Source: Gammaproteobacteria bacterium
Lineage (GTDB): Bacteria > Pseudomonadota > Gammaproteobacteria > Steroidobacterales > XN24
NCBI GenBank assembly: GCA_024640085.1
Contig: JAHEFR010000019.1
Span: 1 to 53,521, forward strand
Reading direction: 5' to 3'
Length of the DNA: 53,521 nt
In this document: piece after piece, positions 1 to 53,521 of the stretch
Layout: every line of letters begins with the position of its first letter
Position numbering within the stretch: the stretch's first letter is position 1
The notes under the pieces: generated by a model
What the model was told of the DNA's origin: nothing
Databases searched by the model: none
The model's input: the letters and a program-made list of their open reading frames with translations, nothing else
Program-made: the position numbers and the translations under genes

Positions 1-212
1 TCGTCCAGGAGACCCTCCAGGTCGCGGACGAAAAACTGGACCGGCTGGCGCTCCATACGCGCCCGGAGCGCCGACTGGTGTTGCAGGATCGGGATCGGGC
101 AGGCGCCGAAGGAACCGTGGTTCAGGAATGTCACCTTGGGGTCCAGTGACCAGCGATAACGGATCGCGTTCAGGGTCCTGGCGTCGCCGATCGGCGGACG
201 TGGAGTCTCCAT
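1..212 (-). CDS. Class V aminotransferase, N-terminal part (runs off the left edge)
   Basis: Reading leftward from an ATG at 212 gives 70 codons with no stop before the window edge. The protein begins [14 protein letters not shown] and has [11 protein letters not shown] at about residues 29-39. That motif is typical of the N-terminus of PLP-dependent class V aminotransferases of the isopenicillin-N-epimerase / cysteine-desulfurase-like group. The PLP lysine lies outside the window, so the exact reaction cannot be decided. The gene is on the same strand as the cupin gene starting at 635 and lies 57 bases downstream of it, so the two could be co-transcribed. The motif is seen directly; the subfamily is inferred. 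Confidence 0.82.
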
Positions 213-269
213 CGCTAGCCCTGTCTCCCGCGGCGCGGCGGCGTCGGCGAAGGATGCATCCCGCGCGCC

Positions 270-635
270 CTAGACCCAGACATCGTTTTCCGCCTGCAGC
301 GCACCTCCGGCCTCGCCGGTATTGACGACACCGCGCGGTTCGACGAGGAGTACATGGCATTCATTCTCCGCATAGGGCTTGTGCTCCGTTCCCCTGGGGA
401 CCACGCACATTTCGCCCTCGGACAGGTGGGTTACGCCGTCCCGGAACTCGATGCTCATTTCTCCCGCGATCACCAGGAACACTTCGTCCGTGTCCCGATG
501 GTCGTGCCAGACGAACTCGCCCCTGATCTTGGCAAGTTTGAACTGGTAGTCGTTCATCTCGGCGACGACGCGGGGCGACCACAGCCCGGAAAACCTGTCC
601 AGCTTGTCTCTGAGATTGACAACGTCAGATGGCAT
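270..635 (-). CDS. Small single-domain cupin protein
   Basis: This 121-residue protein has a clear cupin motif 1: G39, H44, H46, E51 and G58, with the expected spacing. Motif 2 follows around [12 protein letters not shown] (residues 74-85). The histidines and glutamate normally bind a divalent metal in a small beta-barrel. It resembles the mannose-6-phosphate-isomerase-like stand-alone cupins, many of which have no known substrate. There is no signal peptide, so it should be cytosolic. It lies just upstream of the class V aminotransferase on the same strand. The fold is solid; the function is unknown. The 208 bases between it and the divergent ABC gene hold no further gene and probably carry both promoters. 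Confidence 0.85.
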
Positions 636-843
636 AGACCCGACCTCCAGCGTGACTGCTCACGCGCGAGTGTAACCCAGCCCGAAGAGATCGATTTCTA
701 CGCCCGGCCCTGAGCCCGAACCCGTCGTGGTCGACTGTCGTTCCGTGCGACACCGCGTCTACCTGGACCGTCGCTCCGCCAGGGCATCGGCTAGACTCGG
801 GGCGTGATGGCATCGATCCACCGACCGGAAAGGACGCGTTGAC

Positions 844-1566
<723 letters not shown>

Positions 1567-1572
1567 GCCGTC

Positions 1573-3936
1573 GTGCGTGCGCTGAACCGCAAACTGTTCC
1601 GCGAACTCTGGGAGATGAGCGGGCAGGCCCTGGCCATCGTCATGGTCATCGCCAGCGGGATCGCGACGTTCCTGATGTCCGTCACCACCCTGCAGGCGTT
1701 GCAGGATACCCGGGCCAGGTACTACGACAGTTACGAGTTCGCCGACGTGTTCGCATCCCTGACCCGGGCGCCGCGCACCCTGGGCGAGCGGATCGCGGAG
1801 ATACCTGGCGTGGACAAGGTGGAGTTGCGCGTGGTCGGCTCGGCCCAGGTCGACGTGCCCGGATTCACCGACCCGATTATCGGCCACCTGGTGGCCATAC
1901 CCGACAGCGGCCCGGTGTTGCTGAACCGGGTCCACCTGCGTCGCGGCCGGATGATCGAACCCTGGCGGGACGACGAGATACTGGTCAGCGAAGCCTTCGC
2001 CGAGGCTCACGGGCTGCTTCCGGGTGACTACCTCTCGGCAGTCATCAAGGGGACCCGCAAGAAGCTCAACATCGTCGGCGTGGCCTTGTCGCCGGAATAC
2101 ATCTACCAGATCGCTCCCGGCCGGGTGCTGCCAGACTTCCAGCGCTACGCGGTGATCTGGATGGGCCGCCGCGCCCTGGCGGCGGCCTACGAGATGGAGG
2201 ACGCATTCAATTCGGTCACTCTCGGGTTGTCGGCCGGGGCCAGCGTCCCCGCCGTCATCGAGCGCCTCGACCTGCTGCTGGAGCCCTATGGGGGTCTGGG
2301 CGCTTACGGCCGGGAGGACCAGATCTCTCACCGGTTCCTCAACGAGGAGTTCCGTCAGCTCAGGCAGACCTCCGGCCTGTTCTCCACGATCTTCCTGGCC
2401 GTCACGGCCTTCCTGCTGAACGTGGTCATCGCGAGATTGGTCAACACCCAGCGCGAGCAGATCGCGATCCTCAAGGCTTTCGGATACAGCAACCTGCAGA
2501 TCGGCTGGCACTACGTATCTCTGGTGCTGCTGATCGTGGGAGGCGGTACGACGGCCGGGACGGTGCTCGGCGCGTGGCTGGGGAGGGGCCTTAGCGAGCT
2601 GTACATGGACTACTACCGATTCCCGTTCCTGGACTACGGCGTCGATCCCGCCAATGTCATGTTTGCCGCCCTGGTGACCGGACTGGCCGCGGTGATGGGT
2701 ACCGTAGGCGCTGTGCGCCGGGCGGTAAGGCTGCCGCCGGCGGAAGCCATGCGGCCCGAGGCGCCGGAGGTCTACCGGCAGGCGATGGTGGAGCGCCTCG
2801 GTGCCGGGCGCTGGCTGGATCAGCCCAGCCGCATGATCCTGAGGCACCTGGAACGCCGCCCGATCAAGTCGTTTCTGACGGCGGCCGGCATCGCCATGGC
2901 CTGCGCCATCATGATGGTGGGGACATTCTTCACGGACTCCCTGGCCTACATGGTGTACGTGGAGTTCGACCTGGCCCAGCGGGAAGACATGTCGGTGGCA
3001 TTCTTCGAGCCGACTTCACGTCGTGTCGTCCATGACCTCCAGGCCATGGAGGGGATCCGCCACGTGGAGCCATTCCGCTCGGTGGCGGTCCGCCTGCGGG
3101 CCGGCCCGCGCACCTACCGGACAAGCATCCTCGGCTACGAACCGGACGCGGTGCTGCATCGCGCCCTCGACGAGAGGCAGCGCCCTCTGGCCTTGCCGGA
3201 CGCAGGCCTGCTGCTGACCGAACAGCTGGCAGAGATCCTGGGCGTCGGACCAGGTGAAGACGTGGTCGTGGAGGTGCTGGAGGGCAAGCGGACGACGCGG
3301 GTCACGCCAGTGGTCGGGACGGTGCGGCAGTACATTGGCATCGGTGCCTATATGACCATTGACGGACTCAACCGTCTGATCGACGAGGGGGAGGCGATCT
3401 CGGGCGCATTCGTCAGCATCGACCAGGCCTTCCGCGACGCCATCTACCGCGAGATCAAGGAAATGCCCCGGATCGCCAGCACCGAGGCCGCGGACGCCAG
3501 GGTGCAGAACTTCTGGCAGTCCATGGGGGACTTTCTGCTCACCTATATGAGCTTCATCAGCGCACTGTCCGGAGCCATCGTCTTCGGTATCGTCTACAAC
3601 AGCGCCCGCATCGCCCTGGCGGAGCGCAGCCGCGAGCTGGCGAGCCTGCGGGTGCTCGGGTTCACGCGCGCCGAGGCCTCGTACATTCTTCTGGGGGAGC
3701 TCGGCCTGCTGACCCTGGTGGCGATCCCGCCCGGATTCCTGGTCGGTCACCGGCTGTGCCGGTGGCTGATCGACAACATGCCCCACGAGCTGTTCCAGAT
3801 CCCCCTGGTGGTGGAGCCGGACACCTACGCCCTGGCCGCCACCGTGGTGCTCGTCTCCGCCGCGATCTCCGGCCTGGTGGTTCGGCGGCGGGTGGATCGG
3901 CTCGACCTGGTAGCCGTGCTGAAGACGCGCGAATAG
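1573..3936 (+). CDS. FtsX-family ABC transporter permease
   Basis: 787 residues starting at GTG. The layout is a first membrane segment at about 17-38, a large extracytoplasmic domain, then a three-helix FtsX block (roughly 265-400). A second copy of the same design follows: a helix near 435-455, an extracytoplasmic domain and a C-terminal FtsX block (about 655-780). The doubled MacB-like core fits the DevC / putative-ABC-permease group. With the ATPase upstream and the HlyD-type protein 9 bases downstream it should form a tripartite exporter or mechanotransmission machine. The partner outer-membrane channel is not in this window. The substrate is unknown. Confidence 0.9.
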   Translation: MRALNRKLFRELWEMSGQALAIVMVIASGIATFLMSVTTLQALQDTRARYYDSYEFADVFASLTRAPRTLGERIAEIPGVDKVELRVVGSAQVDVPGFTDPIIGHLVAIPDSGPVLLNRVHLRRGRMIEPWRDDEILVSEAFAEAHGLLPGDYLSAVIKGTRKKLNIVGVALSPEYIYQIAPGRVLPDFQRYAVIWMGRRALAAAYEMEDAFNSVTLGLSAGASVPAVIERLDLLLEPYGGLGAYGREDQISHRFLNEEFRQLRQTSGLFSTIFLAVTAFLLNVVIARLVNTQREQIAILKAFGYSNLQIGWHYVSLVLLIVGGGTTAGTVLGAWLGRGLSELYMDYYRFPFLDYGVDPANVMFAALVTGLAAVMGTVGAVRRAVRLPPAEAMRPEAPEVYRQAMVERLGAGRWLDQPSRMILRHLERRPIKSFLTAAGIAMACAIMMVGTFFTDSLAYMVYVEFDLAQREDMSVAFFEPTSRRVVHDLQAMEGIRHVEPFRSVAVRLRAGPRTYRTSILGYEPDAVLHRALDERQRPLALPDAGLLLTEQLAEILGVGPGEDVVVEVLEGKRTTRVTPVVGTVRQYIGIGAYMTIDGLNRLIDEGEAISGAFVSIDQAFRDAIYREIKEMPRIASTEAADARVQNFWQSMGDFLLTYMSFISALSGAIVFGIVYNSARIALAERSRELASLRVLGFTRAEASYILLGELGLLTLVAIPPGFLVGHRLCRWLIDNMPHELFQIPLVVEPDTYALAATVVLVSAAISGLVVRRRVDRLDLVAVLKTRE

Positions 3937-3945
3937 GATGGACCC

Positions 3946-5136
3946 ATGAAGAGCAAGCGCAGCATCGCCCTTGTCGCCCTGGCTGTCGTCGTCATCGGTG
4001 GCCTGGCCCTCGCATTCCGTCCGCGACCGGTGCCGGTGGACGTGGTGGAAGCCATCCGCGGCCCGCTGACCGTGACCGTCGAGGAGGAAGGCAAGACCCG
4101 GGTGATCGATCGGTACGTGGTGTCGGCGCCGGTGGCAGGCTTTGTGCGTCGGGTAGAGCTTGATGTGGGCGACCCGGTGGCCAAGGGAGACCCGCTCCTG
4201 ACTCTGGAGCCCCTGCGCTCTGACGTGCTCGATCCGCGCCGCCGGGCGGAGGCCGAGGCGCAGGTCCAGGCGGCCCGCGCCGCCTTGCTCGGCGCAGAAC
4301 AAAACGCCACCGCGGCGCTGGCGGACTCCCAGTACGCCGATACCGAGTTCCGCAGGAAGGAGAGGCTCCGCGCCGACGGCACCGTGTCGGAGGATGATCT
4401 GGACCGGGCCCGGGCCCAGGCCCTGACCGCCGCGGCCAGGTTGCGCTCGGCCCGGTTCGCGGTGGATGTGGCCCGCCACGAGCTGGAGGCGGCCAAGACG
4501 GCGCTGGAGTACTCCGCGGCCGAGGCCGGCAACCCGCCTGAAATGGTGTCCGTCACCTCCCCGGTGGGCGGCCGCGTGCTCGCTCTGGTGAGAGAGAGCG
4601 AGGGGGTGGTCAGTGCTGGAGCGGCGCTGATCGAGATCGGCGATCCCTCCAACCTCGAGGTCGAGGTGGACGTCCTTTCCATCGACGCGGTCAAGATCAC
4701 GCCGAACACGCCGGTCCGGTTCCTGCGCTGGGGTGGCGACGAGCCCTTGGAGGGCGTGGTCCGCGTCGTCGAGCCCACGGGATTCACAAAGGTCTCGGCC
4801 CTCGGGGTGGAGGAGCAGCGGGTGCTGGTGATCTCGGATATCACCTCCCCGAGGGAGGAATGGGAACGCCTCGGGGACGGCTATCGCGTCGAGGCCAGCT
4901 TCATCCTGTGGCACGGGGACGACGTGCTCCAGGTCCCTTCCAGCGCGGTGTTCCGCCAGGGAGACGGCTGGGCTGCCTTTGTGACGGAAGGAGACAGCGC
5001 CGTGGTGCGGCCGGTCGTCCCGGGACGGCGTACGGGGCTGGAGGTCGAGATCCGGGACGGGCTGGCGGCGGGCGATGAGGTCGTGATCCACCCGTCCGAC
5101 GAGGTATCCGACGGGGTCCGCATCCGCCGCCGCTAG
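3946..5136 (+). CDS. HlyD/MacA-type periplasmic adaptor subunit
   Basis: 396 residues, starting at an ATG preceded by AGGATGGACCC. A single N-terminal membrane anchor (about 5-22) is followed by a split barrel-sandwich domain: the first half is near VSAPVAGFVRRVELDVGDPV, the second near VTSPVGGRVLALV. Between them is an alanine-rich coiled coil (about 100-185). Beta-barrel and membrane-proximal domains follow, ending VSDGVRIRRR. This is the usual membrane-fusion-protein architecture bridging an inner-membrane ABC transporter to an outer-membrane channel. It is the last gene of the exporter operon and converges with the cyanophycin operon, leaving 7 bases between stops. Confidence 0.92.
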   Translation: MKSKRSIALVALAVVVIGGLALAFRPRPVPVDVVEAIRGPLTVTVEEEGKTRVIDRYVVSAPVAGFVRRVELDVGDPVAKGDPLLTLEPLRSDVLDPRRRAEAEAQVQAARAALLGAEQNATAALADSQYADTEFRRKERLRADGTVSEDDLDRARAQALTAAARLRSARFAVDVARHELEAAKTALEYSAAEAGNPPEMVSVTSPVGGRVLALVRESEGVVSAGAALIEIGDPSNLEVEVDVLSIDAVKITPNTPVRFLRWGGDEPLEGVVRVVEPTGFTKVSALGVEEQRVLVISDITSPREEWERLGDGYRVEASFILWHGDDVLQVPSSAVFRQGDGWAAFVTEGDSAVVRPVVPGRRTGLEVEIRDGLAAGDEVVIHPSDEVSDGVRIRRR

Positions 5137-5143
5137 CTCGGGA

Positions 5144-6853
5144 TCACGAGGTGGCGATGCCGGGATCCTGGTCTGCCGATAGATCACCGATCAGCGCCAT
5201 GACCCCGGCGATGTCCTCATGCACCAGCAGGATGGCGAGGTCGCCGGGTTTCAGCCAGGCCAGGGCTTCCCGGACCGCATCCCTCTCTTCCATGATATGG
5301 GATATCTGCTCCCCGGCCAGCCCGCTCGCCAGGAAGCTGTCCCTGAGCAGGCTCGCGACCTCTCCCTCGGCCCGACCGCGGGCGTAATGGGCCATCTCCT
5401 TGATCAGCACGCGATCCGGCCGCAGGCCGCAGGCGGCCAGGGCGAGCAGGCGGATGGCGTGGTCCCCGCGGTCTCCCGCCTGACCGATCATCACCAGCCT
5501 GCGTCCCGGGCAACCGAGCCCTTCCGCGAGTGATTGCAGGGCCCGGACCCCGTCCGGGTTATGGGCGAAATCCACGATGACGCTGGCGCCTCGGATCCGG
5601 AAGACGTTGCACCTGCCGGGATTCGCATCGGCCGTCGTCCCCCTGGCGGCTGCCAGGACAGCGTCCATGGGAACGCCGAGCGCATCGGCCAGGCCCATGG
5701 CCGCAAGACAGTTGGCCACGTTGTGCCGCGCGGCGCCGCCCACGGTCAGCGGCACCTCGGCCGCCCTGATCAGCGGCCGCCGGCCATGGCCTGTGACCTG
5801 TGTCAGATGGTCCCCTTCCAGCACGAAGGCCTTGTCGCCGCCGGCATCGCGAAACGCGGCGTCAATGGCCGCTGGATCGAGGCCAAACCACGTGACCGGG
5901 CAACGCAGGTCCGTGGCCCTGGCCACCAGGCGCGGGTCCCCGGCGTTGAGCACGGCCGTGCCGGCGGTCCCGAGGACACTGGTCACGATCCATTTGATAT
6001 CGGCCAGGGCCTCCAGGTCCCGGACGCCGAAGTCGTCCAGGTGGTCGGCGGCGACGTTCGTGATCACGCAGGCTTCGGCACTCTCGACGGCGACGCCGCG
6101 GCGAAGCAGGCCGCCCCGGGCCGTCTCCAGAACGGCGATCTCGACCCGCCGGTCCCTGAGTACCGCCCTGGCGCCCCCGGGCCCGGCGTAGTCCCCTTCC
6201 TCCAGGGTCCTGCCGTCGACGACGATGCGGTCGGTCGAACTGAGGCCCACGATCCTTCCTGCCGCTGCCGCCATGGCTGCCGCCATGCGGACGGTCGTAG
6301 TCTTGCCGTTGGTGCCGGTCACCAGACCCACGGGGATCGTGCCCAGTTCATCCCAGGGCACCTCCGCCGGCGGAGGGATCTCTCCCACGGGCCAGGTCCG
6401 GCTGAACCGGCCGAGACCCGCCGAGACACGGTCGTCGTCCGTCAGCACCGGTACCCCGTGATCGTGGGCAGCGTCGGCAAGTGCCGTCAGGGGCTGATTC
6501 GACTCTTCCTCGATCAGCCCGCTGATACGATCGGCGGCGGCGTCAAACGCCGGTTCGGGCCGGTCTCCGAGTCGGGACGCCGCCGCTTCGAAGGCCCAGT
6601 CGTTGATTTCCGTGGCTGCATAGAGCGCGTCGATGGGGGCGTCGAAACCGAGGCTGGCGCCGCCCGATACGCGGCGCACCCTCAAGGTTCGGTCGGACCA
6701 GCCCACGGCCGCCAGCATGCGGCGCGCGGCATCCTTCCACGCGGCCACGAAACTCTCCGTCTCGCCGGGGTCGAGAGCGACGTCGATGATCGCGCCGGGC
6801 CGGGCTGAGAGGATATTCGGCCCCGTCAATCGCCGGGAATCAAGCAGTTCCAT
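5144..6853 (-). CDS. Mur-ligase protein resembling cyanophycin synthetase without the ATP-grasp domain
   Basis: 569 residues. The Mur-ligase P-loop GTNGKTTT is at 180-187, followed by ETARGGLLRRG, an ITNVAADHLDDFG run and a C-terminal ligase domain with FAHNPDGVRAL. All of these have counterparts in the Mur half of the adjacent CphA. The first 160 residues are not ATP-grasp. They begin MELLDSRRLTGPN, and the GPN at 11-13 falls exactly where CphA also has GPN, so a trimmed CphA N-domain is plausible. It starts 16 bases after cphA stops and is the last gene of the operon. It probably ligates an amino acid to cyanophycin or a related peptide using ATP. That role is inference; the family is clear. 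Confidence 0.85.
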   Translation of the reverse strand: MELLDSRRLTGPNILSARPGAIIDVALDPGETESFVAAWKDAARRMLAAVGWSDRTLRVRRVSGGASLGFDAPIDALYAATEINDWAFEAAASRLGDRPEPAFDAAADRISGLIEEESNQPLTALADAAHDHGVPVLTDDDRVSAGLGRFSRTWPVGEIPPPAEVPWDELGTIPVGLVTGTNGKTTTVRMAAAMAAAAGRIVGLSSTDRIVVDGRTLEEGDYAGPGGARAVLRDRRVEIAVLETARGGLLRRGVAVESAEACVITNVAADHLDDFGVRDLEALADIKWIVTSVLGTAGTAVLNAGDPRLVARATDLRCPVTWFGLDPAAIDAAFRDAGGDKAFVLEGDHLTQVTGHGRRPLIRAAEVPLTVGGAARHNVANCLAAMGLADALGVPMDAVLAAARGTTADANPGRCNVFRIRGASVIVDFAHNPDGVRALQSLAEGLGCPGRRLVMIGQAGDRGDHAIRLLALAACGLRPDRVLIKEMAHYARGRAEGEVASLLRDSFLASGLAGEQISHIMEERDAVREALAWLKPGDLAILLVHEDIAGVMALIGDLSADQDPGIATS

Positions 6854-6869
6854 CCGGCCGCGCTCGGGG

Positions 6870-9674
6870 TCAGTCCGCCTCTTCCGGGTCCGGCGCGATC
6901 ATCACGCCGCGCTCGTCCCGAAGAAGTTTTTCCCCGGTCTCCGGTTGATAGGCCTCGTTTTCCATTTCCAGGGGCACGTAATTCGCTGGCTGGGAAACGG
7001 CCTCATGATCGACCGGCGAGGCCTCTCCCGGCTTGAAATAGATGATCTGTTTCCAGCATCGTTTGATCTGGTCGCCAAAGATCATCACCAGATCGCCGGA
7101 TCGCGCGCCGGCCAGGGCTGTATGGATGGATAGCTGCTCATCCGGCACTGCCTGGATGGCATCCCCCGCCACGCCGGCGTCGATCAGGGCCTCCCTCAGC
7201 ATCGCGGGCACCTCGCCGTCCGACCGGCCGCGACGGGAGTCGTCCTGCCGGCATATATAGGTGTCGAAATGGCCAGCCGCCGCCTTCGCGATCTCCCGGA
7301 TGTCCTCGTCCCGCCGGTCGCCCGGCGCGGCGAGCACTACGATCTTTCTGCCCGGCTCGCCCAAGCGCTCGACGAGGTCGCTCATGGTCCTCACCGCCGC
7401 GGGATTGTGGGCGTAATCGAGGATCACCTTGAATGGCAGCTCGGTGAAGATATTCATCCGTCCGGGCGCCTGGAAGAAGGTCGTGTCGAAGGTCCTCAGT
7501 CCCTGGCGGATATTCTCGAGATTGATACCCAGGCTGAACGCGAGACCGGCGGCGAACATGCCGTTCTGGACGTTGTGAAGGGCCTTGCCCTCCAGGGTCG
7601 CGGGGATCAGGTGGGTCCAGAGCAGCGGAATGTGGCTGCCGTTGTCGTAGATGGTGATCATGTCGCCGTTGAAGCCCTTCTCCAGGACCACGGCGCGGCC
7701 GCCCGCGCGCACGTGCTCCTTCACCAGGCCGTGCTCCGGGTTCATGGTCACGTAGCAGACGTGGCGGGCCTCGGTGTGAGCCGCCATCTTCAGGCAGTAG
7801 CTGTTATCGGCGTTCAGGACCGCCGTGTCCTGGGCGACCTCGATCGGAATGCGCTTGATCTCCGCGAGCTGTTCCAGGGTGTCGATGCCCTTCAGGCCGA
7901 GATGGTCGGAGCTGACGTTGATGCACGCGGCCACGTTGCATTTCTCGTAGCCGAGCCCGTTGCGAAGCAGCCCGCCTCGGGCGGTCTCCATGACAGCGGC
8001 GTCGATGGTCGGATCCCTCAGGATCATCTGGGCGGAGCGCGGGCCGGTCATGTCGCCCTCCACGCTCAGGTTGCCGTCGATATAGACGCCGTCGCTGCTG
8101 GCCAGGCCCACTGTGTGACCAGCCATCTTCATGATGTGCGCCAGCATGCGGGAGGTCGTGGTCTTGCCGTTTGTCCCGGTCACCGCGGCGATGGGCACGC
8201 GGCTCGGCGTACCCGGCGGGAACAGCATCTCGATCACCGGGCCCGCCACGTCACGCGGCGTGCCCTCGCTGGGCGCCACGTGCATCCGGAAGCCGGGCCC
8301 GGCGTTGATCTCGCAGATGGCGCCGCCGGTGTCCCGGTAGGACTTGCTGATGTCCGCGGTCAGGAAGTCCACTCCGCCGATGTCGAGGCCGATGCCCTTG
8401 ATGGCGCGGATCGCCATCTCCCGGTTATCGGGATGGATGATGTCCGTGACGTCCACGGCGGTGCCGCCGGTCGACAGGTTACCGGTGGAGCGGAGGTAGA
8501 CCACCTCGCCGTCCTCGGGGATCGTTTCCGGCGTGTATCCCTTCTGGGACAGCAGGCGCAAGGCCTGGTGGTCCAGCTCCAGCCGGGTGAGCACCTTCTC
8601 ATGCCCGATGCCGCGGCGGGGGTCGCGGTTCGTCTCCTCCACCAGTTCGCCGACCGTGTGCTTCCCGTCTCCGACCACGTGGCCCGGCACCCGCTTGGCG
8701 GCAGCGACAAGTTCGCCGTCGATTACCAGCAGACGGTGGTCGAGACCGTCGATAAAGCGTTCCACGACCACCGCCCGACCGTGTTCCCGCGCCTTCTCGA
8801 AGGCCGTTTCCACGTCCTCTGCCGTCGACATTCCGATAGAGACGCCTCGCCCGTGGTTGCCGCTCAGCGGCTTGACCACCACCGGGTAGCCGATCTTCTC
8901 CGCCGCGCGCACCGCCGCTCTCCCGTTGTAGACGAGACGCTGCTCCGGTACGGGCAGCCCCAGGTCCCGCAGGAGCGCATTGGTCTCTTCCTTGTCCGAG
9001 GCCAGGTCCACGGCGATGTTGCTGGTATTGCCCGTGGTCGTGGCCTGTATCCGCCGCTGATACTTGCCGTGGCCAAACTGCACCAGGCTGTAGCGGTTGA
9101 GCCGGATCCAGGGGATATCCCGCGCCTCCGCGGCCCGGACGAGGGAGCCTGTGCTCGGGCCCAGCGCCCGGTTCTGTGCATAGCGGATGAATTCGTCCCG
9201 TGCCTCGAGGAAGTCCCAGTCCTCGGCGGGGGCCTCCTCGGGGCGGAGGTCCGCCGGGAGAAGCCGGTGCAGGAGGTCCAGTCCCAGCCTGCCGGCCTCT
9301 CGGCCGACCTCCTGATCCCGGTACTGGAACACGACCGTGTACTGCCCGGGATGGTCGGCGACGGACCGGGTGCGGCCGAAACTCACCGGATATCCGGCGA
9401 CGCACTGGAGTTCGAGGACCACGTGCTCCAGCACATGCCCGAGCCACGTGCCCTCGTCCTCCCGCATCCGACGCAGGAAGCCACCGGCGGTGTCGTAGGA
9501 GCAGGTATGGTCACCCAGACCCGGGAGCGCGGCCACCAGCCCGTCTATGAAAGGTCCGCCGAGTCTGGCGGTTGGCCATTTCTCCAGCGTTCCCAGGTCG
9601 ATGACATGGCGGATGACCGGAAAGTTGGCATACAGGTTGGGGCCAATGTAGACATTGGTGGATAGTACTTTCAT
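6870..9674 (-). CDS. cphA: Cyanophycin synthetase
   Basis: 934 residues. CphA makes multi-L-arginyl-poly-L-aspartate, adding Asp and Arg with ATP. Domain order: N-domain (1-160, with GPN at 11-13 and EHVVLELQ at 83-90); ATP-grasp (about 220-480, with VVKPLSGNHGRG near 266-277 and EINAGPGFRMHVAPSEG); Mur ligase from P-loop GTNGKTTT (500-507) to the C-terminus. I start at the ATG at 9674, because residues from there match the family N-terminus (MKVLSTNVYIGPN); a longer open frame upstream is only the shadow of cphB. The start lies one base after the cyanophycinase stop, so the two are translationally linked. The length is slightly above the usual 870-900. Confidence 0.95.
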   Translation of the reverse strand: MKVLSTNVYIGPNLYANFPVIRHVIDLGTLEKWPTARLGGPFIDGLVAALPGLGDHTCSYDTAGGFLRRMREDEGTWLGHVLEHVVLELQCVAGYPVSFGRTRSVADHPGQYTVVFQYRDQEVGREAGRLGLDLLHRLLPADLRPEEAPAEDWDFLEARDEFIRYAQNRALGPSTGSLVRAAEARDIPWIRLNRYSLVQFGHGKYQRRIQATTTGNTSNIAVDLASDKEETNALLRDLGLPVPEQRLVYNGRAAVRAAEKIGYPVVVKPLSGNHGRGVSIGMSTAEDVETAFEKAREHGRAVVVERFIDGLDHRLLVIDGELVAAAKRVPGHVVGDGKHTVGELVEETNRDPRRGIGHEKVLTRLELDHQALRLLSQKGYTPETIPEDGEVVYLRSTGNLSTGGTAVDVTDIIHPDNREMAIRAIKGIGLDIGGVDFLTADISKSYRDTGGAICEINAGPGFRMHVAPSEGTPRDVAGPVIEMLFPPGTPSRVPIAAVTGTNGKTTTSRMLAHIMKMAGHTVGLASSDGVYIDGNLSVEGDMTGPRSAQMILRDPTIDAAVMETARGGLLRNGLGYEKCNVAACINVSSDHLGLKGIDTLEQLAEIKRIPIEVAQDTAVLNADNSYCLKMAAHTEARHVCYVTMNPEHGLVKEHVRAGGRAVVLEKGFNGDMITIYDNGSHIPLLWTHLIPATLEGKALHNVQNGMFAAGLAFSLGINLENIRQGLRTFDTTFFQAPGRMNIFTELPFKVILDYAHNPAAVRTMSDLVERLGEPGRKIVVLAAPGDRRDEDIREIAKAAAGHFDTYICRQDDSRRGRSDGEVPAMLREALIDAGVAGDAIQAVPDEQLSIHTALAGARSGDLVMIFGDQIKRCWKQIIYFKPGEASPVDHEAVSQPANYVPLEMENEAYQPETGEKLLRDERGVMIAPDPEEAD

Positions 9675-9675
9675 G

Positions 9676-10503
9676 TCAGACTTCCCCCCCCGCGTGCGCC
9701 TCCCGGCTGTTGATATCGAATTCGCCCCCGGACACCAGGATATGGAGTCTGACGCCGATGAGGCTGACCGGATCGCTGCGGTGCGCCCTGTCCATGGACG
9801 AATAAGTGATGCCGGAGGGGTCCACAATGGTGAGGCCCCCGCTGCCGACCACTTCCAGACCATTGTCGGGCGTGATGAATGCCGCGGTGTCTTCGTCCAG
9901 GCCCACGCCGACGGCGAAGGGGTTGTAGGCCAGCGCAGTCAGGAGCCGTCCCAGCCGGTCCCTCTGGCGGAAATGCTGGTCGATGATGACGTGATTGGTC
10001 AGTCCGAGCCCCGGCGCCAGGGTCACCATGTCCGGGGTCGGCGTAGACCCCTCGTAACCGCCCGCGATCATGTGTTCCGGCAGGAACGCCGCCCCCGCCG
10101 AGGTGCCGGCTACATGCATGCCGGCGGCATTGCGCTTGCGGATCAGCTTTGCAACCTCGGTGCCGCCGAGAGTGGTTGACAGCCTGAGCTGATTGCCGCC
10201 AGTGAGGAAGATCCCGTCCGCCTGTTCGATAGCCTCCAGATTGTCCCGGGAATTGCATTCAGAACGGGTAGCCATGGGCAGCACTTCTGCTCGCCGGACA
10301 CCCAGCTTGCGGAACAGGCGCCGGTAGTGCGGGCCTGTGTCCTCGAGTTCCGAAGCGGTGGGGATGATGGCGATACGGGCCGCATCGCCCCCGCAGATTT
10401 CCAGGAAGCGAGCCAGGATCTCCGGGTTGTGCAGCTTGTTCTCGGCGCCGCCGATGGGGACGATGAATCCCCGCCGGGTGCCTGCCGGCGGCCTGGATGG
10501 CAC
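9676..10503 (-). CDS. cphB: Cyanophycinase
   Basis: 275 residues, a peptidase S51-type serine hydrolase that cuts cyanophycin to beta-Asp-Arg dipeptides. The nucleophile motif GTSAGAAF is visible around residues 134-141, preceded by FLTGGNQLRL, a usual S51 feature. The start is GTG at 10503 with GGGAGAAC eight bases upstream, a good ribosome site. It has no signal peptide, so it should be intracellular and act on the cell's own store. It is the first recognised gene of the operon cphB-cphA-Mur ligase, putting breakdown and synthesis under one promoter. The dipeptidase that would finish the breakdown is not in this window. Confidence 0.93.
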   Translation of the reverse strand: MPSRPPAGTRRGFIVPIGGAENKLHNPEILARFLEICGGDAARIAIIPTASELEDTGPHYRRLFRKLGVRRAEVLPMATRSECNSRDNLEAIEQADGIFLTGGNQLRLSTTLGGTEVAKLIRKRNAAGMHVAGTSAGAAFLPEHMIAGGYEGSTPTPDMVTLAPGLGLTNHVIIDQHFRQRDRLGRLLTALAYNPFAVGVGLDEDTAAFITPDNGLEVVGSGGLTIVDPSGITYSSMDRAHRSDPVSLIGVRLHILVSGGEFDINSREAHAGGEV

Positions 10504-10575
10504 GATAGTTCTCCCGATTGGGTGTACGGCGTCCGTGCTGCGCTGGATGGCGAACGCGGGCGGCGGAAAAGCCGG

Positions 10576-10806
10576 TCATTTTACCACGACGGCCAGATTC
10601 AGGCAGTCCGGGGGAGCCTGGTCAAGAGCTTTCAGGGCGGCCAGCACGTCGCTTCTGAGGTCGTCCATGGCGGCGGAAACCCGCTCAGCGCTCTGGTCGC
10701 TTCGGCCCAGGCCATCCCAGTCTGCTTCCCGGGCTCCGACCAGCCGGCGAGGGGTCGTGGGAACCGGTTCCGGCAGGCTCTGGCCCAGACTGCCGATGAC
10801 CAGCAA
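10576..10806 (-). CDS. Possible small protein upstream of cphB, unknown
   Basis: An open frame of 76 codons with GC-rich third positions, as in real genes here, ends 72 bases before cphB on the same strand. It can only start at a TTG directly after an in-frame TAG, or at an internal ATG about 30 codons from the end, so the start is unconvincing. The C-terminal part (MDDLRSDVLAALKALDQAPP) looks helical and acidic. I recognise no family. It could be a short leader gene, a remnant, or chance coding in a GC-rich intergenic region. The remaining 129 bases up to the lipoprotein start at 10936 hold no other gene. Confidence 0.3.
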   Translation of the reverse strand: MLVIGSLGQSLPEPVPTTPRRLVGAREADWDGLGRSDQSAERVSAAMDDLRSDVLAALKALDQAPPDCLNLAVVVK

Positions 10807-10935
10807 CTAAGCCCAGCCTAACCTCGGGCTGCGCCGCTTGAATTGTCCCGCTTCGGACCCGATATTGCGAACAGTCAAGACGATTTTTCCGCAGCCGCGT
10901 CCAGCGACTCCGGACGGGCGGTGGGGGAGAGTAAA

Positions 10936-11817
10936 ATGCGGTCCATGACCCGGTCGATGCTGTTGATCCCTCTTGGCGTGCTGTTGGCCGGATGTTCGTC
11001 ACTGTTCGCTGGCGACACCGGCCGGACCGGGGTATCGAGCAGCCTGGTGGACTACCTCTACCCGAGGGGCGAAGTCCCCCCGCCGCCCGATGATCGCGTC
11101 CCCCACCTGGAACTGCCTATCCGTGTCGGTCTGGCGTTCGTACCCGGAGACGGCGGGGAGGCGCTCACCGAGAGCCAGCGGCAGCAGTTGCTTGAGAAGG
11201 TGAGGGCGGCCTTTGTGGGCCGGGAGTTCATCGAGGCCATCGAAATCATTCCCGAGACTTACCTGAGGCAGGGCAAGGGCTTCGACGCCCTGGAGGGCGT
11301 CGCCAGGCTATATCGCGTGGAGGCCGTCGCCCTGGTTTCGTACGACCAGGTCGCCTTCGTCGGCGATGCCGGTTCCTCGTTCTGGTACTGGACCATCGTC
11401 GGGGCTTACGTGGTCAAGGGGAGCGAGCACGAAGTGCAGACCTTCGTCGACACCGCGGTCTTCGACATGGGCACCCGATCCTTGTTGTTCCGGGCCCCTG
11501 GAGCTGACCGCCTGGAAACCCGCTCGACCCTGGTGGACTCGGCCCAGGCGCGGCGCGACGCCATGGCCGAGAGTTTCGAGAAAGCCATGGGCGCCATGAC
11601 GGTCAACCTGGATACGGAACTCGACCGATTCAAGACGCGTGTGGAGCAGGAGCAGGTGGCTGTCGTCTCTTACAAGCCAGGCCACGAGAAGCATGGGGGA
11701 GGCAGTCTGGGACCGCTGCCGTTACTGGCTCTGGCGGCATGGCTTTTGATGATTGGACGGCTCGAGCGAAGAAACCAGCCGAGGCGCGAGCGGTCAGATA
11801 CCAGGGAGGCGCCGTAA
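10936..11817 (+). CDS. Lipoprotein with GlyGly-CTERM tail (rhombotarget-lipoprotein type)
   Basis: 293 residues from the ATG at 10936, chosen because a GGGGGAGAG ribosome site precedes it and it gives a clean lipoprotein signal with lipobox LLAGC (Cys20). The body contains PIRVGLAFVP, SYDQVAFVGD and a WYWTIVGAYVV strand. The C-terminus has GGGS at about 254, then a hydrophobic helix (PLPLLALAAWLLMIG) and a basic tail LERRNQPRR. This is the GlyGly-CTERM arrangement processed by rhombosortase-type rhomboid proteases; the body matches what I know of the rhombotarget lipoprotein family. A rhomboid protease is encoded 1.3 kb downstream. It thus has sorting signals at both ends. Confidence 0.85.
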   Translation: MRSMTRSMLLIPLGVLLAGCSSLFAGDTGRTGVSSSLVDYLYPRGEVPPPPDDRVPHLELPIRVGLAFVPGDGGEALTESQRQQLLEKVRAAFVGREFIEAIEIIPETYLRQGKGFDALEGVARLYRVEAVALVSYDQVAFVGDAGSSFWYWTIVGAYVVKGSEHEVQTFVDTAVFDMGTRSLLFRAPGADRLETRSTLVDSAQARRDAMAESFEKAMGAMTVNLDTELDRFKTRVEQEQVAVVSYKPGHEKHGGGSLGPLPLLALAAWLLMIGRLERRNQPRRERSDTREAP

Positions 11818-11878
11818 ACCGGAGGCGCCCCGTGTTCCGGTGCGCCGGGAACGGCAGTCCGATAGCCGGGGGAATTCG

Positions 11879-12373
11879 ATGAGGCGGATACGATCGATGT
11901 GGACCTCCAGGGTGGTGCGCGTCCTGTCGCTGGCGCTGGCCACGGCGCTCGTCGCCGGCTGTATGGAAGCGAAGATACGTAGCCCCGACCGCGACTACGG
12001 GATCGTGACCACGTTCACTTCGGACATACCGGCGAAGATCTATCCCGCCTATATCGCCGTGATCGACGGCAAGAACGTACAGACGACGGCTGCTCTCGGC
12101 GGTCTTGCCGCAAGGAAGCATACCTTCCGCCTGCCCCCGGGGGACCACACCATCCGGCTGGTGGCTGATCTCAGCCAGGCCACCGCTACGCTTGGTACCG
12201 GCGTCGACTACACACCCCGGGGCGAACAGCCGGGGGAGATCAAGCTGTTCGTGGAGGAAGGTCGCCGGTACTACCTGGGAGCCAGCCTCAAGGGCAGCCG
12301 CCGCAGCGAGTGGGAGCCCGTGGTGTGGAGCGTTCAGGACATCGAGAACTACAAGCACACCATCGTCGAGTGA
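11879..12373 (+). CDS. Small lipoprotein, unknown function
   Basis: 164 residues. The ATG at 11879 has GGGGGAA just upstream and yields a lipoprotein signal peptide ending ALVAGC (Cys28), so the mature protein should be lipid-anchored. The mature part has DIPAKIYPAYIAVIDGK, a Pro-Gly turn PPGDHTIRLVAD and a C-terminal VEEGRRYYLGASL. This recalls beta-sandwich lipoproteins that carry PEGA-like or carboxypeptidase-regulatory-like folds, but I cannot assign a family. It follows the GlyGly-CTERM lipoprotein by 61 bases on the same strand and is probably in the same transcript. It lacks a GlyGly-CTERM tail of its own. Confidence 0.8.
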   Translation: MRRIRSMWTSRVVRVLSLALATALVAGCMEAKIRSPDRDYGIVTTFTSDIPAKIYPAYIAVIDGKNVQTTAALGGLAARKHTFRLPPGDHTIRLVADLSQATATLGTGVDYTPRGEQPGEIKLFVEEGRRYYLGASLKGSRRSEWEPVVWSVQDIENYKHTIVE

Positions 12374-12515
12374 GCCGATCGCCAACCCGGCAGCCCCGCC
12401 CGCCGAGTCAATACGTGCATGTCCGTATGGGTAAAATCCCTGTCAGTCCTATGTTTTAGGTGCCCGGTGAAGATTCCCCGGGCGGCAGGGATGCTTGAAA
12501 CAAGAGGAAAACGTC

Positions 12516-13022
12516 ATGTCGACCGTACGTGAACTGATCCCGAAGAAAGTCGGGAAACTGCCCCGTAATGTCGGCCCGGCGAACTGGCCCCTGACCGAAG
12601 GCGTCGAGGATTTCTTCGAGAACTTCCTCAACCGGCTCTGGATGGAGCCGTTCAGCCTCCGGCGGCCAATGATCCGCGAGTTAGAGAGCCCGCTGCAGAT
12701 GCGGTATCCGCTCGTGGACCTGATTGACCGTGAAGATGAGCTGGTGGTTCGTGCCGAACTTCCGGGCATCAAGAAGAGCGAGATCGAACTGTCGATTACC
12801 GACGAAGGCCTGACCTTGTCGGTCGACAGGGACCTCAAGGACGAAGAGAAGACCGATCGCTTCTATCGCTGCGAGATGGCCCACGGGGCGTTCGAGCGCA
12901 CCGTGATGTTCCCGATCGCCGTGGATATCGATAAGGCGAAGGCGCAGCTCAAGGAAGGCGTCCTCGAGATCGTCGTGCCTAAGGCGCAGAAATCGAAGCG
13001 CCACGTTCTGAAGGTAGCGTGA
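12516..13022 (+). CDS. Hsp20 small heat-shock protein
   Basis: 168 residues from the ATG at 12516, which follows CAAGAGGAAAACGTC; an in-frame TTG 21 bases earlier is less likely. The alpha-crystallin domain spans about 70-165: it opens PLVDLIDREDELVVRAELPGI, contains AFERTVMFP and ends with the family motif LKEGVLEIVVPK. Such proteins hold unfolding proteins in solution, without ATP. The N-terminal region is rich in Phe, Trp and Leu, as usual for the oligomerising arm. I see no sigma-32-like promoter or obvious RNA thermometer upstream. It lies between the two lipoprotein genes and the rhomboid gene, on the same strand. Confidence 0.93.
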   Translation: MSTVRELIPKKVGKLPRNVGPANWPLTEGVEDFFENFLNRLWMEPFSLRRPMIRELESPLQMRYPLVDLIDREDELVVRAELPGIKKSEIELSITDEGLTLSVDRDLKDEEKTDRFYRCEMAHGAFERTVMFPIAVDIDKAKAQLKEGVLEIVVPKAQKSKRHVLKVA

Positions 13023-13068
13023 TCGAGGCCAGGTAGCCGGTCCCCGGGGGAGGAGATCGGCACCCGCT

Positions 13069-13097
13069 GGCCGGAGCGGCCCGAGGCTGCTCCGGCC
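13069..13097 (+). terminator. GC-rich stem-loop after hsp20
   Basis: GGCCGGAGC (13069-13077) and GCTCCGGCC (13089-13097) form a perfect nine-pair stem with an 11-base loop, 47 bases after the Hsp20 stop. No T-run follows, so it may be a pause or mRNA-stabilising hairpin rather than a full intrinsic terminator. Confidence 0.45.
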
Positions 13098-13154
13098 ATA
13101 TCGTGTCCGCGCCCCGGATTGCTCTCGGAGGGCGGGTAGCCCATCTTATCGCCC

Positions 13155-14072
13155 ATGAGCATCTTTCCGGCCGGCACGGCCATCGCATTCCGCAGCCGAT
13201 ATCGTGAGCCCTGCCGTGAGCGGCGGCTGGTGCTGGAGGCCTTGGGGATCGCCACAGAGGAGGCCTTTGCCGAGGGCTGGTGGCTGATCGCCGTGGACGA
13301 GCGGGACCTCCCGCGAGCCCTGGCCGAACTGGAAGACTATTCCCGCGAGAACGTATCCCGTCCGCGACCGAAGGCCGTCCGCGTGCCGGTCATTTCCGGA
13401 GGGCGACTGGGCCTGTTGTGCTATGCCAGCCTGTTGCTGGGAGTCGCCGTGCTCGCCAACGGCTGGGCCTTCGGACTCGACTGGTTCGATGCGGGCGTCA
13501 TGAGGGCCGGCCCGGTACTGGCGGGTCAGTGGTGGCGGACGGTGACTGCTTTGACGTTGCATGGGGACGCGGGACACCTGACCGCCAACCTGGTATTCGG
13601 GGCAGTATTCGGGCTGCTTGCCGGCCAGGCTCTCGGGGGCGGTCTCGCCTGGGCGGGGATCCTGCTTGCCGGCGCCCTGGGCAACGGGCTCAACGCCGTC
13701 ATCCAAAACCCGGCCCATTCGTCCATCGGCGCTTCCACGGCTGTTTTCGCGGCCCTGGCGATCGTCGTGGCCCATTCCATGCGGTACTGGTCTCTGATGG
13801 CCAGCGGATGGTTCCGGCGCTGGAGCCCGATGGTCGGCGGGGTACTGTTGCTGGCTTACACCGGCACCGGTGGCGAGCGCACCGATGTGGCCGCCCATCT
13901 GACCGGCTTCCTGGCCGGCCTCCTGATCGGCGGCCTGGGAAGCATGCTGCCGGATCACGTGCTAAGGGACCGGCGCGTACAGGTGACCGCGGCACTTCTG
14001 GCCGGCGCCCTCGTCGCCCTGTGCTGGACGCTTGCGCTCGCGTCGTGGGAATCAGCGCGCCCGCCGTCCTGA
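13155..14072 (+). CDS. Rhomboid intramembrane serine protease
   Basis: 305 residues. An N-terminal cytosolic domain (1-80) contains LGIATEEAFAEGWWLIAVDE. At least six membrane helices follow. Rhomboid landmarks are present: WWRTVTALTLH (126-136), HLTAN (141-145), the catalytic serine in GAST (S194; GxSG is more usual, here Thr replaces the second Gly) and the catalytic histidine in AHLTGF (H248). It cleaves substrates inside or near the membrane. It is larger than the minimal rhombosortase, so whether it processes the GlyGly-CTERM lipoprotein nearby is inference from proximity. Its last 21 bases overlap the convergent symporter gene. Confidence 0.88.
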   Translation: MSIFPAGTAIAFRSRYREPCRERRLVLEALGIATEEAFAEGWWLIAVDERDLPRALAELEDYSRENVSRPRPKAVRVPVISGGRLGLLCYASLLLGVAVLANGWAFGLDWFDAGVMRAGPVLAGQWWRTVTALTLHGDAGHLTANLVFGAVFGLLAGQALGGGLAWAGILLAGALGNGLNAVIQNPAHSSIGASTAVFAALAIVVAHSMRYWSLMASGWFRRWSPMVGGVLLLAYTGTGGERTDVAAHLTGFLAGLLIGGLGSMLPDHVLRDRRVQVTAALLAGALVALCWTLALASWESARPPS

Positions 14073-15497
14073 CAGGAAATCGCCCATGATCACGGCCGCC
14101 GCCGAAAAGATGACGCCGGGGACGATTTCGTAGAGATCGAAGATCCCGCCCTCGAGCTGTTTCCATACGATCACCGTGACCCCACCCGTGACCACGCCGG
14201 CGATGGCTCCTGCCCTGGACATACCCTCCCGATAGAGCGACATCAGGATCACCGGCCCGAACGCCGCGCCGAAACCGGCCCAGGCATAGGCCACGAGGTC
14301 CAGAACCTTGCGGTCCGGGTTCGCGGCCAGGGCGAAGGCGACGAGCGCGATGACGATCACGGCCAGCCGGCCGATCCACAGCAATTCCCGTGGTCCGGCC
14401 GAGCGTCGGAACAGGCCCTTGTAGAGGTCCTCGGATACGGCGGAGGAGGCGACCAGTAGCTGCGAATCGGCGGTGCTCATGACGGCCGCCAGGATGCCGG
14501 CGAGGCAGACGCCGGCCACCACCGGGTGCAGCAACAGCGAGGCCAGCACCATGAAGATCTTCTCGGCGTCGGGGCCAACGAGGGGTTCGGGGAGCAGCCC
14601 GGGCCCGGTGAGGCCCACCAGCATCCCGCAGGTCAACGCGACCGTGACCCAGGTCATGGCGATGCGCCTGGAGTCGGTAATCCGCTCGGGGCTGCTGGCC
14701 GCCATGAATCGGGCCAGGATATGCGGCTGTCCGAAGTAGCCCAGTCCCCATCCCAGCAGCGACGCAATGGCCACGAGCCCCAGGGAGTCGCCGGCGGCGT
14801 TTGTCAGGGGATCAAGCAGGGCGGGATTCACCGTGCGCATCCCGTCTGTCACTCCGTCCAACCCGCCCAGGGCGAGACAGGCCACGACGGCAACGACCAC
14901 CAGAGCAAGGAACATGAGGATGCCCTGGACCAGGTCTGTCCAGCTCACCGCCAGGAAGCCGCCGAAGAAGGTGTACGCCACGACCGTCGCGCCACCGGCG
15001 GTGACGGCCCAGACATAGTCGAGCCCGAAGACCGCCTCGAACAGGCGTCCCCCCGCCACCAGGCCGGAACTCGTGTAGAAGGTGAAGAAGACGAGAATGA
15101 AGACGGCGGAAAGCAGTCGCAGCACCCCCGATCGGTCCTCGAACCGTCGTTCCAGGTAGTCCGGCAGGGTCAGGGAATCGCCGTACCGTTCCGTGGCGAC
15201 CCGCAACCGCAAAGCAGTGAGCCTCCAGTTGGCGTAGGTGCCGATCAACAGGCCCGCGAGCAGCCAGAGGGCTTCCAGACCGGCGGCATAGGCATACCCG
15301 GGCAGGCCCATCAGCAGCCACCCGCTCATGTCCGAGGCCTGAGCGCTCAATGCCGTGACCCATCGCCCGAGCCGGCGTCCGCCGAGGATGTAGTCCCTGA
15401 GATCCCGGGTGCGCCGCCAGGCCACTGCACCGACCACCAGGACCATCACGAGATAGCCCGCAAAAGTCAGGACGATGGCGCTGTCAGATCCGGTCAT
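14052..15497 (-). CDS. putP: Na+/proline-type symporter (SSS family)
   Basis: 481 residues, all membrane, of the sodium:solute symporter family. The N-terminus shows DYILGGRRLGRWVTALSAQ and SDMSGWLLMGLPGYAYAAG, both characteristic of PutP. Later it has FFGGFLAVSWTDLVQG, the SSS signature region, and AAVMSTADSQLLVASSAV. The length is near the usual 490-500. It imports proline with Na+ at the inner membrane, as nutrient or osmoprotectant; the exact substrate should be tested. The start ATG at 15497 is divergent from the POT gene with 136 bases between. Its 3' end overlaps the rhomboid gene. Confidence 0.88.
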   Translation of the reverse strand: MTGSDSAIVLTFAGYLVMVLVVGAVAWRRTRDLRDYILGGRRLGRWVTALSAQASDMSGWLLMGLPGYAYAAGLEALWLLAGLLIGTYANWRLTALRLRVATERYGDSLTLPDYLERRFEDRSGVLRLLSAVFILVFFTFYTSSGLVAGGRLFEAVFGLDYVWAVTAGGATVVAYTFFGGFLAVSWTDLVQGILMFLALVVVAVVACLALGGLDGVTDGMRTVNPALLDPLTNAAGDSLGLVAIASLLGWGLGYFGQPHILARFMAASSPERITDSRRIAMTWVTVALTCGMLVGLTGPGLLPEPLVGPDAEKIFMVLASLLLHPVVAGVCLAGILAAVMSTADSQLLVASSAVSEDLYKGLFRRSAGPRELLWIGRLAVIVIALVAFALAANPDRKVLDLVAYAWAGFGAAFGPVILMSLYREGMSRAGAIAGVVTGGVTVIVWKQLEGGIFDLYEIVPGVIFSAAAVIMGDFLSGRRAR

Positions 15498-15633
15498 ATC
15501 GAGTCCGAAGTCCGCTGGACGGGCATGTTAACCCAGCCCCGCCGGGTCGAACCTTGGCCGTGAGCAGAGTTCTTATGACGTACAATGCGCGGGTTTCGCG
15601 ATCCGGCTGGGTCGCAGAGGGGGAGAAAGAAGA

Positions 15634-17196
15634 ATGATCAGACCCAACCAGGGCGACGCCCAGGCAATCCAGGACGTCAAGCAACTCGGTCTCGCCGCAT
15701 CCATCGTCAGCTTGGGTTACGTCTTCTGGGTGGTCGGCGGCATGGAGATGGTGGAACGGCTCGCCTACTACGGCGTGCGGGCGGTATCCGGGCTCTATGT
15801 GACCGCGCCGGTGTCCGAGGGAGGCCTGGGGGTCACCGCCGAGGACCTGGGTTCGATCTTCCTGGTGTGGGCGCTGTTCCAGTCCCTGGTCCCGGTCCTG
15901 GTCGGTGGGCTCTCGGACAGGCTGGGATACAAGAAGACGATCTTCCTCTCGACCGTCGTCAAGATCCTGGCCTACCTGATCATGGGGTTCTTCCCCACCT
16001 ACTGGGGCTTCACCTTCGGCGCCATCGTGCTCGCCACGGGTACCGGCATCTTCAAGCCGGGGATCCAGGGCACCCTGGTGAAGGCCACCAACCGGCAGAA
16101 CAGCTCCATGGCCTGGGGCATCTTCTACCAGACCGTCAACATTGGCGGCTGGCTCGGACCGCTGGTCGCCGCCCAGATGCGCCAGCTCTCCTGGTCCAAC
16201 GTCTTCTTTACCTGCGCGGTGATTATCTCGATCAATTTCATCCTTCTGCTGACGTATAAGGAGCCGCATATCGAGGAGCGGCTGGAATACGATCGCAAGG
16301 TCGCGGCGGGAGAAGTCAAACGTGGCAACCTGTTGCACGATTCGCTGGTGGAGCTCTCCAAGCCGCACCTGTGGGTGTTCCTGGTGATCATGTCCGGGTT
16401 CTGGTTCATGTTCAACGCCCTGTTTGACGTGCTCCCGCTCCACATAAGGGACTGGGTCGACACCTCCACGATCGTCAAGGGCCTGTTCGGCCCGGACGGC
16501 ACCACCAGCGGGCTGGCCATCGGGCTGCTGGGCATGAGCAATGACGGCACCCGGATCATGCCGGAGGGCCTGCTCAACGTGAATGCCGGCATGATCATGA
16601 TCACCTGCTTTTTCTTCGCCTATCTGAGCAGCAAGCTGCGAGCGACCAACAGCATGATCCTGGGCACCATGATGACTGCGCTGGCGTTTACCATGATTGG
16701 CTTTTCTGCCGGCGCCTGGATGGTGCTCCTGAGCATCATGGTGTTCAGCTCTGGCGAGATGTTCTCCAGCCCGAAGTTCTCCGAATTCATCGGCAATTTC
16801 GCACCCGAGGACAGGAAGGCCATGTACCTCGGTTTCTCCCAGCTGCCGATTGCGGTCGGGTGGATGGCCGAGAGCTATTTCGGCGCCAAGCTCTATCACA
16901 CATTCAGCGCCAAGGAGACCCTCGCCAGGGAGTGGCTGCTCGGCCACGGCGCAACGCCGGAGCAGTTGGCGTCCGTGCCGACGGGAGAAGTCTTCCGGTA
17001 CCTGGTCAGTTTCACCGGAGACAGTCCCGAGGCCGCGACCGAGATGCTCTACAACGCCAACAACGTAGGGATGATGTGGTACCTGATGGCCGTCATCGCC
17101 GTGGTGGCCGCTATCGGCCTCTTCTTCTACGGTCGCTGGATCCTGACCCTGGCCACGCCTTCCGCCCGGCCAGCCGTGCAGCCGGCGGTGGGCTAG
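15634..17196 (+). CDS. POT-family (proton-dependent oligopeptide) MFS transporter
   Basis: 520 residues with about 12-14 hydrophobic helices. The POT motif ExxERFxYYG is present as E38-M-V-E41-R42-L-A-Y45-Y46-G47, with Phe replaced by Leu. SDRLGYKKT is the MFS loop and GTGIFKPGIQGTLVK matches the second POT signature region. POT carriers import di- and tripeptides with protons at the inner membrane. A loop at about 270-315 and the C-terminal part diverge from the classical DtpA type, so the substrate could differ. The start ATG follows GGGGGAGAAAGAAGA. It converges with the TonB-type gene; the roughly 100 bases between them hold no clear terminator. Confidence 0.85.
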   Translation: MIRPNQGDAQAIQDVKQLGLAASIVSLGYVFWVVGGMEMVERLAYYGVRAVSGLYVTAPVSEGGLGVTAEDLGSIFLVWALFQSLVPVLVGGLSDRLGYKKTIFLSTVVKILAYLIMGFFPTYWGFTFGAIVLATGTGIFKPGIQGTLVKATNRQNSSMAWGIFYQTVNIGGWLGPLVAAQMRQLSWSNVFFTCAVIISINFILLLTYKEPHIEERLEYDRKVAAGEVKRGNLLHDSLVELSKPHLWVFLVIMSGFWFMFNALFDVLPLHIRDWVDTSTIVKGLFGPDGTTSGLAIGLLGMSNDGTRIMPEGLLNVNAGMIMITCFFFAYLSSKLRATNSMILGTMMTALAFTMIGFSAGAWMVLLSIMVFSSGEMFSSPKFSEFIGNFAPEDRKAMYLGFSQLPIAVGWMAESYFGAKLYHTFSAKETLAREWLLGHGATPEQLASVPTGEVFRYLVSFTGDSPEAATEMLYNANNVGMMWYLMAVIAVVAAIGLFFYGRWILTLATPSARPAVQPAVG

Positions 17197-17293
17197 GCCT
17201 GCGCCGCCGCTCCCTATCGATCCGGCGGAGAAGGACGGACGGAGCGACACCCGGACCCCGGAGGGCAGGGGCGCTACCCGCCGTCTTGTCCGG

Positions 17294-17995
17294 CTATTCC
17301 TCCAGGTGGAAGTCGATCACCTGGGAGGCCCGTCGCGTGATGGCCTGGCCGTCTACGTAACGGGGCCTGAATTTCCACCGGATGATCGCCTGCAGGGCGG
17401 CCCGCTCGAAGACTCCGCGGGGCTCCGAGTCCACGACGACGGCGTCCATCACCCTGCCGTCCTTGGTGATGGTGAACTCGAGGTGGACCCACCCCTCCTG
17501 ACCGTTCAATAAGGCCTGCCGGGGATACTGGGGCGAGATCCTCACGATCGGCACCACGTCGCCGTCAGCGGCGCCGGGGGCTTTCTGGCCATACCACTGA
17601 CCCAGATAGGGGCCACCGCCGGCACCGAAATTCATTTCGATGTCCGGAATGTCGATGTTGATATTGGATGCTTCCACCTTCGCATTCGTGTTCACCCGCA
17701 TCCTCGGTGGTGGCGGCGGACGATCGGGTTTCGGCGGCTTGATCGGCAATCGTCGTTCCTTGGTCCGGGTGAAATCCTCCGGCTCGACCCGGACGAAATC
17801 GACGACCTTGGCGCCGGCGAAGGCGGAGTCGAATCGCTTGGGCTGGTTGACGAGGATGGTGTTGAACTTGAACAGCAGTGTGGTTACGACGGTGGCCAGG
17901 GAGAATATGACCGCGAACTTGGCGATGGTCCCGGCAACAGCGGTCGCCTGGGACGCCAGGCCCGTCGACTGCCCCGTGGCGGATGACGTTCTCAT
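17294..17995 (-). CDS. TonB-type energy-transducing protein
   Basis: 233 residues: one membrane helix near 20-45, a proline-rich stretch (about 80-100, LPIKPPKPDRPPPPP), then a C-terminal TonB domain (about 150-230). That domain has RISPQYPRQALLNGQEGWV, FTITKDGRVMDAVVV and AALQAIIRWKFRP. TonB proteins couple the proton gradient, through ExbB/ExbD, to outer-membrane receptors. No exbB, exbD or receptor gene is in this window. A short helical run before the membrane segment replaces the usual very short cytosolic tail. The start ATG has GGAGG eight bases upstream. Two leader structures lie just before it (18010-18033, 18044-18060). Confidence 0.88.
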   Translation of the reverse strand: MRTSSATGQSTGLASQATAVAGTIAKFAVIFSLATVVTTLLFKFNTILVNQPKRFDSAFAGAKVVDFVRVEPEDFTRTKERRLPIKPPKPDRPPPPPRMRVNTNAKVEASNINIDIPDIEMNFGAGGGPYLGQWYGQKAPGAADGDVVPIVRISPQYPRQALLNGQEGWVHLEFTITKDGRVMDAVVVDSEPRGVFERAALQAIIRWKFRPRYVDGQAITRRASQVIDFHLEE

Positions 17996-18009
17996 TTTCG
18001 CCTCCGAGA

Positions 18010-18033
18010 ACTGCTCCGGCGCATCGGAGCAGT
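18010..18033 (-). promoter_or_regulatory. Nine-pair hairpin in the leader of the TonB-type gene
   Basis: ACTGCTCCG (18010-18018) and CGGAGCAGT (18025-18033) are perfect inverted repeats with a six-base loop. The stem begins 14 bases upstream of the ATG at 17995, next to the GGAGG ribosome site, so it could affect translation initiation or mark a protein site. The function is inferred. Confidence 0.45.
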
Positions 18034-18043
18034 CCGTTCCGTA

Positions 18044-18060
18044 TCAAAGGCCCTCAAAGG
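18044..18060 (-). promoter_or_regulatory. Tandem heptamer and candidate -10 box before the TonB-type gene
   Basis: TCAAAGG occurs at 18044-18050 and 18054-18060, exactly ten bases apart, so both copies face the same side of the helix. On the minus strand a TATATT element (18068-18063) lies directly upstream and could be a -10 box, which would put the repeats over the transcription start like an operator. I see no convincing -35 box. Confidence 0.3.
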
Positions 18061-18356
18061 AAAATATAGCAGCCGGCCATCCGATTGCCTGTCTTTATGA
18101 GGGCAGCCGACGGGGTCGGGGTCTTGTTGCAGGCATGGTATAAGTGACTGATATTACGAATAATGCCTCCCCTTTCTCCGCCGCCTATACTAGGCGGTAC
18201 TGGTCGAAGCCGTTTTTGGAGAGAAACCACTTTGTCAATCGCGGGTTCGGTCCCTGCGTTCGTGGACCCTGGCGGGCCTCCCGGTTCGTTTCAGGTCACC
18301 CCCGATAACCCGGAGGTCTGGCGTCGAGTGGCGTTCCTGGAACGGGGTCCGGTGCG

Positions 18357-18929
18357 ATGAACGATGCGCCGGTATCGACGCGAGCCAGGCTCGTTGTCCT
18401 CGAAAAGCGGGGCCCGCCCTTCGCTTTTCAGAGGTTCTATGTCAGGTTCATGCTCTGGCTGATCGGGCGGTTGTTGCAGGCCGCCTCCGTCGTGGACGAC
18501 GAAATCCGCCGGGAGGTAGGCAACCTCCCGGCGGGATTCACGTTCTCGATGCGGGTGAGATCCGGGTCGGCGGCTCTCACTCTCACGAAGCACGGGGACA
18601 GGTTGCGGGCGGTGCCGGCCGCGGCGGTGCCGCACCCGGTGCTGAGCTTCGATTTCAAGCACATCGCACACGCCTTCCTTGTCCTGTCCTTCCAGGAATC
18701 CACGCCGCGGGCTCTTGCAAACGACCGCCTGTCCGTGGACGGTGAGTACCCCAGCGCCATGAAGATGCTGAGGGCCCTGAACCGGATGCAGGCGCTGGTG
18801 CTGCCGCGGTTCGTCGCCGTCCGTGCCCTGAAGGCCTGTCCGCGCATCAGTCTGGCTGAGAAGATCGGGCTTGCTTCCCGGATCTATGGACGCCTGATTG
18901 TCGAATTGCTGAAGAGACCCGCCGCATGA
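18357..18929 (+). CDS. SCP2-like (sterol carrier type) protein, putative
   Basis: 190 residues, no signal peptide. The central part has VRSGSAALTLTKHG, PVLSFDFKHIAHAFLVLSF and NDRLSVDGEYPSAMKMLRALN. The alternating strands and the final phrase about a small binding pocket resemble bacterial SCP2-like lipid-binding proteins, but the match is from memory of pattern and not firm. The C-terminal LAEKIGLASRIYGRLIVELL is helical. The stop overlaps the start of the alcohol dehydrogenase (ATGA), so the two are translationally coupled and probably act on the same, likely lipophilic, substrate. That last step is inference. Confidence 0.65.
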   Translation: MNDAPVSTRARLVVLEKRGPPFAFQRFYVRFMLWLIGRLLQAASVVDDEIRREVGNLPAGFTFSMRVRSGSAALTLTKHGDRLRAVPAAAVPHPVLSFDFKHIAHAFLVLSFQESTPRALANDRLSVDGEYPSAMKMLRALNRMQALVLPRFVAVRALKACPRISLAEKIGLASRIYGRLIVELLKRPAA

Positions 18930-20110
18930 CGAAGCATTACTTCGAGTTTTCCTGTCCGGTGAAGATGGTCGCCGGATTCCGCGCCCTGGAGCACATTTCC
19001 TTCGAGCTCGATACCCGGGGCGCATCCAGGCCACTGATAGTGAGCGACAAGGGCGTCGTCGGCGCAGGCCTCGTGGACACTGTTCTGGCGGCGATCGCCA
19101 CCGGGGGCGGACAGGTTGGTCCGATCTTCGACGACGTGCCCCCGGACTCTTCCATGGAGGCGGTCAGGGCGGGTGCGGCGCGGTACCTGGACTCCGGTTG
19201 CGATGCCATCATCGCCGTCGGGGGCGGTTCGGTCATGGACACGGCCAAGGCCCTGAACATACTGGCGACCGAGGGCGGCGTCGATCTGCGGCAGTTCGCT
19301 GGCTACAACAACCTCAAGCGTCCGCTCAAACCCTTCATCGCCATCCCCACCACGGCCGGTACCGGTTCGGAGGTCACCGCCATCAGCGTAATCAAGGACC
19401 GGGAGGAGGGCGTCAAGACCTTCTATTGTTCCCCGTTCCTGCTCCCGGACGTGGCGGTGCTGGACCCTCGCATGACCCTGAAGCTGCCACCGATGATCAC
19501 CGCGGCCACCGCCATGGACGCCCTCACCCACGCGGTCGAGGCGTACACCTGCCTTGCCAGGAATCCCATGAGCGACGCCTATGCGGAGGCCGCGGTCAGG
19601 CGCATCTCGCAATGGCTGGTGCCTGTCCTGCTGCGACCGGACGAGGCGGAAGGGCGTCTGGCGCTGGCCGAAGCGGCGGCCATGGCCGGGATCGCCTTCA
19701 GCAACTCGCCCGTGGGGCTGGTGCATGCGCTGGCTCACACAATCGGGGCCATGTATGGCGTCCACCACGGCGCCGCCAACAGCATCTTCCTGCCCTTCGT
19801 GCTCGAGTTCAATCTGCCCGGATCACGGCAGGAGATCGGCGCCCTGCTGCTCAGTCTCGCCGGCCCGGAGGTTTATGCGGCGACGCCAGCGAGTCGCCGG
19901 GCGGAGGAGGCCATCGATCGCATCATGGCCCTGAAGGACAAGGCCCACGAGCTCTGCGGTTTGCCACGGACGCTGGCCGAGACTGGCAGCGTACCCCGTG
20001 AGGACCTGCCCCGCATCGCGCGGACCGCGCTGGACGATGGCACCGTGGTCATGAACCCGGTCGATGTCACCTACGAGGGCGCGCTCCGGGTGCTGGAGCG
20101 CGCCTGGTAG
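18926..20110 (+). CDS. Iron-containing (group III) alcohol dehydrogenase
   Basis: 394 residues. NAD-binding GGGSVMDTAKA and PTTAGTGSEVT are present, then the metal-site segments AMDALTHAVEAY (Asp and His ligands) and HALAHTIGAMYGVHHG (two more His). These define the Fe-dependent alcohol dehydrogenase family, which oxidises primary alcohols or reduces aldehydes with NAD(P)H. Length and motif spacing are normal. The N-terminus (KHYFEFSCPVKMVAGFRAL) is slightly unusual: it lacks the usual stretch naming the promoter-proximal beta strand but retains the fold. It is coupled by a four-base overlap to the SCP2-like gene. The substrate is unknown. Confidence 0.92.
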   Translation: MTKHYFEFSCPVKMVAGFRALEHISFELDTRGASRPLIVSDKGVVGAGLVDTVLAAIATGGGQVGPIFDDVPPDSSMEAVRAGAARYLDSGCDAIIAVGGGSVMDTAKALNILATEGGVDLRQFAGYNNLKRPLKPFIAIPTTAGTGSEVTAISVIKDREEGVKTFYCSPFLLPDVAVLDPRMTLKLPPMITAATAMDALTHAVEAYTCLARNPMSDAYAEAAVRRISQWLVPVLLRPDEAEGRLALAEAAAMAGIAFSNSPVGLVHALAHTIGAMYGVHHGAANSIFLPFVLEFNLPGSRQEIGALLLSLAGPEVYAATPASRRAEEAIDRIMALKDKAHELCGLPRTLAETGSVPREDLPRIARTALDDGTVVMNPVDVTYEGALRVLERAW

Positions 20111-20130
20111 AAGGTGTCAGACCGAAGTCC

Positions 20131-20739
20131 CTAGTCTCCTGCAGTCGCGCCCGAGGCCAATGCTGCCAGGTCCAGGCTGTCGTCCAGGTCGGCGGCAGCA
20201 GAGGGGCACTCTATCGTGGTGACGGGCACACTCCCGCTCCTGAGGAAGTCCCGGGCGCCCCTGTCCCCTGTGGCTGAGGTGATCTCCCGGAATACCGGCT
20301 CCGGGAAGATGGCCGGGACGCCGATGATGCCCTGGTAGGTCGCCGCCGCCGGCCGCTCCGGGGCCCGCCGCCACGCGGCCACCAGCCTTTCCAGGTCACT
20401 TGCAGATAGCCCGGGAAGGTCGCAGGGCGTCACCAGGGCCGCATGACAGCCTTGGCCCAGTGACCGCAGCCCAGTTGCCAGGGAGCTGGCGAGCCCGTCC
20501 CGCCACCGCGTGTTGTGGGCGAGGACGACATCGAGGCCGGCGAGGCATTCCTCTACCCGGTCGGCGTTGGCACCGGTCACCACCGTCACCGGGAAGCCAC
20601 AGGCTTCTGCGGTCACGAGGACGGTACGTCGCACCAGAGGCACGCCGTCGATCGGCAGAAGCTGTTTTGGCTGGCGGAGGCGCCGCGAGGCGCCGCCCGC
20701 GAGGACCAGGGCTCTCGGTCCGGGGGGCGGCTGATTCAG
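20131..20739 (-). CDS. MobA/MocA-like molybdenum-cofactor nucleotidyltransferase with a CTG start
   Basis: The NTP-transferase signature LVLAGGASRRLRQPKQLLPIDG lies upstream of the first GTG (20643), so that start would delete the active site. The frame is open through it to a CTG at 20737-20739, with no ATG, GTG or TTG between; a TGA lies further upstream. The CTG overlaps the xdhC stop as CTGA, the arrangement usually seen as ATGA in coupled genes. From there the protein has 202 residues, normal for MocA-type enzymes that load CMP or GMP onto molybdopterin. Later motifs include VTPCDLPGLS (Mg-binding Asp) and GIIGVPAIFPEPVF. A base-call error near the six-G run at 20722-20727 would not create a better start. 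Confidence 0.85.
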   Translation of the reverse strand: MNQPPPGPRALVLAGGASRRLRQPKQLLPIDGVPLVRRTVLVTAEACGFPVTVVTGANADRVEECLAGLDVVLAHNTRWRDGLASSLATGLRSLGQGCHAALVTPCDLPGLSASDLERLVAAWRRAPERPAAATYQGIIGVPAIFPEPVFREITSATGDRGARDFLRSGSVPVTTIECPSAAADLDDSLDLAALASGATAGD

Positions 20740-21824
20740 GCGGCCGATCGGCTGCGCCTCATGTCCAGCGGCGCGGCGTCCGCGCCCTCCAGCACGGCAT
20801 GGATTTCAGCGATGGCCGCCAGGGCGATCGACGCGGGAGAGTCGCCGCCGATATCCAGTCCGACCGGCCCCCGGATGTGGCCCTTGAGGGCTTCCCTGTC
20901 TTTCTCGTCCAGGCTGTCCAGGAGCTTGGCCCGCCGGGCGGTAGGGCCGAGCAGGCCGATATATTCTGGAGGCGCCGCGGCCAGGGACCGGAGGAACCCG
21001 ACGTCCGCGTTGAAGTTGTGGGTCATCACCAGGGCGGCCGAAACTGTACCGAGGATGACAGTGTTGGCCAGTTTCTCGGGTTCCGCGTGCACCTGGAGCA
21101 CCGTGTTGGGGAAGTGCGCGGCGCCCGGGCTCGATTCCCGGTGATCCGCCACCGTGACCCGCCAGTGTAGTTCCGCGGCCGTTCGGGCCATGGGGACGGC
21201 GTCGGGACCGGCGCCGACAATCAACAGGTGGTGCTGGCGCGGTACCAGGTCCACGAACACCCTGCTGCCGTCGGCCAGATCAGTGATCCCGGGTTTCCCC
21301 GATGCCGCCAGGCGAGCGCACTCCTGGGCCAGAGCAGTGTGCCGGCCCGGGTCGAGCCCGAGATCGGTCTCCCCGATCTCATCGCATGCCAGCGACTTGC
21401 CCGTGGCCTCCCCGGTGAACCCGGTTGCCAGGACGACGGGACGGAATGTCGCCACAGCCTCCGTCAGGTAGGCGAGTGGCTGATACTGATTCTCCGGCAG
21501 AAGGGGCTGGAGCAGCATTCGGACAAGCCCGTCACAGCCGAGACCCAGACCCCAGATCAGGTCTTCATCCCCGCGCATGTCGTATTCGACCAGGGCAGGC
21601 AGCCCGTCAGCGATGACCGATCTGGCCCGCTCCACCAGGTCGCCTTCGAAGCATCCCCCGCCGAGGACGCCAAAATAGTTGCCCTCCCGGTCGATTAGCA
21701 TTCGCGCGCCGGCCTTGCGGTAGGTGGAGCCGGCGGTCTCCACGATGGTGCACAGCACCAGGCGTTCGCTTCTGTCACGTAGCTCACGGAATGCGGGTAT
21801 CAGCGCGGGAAGATCTCTGCTCAT
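20736..21824 (-). CDS. xdhC: XdhC/CoxI-family molybdoenzyme maturation factor
   Basis: 362 residues from the ATG at 21824, preferred over one nine codons earlier because it follows GAGGTTCCCC. The N-terminal XdhC domain has ETAGSTYRKAGARML and FGVLGGGCFEGDLVERA, with the conserved GGC cysteine that handles sulfurated molybdopterin. The C-terminal Rossmann domain has HHLLIVGAGPDAVPMA and VADHRES, and ends PEYIGLLGPTARRAKLL and GLDIGGDSPASIALA. These proteins load and protect the cofactor of xanthine-dehydrogenase-type enzymes. It is coupled to the MobA-like gene, a common pair. No molybdoenzyme is encoded in this window. Confidence 0.92.
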   Translation of the reverse strand: MSRDLPALIPAFRELRDRSERLVLCTIVETAGSTYRKAGARMLIDREGNYFGVLGGGCFEGDLVERARSVIADGLPALVEYDMRGDEDLIWGLGLGCDGLVRMLLQPLLPENQYQPLAYLTEAVATFRPVVLATGFTGEATGKSLACDEIGETDLGLDPGRHTALAQECARLAASGKPGITDLADGSRVFVDLVPRQHHLLIVGAGPDAVPMARTAAELHWRVTVADHRESSPGAAHFPNTVLQVHAEPEKLANTVILGTVSAALVMTHNFNADVGFLRSLAAAPPEYIGLLGPTARRAKLLDSLDEKDREALKGHIRGPVGLDIGGDSPASIALAAIAEIHAVLEGADAAPLDMRRSRSAA

Positions 21825-21982
21825 GGGGAACCTCGTTTGTTCTGCAGCCATAAAGCTAGCTCAACTGGCCCCGGAGCGCACTCCCGGGCGCCGGAACCGA
21901 TCCGGGTTTGTGCGGGACGGTCTATTCGAAGGCGGCGGCGATGACACATGCGCACGGGGCGTTCAGCCCATTCACTCTGTCG

Positions 21983-22675
21983 TCAGAACGGAACGCCGGC
22001 ACTCTTGCAGAGGAACTCCATGAATGCGCTCGCCTTGCGCCACGCATCGGCGACCCGCGGGACCAGGTCAGCGTCCCACAGGGCGCCGTGTTCCATGTGA
22101 TGGATGGCGATGAAGCTCTTGCGCTTGAGGTCGTCGATCAATGGATGCTGGCCGCCATAGCCTCGCGGTGGCCGCTGCAATGATTCCCCGGAAAGGGTGA
22201 ACAGTGAAGCGAACCCGGGCTGGTCCCTGGCGGCGATCCACTCACCGGGAAACTCGTCGATCCGCTCGCGGATGACGGTGAGGGTGGGCGTCGGTGGACG
22301 CCAGGCGCCGACGCCGATGAACGTCTCCCGGGTATCGATATGGAAATAGTAACCGGGTGCGTGAACGTCCTTGCCGAGTTCGTGGCGGAACTGGATGCCC
22401 ACGTTGGTCTTGTAAGGACGTTTGTCCCGCGAGAACCGCGCGTCCCGGTAGATCCTCATGAGTGACCCGCCAGACCGCAGGGGCAGGGCCGTGAATCGCG
22501 GCGCGATCTCCGCCAGTGGCTCCGCCATGGCCGAGATGAAGGCCAGGCTCGGGCTCATGACGTCGCGCTCGTAACGCCACTTGTGGGTATTGAACCAGTC
22601 CCGCTCGTTATGCGCCTCCAGTTCCCGGAGATAATCGATGAGAGCAGTCGGAAATCCGGTGAATTCGGTAGTCAT
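21983..22675 (-). CDS. DUF2461-family protein
   Basis: 230 residues matching the DUF2461 pattern: FPTALIDYLRELEAHNERDWFNTHK near the N-terminus, then MRIYRDARFSRDKRPYKTN, and GYYFHIDTRETFIGVGAW. The family is widespread and its biochemical role is not known to me. There is no signal peptide or membrane segment. It stands alone between the xdhC gene (158 bases away, same strand) and the terminator of the acetate symporter operon, so it probably has its own promoter in 22676-22748. Confidence 0.88.
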   Translation of the reverse strand: MTTEFTGFPTALIDYLRELEAHNERDWFNTHKWRYERDVMSPSLAFISAMAEPLAEIAPRFTALPLRSGGSLMRIYRDARFSRDKRPYKTNVGIQFRHELGKDVHAPGYYFHIDTRETFIGVGAWRPPTPTLTVIRERIDEFPGEWIAARDQPGFASLFTLSGESLQRPPRGYGGQHPLIDDLKRKSFIAIHHMEHGALWDADLVPRVADAWRKASAFMEFLCKSAGVPF

Positions 22676-22748
22676 CTCGTGTCCCTGTGTCCTGCCCTGC
22701 CCGCCCCTCCACGGCGCGGCATCCTACCTGTCTCAGCGGGCGATCGCC

Positions 22749-22780
22749 AAAAAAGAAGAGGCGCCCCGGAGGGCGCCTCT
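22749..22780 (-). terminator. Intrinsic terminator of the SSS symporter operon
   Basis: A ten-pair stem (22757-22766 with 22771-22780, loop CGGA) is followed on the minus strand by TCTTTTTT. It lies 27 bases after the symporter stop and is the clearest terminator in this half of the window. Confidence 0.9.
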
Positions 22781-22806
22781 GTCCCGTTCCACTGAGTAAT
22801 TCAGGC

Positions 22807-24579
22807 TCAGTGGCTCGTCGCTCCACCCGCGCCGCGCGGGACGCGGATGTCCTCCACCAGATGCTGGATGTGCTCTGGCGGTGGGGCCGTGGCGCGGGAG
22901 ACAAAGTACGCCACGAGGAAGTTTACGCCGGCGCCCACTGCGCCGAAGGCTTCCGGAGAGATGCCCAGGACCCAGTGATCCGCGCTGTTGGGCGCCATGT
23001 TGGTGCCGGGGACGAAGAACCATCCCTTGAACCAGAAGATGTACAACAGCGTGATGCCCAGACCAGAGAGCATGCCGGCGACCGCGCCAGTGCTGTTGGC
23101 CCGCTTGTCGAAGATTCCCATCATCAAGGCCGGGAAGATCGACGATGCAGCAAGGCCGAATGCCAGGGCCACCACCTGGGCCGCGAACCCGGGTGGATTG
23201 AGGCCGAAGTAGGCCGCCACGCCGATAGCGAAAGCCATGGCGATGCGGCTGGCCAGCAGCTCCTGCTTCTCGTTGATATCCGGTCTGAAAATGCCCTTCA
23301 ACAGGTCATGGGAGATGGCCGAGGCGATCGCCAGCAACAATCCTGCCGCGGTGGAGAGGGCTGCGGCGATGCCGCCTGCCGCCACCAGTGCGATGACCCA
23401 GTTGGGCAGGTTCGCGATCTCGGGGTTGGCCAGGACCATGATGTCACGGTCTACCTTGGTCATCTCATTGCCAGCCCAGCCGTATTCCGCCGCCTTTTCG
23501 CCGAGACCTGCCTCGCTGTAGTACTGGATACGGCCGTCGCCGTTCTTGTCTTCCCACTCCAGCAGACCGGTCGTACGCCAGCGGTCCATCCAGGCCGGCA
23601 AATGAGCGATCTCGACGTTGCCGTCCGGCGAGCCCACCGGGCCGATCTGGATGGTGTTCATCAGGTTCAGCCGCGCCATGGCGCCAACGGCCGGGGCCGT
23701 GGTGTAAAGGATGGCGATGAACACCAGCGCCCAGCCTGCCGAGTACCGGGCGTCCTTCACCTTCGGTACGGTGAAGAACCGGATGATGACGTGGGGCAGA
23801 CCCGCCGTGCCGATCATCAGCGAGAACGTATACAGCAACATGTTCAGCATGTTGCCGTTAGGCGAGGTCGTGTACTCCTTGAACCCCAGGTCCGTGACGA
23901 CCATGTCCAGCTTGTCCAGCAGGTGGACGCCGTCGGCCATGCTGCCGCCCAGTGCCAGCTGCGGGATGGGATTGCCCGTCAGGTTGAGGGATATGAATAT
24001 TGCCGGGATGGTGTAGGCGAAGATCAGCACGCAGTACTGGGCGATCTGGGTATACGTGATGCCCTTCATGCCACCGAGCACGGCGTAGATGAACACGATG
24101 CCCATGCCCGTGAACAGGCCGGTGGCGAAGTCCACTTCCATGAACCGGGAGAAGGCCACGCCGATACCCCGCATCTGCCCGATGACGTATGTGACCGAGG
24201 CCACGATCAGGCAGATGACCGCGACGACGCGGGCGGTCTGTGAGTAGTAGCGCTCGCCGACGAACTCCGGCACGGTGAACTTGCCGAACTTGCGCAGGTA
24301 CGGCGCCAGCAGCATGGCCAGCAGCACGTAGCCGCCGGTCCATCCCATCAGGAAGACTGCGCCGCCGTAACCCAGGAAGGCGATGAGACCCGCCATGGAG
24401 ATGAAGGACGCCGCAGACATCCAGTCCGCCGCCGTAGCCATGCCGTTGGCCACAGGGTGCACGCCCTTGCCCGCCACGTAGAAATCCCCGGTGCTTTTCG
24501 CCCGCGACCAGATGGCGATGCCGATGTATAGCGCGAATGTCGCGCCGACGATTATGAAAGTCAGTGTTTTGAGTTCCAT
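22807..24579 (-). CDS. Na+:solute symporter, acetate-permease-like (VC_2705 subfamily)
   Basis: 590 residues, SSS family, about 13 helices. The N-terminus carries YVAGKGVHPVANGMATAADWMSAASFISMAGLI, and further on ILGGMKGITYTQIAQYCVL-type sequence, both as in ActP-like acetate/pyruvate permeases. An insertion of about 100 hydrophilic residues (DGRIQYYSEAGLGEKAAEYG and around) between helices is typical of the VC_2705 subfamily, which pairs with a DUF4212 small subunit. That gene lies 9 bases upstream. The CrbS-type kinase is divergent and acs lies 5 kb away, so acetate or another short organic acid is the likely substrate. The substrate is inference. Confidence 0.9.
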   Translation of the reverse strand: MELKTLTFIIVGATFALYIGIAIWSRAKSTGDFYVAGKGVHPVANGMATAADWMSAASFISMAGLIAFLGYGGAVFLMGWTGGYVLLAMLLAPYLRKFGKFTVPEFVGERYYSQTARVVAVICLIVASVTYVIGQMRGIGVAFSRFMEVDFATGLFTGMGIVFIYAVLGGMKGITYTQIAQYCVLIFAYTIPAIFISLNLTGNPIPQLALGGSMADGVHLLDKLDMVVTDLGFKEYTTSPNGNMLNMLLYTFSLMIGTAGLPHVIIRFFTVPKVKDARYSAGWALVFIAILYTTAPAVGAMARLNLMNTIQIGPVGSPDGNVEIAHLPAWMDRWRTTGLLEWEDKNGDGRIQYYSEAGLGEKAAEYGWAGNEMTKVDRDIMVLANPEIANLPNWVIALVAAGGIAAALSTAAGLLLAIASAISHDLLKGIFRPDINEKQELLASRIAMAFAIGVAAYFGLNPPGFAAQVVALAFGLAASSIFPALMMGIFDKRANSTGAVAGMLSGLGITLLYIFWFKGWFFVPGTNMAPNSADHWVLGISPEAFGAVGAGVNFLVAYFVSRATAPPPEHIQHLVEDIRVPRGAGGATSH

Positions 24580-24588
24580 GGTCGCCCC

Positions 24589-24855
24589 CTAGTCTTCGTG
24601 CACGTCGAATTCTTTGTCTAAGGCGTTCATCTTCCCGGCGTACACGAAGATGAGGATGACGAAGACATACATAGAACCCTGTTGGGCAAACCAGAATCCC
24701 AGCTTGTAGCCGCCGATGGCGATGGCGTTAAGCGGGGTGAACAGGATGATGCCGAACAGGTACGAAACGACGAACCAGATGACAAGCATGGTGACAACCA
24801 GCCTCAGGTTCCTCTTCCAGTATTCCGCTCTGCTGTGTGTTTGAGGCGCTGACAT
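24589..24855 (-). CDS. DUF4212 small subunit of the Na+:solute symporter
   Basis: 88 residues with two membrane helices (about 18-38 and 50-75). YWKRNLRLVVTMLVIWFVVSY and the later FWFAQQGSMYVFVILIFVY are the DUF4212 signature; the family occurs as the small partner of VC_2705-type symporters. It starts at an ATG with GGAGGGGAC upstream, and the large subunit follows after 9 bases, so the two are surely made together. It probably stabilises or activates the carrier. Confidence 0.93.
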   Translation of the reverse strand: MSAPQTHSRAEYWKRNLRLVVTMLVIWFVVSYLFGIILFTPLNAIAIGGYKLGFWFAQQGSMYVFVILIFVYAGKMNALDKEFDVHED

Positions 24856-25155
24856 GTCCCCTCCATAGCGTCATTGTCGTTATAAGACTGAAGCAATCTA
24901 GCAGAGCGGCGACCTCATGGAATCAAGACTTTAGTCGAACAGAATGGCTGATTCGACCAGCCGGCGGCACCTTCGCCGCTTTTGCAGTGCACAATCACAG
25001 GGGCTATCGCAAGCGTAATTCACCGACTGCGCCGGGCCTCCCTTCTTGCATCTGTACCCCCGCCCTGTAGCATTGACCGGCGTGCCCGGTGCCGCGAACC
25101 CCGCGAGGTTCGTGCAGAGAGAAAACATGAGAAATCTCCGGGCGGGGGAGAGCGG
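24856..25155. promoter_or_regulatory. Divergent control region between the symporter operon and the CrbS-type kinase
   Basis: No gene seen. On the minus strand a TATAAC stretch near 24882 could be the -10 box of the symporter operon. Two dyads may be regulator sites: GACTTTAGTC (24927-24936) and GGCTG-N7-CAGCC (24946-24962), whose centre ATTCGACC resembles the TTAGACC found upstream of acs. An open frame continues into the kinase N-terminus from 24982 but lacks a credible start. Confidence 0.45.
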
Positions 25156-28100
25156 ATGCTGCAGACCTGGGTGCCGCCCGTCGTCGCGCTCGCCTACGGG
25201 GGCTTCTTGTTCGGCGTCGCCTATCTCGGGGACATGCGTCTGACCCGGGAGAAGCGCAGCGCCCTCCCCGTCATATACAGCTTCGCCCTCGGCGTCTACT
25301 GCAGCTCCTGGACCTTCTATGGCGCCGTCGGTCGTGCCGCCTCCGACGGGTGGGACTATATCTCGATCTACCTCGGTCCGATCCTGGTCTTCGCCTTGCT
25401 GCATTCCATACCGCGGCGCATCATCGCCATCAGCAAGCGCCAGCGCGTCACTTCCGTCGCCGATTTCATTGCCTCCCGATATGGCAAGTCTCATCGCCTC
25501 GCCGCCGTCAGCGCCATCGTGGCGCTGGTAGTCGTCCTGCCGTATATCGCACTGCAGCTAAGAGCCGTGTCCCGCAGCTACGGTGTACTGACCGGGGCCG
25601 CCGACCTCGATGTGCTGCCGGGGGTGACTTACGATGCGGCACTGCTGCTGGCCGCGGTGCTGGCCGTATTCACGATCCTGTTCGGTACCCGCCAGGTTGA
25701 CGTGACGGAGTCCCATCGGGGCATGCTGCTGGCGATCGCGGTCGAATCGGCAGTCAAGCTGATGGCCTTCGTGGCGGTCGGCATGTTTGTCATCTTCGGC
25801 GTCTTCGACGGCCCCGCCGACCTCCTCGCCCAGGCCCGCGCCGACGCCACCATCCGCGAGCTGTATTCGAGTTCCAGCATCGGGGCGCCCTTCCTCGTGC
25901 ACTCCCTGCTGGCCATGCTCGCCATCATCTGCCTGCCGCGACAGTTCCACGTTGCGGTGGTGGAGAACAGCGGGCGCCGGGACCTGGCTACGGCTCGCTG
26001 GGCGTTCCCGGTATACCTTGCCGTGTTCAGCATGTTCGTCGCCCCGATCGCGGTCGCCGGTATGCTGAAGGGCGGACCGGACGCCGACTTCTTCGTCCTC
26101 TCTCTGCCCCTGAGCCATGGCCAGGAAGGTCTGGCCCTGTTGTCCTTCGTCGGCGGTTTCTCCGCCGCGACCGGCATGGTGATCGTGGCGACGATCGCCT
26201 GCAGCACCATGCTCTGCAACGAGGTAGTCATCCCCGCCGCCTTGCGTCTCATGAAGGGCAGGCTGCCCCAGGGGGAGGCCCTGGGCCCGCTCCTCATCTG
26301 GGTCCGCCGCGTGCTGGTGGTGGCGATCCTCCTGCTGGCCTGGGTGGTATACCGGATCATCGGTGCCTACGGCGCCCTTGCATCCATCGGGCTGTTGTCC
26401 TTCGTGGCCGCCGCACAGTTCGCTCCGGCGCTGCTTGGAGGGCTCTATTGGCGGGGTGCCACGAGGGAAGGCGCACTGGCCGGCCTGGTGATCGGGTTCC
26501 TGGTGTGGGTCTACACCCTGCTGATCCCGGTCATCGCGGCGACGGGTTGGTTGCCGATGGAGATCGTCCAGAATGGGCCCCTCGGTATCGGTTGGCTGCG
26601 GCCCCATGCTCTGTTTGGCATGTCCGGCCTGGAACCGGTCTCCCACGGCGCCCTGTGGAGCCTCGGGATGAACGTCGCCGCCCTCATCGGGGTCTCTCTG
26701 TTGAGTTCCCCCGGCTTGCTGGAGCGACGGCAGGCCGCCGCGTTTGCCGGCGCCCACTCCGGCGGCGATCTTGTCCCGGCGGACATGCCGCTGCGCGGGT
26801 CCGCCACGATGGGAGATGTCCGCATCCTGGTGGAGCGCTTCGTCGGCAGGCGCAGCGCCAGTGAGGCCTTCCGCAGGCATTTCGCCGCCGCCGGCATCCA
26901 GCCGGACGACGCCGATCGCTGCGAGAAAGCCACACTGGATTTCACCGAGCGCCTGCTGGCCGGAACCATGGGTGCAGCCGCTGCGCGAACGGTGCTTGCC
27001 TCCGCGCTGCGCGGCGGGGAGCTGCAGCTTGAAGACGTGGCCAGCATCGTCGAAGAGGCGTCCCATGCGTCCAGTTTCAATCGCGACCTCCTCGAGTCGA
27101 CGTTGGAAAACGTCTACGAAGGCATCAGCGTCATCGACTCCCGCCTCCGGCTCGTGGCGTGGAACCGCCGGTACGCGGAGCTGTTCCGCTATCCCGACGA
27201 CCTGCTGAAATCGGGGACGCCGGTGGAGCAGCTCATCCGTTACAACGCAGCCCTCGGGCGCTGCGGGGAAGGAGAGCTGGAGGACCTGGTTGCCCGCCGC
27301 ATGGCGCACATGCGTGGTGACGACGCTCACGTCTTCGAGCGGGTCTGGGAGGACGGACTGGTGCTGGAGATCCGGCAGAATCCGCTGCCGGGCGGTGGAT
27401 TCGTCACCAGTTTCAGCGACATCACCGAGCACAAGCGCATCGAAACGGCGCTCCGGGAGAGCGAACGCAACATCCGCGTGTATACGGACAACGTTCCCGT
27501 GCTCATCGCCTACGTGGATCGGGACCTGCGTTTCCAGTTCGTCAACAAGGCCTATGAGGAGGCGCTTGGCGCTCCCCGCCACCGGGTGGTGGGCAGGCGC
27601 GTGGACGAGGTGCTGGACCCCGAGCGGTTGGAGACCCGCAAGGGTCGCATGGACGCTGCCCTGGCCGGCGTCAAACAGGTGTTCGAGGTCGAGCTCTCGT
27701 ACCGGGACGGCGCGCGTCGCACGGCAGAGGCCACCTATCTGCCGGAGTTCGAGGCGGACGGCCGGGTCCGGGGGTTCTTCGCTCTGTTCCACGACATCAC
27801 CGAGACCCGGCTGGCAGAGCGTGCCCTGAAGGATGCCTACGACACCCTCGAGCAGCGGGTGGATGAGCGGACCAGGGAGCTATCGGAGGTCAACAAGCGG
27901 CTGCACCGGGAGATCGAGATCCGGCGCGGCGTCGAGCAGGCCCTGCGCGAGGCCAAGGCCGAGGCCGAGGAGGCCAATCTCGGCAAGACCCGTTTCCTCG
28001 CGGCGGCCAGCCACGATTTGCTGCAGCCGCTCAACGCCGCCCGCCTGTTCACGTCTGCCCTGGCCCAGCGGGATCATTCGGAACAGGCCCTTAAGGCCGT

Positions 28101-29085
28101 GGACCGGATCGACAGCTCCCTGCGGGCGGCGGAGGATCTGTTAACCACCCTGCTGGATATCTCGAAGCTGGACGCCGGCGCCCTCGAGCCGAAGATCGGC
28201 GAGTTCGGACTCGGCGAACTCCTCGACGGGCTGGCGCTTGAATTCGGGGCCCTGGCCAGGGAGCAGGGGCTCGATCTGCGCACGGTTTCTTGTGGCGCCG
28301 TGGTGCGAAGCGACCGCCGTTTCCTGAGACGCATCGTCCAGAATCTCCTCTCCAACGCCTTGAGATACACGGCCAACGGCCGGGTGCTGCTTGGCTGCAG
28401 GAGACGGAACGGATGCATCAGGATCGAGGTCTGGGATACCGGTCCCGGTATCCCCGGGGACAGCCTCACAGAGGTATTCGAGGAGTTCCGCCGGCTGCAG
28501 GTGAAGGACCAGAGGGGCGAAAAGGGTCTCGGACTGGGTCTCGCGATCGTCAAGCGTATGGCGGCCACCCTGGATCACCGGGTGGAGGTGCGATCCTGGC
28601 CGGGACGCGGTTCGGTCTTCAGTGTGGATGTGCCGAGGACCCAGAAGAGCCGACGTCCGTCGCCGGTCCGGCCCGGGCGCAAGCGCACTCCCGCTGCGAT
28701 GGACGGCGTCCTGGTCCTGTGCGTGGACAACCAGCCCAGCATCCTGGAGGGGATGACCCAGCTTCTGGGCGGCTGGGGCTGCGAGGTCCTGACCGCGGTG
28801 GGGACCCTGGATGCGCTGGAGACCGTGGACAGGAGGAGCCGTTGCCCAGACCTGTTGCTGGTGGATTATCACCTGGACGACGGCGACAACGGCCTTTCCA
28901 CCATGGCGGCAATGAGAGAGCGCTACGGAGAGATACCCGGCGTGGTCATCACCGCGGACCACGGCGACGATGTCCGTTCGGCGGCGCGCAGCATGGGCTA
29001 CACGGTATTGAGGAAACCTGTCCGGCCGGCAGCCCTCAGGGCGATCATCAGCCAGTACACGGTCCGTAGCGCCGAAGGCGCGTGA
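25156..29085 (+). CDS. crbS: CrbS-type hybrid sensor histidine kinase with SSS transporter domain
   Basis: 1309 residues. The ATG at 25156 has GGGGGAGAG before it and begins MLQTWVPPVVALAYGG, a normal membrane start. Domains in order: an SSS-like 13-helix module (1-515, with SYGVLTGAADLDV and FVGGFSAATGMV); a linker; two PAS domains (about 640-770 and 775-880); a coiled coil with TLEQRVDERTRELSE; HisKA with SHDLLQPLNAAR (phospho-His); HATPase with NLLSNALRYT, GPGIPGD and KGLGLGLAIVK; and a C-terminal receiver with LLLVDYHLDDGDNG. CrbS proteins sense acetate or its flux and activate acs through CrbR. The SSS part may bind the ligand. Both partners are in the next genes. Confidence 0.92.
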   Translation: MLQTWVPPVVALAYGGFLFGVAYLGDMRLTREKRSALPVIYSFALGVYCSSWTFYGAVGRAASDGWDYISIYLGPILVFALLHSIPRRIIAISKRQRVTSVADFIASRYGKSHRLAAVSAIVALVVVLPYIALQLRAVSRSYGVLTGAADLDVLPGVTYDAALLLAAVLAVFTILFGTRQVDVTESHRGMLLAIAVESAVKLMAFVAVGMFVIFGVFDGPADLLAQARADATIRELYSSSSIGAPFLVHSLLAMLAIICLPRQFHVAVVENSGRRDLATARWAFPVYLAVFSMFVAPIAVAGMLKGGPDADFFVLSLPLSHGQEGLALLSFVGGFSAATGMVIVATIACSTMLCNEVVIPAALRLMKGRLPQGEALGPLLIWVRRVLVVAILLLAWVVYRIIGAYGALASIGLLSFVAAAQFAPALLGGLYWRGATREGALAGLVIGFLVWVYTLLIPVIAATGWLPMEIVQNGPLGIGWLRPHALFGMSGLEPVSHGALWSLGMNVAALIGVSLLSSPGLLERRQAAAFAGAHSGGDLVPADMPLRGSATMGDVRILVERFVGRRSASEAFRRHFAAAGIQPDDADRCEKATLDFTERLLAGTMGAAAARTVLASALRGGELQLEDVASIVEEASHASSFNRDLLESTLENVYEGISVIDSRLRLVAWNRRYAELFRYPDDLLKSGTPVEQLIRYNAALGRCGEGELEDLVARRMAHMRGDDAHVFERVWEDGLVLEIRQNPLPGGGFVTSFSDITEHKRIETALRESERNIRVYTDNVPVLIAYVDRDLRFQFVNKAYEEALGAPRHRVVGRRVDEVLDPERLETRKGRMDAALAGVKQVFEVELSYRDGARRTAEATYLPEFEADGRVRGFFALFHDITETRLAERALKDAYDTLEQRVDERTRELSEVNKRLHREIEIRRGVEQALREAKAEAEEANLGKTRFLAAASHDLLQPLNAARLFTSALAQRDHSEQALKAVDRIDSSLRAAEDLLTTLLDISKLDAGALEPKIGEFGLGELLDGLALEFGALAREQGLDLRTVSCGAVVRSDRRFLRRIVQNLLSNALRYTANGRVLLGCRRRNGCIRIEVWDTGPGIPGDSLTEVFEEFRRLQVKDQRGEKGLGLGLAIVKRMAATLDHRVEVRSWPGRGSVFSVDVPRTQKSRRPSPVRPGRKRTPAAMDGVLVLCVDNQPSILEGMTQLLGGWGCEVLTAVGTLDALETVDRRSRCPDLLLVDYHLDDGDNGLSTMAAMRERYGEIPGVVITADHGDDVRSAARSMGYTVLRKPVRPAALRAIISQYTVRSAEGA

Positions 29086-29091
29086 GCCCGG

Positions 29092-29754
29092 TCAGCCTTC
29101 CTCCAGGGAGGCCGCCCGCTCCAGCCGCCGCGCCGCCACCGCCGCCTGGGTGCGGCTGCGCAGGCCCATCTTCCTGAGGATGGCCGTGACATGGGCCTTG
29201 ATTGTCGCTTCGGATACCGTCAGTTTGGCCGCGATCTGCTTGTTCAGGAGGCCGTCGGCCAGCATCATCAGGACGCGGAACTGCTGGGGAGTCAGCGCAG
29301 CGATCCGCTGGGCCAGTTCCTGGTCCTCGCGCATGGCCTCGTCCTCCGTGGCCAGCGCCGAGTCAGGCAACCATACGTCGCCGTCCAGCACCGACCGAAT
29401 GGCGGTGGCTATCTCCTCCAGGGACGATGACTTGGGGATGAAACCGGACGCCCCGAACTCTACCGAGCGGCGCATGATCCGGGGATCACCGGCCGCGGAC
29501 ACGATGACGACCGGCAGCGCCGGATACTGCGTCCGCATCCAGGCCAGCGCCGAGAAGCCGTGCGCCCCGGGCATGTCCAGGTCCAGCAGGATGAGGTCCG
29601 CGTCCTCGTTCTCGGCCGCCACCTCCTGCAGCGAGTCGAAGGAATCCGCCTCTACGAAGCTCGCGCTGTCGAACAGGTTTCCGACGGCCTGCTGCAGGGC
29701 TTCCCGGAATAGCGGGTGATCGTCGGCGACGATGATCCTCAGGCTCTGCTGCAT
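29092..29754 (-). CDS. crbR: CrbR-type response regulator, NarL/FixJ family
   Basis: 220 residues from the ATG at 29754 (AGGGA upstream); a TTG overlapping the acs stop at 29775 is the alternative. The receiver has VADDHPLF (acidic pair), LILLDLDMPG (phospho-Asp), VSAAGDP and PKSS (Lys switch). The LuxR-type helix-turn-helix is LTPQQFRVLMMLADGLLNKQIA, then SEATIKAHVTAILRKMGL. It follows acs on the same strand, so the regulator and its presumed target share a transcript. The kinase gene converges with it. In Vibrio and Pseudomonas, CrbR (also ErdR) activates acs. Confidence 0.92.
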   Translation of the reverse strand: MQQSLRIIVADDHPLFREALQQAVGNLFDSASFVEADSFDSLQEVAAENEDADLILLDLDMPGAHGFSALAWMRTQYPALPVVIVSAAGDPRIMRRSVEFGASGFIPKSSSLEEIATAIRSVLDGDVWLPDSALATEDEAMREDQELAQRIAALTPQQFRVLMMLADGLLNKQIAAKLTVSEATIKAHVTAILRKMGLRSRTQAAVAARRLERAASLEEG

Positions 29755-29771
29755 CGCTTGCCGATCCCTGA

Positions 29772-31721
29772 TCAACTCAAGGACTTGCGCTTCTCGATCA
29801 GCTCATCCACGACTCCTGGGTCCGCAAGCGTGGAGGTATCCCCCAGGTTGCCATAATCGTTGGCGGCCACCTTGCGCAGGATCCGGCGCATGATCTTGCC
29901 GGATCGGGTCTTCGGCAACGCAGGCGTGAACTGGATGATGTCGGGAGTGGCGATGGGCCCGATCTCCTTGCGCACCCATTGCTTCAGCTCCTTGAGCAGT
30001 TCATCGCCGGGCGCTTCGCCCTGCAGCAGGGTGACATAGACGAATACGCCCTGGCCCTTGATGTCGTGGGGATATCCCACCACGGCAGCCTCGGCCACCT
30101 TGGGATGCGCCACCAGGGCGCTCTCGATCTCCGCCGTCCCCATGCGATGGCCGGACACGTTAAGCACGTCGTCCACCCGGCCGGTGATCCAGTAGTACCC
30201 GTCTTCATCCCGCCGGGCCCCGTCCCCGGTGAAATACATGTTGTCGAAGGTGCTGAAATAAGTCTGCACGAATCGTTCGTGATCACCGAATACGGTCCGC
30301 ATCATGCCGGGCCAGGCATCGAGGATCACCAGGTTGCCCTCGTTGGCGCCCTCGAGCCGGTTGCCCTCGCCGTCCACGAGAGCCGGCTGCACGCCGAAGA
30401 ACGGGCGTGTCGCCGAACCCGGCTTGAGATCCGTGGCACCGGGCAAGGGGGTGATGAGGATGCCGCCGGTTTCGGTCTGCCACCATGTGTCTACGATGGG
30501 GCAGCGCTGCTCCCCGACGACCCGGTAATACCACTCCCAGGCTTCCGGGTTGATCGGCTCACCCACAGTACCCAGCAACCTCAGACTGCTGCGGTCGGTG
30601 GCGGTCACCGGATCGTCGCCCTCCCTCATCAGGGCCCGGATCGCGGTCGGCGCGGTGTAGAAGATGTCGACCTTGTGCTTGTCCACCACGTTCCAGAACC
30701 GGGAGAAGCTGGGGTAGTTCGGCACGCCCTCGAACATGAGCGAGATGGCCCCGTTGGCCAGCGGCCCGTAGACGATGTAGCTATGGCCGGTGATCCAGCC
30801 GACGTCGGCCGTGCACCAGTAGATCTCGCCGTCCCGATAATCGAATACGTACTCGTGGGTCATGGCGGTATAGACCATGTACCCGCCAGTGGTGTGGAGC
30901 ACGCCCTTGGGCTTGCCGGTCGAACCGGAGGTGTAGAGGATGAAAAGGGTATCCTCGGCGTTCATCTCCTCGGCCGGGCAGTCGGCGGACTGGCCCTCGG
31001 TCAGGTCGTGGTACCAGACGTCACGGCCGTCGTTCCATTCGACGTTGCCACCGGTGCGGCGTACGACCACGACCGTCTCCAGGGTAGGCAGGCTGTTTTC
31101 GGCCAGCGCAGTGTCCACGTTCTTCTTCAACGGCACCTTGCGGCCGCCTCTCAGACCTTCGTCCGCCGTGATGACGGCCTTGGCGCCGCAGTCCTCGATC
31201 CTGCCCGCCAGCGCATCCGGGGAGAATCCCCCGAAGACCACCGAGTGGGGGGCCCCGATGCGCGCGCAAGCCAGCATCGCAATTGCCGCCTCGGGGATCA
31301 TCGGCATGTAAATCGTGACCATGTCCCCCCGTTTGATGCCCAGGCTCTTCAGGCCGTTGGCGAGCCGGCAGACATCCTCGTAAAGCTCCCGGTACGTGAT
31401 GTGGCGGTCCTCTCCGGGATCGTCTCCTTCCCAGATGATGGCGGTCTGGTCCCCACGGCTCTCCAGGTGCCGATCCAGGCAATTGGCCGAAGCGTTCAGG
31501 GTGCCGTCGTAGAACCAGCGGATGTGGACGTCATCCCTGGCGAAGGAAACGTCCTTGACCTTGGTGTAGGGCTTGATCCAGTCGATGCGCCGGCCCTGGG
31601 CATCCCAGAAACCCTCCGAGTCTTTCACCGAGCGCTCGTACATCTCCAGGTATTTTTCGTTGTTGCAATGCGCCGCAGCCGCCACCTCTGGCGGCACGGG
31701 ATAGATGTGTTGCTCGCTCAT
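29772..31721 (-). CDS. acs: Acetyl-CoA synthetase
   Basis: 649 residues, the normal length. It makes acetyl-CoA from acetate, ATP and CoA through acetyl-AMP. The AMP-binding motif [18 protein letters not shown], the segment WWQTETGG and the C-terminal TRSGKIMRR are all present. The Lys of SGK is needed for the first half-reaction and is the acetylation site in known Acs proteins. No frameshift or missing residue was noticed. It starts at an ATG with AGAGG upstream and is preceded by a hairpin (31751-31773) and paired TTAGACC sites (31811-31862), both probably regulatory. The regulator gene follows by overlap. Confidence 0.96.
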
Positions 31722-31750
31722 GATCCCGACCTCTCAAAATCAGCTAGGAA

Positions 31751-31773
31751 GCCCCGACCGGTCGGATCGGGGC
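31751..31773 (-). promoter_or_regulatory. Hairpin in the acs leader
   Basis: GCCCCGA (31751-31757) and TCGGGGC (31767-31773) form a seven-pair stem with a nine-base loop, 30 bases upstream of the acs ATG. There is no T-run, so it is a leader or operator structure rather than a terminator. Its function is inferred. Confidence 0.4.
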
Positions 31774-31810
31774 GTTGTCGTCAGTCTTGCTCCTGATGCT
31801 TGAAGCAACC

Positions 31811-31862
31811 ATTAGACCATGGTCGGAACGGACGGGAGGCCGGGATTAGACCATTGGCTAAT
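31811..31862. promoter_or_regulatory. Paired ATTAGACCAT sites, candidate CrbR operators
   Basis: ATTAGACCAT occurs at 31811-31820 and 31845-31854. The second copy sits in a near-perfect 18-base palindrome, ATTAGACCATTGGCTAAT (8 of 9 pairs). The first copy contains the perfect dyad GACCATGGTC (31815-31824). The two centres are 34 bases apart, 100-135 bases upstream of acs, a normal place for an activator of the NarL/FixJ type. Assignment to CrbR is inference. Confidence 0.5.
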
Positions 31863-32099
31863 AGGTCGTTCCCGGCCCCCTCGTCCATGCTCGTCGCCGC
31901 GAATCCGGACAGACGCCCTTGTCGCAGAGGGCTACGCTGCCCGCGTAAAATCGGTAGAGGCAAGCGCCCGGTGGCGCTGTCCGCGGGGCCGCGGCCCCGG
32001 TGATGCGGGGCACGTCCGACAGCGGCCGTGGTCGGTGGCGGGGCACCGCCTCGCACGGTGTCGCTTGGCGCGGACAGGGAACACCGTTATCTTGGGTCG
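31863..32099. other. Rest of the acs / DUF294 divergent intergenic region
   Basis: No gene or strong repeat seen. Short frames on both strands in this stretch lack codon bias and recognisable starts. The promoter of the plus-strand DUF294 gene must lie here; I cannot place its boxes with confidence. Confidence 0.5.
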
Positions 32100-33890
32100 A
32101 TGGCTGGATTTCTCGATTTTTCCGAACCCCCGTTCAGCAGTCTGAGTGCCGCCGAACGCCAGCACGTCAGGGAGGCGGTCGACGTCGCCCGTTTTGATGC
32201 CGGGCAGGTGTTGCGGGAGACGGGCACGAAGTGGGATCGCCTGTATCTCGTCCTCCGTGGTCGGGTCGAGGCCAGCGCTCCCGGGGAGGACATGGCCGCC
32301 CGCCAGTACGGGCCAAACGATCTTGTCGGGCCGCGTGATTTCGTGACCGGGGACACCAACCGCCGATTCGTCGCCCTCGAGGACAGCGTCTGCATCTCCG
32401 TGGCGGCCGAAACGGTCGAAACCGCCCTAAAAGGGAACAGGTCCTTCCGCAGAGCCATGTCCGGTGAGGCCGCCGTCAGTCTGAAATCCTTCGCCACCGG
32501 GACCGATGCCGACACCATCACGCTCGCCCGGGTACGCGATGCGGCGGTGCGCAAGGCAGTCGTACTGCCGGCCGGCGCCCCCGCTCACGAGGCCGTCAGG
32601 ATCATCCGGGCGCGCCAGGCCGACTGCATCCTGGTGCAAGGTGACCAAGGGATCGGCATGGTCACCGGGACGGACCTGCTGGAGGCGGCGGAAGGAGACG
32701 AGGGGCTGAAGACCCCCTTGGGGCGGATCGCCACCTGGGACCTGCTGTCCATCGCTCCCGAGGAGTACCTGTTCGACGCCCTGGTGCGGATGACCCGCGC
32801 CCACATCGAGCGCCTGGTCGTCATGGACGGCGAGGAACTTGTCGGCATTCTCGAGCTCACCGACGTCCTCGGCCTGTTCTCGACCCAGTCCCACTCCCTG
32901 GGAATACGCATCGAGAGAGCCGAGACCCTGGAGGAACTCCGGGAGGTCTCCGAGGCCACGGAACCGCTTACCCGCGCACTGGTGAAGCGCGGCGTGGCCG
33001 TATCGCGGATCGTCGCGCTTCTTGCCGCCCTGAACGCGCGCCTGATGAGCCGGGTCTTCACTATGTGCATGCCGGAGGCAGTGATGGACCGTGTCTGCCT
33101 GATCGTGATGGGCAGCGAGGGCCGCGGCGAGCAGATCATGAAGACGGACCAGGACAATGCCATTGTAATGGACAACGACCTGGACTGGCCCGACCGGCAG
33201 ACGCACCTGCAGAGATTCTCGGCCGAGCTGGAGCAACTCGGCTATCCGCCCTGTCCGGGCAACTTCATGGTGAGCAACCCGGAATGGGTGATGACCGTCT
33301 CCCAGTGGCGGGAGAAGCTCGACAAGTGGATCCGGCGTGCCGATGGCGATGCCATGCTAAACATCACGGTGTTCTCCGACGCCCACCCCATCACGGGCAA
33401 CGTGGACCTGTTCTATTCGGTGCGCGACTGGTTCCTGGAGCAATTCCAGGCCGACGCCGGGTTCGTATCCAGCTTTGCCCATCCGGTCGTCCGCTTCCAC
33501 GTGCCGCTGAACATCTTCGGCCGGGTACGCGAGGGCAAGAAGGGCGTCGACGTAAAGAAAGGCGGCATCTTCCCGTTGGTCCACGGCGTGAGGACCCTGG
33601 CCCTGCACGCCGGGATGGAGGAGACCAACACCTTCAGGAGGATCAGGAGCCTGGTCGCCCGACGGGCCCTGCCGCCGTCAACCGGCGAGGACCTTGAGTC
33701 GGCGCTGGAAACCCTGATGCTGTTGCGACTCCGCCAGCAGCTGGACGCCGCAGCCGGCGGACGCAAGCCGGACAATCGCATCCATCTGGACGGGATGTCA
33801 CGGCTGGATCGCGATCAGCTGCAACGAGCCCTGACCATCGTCAAGAGCTTCCAGTCGTCCCTGGCCCGCCAGATGCACCTGCAGCGATGA
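32100..33890 (+). CDS. cNMP-binding/CBS/DUF294 nucleotidyltransferase-like regulator, intact active site
   Basis: 596 residues from the ATG at 32100. A cyclic-nucleotide-binding-like barrel (about 1-120) is followed by a CBS pair (about 150-265, with AVRIIRARQADCILV and RMTRAHIERLVVMDGEELVGI). A DUF294 nucleotidyltransferase comes next, with GSEGRGEQ (338-345) and TDQD (349-352), so both Asp of the DxD metal site (D350, D352) are kept. The C-terminal DUF294 helical domain contains NTFRRIRSLVARRALP. Such proteins resemble GlnD-type nucleotidyltransferases and often sit beside acetate symporter/acs genes. The target is unknown. The exonuclease follows after 69 bases. Confidence 0.9.
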   Translation: MAGFLDFSEPPFSSLSAAERQHVREAVDVARFDAGQVLRETGTKWDRLYLVLRGRVEASAPGEDMAARQYGPNDLVGPRDFVTGDTNRRFVALEDSVCISVAAETVETALKGNRSFRRAMSGEAAVSLKSFATGTDADTITLARVRDAAVRKAVVLPAGAPAHEAVRIIRARQADCILVQGDQGIGMVTGTDLLEAAEGDEGLKTPLGRIATWDLLSIAPEEYLFDALVRMTRAHIERLVVMDGEELVGILELTDVLGLFSTQSHSLGIRIERAETLEELREVSEATEPLTRALVKRGVAVSRIVALLAALNARLMSRVFTMCMPEAVMDRVCLIVMGSEGRGEQIMKTDQDNAIVMDNDLDWPDRQTHLQRFSAELEQLGYPPCPGNFMVSNPEWVMTVSQWREKLDKWIRRADGDAMLNITVFSDAHPITGNVDLFYSVRDWFLEQFQADAGFVSSFAHPVVRFHVPLNIFGRVREGKKGVDVKKGGIFPLVHGVRTLALHAGMEETNTFRRIRSLVARRALPPSTGEDLESALETLMLLRLRQQLDAAAGGRKPDNRIHLDGMSRLDRDQLQRALTIVKSFQSSLARQMHLQR

Positions 33891-33959
33891 CCGTTCCCGC
33901 CTACACGAACCACGAGCCGCTGGTCCGGGCCGGATCGGACTGACGGGAAGGGCAGCAGC

Positions 33960-34577
33960 GTGCTCCGGGCATTGAGAACCGCGCTGGACCGACGACGGCA
34001 CCGGGATGGTGACTGGAGCGCGTTGTTCAAACCCTATACCGGAGACGAGGTCATCAGCCTGGACTGTGAGACCTCCGGACTGGATCCCAAGAACGACGCC
34101 ATCATCTCGGTGGGGGCGGTCCGCGTGCAGGGCTGCCGGATCCTCACCAGCGAGGCCCTGGACATCAAGCTCGGCCCCCCCGAGCGGCTGGATCCCGAGT
34201 CCGTGATGGTGCATCGGCTGCGGAAGCTGGATCTGGAGGGGGGGCTGCCGGTGGGGGAGGCGATGGGGCAGGTACTGGAGTTTGTCGGCAACCGCCCCAT
34301 CCTTGGCTACCACGTGGCGTTCGATACCGCCATTATCGATCAGCACATCTGGCCGCTTTACGGATTCCGCCTGCCGAACCGGCGGATCGAACTCGCAGAC
34401 CTCTATCTGAAGCGGTGCGGTCGACCGGGCAGCGGGCTCGAGGCTGACCTTCGGCTGGAGACCATCGCAGGTCGCCTCGGCATGCCGGTGCCCAGGGGCC
34501 GCCACACGGCGTTGATGGACGCCGTATTCACTGCGGCGCTCTATGTGCGGCTCATCCACGGGCAGCGAAGCCGTTGA
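33960..34577 (+). CDS. DnaQ-like 3'-5' exonuclease (DEDD family)
   Basis: 205 residues, starting at GTG after GACGGGAAGGG. The exonuclease motifs are SLDCETSG (D35, E37), then GYHVAFDTAIID (ExoII Asp) and GRHTALMDAVFTA (His and Asp of ExoIII), so the enzyme should be active. It is the length of an epsilon-like or stand-alone DEDDh exonuclease, without a polymerase-binding tail that I can see. It lies between the DUF294 gene and the deaminase, overlapping the deaminase start (TTGA). A role in degrading a nucleotide or RNA signal made by this cluster is speculation; DNA proofreading is the default reading. Confidence 0.9.
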   Translation: MLRALRTALDRRRHRDGDWSALFKPYTGDEVISLDCETSGLDPKNDAIISVGAVRVQGCRILTSEALDIKLGPPERLDPESVMVHRLRKLDLEGGLPVGEAMGQVLEFVGNRPILGYHVAFDTAIIDQHIWPLYGFRLPNRRIELADLYLKRCGRPGSGLEADLRLETIAGRLGMPVPRGRHTALMDAVFTAALYVRLIHGQRSR

Positions 34578-35149
34578 ACCCGGTGTTGCAGGCCCGGTTG
34601 AGGTGGTTGGCTGCGCGGCTGGAGGCCTGCAGGACGTCTACCGAACCCCGTCCCGATGACGCACTGGCCATCGGTGTTTGCGAGGAAGCCCTGGAGGCGG
34701 TCCGCGAAGGCAACTACGGCGTTGGCGCCCTGGTCGTCGATGAGGACCGGAGCATCCTGGTCCGGGCGCATAATCAGGTGTTCTGGCCGGCATTCCGCAG
34801 CGACGGCCATGCCGAGATGATGGCGGTGGGCAAGCTGGAGAGGGATTTTCCAGACAAGTCGCCGGCCTCTCTGTCGCTGTACGTGAGCCTGGAGCCCTGC
34901 CCGATGTGCCTGTCCAGGTTGAAACTTGCCGGCGTCGGCCGCATCCGCTACCTGTCTCCCGATCCCGCCGGCGGCATGGTGGGGCGCCGCGACAAATTGC
35001 CGCCGATCTGGCGGTTGCTGAACCCCGGTCAGGATTTCGCGCCGGCCGATGTGTCGCCGCCTCTCAGGCGGCTCGGCCGGAGGATCTTCCAGGTCAACCT
35101 GCGCGCCTTGCGACGGGCCCTGCTGGCACGGACTCAATCCACGCCGTAG
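34574..35149 (+). CDS. CMP/dCMP-type zinc deaminase
   Basis: 191 residues. The start is a TTG overlapping the exonuclease TGA (TTGA), a coupled start. The zinc-deaminase site is complete: H79-A-E81 in DGHAEMMA and P108-C109-P-M-C112. The body matches nucleoside or tRNA-adenosine deaminases (EGNYGVGALVVDED, YVSLEPCPMCLSRL), but a 50-residue C-terminal tail ending RRALLARTQSTP is unusual. The substrate could be guanine, cytosine or a nucleotide. Its last 16 bases overlap the convergent second DUF294 gene. Confidence 0.88.
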   Translation: MNPVLQARLRWLAARLEACRTSTEPRPDDALAIGVCEEALEAVREGNYGVGALVVDEDRSILVRAHNQVFWPAFRSDGHAEMMAVGKLERDFPDKSPASLSLYVSLEPCPMCLSRLKLAGVGRIRYLSPDPAGGMVGRRDKLPPIWRLLNPGQDFAPADVSPPLRRLGRRIFQVNLRALRRALLARTQSTP

Positions 35150-36960
35150 CGTTCCGCCAGCATGTCGCGCAGGGCCCGCACCTCTCTCAGGGCCTCCCGC
35201 AGAAGGGCCAGTTCCCCGGCGGACATGTCCTCGGTGGGAACCAGGTTGGCGACATCTGCCGGCACCATGGTGGTGTCCGTGTCCTCCAGTCGGCGAAGCT
35301 GGCGTCCCAGCCGGAGGCGATTGAACACCAGCAGAGCCTCGGCAAGATCGTCGGCCACGGATTTCTCGATGACGCCCGCGTCCCGTAGCGCGTCGAGGCG
35401 CCGGAACGTATTCGACGCCGAGATCCCTGCCTCCAGGGAGAGCACCCGGACGCAGTGCACCAGCGGAATGATCCCGTGCTGCTTCACGTCGATCTCCCGG
35501 CCCTTCCGGCTGCCCGACTCGAAAAACAGCGGCGCCGCCTCGGCCTCGATGACCGGTCTCAGCATCTTGCCGAAGAAACGGGGATCCTTCGGCAGGTGTT
35601 CTGCCAGCCAGGTATCAAGCGGATCGAATAGAGTTTTGCGGCCGGCGATCGGCGTCGCGTCGAATACCGCGGAGAGCCCGAAGACCGCCTCGTCATCGGC
35701 GACCCGGGACCAGGCCTCGAGGCGTTCCCGCCAGGCATCGGCGGTCATCGCCCATTCCGGGTTGCTCACTACCATTCGATGAGGGGACGGCGGATATCCG
35801 AGACGCTCGGCTCGCGCGGAGAACTCTTCCAGCACTGCCTGCTGGTCGGGCCAGTCGAGGTCGGGGCTCAGAACCAGCGCATTGCTCTGGTCGGTCCGCA
35901 TCACCTGTTCGCCACGCCCCTCGCTGCCGAGCATCAGCAGGCAGGTGTCCCCGCGGACGTTCTCCGGCACCAGCAGGTCGAAATTCCGGGCCACGATCCG
36001 GCGATGGATCTCGGCCAGAAGGTCCATGATGAAGCGGAGGTTGACCCGCTGAGCGAACAGTGAACGGGCCAGATCGACCACGTCCTTGGAGGCGTGCAGC
36101 AGGGCGGGGAAATCGGCGGCCGCTTCCACCCGCAGGGCGATCACGTGGCTGTGGCTGGAGAGGTAACCGAGGATGTCGCCCATCTCCACCAGCCCGATTG
36201 GGCGCCCCTCCCTGAGCACGACCAGGCGCTCGATGCCATGGCGGACCATCCCGATGAGGGCGTCGAACAGGAACTCGCCTTCCTCGATGGTGATCAGCTG
36301 CCAGGTAGCTACGCTGGCTGCCGGGTCCTCCGGGCTATGGTCGCCCAGCGCGACCGCTTCGAGCATGTTGGTCCGGGTGAGGATGCCGTACTCATCGCCC
36401 CGGGTGGCCAGCACGCAATCGGACCGGGTGGTGCGCATGATCTCGACCGCGTCGCTGATGCTGTCCTCTTCGGACAGAACGACCGCCGTGCGCATGCAGC
36501 TCGCGTCCACGCGAGCCAGGTTGAATGTGACCAGGTCCCGGTAGGCTCCGCTCTGGGCCACGAGCTTGGTCTTTGTGGCCAGGTCCTGGTGGAAGAACTC
36601 GCCGAAATCGGGGTTGGCATAAACCATCTCCCGGAACAGTTCCGCCGGCAGGGCGTGGCAGAGGGTGTCCTCGGCGGCCAGGTAGGTGTTCCGGGCACGC
36701 CCCCGCAACACCGCCAGCGACCCGAATGTCTCGCCGTCACGATAATGGGCGACCGCCCGGCTGGTCTCATCGGACCGAGGTTGTCGCTCCTCGACCAGCC
36801 CCTTGTCCACGATATAGAAGTGGGTGGAAACCTTGCCGGCCTCGATGATCCGATGCCCGGAGGGGATAAAAAGGATGTCCATCCCGCGTACCACCCGCTG
36901 CCGCTGGTCCGGTGTCAGCAGTGAGAAGGGCGGCTCGGATGTGTCGAAGTCCGCGTACAT
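35134..36960 (-). CDS. Second DUF294 nucleotidyltransferase-like protein, probably catalytically altered
   Basis: 608 residues with the same layout as the 32100-33890 protein: cNMP-binding-like barrel (1-135), CBS pair (about 155-270), DUF294 nucleotidyltransferase and helical tail with NTFRRLDALRDAG. It is clearly a paralogue: both begin with a SEPPFS run and share GSEGRGEQ. At the metal site the second Asp is replaced: T356-D357-Q358-S359 where the paralogue has TDQD. The codon is AGC (35884-35886), so a single-base reading error is unlikely. It may be a pseudoenzyme that senses or sequesters, or it may work with one Asp. It converges with the deaminase gene. Confidence 0.9.
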   Translation of the reverse strand: MYADFDTSEPPFSLLTPDQRQRVVRGMDILFIPSGHRIIEAGKVSTHFYIVDKGLVEERQPRSDETSRAVAHYRDGETFGSLAVLRGRARNTYLAAEDTLCHALPAELFREMVYANPDFGEFFHQDLATKTKLVAQSGAYRDLVTFNLARVDASCMRTAVVLSEEDSISDAVEIMRTTRSDCVLATRGDEYGILTRTNMLEAVALGDHSPEDPAASVATWQLITIEEGEFLFDALIGMVRHGIERLVVLREGRPIGLVEMGDILGYLSSHSHVIALRVEAAADFPALLHASKDVVDLARSLFAQRVNLRFIMDLLAEIHRRIVARNFDLLVPENVRGDTCLLMLGSEGRGEQVMRTDQSNALVLSPDLDWPDQQAVLEEFSARAERLGYPPSPHRMVVSNPEWAMTADAWRERLEAWSRVADDEAVFGLSAVFDATPIAGRKTLFDPLDTWLAEHLPKDPRFFGKMLRPVIEAEAAPLFFESGSRKGREIDVKQHGIIPLVHCVRVLSLEAGISASNTFRRLDALRDAGVIEKSVADDLAEALLVFNRLRLGRQLRRLEDTDTTMVPADVANLVPTEDMSAGELALLREALREVRALRDMLAERYGVD

Positions 36961-37067
36961 GCAAGAAAGGGTGGGGAGGGGCCTCCCCTGCTGTCAATGC
37001 CACGAAGGGATGAGGCCCAGCCAGCCCGTTCGTTCCGCTCGTCCGTCCTCGGCCGGTTCCCCTCCGC

Positions 37068-38129
37068 CTATCTGCCCCAGTCGGTGCTGCCGATGTAGGG
37101 TGCCGGGGGATCGTAGTCGTAGCGCGCGAGCTCCTCGAGGACCTGCTGGCGGGTCGTGGTCACGCCGGGCGGCCACAGCGACGCCCAGGTCACGCATCCT
37201 TTCATCCTGTCCTTCGCCCGCCACTCTGCGATGGCGCCGTCTGCCAGACTGGCCTCCACGTCCTCACACAGGTAGGGCCACTTCTCCTGCGACTCTCCCA
37301 CATGCTTTTCACTGGCCAGCTCGGAACCGTTCCGGACCCATCGCCAGCTCAACGGACGCTTCATGGTGAACTGGCTCTCGATCCAGCGCATGTCCAGGTT
37401 GTAATTGGCCTCGCCTTCCACGGTCAAAGTCAGGACAACCGGACTCACTGTCGTGATGTTGTCTACGGCCTCGGGCGTCAGCAGATCCTTGTTCTCCACA
37501 TGCAGTTCCCGCGTCAGCCTGACGGTATGCGCGCCGGGAGCCCACCGGGTCTGCACGCGGGTCGGTCCCCGGGGAGCGATATCTCCCAGGGAGGTCACCC
37601 GGGCCAGGAAAACGCCGTCGACATAGACAAACAGGTCACGGGGCGGGACCGGGGTTCTGTCGCCCTCGTAGCCCTCATGGGCTTTGTATTCGATGGACAC
37701 CTCGACAGTGCAGCAGTCCTCTGCTGCGCCGGCCTGGGTCCCGGTCGTGGGGGATGCGGCGGCGCCGGATCCCGGAGCGGACCCCGGGGCCGAATAGGTC
37801 GGTGGGGCCGGCACCGGGGCAGAGGGAGCAGGCGGCGGTCGGGCAGACAGCTCCAGCAATGCCTGGATGAGTTCCTTCGGCGCCTGGGCCTGGGACAGGG
37901 CGATCACGTCGTCCGCGCTCAGCGGCCCTGGCTGGCGCCCGCTCGACTCGACCCATTCGATCACCAGATCGGGTGCGACACCGACGTCCAGCATTCTGAC
38001 TACGTCGGCTACGACCGGGTCCACGGACCCGCTGGCGGCGGTCTGCGCGTGCGCGACCGGCAGCCCGGCGATGAGTACCGTCAGCATCGCAAGCGCGGGG
38101 ATCGGCATCTTCGCCGGCCTGATACTCAT
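37068..38129 (-). CDS. Secreted protein of unknown function
   Basis: 353 residues from the ATG at 38129 (AAAGGAAT upstream). A signal peptide ends at PVAHAQ (about residue 28). The mature N-terminus has VVADVVRMLDVGVAPDLVIEWVESSG, then a proline-rich linker (about 95-140). A C-terminal domain follows with a likely double-cysteine AEDCCTVEVSIEYK, FVYVDGVFLARV and APGAHTVRLTREL. It is not a family I can name; the C-terminal strands recall an extracytoplasmic beta-sandwich. It lies between the porin and the second DUF294 gene on the minus strand, 107 bases upstream of the latter, and is probably independently transcribed. Confidence 0.75.
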   Translation of the reverse strand: MSIRPAKMPIPALAMLTVLIAGLPVAHAQTAASGSVDPVVADVVRMLDVGVAPDLVIEWVESSGRQPGPLSADDVIALSQAQAPKELIQALLELSARPPPAPSAPVPAPPTYSAPGSAPGSGAAASPTTGTQAGAAEDCCTVEVSIEYKAHEGYEGDRTPVPPRDLFVYVDGVFLARVTSLGDIAPRGPTRVQTRWAPGAHTVRLTRELHVENKDLLTPEAVDNITTVSPVVLTLTVEGEANYNLDMRWIESQFTMKRPLSWRWVRNGSELASEKHVGESQEKWPYLCEDVEASLADGAIAEWRAKDRMKGCVTWASLWPPGVTTTRQQVLEELARYDYDPPAPYIGSTDWGR

Positions 38130-38303
38130 AGTGGTATTCCTTTCTTGCTCTGGCTCCGACCCTGGATACCAGCGGCGGTCTTGCGCACGCATCCGCGGGC
38201 CCGTCATCGCGGGCAGGTGCGAACCTTATCCCTCCGGGGCCCCCGTTGCCAAGTGATCCATGTCGCCGACAGGGACATGTTCCCTGCAGGGCGCTGCCCA
38301 GCA

Positions 38304-38343
38304 AAAAAATCGGGCCCCCGCCGTTGCCGCCGGGGGCCCGATC
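38304..38343 (-). terminator. Intrinsic terminator of the porin gene
   Basis: ATCGGGCCCC and its complement GGGGCCCGAT (38310-38343) make a strong GC stem of at least ten pairs. On the minus strand it is followed by seven T (complement of the A run at 38304-38310). It ends 16 bases after the porin stop. Confidence 0.9.
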
Positions 38344-38359
38344 TCAACCGATCAGGTGA

Positions 38360-39571
38360 TCAGTAAGTCGTGTAGAAGCCAAGGAGGAACGTGTTACGGG
38401 AATTCTCGGTCGTCCCGCTGTAGTCCTCGTCGAGATCGGTAGATTCGAATCCGAGCTTGACGTTGGCATTCTGGCCCTTGAAGAAGTAGCTCACGCCTAC
38501 GCGGTACAGGTTGTAGTTACCCAAGTCACCACTGAGGGCATCGCCATCCCACTCCTCGTACTCGACCCACGGCTGCCACTGGTTGATGTAGTAGCCAGCC
38601 TGGACGTAGAAGCCGCTGCCCTGCGCCTGGGCGGCGCTGGCATCGGCTTTGTCAAGGTCGAGGTCCGAATAAGCGGCTTCGGCCGTGAAGGCGCCGTCAC
38701 CCATCGGCCACTCGATGAAGGCGTCCGCCTCCCAGTAGCTGTAGTCAGCCGTATCGAGGGTCGTTCCGGTGGTCTTGTCCTGGATCTCGTCCTGGCTTTC
38801 GACGGAAAGACCGAAGCCGACGGTCTTCTTCTTGCCCAGGTAGGTCGAGCTGTTGAAGTAGCCCGGCTCGGCGTCGAACAGGTTCAGCTGGACACGTCCG
38901 GCGAAGCGGAGCTTGTTGCCGTCAGCCACTGAAGAAGAAGCATCCTGCACGCCATCGTACATGCCGGCGTAGTACTTCAGATGGGTGGTATCGCTGAACG
39001 AGCCGGAACCGAAGAGCGTGGCGCCCACGTCTCGGACGGCGTTGTCTGCGCCCAGATTATCGCTGGTCTGGCTGATCGTGCCGTTCGCGAACCTGTCCAG
39101 AGACCGGAGGCCCCAGCTCAGGTTCTTGTACGTGAGTCCCGGCCGGTCGATGGTCATCAACGCAGCGGAGCTGGTCAAAGCCTGCCGCGACGACGGAGCC
39201 ATGTGCTCACCGGTGAACAGCTGCGCCCAGTTGTTGAACTTCAGGAGGACGTAGCTGTCGATGACGCGCATGTCCGAACCGGTGCCGCCCGAATCATCGG
39301 AAGCATCAGTCTGGATAAAGGCGCTGACCATGTCGTTGACCACCAGGTTCAGGCGGAAACGGGCCCGGCGCACCTTGAAGTCGGTGTCGTCGTTCCAGCT
39401 GCCGTTGTCACCGGCGACTTCCTGCTGGATGATCTGGGACTGGACGCGGGCGCCCAGATCGATATACGAGTCGTCATCGATCTTGAGCTTGGCGCCGGCC
39501 AGGGTCGGTCCGCTGGCGAGAAGGCCTACGGCGATGCCAGCCACTAACGCAAGTTTCGGTGTCTTCATCAT
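38360..39571 (-). CDS. OprO/OprP-like outer-membrane porin
   Basis: 403 residues with a signal peptide ending ASGPTLAG (about 26). The mature protein is a beta-barrel of alternating strands: DDSYIDLGARVQSQIIQQE, FKVRRARFRLNLVV, YKNLSWGLRS, and a C-terminal strand ending in aromatic residues (NTFLLGFYTTY), the usual outer-membrane signal. The RxRRxRF-like run fits the phosphate-selective porin O/P family, though substrate selectivity cannot be read. The start follows GAGGGAGATTA. Upstream, CGGTCC-N5-GGACCG (39582-39598) is a dyad in the leader. It is the last gene after the TRAP operon and may be its outer-membrane entry route. Confidence 0.88.
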   Translation of the reverse strand: MMKTPKLALVAGIAVGLLASGPTLAGAKLKIDDDSYIDLGARVQSQIIQQEVAGDNGSWNDDTDFKVRRARFRLNLVVNDMVSAFIQTDASDDSGGTGSDMRVIDSYVLLKFNNWAQLFTGEHMAPSSRQALTSSAALMTIDRPGLTYKNLSWGLRSLDRFANGTISQTSDNLGADNAVRDVGATLFGSGSFSDTTHLKYYAGMYDGVQDASSSVADGNKLRFAGRVQLNLFDAEPGYFNSSTYLGKKKTVGFGLSVESQDEIQDKTTGTTLDTADYSYWEADAFIEWPMGDGAFTAEAAYSDLDLDKADASAAQAQGSGFYVQAGYYINQWQPWVEYEEWDGDALSGDLGNYNLYRVGVSYFFKGQNANVKLGFESTDLDEDYSGTTENSRNTFLLGFYTTY

Positions 39572-39664
39572 TAATCTCCCTCGGTCCTAACCGGACCGTG
39601 TGCAGCAATTCTAATTGTTGGATCAAATCCACACAACTAGTCGAAAGTCTTACACGGCCTCAGT

Positions 39665-40168
39665 TTAGCTTGTTTCAGAAAAACCACTAGGGACCTGGAC
39701 GGTGACGACGGGGACGGGACAGTTCTTGACCAGGGAGCGGGCTGTGCTGCCTATCATCCGGTCCAGGACGGATGACTCTGTATGGGCTCCAATTACAACC
39801 ATATCGGCGTTTTTCGCCTCCACCATCTCCAGGATCCGGGCCTCGGTGTGGCCCTCGGCGATAATCACCTCGCTGACCAGCTGGTCCCATTCCTCCACGC
39901 CGCTGACCGCCGACAGGACGCCTTTCATATGGCCGGGTAACGACTTCCGGGCCCGTTTTTGCGCATTTTTTATCAGCTCGCCCAAACTGCCCTCGCCAGC
40001 GTAGCCTTCCACCAGCCGGGTCTGTTTGCGGCTCAGGGACTCCATGACGTGCAGGGCCACGATCTTCGCCCCCAGCGCCCGGGCCAGGGTGAACGCATAA
40101 CCGAACACGTAGGGGGCGTGGGGGCCCAGGGAGGTGCAATAGAGAATGGTTCTTATTTCGGGCAGCAT
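39665..40168 (-). CDS. Universal stress protein A family
   Basis: 167 residues from the ATG at 40168. The N-terminus TILYCTSLGPHAPYVFGYAF is the UspA start, ALGAKIVALHVME the second strand, and the ATP-loop region reads VVIGAHTESSVLDRMIGST. The second Gly of the usual GxxG is Thr here, so nucleotide binding is uncertain. It is the last gene of the TRAP operon, 24 bases after the permease. TRAP-linked UspA proteins are known, for example TeaD with the ectoine carrier TeaABC, where it tunes uptake. The same role is inferred here. Confidence 0.9.
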   Translation of the reverse strand: MLPEIRTILYCTSLGPHAPYVFGYAFTLARALGAKIVALHVMESLSRKQTRLVEGYAGEGSLGELIKNAQKRARKSLPGHMKGVLSAVSGVEEWDQLVSEVIIAEGHTEARILEMVEAKNADMVVIGAHTESSVLDRMIGSTARSLVKNCPVPVVTVQVPSGFSETS

Positions 40169-40191
40169 ATCTCGATCCGGAGAGGGTGAAT

Positions 40192-42624
40192 CTAGGTGAC
40201 GGCAGGCGCGCCTTTCTGTTCGTCGCGGCGGTTCCGGGCCTTCTGGCTCATATACACGGCGCCCACCAGCAGCAGTCCGATCCCGTCCGTGAGCAGGGTA
40301 GGCCAGTACAGCAGCACGGTGGCTATGGCCAGCACCACCCACTCGAGCAGGTTGGTGCGGCGGATGAAATAGCCCATGGTCAGTGCAGAGAAGGCCAGCG
40401 TGCCGAGCACCGCGGAGAACATGGACGACATGATCTTGGTGGGCTTGGCGGACATTTCTGCGATGACCGTTCCGGTCTCCAGGTAGCCGCCCCCGGCGAC
40501 CGTGAAGTCCTTGATGACGCCGTCGCGGCTGGCGGCGATGTCACGAATCTCTTCGCCATCCATCACCTTCACAACAGGATCGCCAATTTCCACCGTGTCC
40601 CCGGGCTGTGCCTGGAACTCCAGGATCATGGCGCCCATGATCGGATCGTTGATCTCCGGCGCCACCAGCGGCTTGCCCTCGAAAAGGATCTGGGGCGTAT
40701 AGGCGAACAGGATCGGCACGACGTACAGCAGCTTGGCGAACTTGAAAGAAGTCCAGCCAGTCTTCCAGGGGTCCGATCCTGCGATCGCAGCCCCCGCGTA
40801 GGCCGCTACACAGACCGGTGGCGTAATGTTGGAATCCTGGCTGAACCAGTAGACGATCATGTGGGCCGCGATCAGCACGACGCCCAGTTCCATCAGGGGC
40901 GGCACAGCCAGTACGGCGACGATCAGGTAGGCGGCTGTCACCGGTACGCCCATGCCGAGCACCAGCGAGGCCAGCGCGATCAGCACGATGGCGGCCAGCA
41001 GGTTCCCGCCCGCGGCGGAGATGATGATGTCCGAGAACTTGAGACCGATACCGGTCAGGGAGATGGTGCCGACGATGACGCCGATGACGCCCACCGTGGC
41101 ACCGATGATCAGCGTATTGCGGGCGCCGGTCTGGATCGCCTCCCAGATCTCCCTGGGCCCCATACGGGTCTCTTTTTTCACCCAGCTGACCGCGATACAG
41201 GACAGGGTCGCCCAGAACGCGGAGAAGCCCGGTGAATAGCCCATGACCATCAGGATGGTGATGATCACCAGCGGCATGGAGAAGTACCACTCCTTCTTCA
41301 GTACCTCCGTCCAGTGCGGCATGTTGGGATCATCGATGCCCCGGATATTGTGCTTCTTGGCTTCGAAGTGAATCATGCAGAAGACGGAATAGAAATACAG
41401 CAGCGCCGGGAAGATGGCGATGACCATGATGTGGGCGTAGGGCGTTTCGGTGAGTTCCGCCATCAGGAAGCCGCCAGCTCCCATGATCGGCGGCATGAAC
41501 ATACCGCCGATGGATGCGGAAGGCTCGATGGCACCAGCCACGTGGGGCCGGAACCCGGCCCGCTTCATGAGCGGGATGGTGAAGGCCCCGGTCGAGACCG
41601 TGTTGGCGATGGCGCTGCCCGAAACCGACCCGAACAGGGCCGACGCCACGACTGCGACTTTGGCCGGTCCGCCGGTGCTGTGGCCCGCCGCCGCCATGGG
41701 CAGGTCGATAAAGAATCTTCCGGCCCCGGACTTGTGCAGGAAGGCGCCGAAGAAAATGAAAAGAATCACGTACGTCGCCAGGACGTTGGCCATGACGCCG
41801 AACACGCCGTTGGTGGTCAGGTACAGCGAAGTGGCCAGCCGCTCCACGCCGAATCCACGATGAGCGATCATGTCCGGGAAATAGGGGCCGAACAGCCCGT
41901 AGCAGATCAGCATCACGCCGATGAGGGTCATTGACCAGCCCAGCACCCGGCGACAGACCTCCAGGGAGATCAAGATGCCGGCGATGCTGACCAGGGCGTC
42001 CAGCTCGTTCTCGGCGCCTGCGCGGTAATTCAGCGCCTCGAATTCCTGCATCCAGTAGATGACGACCGCGGCGCTGGCGACAGCGAAGATGATGTCGGAG
42101 AGCACCGGGTTCTGCGGGTTGCGCTTCGCCATCCAGCCGTCCACCGCCAGCATGAGGCCGCCGATGGCCAGGGTGCCTACCACCATGACCCACATGCCGG
42201 GGCCCATGGCACCCAGCGCCGCGCCTGCGCCGGATTCCTTCCAGGTATCGCCGATTGACATCAGCGCCTGGTGGAAAGCGTTCACGTCACCAAAGAAAAG
42301 CAGGGCGCTGGCCGTGCTCGCGACCAGCGCCCCGACCAGTACCGCAAGGGGGTATTTGAACCAGGTACTGCCACCGGGATAGAGCAGGAACACCAGGATG
42401 TACGTGACCAGCACGTATACGCCCCGATGGTACTGGGTGGCCACGCTGGCCAGGCCGGCAGTGTAGAAGTAGAACACCACCATGCCGAAGCCCAGCAGGG
42501 CGACTATCCAATGCCAGATCCCCGAAGGACTCCGCCCCGAGGCGGAGTCCTTCTCCAGCAGTTCCTTGACCTTTTCTTGTTGCTCGGCGTCTAGGATTTC
42601 CAGCGCCTTGTCTTCTTCGGTCAT
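40192..42624 (-). CDS. Fused TRAP transporter permease (DctQM) with a biotinyl/lipoyl-like insert
   Basis: 810 residues from the ATG at 42624 (GGAGGGGG upstream). The small (Q) and large (M) TRAP membrane subunits are fused, with large-subunit sequence LPMAAAGHSTGGPAKVAVVASALFGSVSGSAIANTVSTG and AFGFMGVPVT-like helices. Near the C-terminus, residues 670-730, there is a barrel-sandwich pattern: PGDTVEIGDPVVKVM, then DIAASRDGVIKDFTVAGG and YLETGTVIAEM. The attachment lysine is absent; MDGEE takes the place of EAMKM. Two helices follow. It works with the TAXI binding protein to import an organic acid with Na+. Confidence 0.93.
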   Translation of the reverse strand: MTEEDKALEILDAEQQEKVKELLEKDSASGRSPSGIWHWIVALLGFGMVVFYFYTAGLASVATQYHRGVYVLVTYILVFLLYPGGSTWFKYPLAVLVGALVASTASALLFFGDVNAFHQALMSIGDTWKESGAGAALGAMGPGMWVMVVGTLAIGGLMLAVDGWMAKRNPQNPVLSDIIFAVASAAVVIYWMQEFEALNYRAGAENELDALVSIAGILISLEVCRRVLGWSMTLIGVMLICYGLFGPYFPDMIAHRGFGVERLATSLYLTTNGVFGVMANVLATYVILFIFFGAFLHKSGAGRFFIDLPMAAAGHSTGGPAKVAVVASALFGSVSGSAIANTVSTGAFTIPLMKRAGFRPHVAGAIEPSASIGGMFMPPIMGAGGFLMAELTETPYAHIMVIAIFPALLYFYSVFCMIHFEAKKHNIRGIDDPNMPHWTEVLKKEWYFSMPLVIITILMVMGYSPGFSAFWATLSCIAVSWVKKETRMGPREIWEAIQTGARNTLIIGATVGVIGVIVGTISLTGIGLKFSDIIISAAGGNLLAAIVLIALASLVLGMGVPVTAAYLIVAVLAVPPLMELGVVLIAAHMIVYWFSQDSNITPPVCVAAYAGAAIAGSDPWKTGWTSFKFAKLLYVVPILFAYTPQILFEGKPLVAPEINDPIMGAMILEFQAQPGDTVEIGDPVVKVMDGEEIRDIAASRDGVIKDFTVAGGGYLETGTVIAEMSAKPTKIMSSMFSAVLGTLAFSALTMGYFIRRTNLLEWVVLAIATVLLYWPTLLTDGIGLLLVGAVYMSQKARNRRDEQKGAPAVT

Positions 42625-42666
42625 CTGGCTTACCCCCTCCGGCAAGCGCCCTTTATGTTGCGTGCA

Positions 42667-43659
42667 TTACCGTGCGCTCTGGGCCTCCGTGATCGTCAGC
42701 CCCTGTTCCTTCCAGAACTTCTCTGCGCCGGGGTGGACCGGTGTGACAATACCGTCGAGCCCGCTCTTGACGGACATGGACTTGGCAGTGCTCTTCACCT
42801 TCACCATGTAGGCCAGGCCTTCCTTGGAGTAGATGTCGGTCAGTGCTCCGTATACCACCTCGGGGCTCACGTGGGCCCCTGCCACCCAGAGCGCCGAGTC
42901 CTGGAACGAGGCGACGTCGTAATCCACGCCGCTGTAGGTCCCGGCCGGGATGGTCAGGTCTGTGTAGAAAGGATAATCGTCGAAGAATCCGGCAGCCTTG
43001 CCGGCTTCGACCACGCCGAGGATCTTGATCTTGTTACTGGCGGCAGCCTGGATCACCGAGGAATTCGGGTAGCCGGCGAACACCCAGAACGCGTCGATCA
43101 GGTTATCGCCCAGGGCCGAGGCCGCCTTCGAATATCCCAGGAATTCCACGTTCATCTTGTCCCACAGGCCCAGTGACTTGAAATAGCGCTCTGCCGCACC
43201 GGCCGCGCCGGAACCGGCGCCGCCCACGGCGATCCGCTTGCCTTCCAGGTCCGCTACCTTGTCGATACCGCTGTCGGCCTTGACAATCAGGTGCGCCGGG
43301 GCGCCGTAGAGGAACGACATGGCGTACACGTTCTCGTACTTGCGGTCGTCGTTGGTGAGGCGGCCGTTCCGTCCGAGATAGGTGTCGCCCGAGTAGACGA
43401 TGCCGAAATCGGCCTCGCCGGAATTGACCCTGCGGAGGTTCTCCAGGGAACCGGCGGAGGCCATGTTGGAGACTTCCACGTCGCTCATGTTCTTGGACAG
43501 GCGGATGGCGATGCCGTTGGAGAAATACTGGAACGTTCCGCCTTCCGGCCCACCGGAGAATGCAAGGCGATCCAGGCCCATAGCAGTCGCTGCGACCAAG
43601 GTCATCCCCATGGCGCCCAGCGTGACTGCGAAGCCTCTAGCAAATTTACTCATTGTCAT
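42667..43659 (-). CDS. TAXI-family TRAP solute-binding protein
   Basis: 330 residues with a signal peptide (MSKFARGFAVTLGAMGMTLVAATAMG). The TAXI signature is LAFSGGPEGGTFQYFSNGIA, and the later IAVGGAGSGAAGAAERYF is the second conserved segment. These periplasmic proteins capture the substrate for fused TRAP permeases. Two ATG codons lie three codons apart; AGAGGGGC suits either. It is the first gene of the operon, with the permease 42 bases downstream. The ligand is often glutamate, 2-oxoglutarate or a related acid, but cannot be decided here. Confidence 0.93.
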   Translation of the reverse strand: MTMSKFARGFAVTLGAMGMTLVAATAMGLDRLAFSGGPEGGTFQYFSNGIAIRLSKNMSDVEVSNMASAGSLENLRRVNSGEADFGIVYSGDTYLGRNGRLTNDDRKYENVYAMSFLYGAPAHLIVKADSGIDKVADLEGKRIAVGGAGSGAAGAAERYFKSLGLWDKMNVEFLGYSKAASALGDNLIDAFWVFAGYPNSSVIQAAASNKIKILGVVEAGKAAGFFDDYPFYTDLTIPAGTYSGVDYDVASFQDSALWVAGAHVSPEVVYGALTDIYSKEGLAYMVKVKSTAKSMSVKSGLDGIVTPVHPGAEKFWKEQGLTITEAQSAR

Positions 43660-44043
43660 GCCCCTCTGATAAAAAAATGGAAAGCCCGTTTCTAATCCGC
43701 GAGCGTGAGCCCGCTTTCTGCCTTCCCTCGACAGATTCGGCCCCGGCAGCTAAGCCAGGTCCGCTTCGTCAGCGCGGGCCATCGAATGCTCCGGGACTGT
43801 GTCCGTCCCGTGCGCGATTCGGCAGCCCGGCCGCGTAACAGTAAACCAAATTCTATGGTCCATCACGATTGATAGCATGGTGCGGTGCAATGACGGAACC
43901 CTTCTTATAGCGAATTGACACGCGCGCATCGCCGTGGTTCGAGGCGGCGATCCCGGCGACCGGTCCCGCCTCGGGCAAACGGAGACCGGGTGATCGTTCG
44001 CTCTCCGGGTCCCGGTCGTGGCGCCGGTGCGCCACCGGTCCGG
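43660..44043. other. Intergenic region before the TRAP operon
   Basis: No gene is seen. The stretch is less GC-rich around 43835-43880, where the TRAP promoter probably lies, but I cannot place -35 and -10 boxes. The frames on both strands here lack family features or good starts. The YeeE gene stops at 44044 on the same strand. Confidence 0.5.
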
Positions 44044-45339
44044 CTACGAAGGTGGGGTGGAGGACAGAGGTCCTGGCGACAGCTTGAACAACGAGGCCAT
44101 CGATTTGATTCCGACGCCCACGGCGGTGCCCGCGAAGGCTGCCGCCAGCCATACCCAGCCGTGCAGGCTGCCGCTGGCAATACCCGCGACGAACGCGCCG
44201 ATATTGCACCCCAGGCCCACGACGCCCCCGTAACCCAGCAGCAGTCCGCCCGCCAGGCCGCCCGCAGCCTCTCCAGGCCGGATCCGGAGGTGTAGGCGGA
44301 ATGCGCCGGAGAGGGCGGCCGCCAGAGCGGTGCCCAGGACGAGGCCTGCGATCATCACGGTCGTGACGTCAGACCACAGGCTGGATTCCAGGGCGTCCAC
44401 CCGGACGTCGCTTGCCCAGTAATCCCAGAAAGCGACGTCCCAAGGCATGCCGGCGGCGGCGGAGACCTTCGCGCCCCACAGCGGAAGGGCGGAAATGATG
44501 ATCCAGGGTCGGCCGGCCAGAAGCAGCGTGGCGATACACAAGAGGGCCAGCGCGACGACGCCCCGGGAGAGCGGCCAGGGGCCCCGAAGCCAGTGATAGC
44601 GAGTCTCCAGTCGCCGGTACAGACACCCGTGACGGGCCCGCTCCATCCACACGCTGAGCGCTGCGACCCCGCCGATCAGCAGAAGATTACCCGCCAGGGC
44701 GGGCACGATTCCCCACTCCCTCAGCAGAGAAAAGGAGACCCATCTAGGCCGAGACTCCCACCAGCCGAAGTGAGCACTCGCCAGAAAGGCTCCGGCCACC
44801 ATGCCGATCGCGACCACCAGATACCGGAGCTTGCCGTTGCCCAGGCCGGAGAACGACCCGGACGAACACGCCGAGGCGAACTGGGCGCCGATGCCGAACA
44901 GGAAGGCGCCTGCCAACAAGGAGATTCCGACCGGCCGGACCACGTCGGCCATGGGCTGGCCGAACGCTTCGCCACGGGCGAACAGGGGAAAGAAAGCAAT
45001 GCTCAAAAGCGCCAGCAACCCGAGCTGAGCCCGGAGGCCTCCGCCGCGACGTTCCACCAGCGCCGCCCGCCACGCGCCGGCGAATCCGAAACCCGATCGG
45101 GACAGCGAGAACCCCAGCCCCACTCCGACGAATGCCAGGGCCGCCTGTCTGAGACCGCCCGCCTCTGCCGCCTGCCAGACGGCGATGGAGATCAGCGCCG
45201 AGATGACGATCAGGGGCAGCCGGGGGCCGAGGCCTCCAAGCAGGCTACCGGTAAGCAACTCGGTTCGGGAGCGAAGGGAGACGGCGGCGTCGGGCACGAT
45301 TTCAGGGGTCCGGAAAACCAGGGCAAATGACCGTACCAT
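44044..45339 (-). CDS. YeeE/YedE family membrane transporter, probably for sulfur compounds
   Basis: 431 residues with about ten membrane helices in two YeeE/YedE repeats. The first repeat carries FGIGAQFASACSSGSFSGLG and the second GYGGVVGLGCNIGAFVAG, the pore motifs with conserved Cys. Family members move thiosulfate or related sulfur species, with the cysteines relaying the substrate. The N-terminus before the first helix is about 40 residues. No rhodanese or TusA gene lies next to it in this window, which would have strengthened the sulfur role. It stands alone. Confidence 0.88.
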   Translation of the reverse strand: MVRSFALVFRTPEIVPDAAVSLRSRTELLTGSLLGGLGPRLPLIVISALISIAVWQAAEAGGLRQAALAFVGVGLGFSLSRSGFGFAGAWRAALVERRGGGLRAQLGLLALLSIAFFPLFARGEAFGQPMADVVRPVGISLLAGAFLFGIGAQFASACSSGSFSGLGNGKLRYLVVAIGMVAGAFLASAHFGWWESRPRWVSFSLLREWGIVPALAGNLLLIGGVAALSVWMERARHGCLYRRLETRYHWLRGPWPLSRGVVALALLCIATLLLAGRPWIIISALPLWGAKVSAAAGMPWDVAFWDYWASDVRVDALESSLWSDVTTVMIAGLVLGTALAAALSGAFRLHLRIRPGEAAGGLAGGLLLGYGGVVGLGCNIGAFVAGIASGSLHGWVWLAAAFAGTAVGVGIKSMASLFKLSPGPLSSTPPS

Positions 45340-45504
45340 GGGCCCGGGACGGCTTTGAAATACCCCTTACTCATGCCGTTCAAACGAGAAGTTATATACA
45401 TGCCCGGGCCGGGCCCGGGTCGCCGGACCTCGCCGTCGATCCAGCCGGAAATGGCGGCCCAGGGACCCCGTTTCCGGCCACGGCAGGCACTTGCCGCGGC
45501 CTCC

Positions 45505-46956
45505 TCAGTAGATCACCGCGAACCACGGTACTCCGATCAGCAGGTAGGCCCCGATGAAGATGACGCCGAAGATCGCACCCAGCCGCCAGTAGTCCCTCGC
45601 CGGCAGGTAGCCGCTGCCGTAGTACACCGGGGACGGCCCGGTGGCGAAGGGCGTGAGGATGCCCATGATTCCCAGCGTCCCGCACAGCATCATCGCGAAT
45701 TGCGGCATGTCGATGCCGGGGATTCCCGAGCCCACGGCCAGCATCACGGGCAGCACCGCGGTGACGTGAGCGGTGACGCTGGCGAACATGTAGTGGATCA
45801 GGAAGAACACGAGTGTCAGCACCACCATTGCCATCAGCGGCGAGAGGCCGGTCATCCGGCCGCCGACGGTCTGCGCCAGCCAGTCCACGAAGCCCACCTG
45901 AGCCAGCCCCGAGGCGAGCGTCACAAGCGTGCCGAACCAGACCAGCGTGTTCCACGCCTGCTTGTTGGCCAGAATGTCATCCCAGGTGACGACACCGAGT
46001 ATCACCATCAGCGCCACGATCGTAATGGCCACCGTGGTGGCGTTGACCAGGCTCCCGCCCAGGATCCACAGGCCGAGTGCGAGTAGCACCAAGACGGCCA
46101 GCAGGATCTCGCGCCGGCTCATGACGCCCTGTTTCTCGAGCTCCGTTGCCGCCCACGCCGGCACCTCCGGTCCGCCCTTGAGCTCCGGCGGATAGAGGAT
46201 GTAGCCGATCAATGGCAACGTGAGCAGCATGACGATGCCGAAGGGGGCCATCGCCTTGAACCACTGCAGCCAGCTGATGTCCACCTGGCTGGTCTTGCGG
46301 ACCAGTTCGACCGCCAGGGGATTCGGCGCCAGGCCGGTGAGGAACATCGTGCTGGTGATGGTGGTCGCGGATATCGCCATCCACATGAGATAGGAGCCCA
46401 TCCGCCGGGCCGATGGATCGTTGGGCATGGAGTCATACAGCGCCGGAAGGTTGCGAATCACCGGATATATGGTGCCGGCGCTGCGTGCTGTGTTGGACGG
46501 CGTAAACGGCGCGATGACGAGGTCGGCAATCGTGACCGCGTAGCCGAGCGTGAGCGTCCTTTTCCCCATCCGTTTCACCAGCAGCAGGGCGACACGCTTG
46601 CCCAGCCCGCTCTTCTCGTAGCCAAGCGCGAACATGAAAGCGGCGAAGATCAACCATACGGTGGTGTTGGAGAAACCCGAGAGGCCCCAATTGATCACCG
46701 CCTTCGCCGGCTTGAAATCCGCCGCGGCCAGCTGGTCGGGGCTGAACAACACCCAGGGCCCGAGCGCCATGACCACCGTGACGCCAATCAGCCCCACGGC
46801 GGCGCCGGGCAGGGGCTCGAGGATCAGGCCGGTAATGACGGCGGCGAAAACAGCGAAGTAAAACCAGGCATAAGGCGCCAGACCCTCAGGCGCCGGGATC
46901 AGGGCGACGGCCAGCCCCACCACGGGCGGGGCCAAAAGTTTCCAGGTGGGTTTCAC
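45505..46956 (-). CDS. DASS-family Na+/dicarboxylate symporter
   Basis: 483 residues from a GTG at 46956, chosen because AAGGAGT precedes it; the longer frame begins in low-complexity sequence. It has about 12 helices, the DASS motifs APFTPSNTARSAG (SNT) and FATGPSPVYYGSGYLP, and a long AHVTAVLPVMLAV helix. The sequence style is that of the 2-oxoglutarate/malate translocator branch (SLC13-like). It should import or exchange C4/C5 dicarboxylates at the inner membrane. It lies 165 bases upstream of the YeeE gene, same strand, no shared function obvious. Confidence 0.92.
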   Translation of the reverse strand: MKPTWKLLAPPVVGLAVALIPAPEGLAPYAWFYFAVFAAVITGLILEPLPGAAVGLIGVTVVMALGPWVLFSPDQLAAADFKPAKAVINWGLSGFSNTTVWLIFAAFMFALGYEKSGLGKRVALLLVKRMGKRTLTLGYAVTIADLVIAPFTPSNTARSAGTIYPVIRNLPALYDSMPNDPSARRMGSYLMWMAISATTITSTMFLTGLAPNPLAVELVRKTSQVDISWLQWFKAMAPFGIVMLLTLPLIGYILYPPELKGGPEVPAWAATELEKQGVMSRREILLAVLVLLALGLWILGGSLVNATTVAITIVALMVILGVVTWDDILANKQAWNTLVWFGTLVTLASGLAQVGFVDWLAQTVGGRMTGLSPLMAMVVLTLVFFLIHYMFASVTAHVTAVLPVMLAVGSGIPGIDMPQFAMMLCGTLGIMGILTPFATGPSPVYYGSGYLPARDYWRLGAIFGVIFIGAYLLIGVPWFAVIY

Positions 46957-47449
46957 TGGGGACTCCTTGCGTTTTCGCGGTGGCCTTTCGCCGGAGAGAC
47001 CTCCTTCCCCTCCTCCGGAGGATAGGTCAGGCACCCGCTCTTTTCATCCGCGAGAGTCAGGCCTGCAGACCTCCTGTCCCGGTCGATCCGAGTCGTCAAT
47101 TGCCCGGATCGCCATTGCGTCGTCCGGATCCGGGAAGCGGCTGGCTGGCTCGGTTCGTCCTCCCGGCAGGCTGCCGGCAACGCCATTGCTGCAATCCCCT
47201 GGAAGAGCGCCGCCCGGGGGCGCTGTGCGCAGGTCCCGATCCGGCAATTGTGCGGTTCTGCAGGGCATTCTCAGTGTCATACGTAATCTCCACCGACCCG
47301 AAAAATCTGCTAAGAATAAAGTGCTGTCGGATATTTCGACGGCTGCGAGACCGAACTCTGTCCAGGGCGCGCGTGGTCTGGAGTTCCGATAGTGTCCGTG
47401 GCCATTCGGCCGGGGACCTGCGCTGGCAATAGGCCGACAAGGAGGTCTC
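46957..47449. other. Divergent intergenic region, no gene seen
   Basis: Overlapping frames exist on both strands but none has a family pattern. Two short GC dyads are present: CCGGCA-GGC-TGCCGG (47163-47177) and AGCGCC-N7-GGCGCT (47206-47224). An AT-rich stretch around 47305-47335 could hold the promoter of the secreted-protein gene that starts at 47450. Confidence 0.5.
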
Positions 47450-48028
47450 ATGTTTCCTCATATCAAGTGGATTTTGGGTTCCGCTCTGGTGCTGCTGTTC
47501 AGTCTGACCGCCGGCCCCGTGCTTGCAGGCTCGGACGTGCTGTTCACCGGCGGCGGCATTATCAGGGACGGCAGCGGTGCTGCCGCGAAACGCATCACTT
47601 TTTCAGTAAACCTGTTCGTTGATGCGGACGGTCTGACCGCGGGACATCTTCGATTCGGCTTTCACAACCTGGATGACATCTACGCGCTCGACCAGAGCCG
47701 GTTCACGACGTCGGATTTCGACTCGGTGTTGATCGAAACCCACTACCTGGACACGACCTCTTACACCTTCGTGCGGATCGAGGCCAGTGGCTCGCTGGAT
47801 GGACAGGACGGTTGGTCTGTGCTGGCCCGATTTTCCGACTTTGGCGTGCCGGTAAACGACCCGGCCTTGCCGCCCGGGCACGCGGATGCGCTTCGACTCA
47901 TGCTGTTCGATCCTAGCGGCGTCGCGGTCTATGACACCGCTTTGGACTACCCGCGCGAGCAGTCGTGGCGGACCTTACTGGATGGCGGCAACGTGGCCGT
48001 CGATATGAGGCTGGCCTCATATCCGTGA
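47450..48028 (+). CDS. Secreted protein of unknown function
   Basis: 192 residues with a clear signal peptide (MFPHIKWILGSALVLLFSL, cleavage near VLAGS). The mature part has several beta-strand-like runs (RITFSVNLFVDADG, GHLRFGFHNLDDIYALDQSRF, SYTFVRIEASGSLDGQDGW) and ends VAVDMRLASYP with no anchor. AAGGAGG lies seven bases before the ATG. I recognise no family; a small extracytoplasmic beta-sandwich is likely. It stands alone, followed by a sulfotransferase remnant on the other strand, in a patchy region. Confidence 0.75.
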   Translation: MFPHIKWILGSALVLLFSLTAGPVLAGSDVLFTGGGIIRDGSGAAAKRITFSVNLFVDADGLTAGHLRFGFHNLDDIYALDQSRFTTSDFDSVLIETHYLDTTSYTFVRIEASGSLDGQDGWSVLARFSDFGVPVNDPALPPGHADALRLMLFDPSGVAVYDTALDYPREQSWRTLLDGGNVAVDMRLASYP

Positions 48029-48277
48029 CAGCGGAATGGTTGAATAGACGGGATATGCCGGATACGTCGAGCCAGGCGTGATACGACTGGCGACCTTGGG
48101 GCAGTGACCCGGACTCCGGACGCCTTGCTGCGGCAATGGTACCCGGCTAGGTTCGTCTCGGCGTTGCACGGAAGGATTCAGGACACATGAATCAGGGTCA
48201 TTGTCCCTGGAAAGATCCAGGGAGGTAGCACCCGCCTTTGGCGCACCGACCACGAAGAGATTCGGTGCATCATTCAT
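48017..48277 (-). pseudogene. Sulfotransferase 5' fragment
   Basis: From the ATG at 48277 the first 20 codons read MNDAPNLFVVGAPKAGATSL, the PAPS-binding P-loop that opens bacterial sulfotransferases. After Leu20 the family resemblance ends at once, and the remaining 66 codons match nothing I know. The break coincides with an inverted repeat, CCCTGGA-AAGA-TCCAGGG (48205-48222). The gene is therefore truncated, perhaps by recombination at that repeat. Its 3' end overlaps the secreted-protein gene. Confidence 0.6.
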
Positions 48278-48543
48278 GTTGGAAATGCATCGTCACTGAT
48301 AGCGGGATTTGCCGGACGCGGATAGGCCAGACAAAGAGGATACCCGAAGGCGGACAAGCCGAATGAAGAGGATGCTGCAAGTACGTTTGGCCACGAGAGA
48401 TGCGACTGGTGGCCTGGCGCCGGGAAGCACGGTCAGCCCGAGGGGCGAGGTACCGCCAACGGCATGAGTTGCGGGCGTAACGTGTGTAGAGCGATGACTC
48501 GCCCGCGCAGTTGGCGGGTTATCTGCAGGCTGGTTGACTCTAC
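48278..48543. other. Gene-free degenerate stretch
   Basis: I see no gene. GCGGGATTTGCCGGACGCG (near 48302) resembles ACGGGATATGCCGGATACG (near 48048), agreeing at about 15 of 19 bases, so these may be diverged copies of a repeat. This fits a decayed region around the sulfotransferase fragment. Confidence 0.4.
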
Positions 48544-49239
48544 TCAGCCAGGATCAAAGGAAACCGGGGGCGCCTCGTCGGAGCCGCGCACCTCGATGTA
48601 GTAGAAGGACCATGAGCCGTCCACCTGGGTGCCCCAGTCCGGGAAGCTGATCTCCCCGAAGTGACGCAGCGGGCCGTAGATGTACTCGGTGCCGTCCGCG
48701 TGCCGCCAGCGATAGAGCTCGCCGTCGGCGTTGACCCAGAACCTGCCCAGCGCCTTGCCGAGCATCTTGCTCGTGGCAGTGAATGAATTGTCCTCGTGCT
48801 TTTCAAGGGAGAGATCGCTGTCCTCGCTGGCCAGTCGGTAGTACATCACGTAGATCTCTCCCGGCCAGTAGGCCAGGATCTCCTCGTGCACGGAGTCAGG
48901 TAGCGGCGGTTCCGGCGGCTTGCCGGCGACCAGCTGGGATACACCGCGACGATCCCACCAGAATTCGACCGTGCGGCCCTGCCGGTTGCGTAGCGTGTAC
49001 CGTTCCCTGGGCTCCCGCAGGTCGCGCCAGAACTCTCCCATCACACCATCCCCGTTCAGCGTCCGGGTCTTCTCAACGATGTGCAAGCTGCGAAAACCAG
49101 ACCACAGCTCCCGACCGCCGATGCTGTCGACGACCTGATCGGCCATCGCGATGGCCTCGGGGTCTCCGGAAAGCTCCGCGGTTGCGGTGAGCGGTATCAG
49201 CAGCAGGGGCAGGACGCAGGCGGAAACCAGGCGCTTCAT
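48544..49239 (-). CDS. Secreted protein of unknown function
   Basis: 231 residues with a signal peptide (MKRLVSACVLPLLLIPLTATA). The mature N-terminus has IAMADQVVDSIGGRELWSGFRSLHIVEKTRT, then strands such as YTLRNRQGRTVEFWWDRRGVSQLV. The later AYWPGEIYVMYYRLA and RFWVNADGELYRWRHADGTEY complete a beta-rich protein. The general plan recalls LolA-like half-barrel proteins of the periplasm, but this is a resemblance only. It is preceded by 247 bases that hold a palindromic repeat (49351-49370) and no gene. No operon partner. Confidence 0.75.
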   Translation of the reverse strand: MKRLVSACVLPLLLIPLTATAELSGDPEAIAMADQVVDSIGGRELWSGFRSLHIVEKTRTLNGDGVMGEFWRDLREPRERYTLRNRQGRTVEFWWDRRGVSQLVAGKPPEPPLPDSVHEEILAYWPGEIYVMYYRLASEDSDLSLEKHEDNSFTATSKMLGKALGRFWVNADGELYRWRHADGTEYIYGPLRHFGEISFPDWGTQVDGSWSFYYIEVRGSDEAPPVSFDPG

Positions 49240-49350
49240 GGGCTTGCTCCGGGGGTATGCTGCGTCAGATTAGTTCGGCCGCCGGTCCACGAGCAACACA
49301 TCTGCGGTGCGGTGAGTGTTTTATAAGACGGGTTGTAAATTATGCGCGGA

Positions 49351-49370
49351 AGATTCGGTGCCCGGCACCA
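49351..49370. repeat. Palindromic repeat, left copy
   Basis: A 20-base element with core GGTGCCCGGCACCA (49357-49370), whose GGTGC-CCG-GCACC is a dyad. A copy with one mismatch lies at 51733-51752, in the same orientation, so the pair brackets the TolB/TPR gene. Such short GC palindromes resemble REP-type elements. Confidence 0.7.
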
Positions 49371-49486
49371 CTGACCGCTAGCCGCCTCTCGGAAGCCCGC
49401 CGAAGTGATCTGTGTTCGGGAACGGCTGTCCGGGCGAATTTCGGTACCATCACACCTAAGACAGCTGAGAACAGAGTCACCCTATC

Positions 49487-51733
49487 TTGAAACTTTGGCA
49501 GGAGCTGCGTCGTCGCCGGGTCTTTCGGCTCACGGGACTCTATGTTGTAGGCGCGTGGCTTGTGATCCAGGTCGCCGATATCTGGTTTCCGGCGTGGGGT
49601 CTGCCGGAAACGGCATTACGGTTTCTGTTTATTGCCGCCATTGCGTGCTTTCCCGTCGCCCTGATCTTCGGTTGGTTCTATGACGTCACGCCCCAGGGCA
49701 TCGTACGCACGGAGCCCAACGGTGACGCGAAATCGCCAGATCTCCGTCTCAAGCCAGTCGACTACGTCGTCCTCGCGGCGCTGCTCGTGGTGGGTGCCGC
49801 GATAGTCATCGGCAGCATCGGCAGAATCCAGGAGGAAGTAGAGACGGCAACCGGCGCCGCGGCCCCGGTGGAGAAGATGGCGCATTCGATTGCCGTTCTG
49901 CCCTTCGCGAATCTCGATACCAACCCGGATACCGGCTTCTTCTCCGACGGCATCACCGAAGAGATACTGCACCGGCTGTCCACGCTGGGTGCGTTGCATG
50001 TGCTCGCGTCGACGTCGTCGTTTGCATTCCGGGACAGTGACGAAAGTCCCGCGAGCATCAGCGACAAACTCGGTGTCCGCTACCTTCTGCAGGGTAGCGT
50101 TCGCCGCGAGGGGGACCATGTGCGCATCACGGCCAGGCTGCTGGATGAAAAAGGCTTTCAGCTCTGGAGCGACCGGTTCGACAGATCGCTGGAAAGCATC
50201 TTCGTGATCCAGGCGGAAATCGCCAGCAGGGTATCGAGCGAGATCGTCAACACGATCGTGCCGCCCCAGGAGCTGCCGGCGGGCCGCACGACCGAAAATA
50301 TGGAGGCGTATAGCGCGTATTTGCGGGGAAGGGCGTATTTCGATGCGCGAACGTCCGGGTGGAAGGAACGCGCGCAAGAGGCATTCAACCGTGCTATCGA
50401 ACTCGATCCGGAGTTCGCGCCGCCCTATGCCGGGCTCGCCACGCTGGTGGTCAATTCGGACCTAGGTCCGCACTGGGAAGAGGCGCGGGACTTCGCCGAG
50501 AAGGCGCTCCAGCTCGACCCGGATCTACCGCTGGCTCACGCGGCGCTCGGTCTCACCCGGGCTGTGCTCGGCGACCCCGAGAACGGCTTGGAGTCGCTGC
50601 GCAGGGCGATCGAGTTGGATCCGAGTCTCGCAATCGCCTACACGTGGACCGATTTGCCGCTCGAAAAACTGGGGCTGGTGGACGAGGCCGCCGCAATGCG
50701 GGAACGGGGCCTGGAGATCGACCCGCTGAACCCGGTCCTGATCCGCAATACCGTAGGCTTTGAAAGCCATCACGGCAATTTCGAGCGTGCAGAGCACCTG
50801 GCGCTTCGCATGACCGGTCTTCCCGAACCACCCTTCTGGACGTTCGGAATGCTCTACGACCTTTACACCGAGTGGGGGCGGTATGCGGACGCCATTGATG
50901 CTGCAAAAAACCATCATCGAAATTTCGCGGGAGAGAGTATTTACATGCTTGTCGGGGAAGGCCTGGCACCGGGTTATGCCGCCGTCGGCCTGGTCGAGGA
51001 TGCGGAGTACTGGTTCGAGATATTGCGATCGCAATGGGACGAGGAGAAGCCACCGCTGGCCGAGACCTACTATTTCGCCGCGCTGGGCGCAGACCCCGGC
51101 TGGCTGTCGGCCGATCTCGAGAAGGCCGAAGCACTACTCATCGACAGCGAAGGTCCGTACGACGTGACGTATCTGCTGTGTTACGGCGGGCTGGCCTGGA
51201 TCCAGGCCGGAAACCCGGAGAAGGGCATCGAGTGGCTCGAGCGGGGCATCGCGCTTTACCAGCGTGAAATGGCCCCCGAGGATCCGCCGGACGGTATCGA
51301 TTATGCTCTGCTTGACAGGCACTGGCCGACGGACTTGGTCGTTCAACTCGCACAGCGACTGGCGTTCGCGTATCGGGTGACGGGGAACAGCCGCGGCGTC
51401 CAGGAGGCGACGCAGTTCCTCGAAGAAAACCGGGTGCTTGTGACGTTGCCGACCGATCCGACGACCCTCGAGTCCCTGGCGCTGACAGCCGTTCTCGCCG
51501 CCGACACCGACGGGGCCCAGGAATACCTCCGGCAGGCCCTCGAACTCGGCTGGGCCAACTATTACGGGATCGTCAATGATCCGGCCTGGGCCGAGACGAT
51601 CCAGACGCCTGACTTCCAGGCATTGCTCGCCGAGGCCAAGGCGAACAATGACAGACAGCGCGCAATCGTCGAGGCGGCCGATGCCGAGCGTGATTTCCGC
51701 GCCGAGTTCGAGAAAATGAAAACAGCGTCGTGA
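49487..51733 (+). CDS. TolB-N-like/TPR membrane protein
   Basis: 748 residues from a TTG at 49487; the family start MKLWQELRRRRVFRLTGLYVV supports it although the ribosome site is weak. Three membrane helices (about 14-35, 45-63 and 88-108) are followed by a TolB-amino-terminal-like domain (about 133-255, SIAVLPFANLDTNPDTGFFSDGITEE), then TPR repeats (from about 270, e.g. AFNRAIELDPEFAPPYAGLA and LRRAIELDPSLAIAY). Related proteins often have a class III adenylate cyclase or winged-helix domain at the N-terminus; here it is replaced by the membrane segment. The TPR part probably faces the periplasm or binds partners. Its role is unknown. Confidence 0.85.
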   Translation: MKLWQELRRRRVFRLTGLYVVGAWLVIQVADIWFPAWGLPETALRFLFIAAIACFPVALIFGWFYDVTPQGIVRTEPNGDAKSPDLRLKPVDYVVLAALLVVGAAIVIGSIGRIQEEVETATGAAAPVEKMAHSIAVLPFANLDTNPDTGFFSDGITEEILHRLSTLGALHVLASTSSFAFRDSDESPASISDKLGVRYLLQGSVRREGDHVRITARLLDEKGFQLWSDRFDRSLESIFVIQAEIASRVSSEIVNTIVPPQELPAGRTTENMEAYSAYLRGRAYFDARTSGWKERAQEAFNRAIELDPEFAPPYAGLATLVVNSDLGPHWEEARDFAEKALQLDPDLPLAHAALGLTRAVLGDPENGLESLRRAIELDPSLAIAYTWTDLPLEKLGLVDEAAAMRERGLEIDPLNPVLIRNTVGFESHHGNFERAEHLALRMTGLPEPPFWTFGMLYDLYTEWGRYADAIDAAKNHHRNFAGESIYMLVGEGLAPGYAAVGLVEDAEYWFEILRSQWDEEKPPLAETYYFAALGADPGWLSADLEKAEALLIDSEGPYDVTYLLCYGGLAWIQAGNPEKGIEWLERGIALYQREMAPEDPPDGIDYALLDRHWPTDLVVQLAQRLAFAYRVTGNSRGVQEATQFLEENRVLVTLPTDPTTLESLALTAVLAADTDGAQEYLRQALELGWANYYGIVNDPAWAETIQTPDFQALLAEAKANNDRQRAIVEAADAERDFRAEFEKMKTAS

Positions 51734-51752
51734 GATTTGGTGCCCGGCACCA
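51733..51752. repeat. Palindromic repeat, right copy
   Basis: Differs from the 49351-49370 copy at one base (T for C before the core); the core GGTGCCCGGCACCA is at 51739-51752. It begins on the last base of the TolB/TPR stop codon. Confidence 0.7.
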
Positions 51753-51777
51753 ATCACCCCTGTGCCATGATGGCGCC

Positions 51778-52125
51778 ATGAAAAAGGTGCTGCTGTCCGT
51801 GCCCGTGGTGCTCAGCGTCCTGGCACTCGGCGCCCACGTCATGCGCGACGGCAACCAGGTCGGTGTCGTCGGGGTGGTCGTTTTGCTCGCCCTGCTGTTC
51901 GTCCGCCGCCGCTGGGTGGCCCGACTGACCCAGGCCGTTCTGTTCCTCGGTACGTTTGAGTGGATTAGGACGATCCACCTGTTGACGGAGGTGCGTGTCG
52001 CTCAAGGCCAGCCGTTCGGTCGAATGGTGCTCATCCTCGGCTTCGTCGCCGCCTTCACATTCTGCTCGGCCTGGCTCTTCCAGACAGCGACCCTGAAGAA
52101 GGCTTATCCGCGTCGCGGCCAATAG
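51778..52125 (+). CDS. Small membrane protein, unknown
   Basis: 115 residues from the ATG at 51778, chosen over an earlier GTG because the codons between are the palindromic repeat. Four membrane helices: about 2-20, 26-42, 50-66 and 82-102. Between helices three and four is the polar segment RTIHLLTEVRVAQGQPFGR, which could face the periplasm. It has no recognisable family. It follows the TolB/TPR gene on the same strand by 44 bases and may be co-transcribed. Confidence 0.72.
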   Translation: MKKVLLSVPVVLSVLALGAHVMRDGNQVGVVGVVVLLALLFVRRRWVARLTQAVLFLGTFEWIRTIHLLTEVRVAQGQPFGRMVLILGFVAAFTFCSAWLFQTATLKKAYPRRGQ

Positions 52126-52184
52126 CGCAGCCGTTCGGGCTGCGCCCCGGCCCTGCCGTTTGCCGGTGGGCGACTCCAGGCCGC

Positions 52185-52709
52185 TCAATTGACCAACCAG
52201 GTACGCCACCAGAGACCGAACTGGCTGCTGTACCCGGCGTCGCGCCGAGCAATCCCGTGTTTCCCGTCGAGCACGTAGTAGGACGGATAACCGTAGACCC
52301 GCCATTGCCTGGCGATGTCCCCGTCCCCCAGCAGTACGGGCAGTTCGAGTTGGTGGCGCGTGGCATAGGCGCGGACTGAGTCCACGTTCTCCCAGTCGAG
52401 GGCCACGGCGACCATCTCCAGGTCCGTGCCGTCCCGCCAGCGGCGCAGGCGAGCCAGGTTATCGGCGCTGGCCGCGCAGACCTTGCACCAGGGGGCGAAG
52501 AAATAGACCAGCGCCGGCCTGCCGGCCGACCTGGAGAGGTCGTAGAAGGCGCCGCTGATGGTCTGGCCGGCCAGTCGGGGCGCGGCCTCCCGGTCCGCCG
52601 GCAGCATGTTCCGCGAATTGAAGGCGGCCATGGCCAGGAACACGGCCAGCGCCAGTCCGATGCTGATCAACAGGGAGCGATACCCGGGCGCCTGTGTTTT
52701 GATGGACAT
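52185..52709 (-). CDS. TlpA/ResA-like membrane-anchored thioredoxin
   Basis: 174 residues. One N-terminal membrane anchor (about 11-30) is followed by a thioredoxin fold with the active site W74-C75-K-V-C78 in FFAPWCKVCA, then DLEMVAVALDW and the cis-Pro region WRVYGYPSYYVLDG. This is a periplasmic thiol-disulfide protein of the TlpA/DsbE group, often for cytochrome c or specific folding. CKVC is a reducing-type dipeptide. The nearby genes do not show a cytochrome or target. Confidence 0.9.
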   Translation of the reverse strand: MSIKTQAPGYRSLLISIGLALAVFLAMAAFNSRNMLPADREAAPRLAGQTISGAFYDLSRSAGRPALVYFFAPWCKVCAASADNLARLRRWRDGTDLEMVAVALDWENVDSVRAYATRHQLELPVLLGDGDIARQWRVYGYPSYYVLDGKHGIARRDAGYSSQFGLWWRTWLVN

Positions 52710-52804
52710 GCAGTCTCGCGATCTGACCGGAAGAAACGGCAGGCCCCGCTGCAGGTGAGCACTAGGTCGCCTGCGCCCACCGCCGTCTACGACGATCCTG
52801 GAGC

Positions 52805-53203
52805 CTACTCTGCTCCCAGGACGCGGGTGACCAGCTCGGTATCCATGTACTCGGTCACCGAGATGATTCGGCCGTCACGGACTCTGAATACATGGCAGTA
52901 GGTGTTGTTGTAAGCCTCACCGCCGCGAGTCATGGCGCGACCCCGGGACTGCACAACGACATACTCGCCCTCGCCGATCATGTTCTCGATGGTCGTCTGG
53001 ATACCCCGCTCGAGCCGTCTGAGCACCCGGACCAGCAGCTTGTCCATCACCGCCTGTTTGCCAACAAAGGTCCCCGAGAACGGCGTGGTGCCAATGTTGG
53101 TCCAGGTCACGTCATCCGCCAGGAGTTCGATGCTACGAGGTATCTCACCGCCGTTGGCGGCCTCGTAGAATGTCCGGGCGATGGCTTTGTTGTCTGCGCT
53201 CAC
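52805..53203 (-). CDS. SnoaL-like (NTF2-fold) protein
   Basis: 132 residues of the SnoaL-like polyketide-cyclase/ketosteroid-isomerase fold: NKAIARTFYEAANGGEIPRSIELLADDVTW at the N-terminus, TPFSGTFVGKQAVMDKL, and the C-terminal YCHVFRVRDGRIISVTEYMDTELV. These small cone-shaped proteins are used as enzymes or binding domains and the substrate is not predictable. No polyketide genes lie nearby. Upstream (53204-53273) is a short gap before the IS end. Confidence 0.88.
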   Translation of the reverse strand: MSADNKAIARTFYEAANGGEIPRSIELLADDVTWTNIGTTPFSGTFVGKQAVMDKLLVRVLRRLERGIQTTIENMIGEGEYVVVQSRGRAMTRGGEAYNNTYCHVFRVRDGRIISVTEYMDTELVTRVLGAE

Positions 53204-53273
53204 GATGTTTACGTCCCTCTGATGTTCCCGATCGGATCCCTCACCTGTAATCTATACCTGCCGCCGATTTAAG

Positions 53274-53340
53274 TGACAACTTGCAGGCGGGATAGAAATG
53301 CTGCTAAAGCGTCGGTCGTCTCCCGGGTACTGACAACTTG
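53274..53340. repeat. Decamer repeated before the transposase
   Basis: TGACAACTTG occurs at 53274-53283 and 53331-53340, 57 bases apart, in the same orientation, just upstream of the transposase start. One copy may belong to the left end of the element; the right end is outside the window, so terminal inverted repeats cannot be checked. Confidence 0.5.
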
Positions 53341-53365
53341 ACAGCGGCTGAACGATAATCACGGG

Positions 53366-53521
53366 ATGAATAGACCCGCGTCACTGTACAAGCGTCACCG
53401 ATCCCCCCCCGAGATCATTCAACACACGGTGTGGCTCTACCATCGGTTCAACCTGAGCGCACGTGACATTGAGGATTTATTGGCCGAGCGCGGCATTGTC
53501 GTCAGCTATGAGTCGATCCGT
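53366..53521 (+). CDS. IS6-family transposase, N-terminal part (runs off the right edge)
   Basis: The 52 codons from the ATG at 53366 include HRSPPEIIQHTVWLYHRFNL and SARDIEDLLAERGIVVSYES, the N-terminal zinc-binding/HTH segment of IS6 (IS26-like) DDE transposases. The frame has no stop within the window. The DDE catalytic domain lies beyond the edge, so activity cannot be judged. Confidence 0.9.
   Translation, partial: MNRPASLYKRHRSPPEIIQHTVWLYHRFNLSARDIEDLLAERGIVVSYESIR

Follow-up and report, generated by a model that had tools for sequence, protein, structure and literature searches.

Gene Organization of the Locus

The window, that is, the whole stretch of 53,521 nucleotides that was analyzed, carries a compact cyanophycin operon on its minus strand, in the order cphB, cphA, and a third gene to which we gave the working name murX. 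The intergenic gaps are 1 and 16 bases; the coordinates, gene order, strand, and gaps are as given in the initial annotation. The features are:

9676-10503, minus strand: cphB, cyanophycinase of 275 amino acids (TIGR02069, 256.3 bits versus a cut-off of 126.6)
6870-9674, minus strand: cphA, cyanophycin synthetase of 934 amino acids with N, G, and M domains and a C-terminal extension; passes the curated cut-off
6873-7037, minus strand: C-terminal extension of CphA (about residues 880-934), with a variable linker, a hairpin, and an acidic end
6897-6926, minus strand: tail hairpin of CphA, LLRDERGVMI (residues 917-926), a conserved core that is a beta-hairpin in the AlphaFold2 model
6873-6884, minus strand: last four residues of CphA, EEAD, the proposed acceptor; the terminal Asp codon is 6873-6875
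5144-6853, minus strand: murX, ligase of 569 amino acids with a CphA-like N domain, a Mur core, and a Mur lid
6293-6316, minus strand: P-loop of MurX, GTNGKTTT (residues 180-187), with G180, N182, G183, K184, and T186 invariant in 44 rows

The start of cphA was set at the ATG at 9674 because it agrees with residue 1 of its relatives. The third gene is not a chance open reading frame, since it belongs to a conserved family that adjoins cphA in several phyla. Rfam gave zero matches to RNA elements within 4500-11000, and promoter- or terminator-like sites at the locus were not above the level of shuffled sequence.

Domain Structure and Phylogeny of MurX

All three motifs read at first from the 569-residue protein are present (GPN at residues 11-13, GTNGKTTT at 180-187, and ETARGG at 243-248). 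Its approximate domain boundaries are 1-165 for the N domain, 170-408 for the Mur core, and 409-560 for the Mur lid. In Pfam, Mur_ligase_M matches residues 178-389 (E = 1.4e-21; 77.8 bits versus a cut-off of 24) and Mur_ligase_C matches residues 413-542 (E = 3e-13; 51.2 bits versus a cut-off of 28.4). Neither an ATP-grasp family nor the Cyanophycin_syn N domain appeared in the same search up to E = 0.1, and Mur_ligase_M starts at residue 178; the lack of an ATP-grasp domain, which was the central point of the initial annotation, thus holds.

The AlphaFold2 model of MurX, built from a 44-row alignment, has a mean pLDDT of 94.8. Its eight best Foldseek matches are all CphA1 chains (best E = 1.3e-35), and in VIA-align, residues 1-409 superpose on Trichodesmium CphA1 across its N domain and Mur core (7wae_C; Z = 39.2, rmsd 3.0, 403 residues aligned). 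The first 165 residues are thus modelled with a CphA N-domain fold. A profile comparison of the N-terminal part with the CphA N domain gave a probability of only 3.8, detecting no sequence relationship, and the N-domain relationship therefore rests on the model fold: the trimmed CphA-like N domain proposed earlier stands as a modelled fold, with no kinship detected in sequence.

Residues 170-556 match cyanophycin synthetase models, although far under the curated thresholds (TIGR02068, 326.7 bits versus a cut-off of 850). Two other identities were rejected on model scores, namely FolC (51.5 bits versus a cut-off of 162.65) and MurE (84 bits versus a cut-off of 257.3). In an M-domain tree, all 33 rows of MurX group in a single clade (SH-aLRT 99), as do, in a clade of their own, the 33 CphA rows taken from murX operons (100), with one own-genome Mur ligase, present as two identical rows, as the outgroup. 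A second tree, with an extra own-genome Mur ligase and fewer rows, again united its 13 MurX rows (support 100). For comparison with MurX, the two trees included two or three Mur-type rows from its own genome, with no FolC row, and in neither does the branching point of MurX among CphA M domains have resolved support. Thus, the Mur-domain tree that had been suggested places MurX in one clade apart from the Mur ligases of the same genome, and, together with the model scores, it bears out the view of MurX as a CphA-related Mur ligase.

Distribution and Linkage to cphA

The murX gene follows cphA immediately in Gamma- and Alphaproteobacteria, Myxococcota, Planctomycetota, and Gemmatimonadota. Among the best 80 of 334 relatives, 21 (L009-L029) are near full-length, and 59 match from about residue 134 or later. 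The near-full-length loci have cphA directly upstream in 20 of 21 cases, with the contig ending at the remaining one (L017). In 13 of these 20, cphB precedes cphA; of the seven that remain, six are Myxococcota-type loci, and in the last, L029, the contig ends. The record titles name Gammaproteobacteria, Planctomycetota, Gemmatimonadota, Deltaproteobacteria/Myxococcales, and Rhodobacterales. Plasmid records of Ruegeria (two), Shinella zoogloeoides, and Roseateles show cphB and cphA followed by a "Mur ligase family protein". On the two Ruegeria plasmids, an annotated saccharopine dehydrogenase and an aldehyde dehydrogenase lie upstream (L102:2055-4676; L106:1966-4587), which hints at a lysine link.

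The same linkage was seen in genome samples, which overlap in some genomes. In the window's family, four of seven genomes have a full-length MurX, each adjoining a CphA. In the larger samples, where three or seven first-look candidates were scored per genome and a MurX may be missed, the counts are as follows: in the window's class, 18 of 369 genomes match (eight with a full-length MurX, all beside CphA, and ten with CphA only); in its order, 66 of 196 (by our reading of the rows, 62 with MurX over most of its length, three with contig-broken pieces, and one remnant), none of the 66 having a CphA match without some piece of MurX; in its phylum, 62 of 398 (five MurX, all beside CphA, 24 CphA only, and 33 weaker Mur-type matches); in the class of G630, 8 of 385 (three MurX, all beside CphA, and five CphA only). 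The family of G630, sampled in the same way, gave 7 of 198 (five MurX beside CphA and two CphA only). MurX is thus retained near cphA, the co-occurrence that the initial annotation wanted checked.

The one remnant in the order sample is found in G448, in a 237-residue frame (L176, C17:7096-7752) of a genome with no full CphA match, as if MurX decays after CphA is lost. Of 96 flanking open reading frames chosen from 15 loci, 60 were scanned with Pfam, which found amidohydrolases in six and TPR in three; among the 25 families listed, out of 91, there was no general recurrent third partner.

Catalytic and Remodelled Positions of MurX

K184, E243, D270, H271, K287, R414, and H431 are invariant across 44 MurX rows, and the same set without K184, re-counted in 54 rows, is again invariant. 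K287 is presumably the carbamate lysine. In Trichodesmium CphA1, the residues in contact with ATP or Mg2+ include the P-loop Lys, a Mg-binding Glu, and an Arg and a His of the lid (PMC9427784), and in Synechocystis CphA1, changing the Asp-His pair inactivates the M domain (PMC9262961); the matching of K184, E243, R414, H431, and D270-H271 to these residues is our own assignment. Because its catalytic residues are invariant, MurX looks like a working ligase.

Other positions have changed. The zinc peptidase motif HxxEH, present in about 80% of CphA1 according to PMC9262961, occurs in none of 59 MurX N domains, compared with 62 of 63 murX-linked CphAs, the exception (L175) being a protein without that region since its contig ends there. 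MurX has conserved arginines at R7 (53/54), R8 (54/54), and R252 (54/54); the CphA residue equivalent to R252 is mostly A, S, or E and is Arg in 9 of 51 cases. Judging by conservation, R7, R8, and R252 could bind the acidic tail of CphA described below. The donor-side loop also differs from that of CphA: other residues take the place of the acidic pair ahead of RGR, and in the CphA GDRR motif, the second Arg is not preserved in MurX. With a donor loop unlike that of CphA, the donor may not be Arg.

The C-Terminal Tail of murX-Linked CphA

CphAs linked to murX are about 930 residues long, versus about 870 otherwise, owing to an extension at the C-terminus. In 53 of these CphAs, the stretch that follows the conserved W-x-Q-(I/V) measures 49-67 residues, with two of 89 and 93, and it is laid out as a variable linker, a hairpin core (consensus LIRDERGVR), and an acidic end whose final residue is Asp. 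We compared all loci, merging near-identical copies (same last 200 residues) and omitting copies cut at the C-terminus by a contig end. The terminal Asp was found in 63/63 distinct murX-linked CphAs versus 0/93 CphA-like proteins without murX, the latter being over half Bacteroidota (mostly Pedobacter) and including tandem CphA copies and at least two proteins that lack the G domain (L034, L104). Similarly, the hairpin core is present in 63/63 murX-linked CphAs, and the 93 without murX hold one true core (G1316) and a second pattern match (L050) that looks like chance. An acid at position -4 (E or D in 60/63) is not discriminating by itself, as E is also found there in 50/93 CphAs without murX. 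The tail clade and MurX each fit a single origin, so the 63 cases are not independent.

Several features point to the protein end itself. Across 56 distinct tails, position -1 is Asp in 56/56 and position -4 is E or D in 53/56, and positions -2, -3, and -5 are variable. Over 58 loci, both Asp codons serve as the last codon (GAC in 38, GAT in 20) and all three stop codons are in use (TGA in 38, TAG in 12, and TAA in 8), so that selection acts on the end of the protein. CphA keeps its own stop codon in 58/58 loci and is never fused to MurX, even with gene gaps of -1 to 119, a pattern that fits a need for the end of CphA to remain free. The spacing from the hairpin to the end varies between 5 and 10 residues, and the two elements may therefore bind separately.

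In the AlphaFold2 model of the window's CphA, residues 884-909 have a pLDDT below 50, and the hairpin (residues 917-926) lies in blocks of mean 71 and 83; the whole model (pLDDT 77.8, pTM 0.42) does not suffice to place the domains. In the window's genome, the codon pattern for DE(R/S)G(V/I/M) occurs in seven places and a reversed control pattern in one, and among the reading frames shown, only that of CphA ends in E-x-x-D.

A further trait concerns the zinc site at CphA residues 58-84 (9423-9503), where the spacing from the zinc Cys to HxxEH is mostly 21 in tail-bearing CphAs, whereas three Bacteroidota CphAs and the published motif (PMC9262961) have 19. The 21-residue spacing is a possible sequence marker of the tail clade.

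Natural Exceptions

Two genomes, each a single case, are informative exceptions. G1316, which is 99% complete, encodes a tail-clade CphA (57.8% identity to the window's CphA in the best blastp piece), and none of the 38/38 first-look candidates scored in it is a MurX. This CphA ends in LVSDDRGVRIQRRE, with the hairpin present and the terminal Asp absent. Its position, at the base of the tail clade or inside it, has a support of 45, so that either loss or an ancestral state would fit. Since the hairpin survives here without MurX, the tail is not only for MurX. G1005 has two CphAs, of which the one adjoining murX ends in EEAD and the other is without a tail. These two single cases point the same way, suggesting from sequence that the terminal Asp goes with MurX and the hairpin with CphA itself. 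Directly after the G1316 CphA lies a 788-residue open reading frame (L218:6410-8776) resembling two cyanophycinase-type halves in one protein.

A Candidate Initiator Ligase

The growing end of cyanophycin is a C-terminal Asp that is modified by the Mur domain. It is for this reason that we propose that MurX loads the terminal Asp of CphA. Binding to the CphA1 M domain requires a C-terminal Asp without Arg (PMC9427784); by analogy, a ribosomal protein ending in Asp offers such an acceptor, with a peptide instead of polymer before it. An initiator ligase would be expected to resemble MurX, an M-domain relative with a remodelled N domain, conserved extra arginines, and a strict linkage to this CphA end. 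On indirect support, it is probable that MurX works in some manner on the C-terminus of CphA or through it. Our preferred explanation, put forward tentatively, is that MurX is a dedicated initiator ligase for cyanophycin acting on the encoded terminal Asp of CphA; the fuller scheme, in which MurX charges this Asp and a protein-primed polymer grows anchored to its synthetase, is possible, and we hold it with slightly more reserve.

In molecular terms, the disordered linker and small hairpin would form a tether ending in the encoded, free C-terminal Asp of CphA. The N domain and Mur core of MurX would bind this end, activate the beta-carboxylate of the Asp with ATP, and join an amino acid to it, most likely Arg. 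The charged CphA end would then have the same chemical form as a growing cyanophycin end, to which the ATP-grasp (G) domain of CphA could add Asp at the alpha-carboxylate, with the CphA M domain continuing. The first chains would thus grow on CphA itself, and the zinc peptidase site of its N domain may later cut pieces loose as further primers. The sequences and the model show the operon and its conservation, the predicted fold, the intact catalytic residues, and the strict link of MurX with the C-terminal Asp; tail binding, ligation, the identity of the amino acid, and chain growth on CphA are steps that we infer. Priming of chains had been among the roles suggested at the outset; it now gains specific support from the CphA tail, which had not been seen then, and its covalent step is the inferred part. 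Most CphA1s can cut chains into primers, and the earliest steps are regarded as slow (PMC9262961). The murX-linked CphAs keep this primer-making zinc site and therefore may not need another primer.

The main rival is docking, whereby the free CphA C-terminus recruits MurX and is itself left unmodified, with MurX working on the polymer in trans, e.g., adding another amino acid or capping chains. The strict link between tail and MurX and the fixed C-terminus are accounted for equally well by such recruitment, and the changed donor loop of MurX fits a different amino acid. The terminal Asp could also be part of a docking motif: the EEVD ends of chaperones, for instance, are read by carboxylate clamps. 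What docking leaves unexplained is the choice of Asp, which is the backbone residue of the polymer and serves the CphA M domain as acceptor. The genes suited to lysine breakdown just upstream of the operon on two Ruegeria plasmids would favor it, but they occur in those two records only, and the Pfam scan of 60 open reading frames revealed no general partner among the families listed. We regard docking as somewhat unlikely.

MurX might also be a second side-chain ligase that works on free cyanophycin independently of the tail, the latter serving granule anchoring, assembly, or CphA turnover. The N domain and Mur core of MurX share the fold of CphA1, in which the polymer sits between these two parts (PMC9427784), and a hairpin that persists in G1316 without MurX and is also predicted when CphA is modelled by itself suggests that part of the tail serves CphA. 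The coincidence of terminal Asp and MurX is nevertheless left without a reason, and this account seems to us improbable. An inactive pseudo-ligase subunit tuning CphA, the regulatory role that had also been considered, would suit the close partnership of the two proteins. Against it stands the invariance of the P-loop Lys, of the residues for metal and phosphate, of K287, and of the D-H pair (44 rows, and 54 where re-counted), which makes a purely regulatory function very hard to credit.

Comparison with Known Systems

Mur ligases use ATP to join an amino acid to a carboxylate. The fold of the Mur core and lid is common to MurX, MurE, and the other Mur ligases, but the N domain of MurX is of the CphA type and its score with the MurE model falls far below the cut-off. 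In glycogenin-type systems, a storage polymer is started on a protein. The likeness to our proposal is one of working principle only; the chemistry is different, there is no homology, and on the side of CphA, an invariant terminal Asp is what is seen.

The closest known protein is CphA1, with which MurX shares the N-domain fold, the Mur core and lid, the Mur catalytic residues, and an operon. It differs in having neither the ATP-grasp G domain nor the zinc peptidase motif of the N domain, and in its donor-side loop, extra conserved arginines, and separate clade. CphA2 is, like MurX, a simplified relative of CphA, and the earlier remark that it is simplified the opposite way proved correct: CphA2 is without the M-domain P-loop and M lid (PMC9427784) and works through its ATP-grasp site, whereas MurX keeps the Mur P-loop and lid. 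Among the listings of the open-access literature, we found no description of MurX or of the CphA tail, which does not prove that none exists. A published survey of clusters of cyanophycin genes does not describe MurX in the part covered, and "Mur ligase" occurs zero times in its main text (PMC10206079).

Other rearrangements of CphA relatives were encountered. A Legionella adelaidensis plasmid encodes a different G-less protein, with an HxxEH-containing N domain and a Mur domain (L104:8617-12279), followed by cyanophycinase and isoaspartyl peptidase genes and with no cphA within the 19.4-kb stretch; similar N-plus-Mur proteins without HxxEH are found in the Bacteroidota-type loci L030, L031, and L034. 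Proteins of the L104 type are probably an independent route to the same architecture. In addition, twelve loci of the window's class (L141, L143, L189-L193, L197, L198, and L204-L206) have two tandem CphA-like genes, in most cases with one copy whose Mur part is incomplete. This second copy probably corresponds to the CphA-prime of Ralstonia.

Implications

How the first cyanophycin chain starts is unsettled, and a ligase so strictly linked to a terminal Asp in the coding sequence brings it within direct experimental reach. If the proposal is true, a C-terminal tag on such CphAs would block the site, and the MurX-CphA pair might allow primer-independent cyanophycin production. Should priming hold, it would be a new principle for cyanophycin, i.e., a glycogenin-like start for a non-ribosomal peptide polymer, whose first backbone residue would come from the genetic code.
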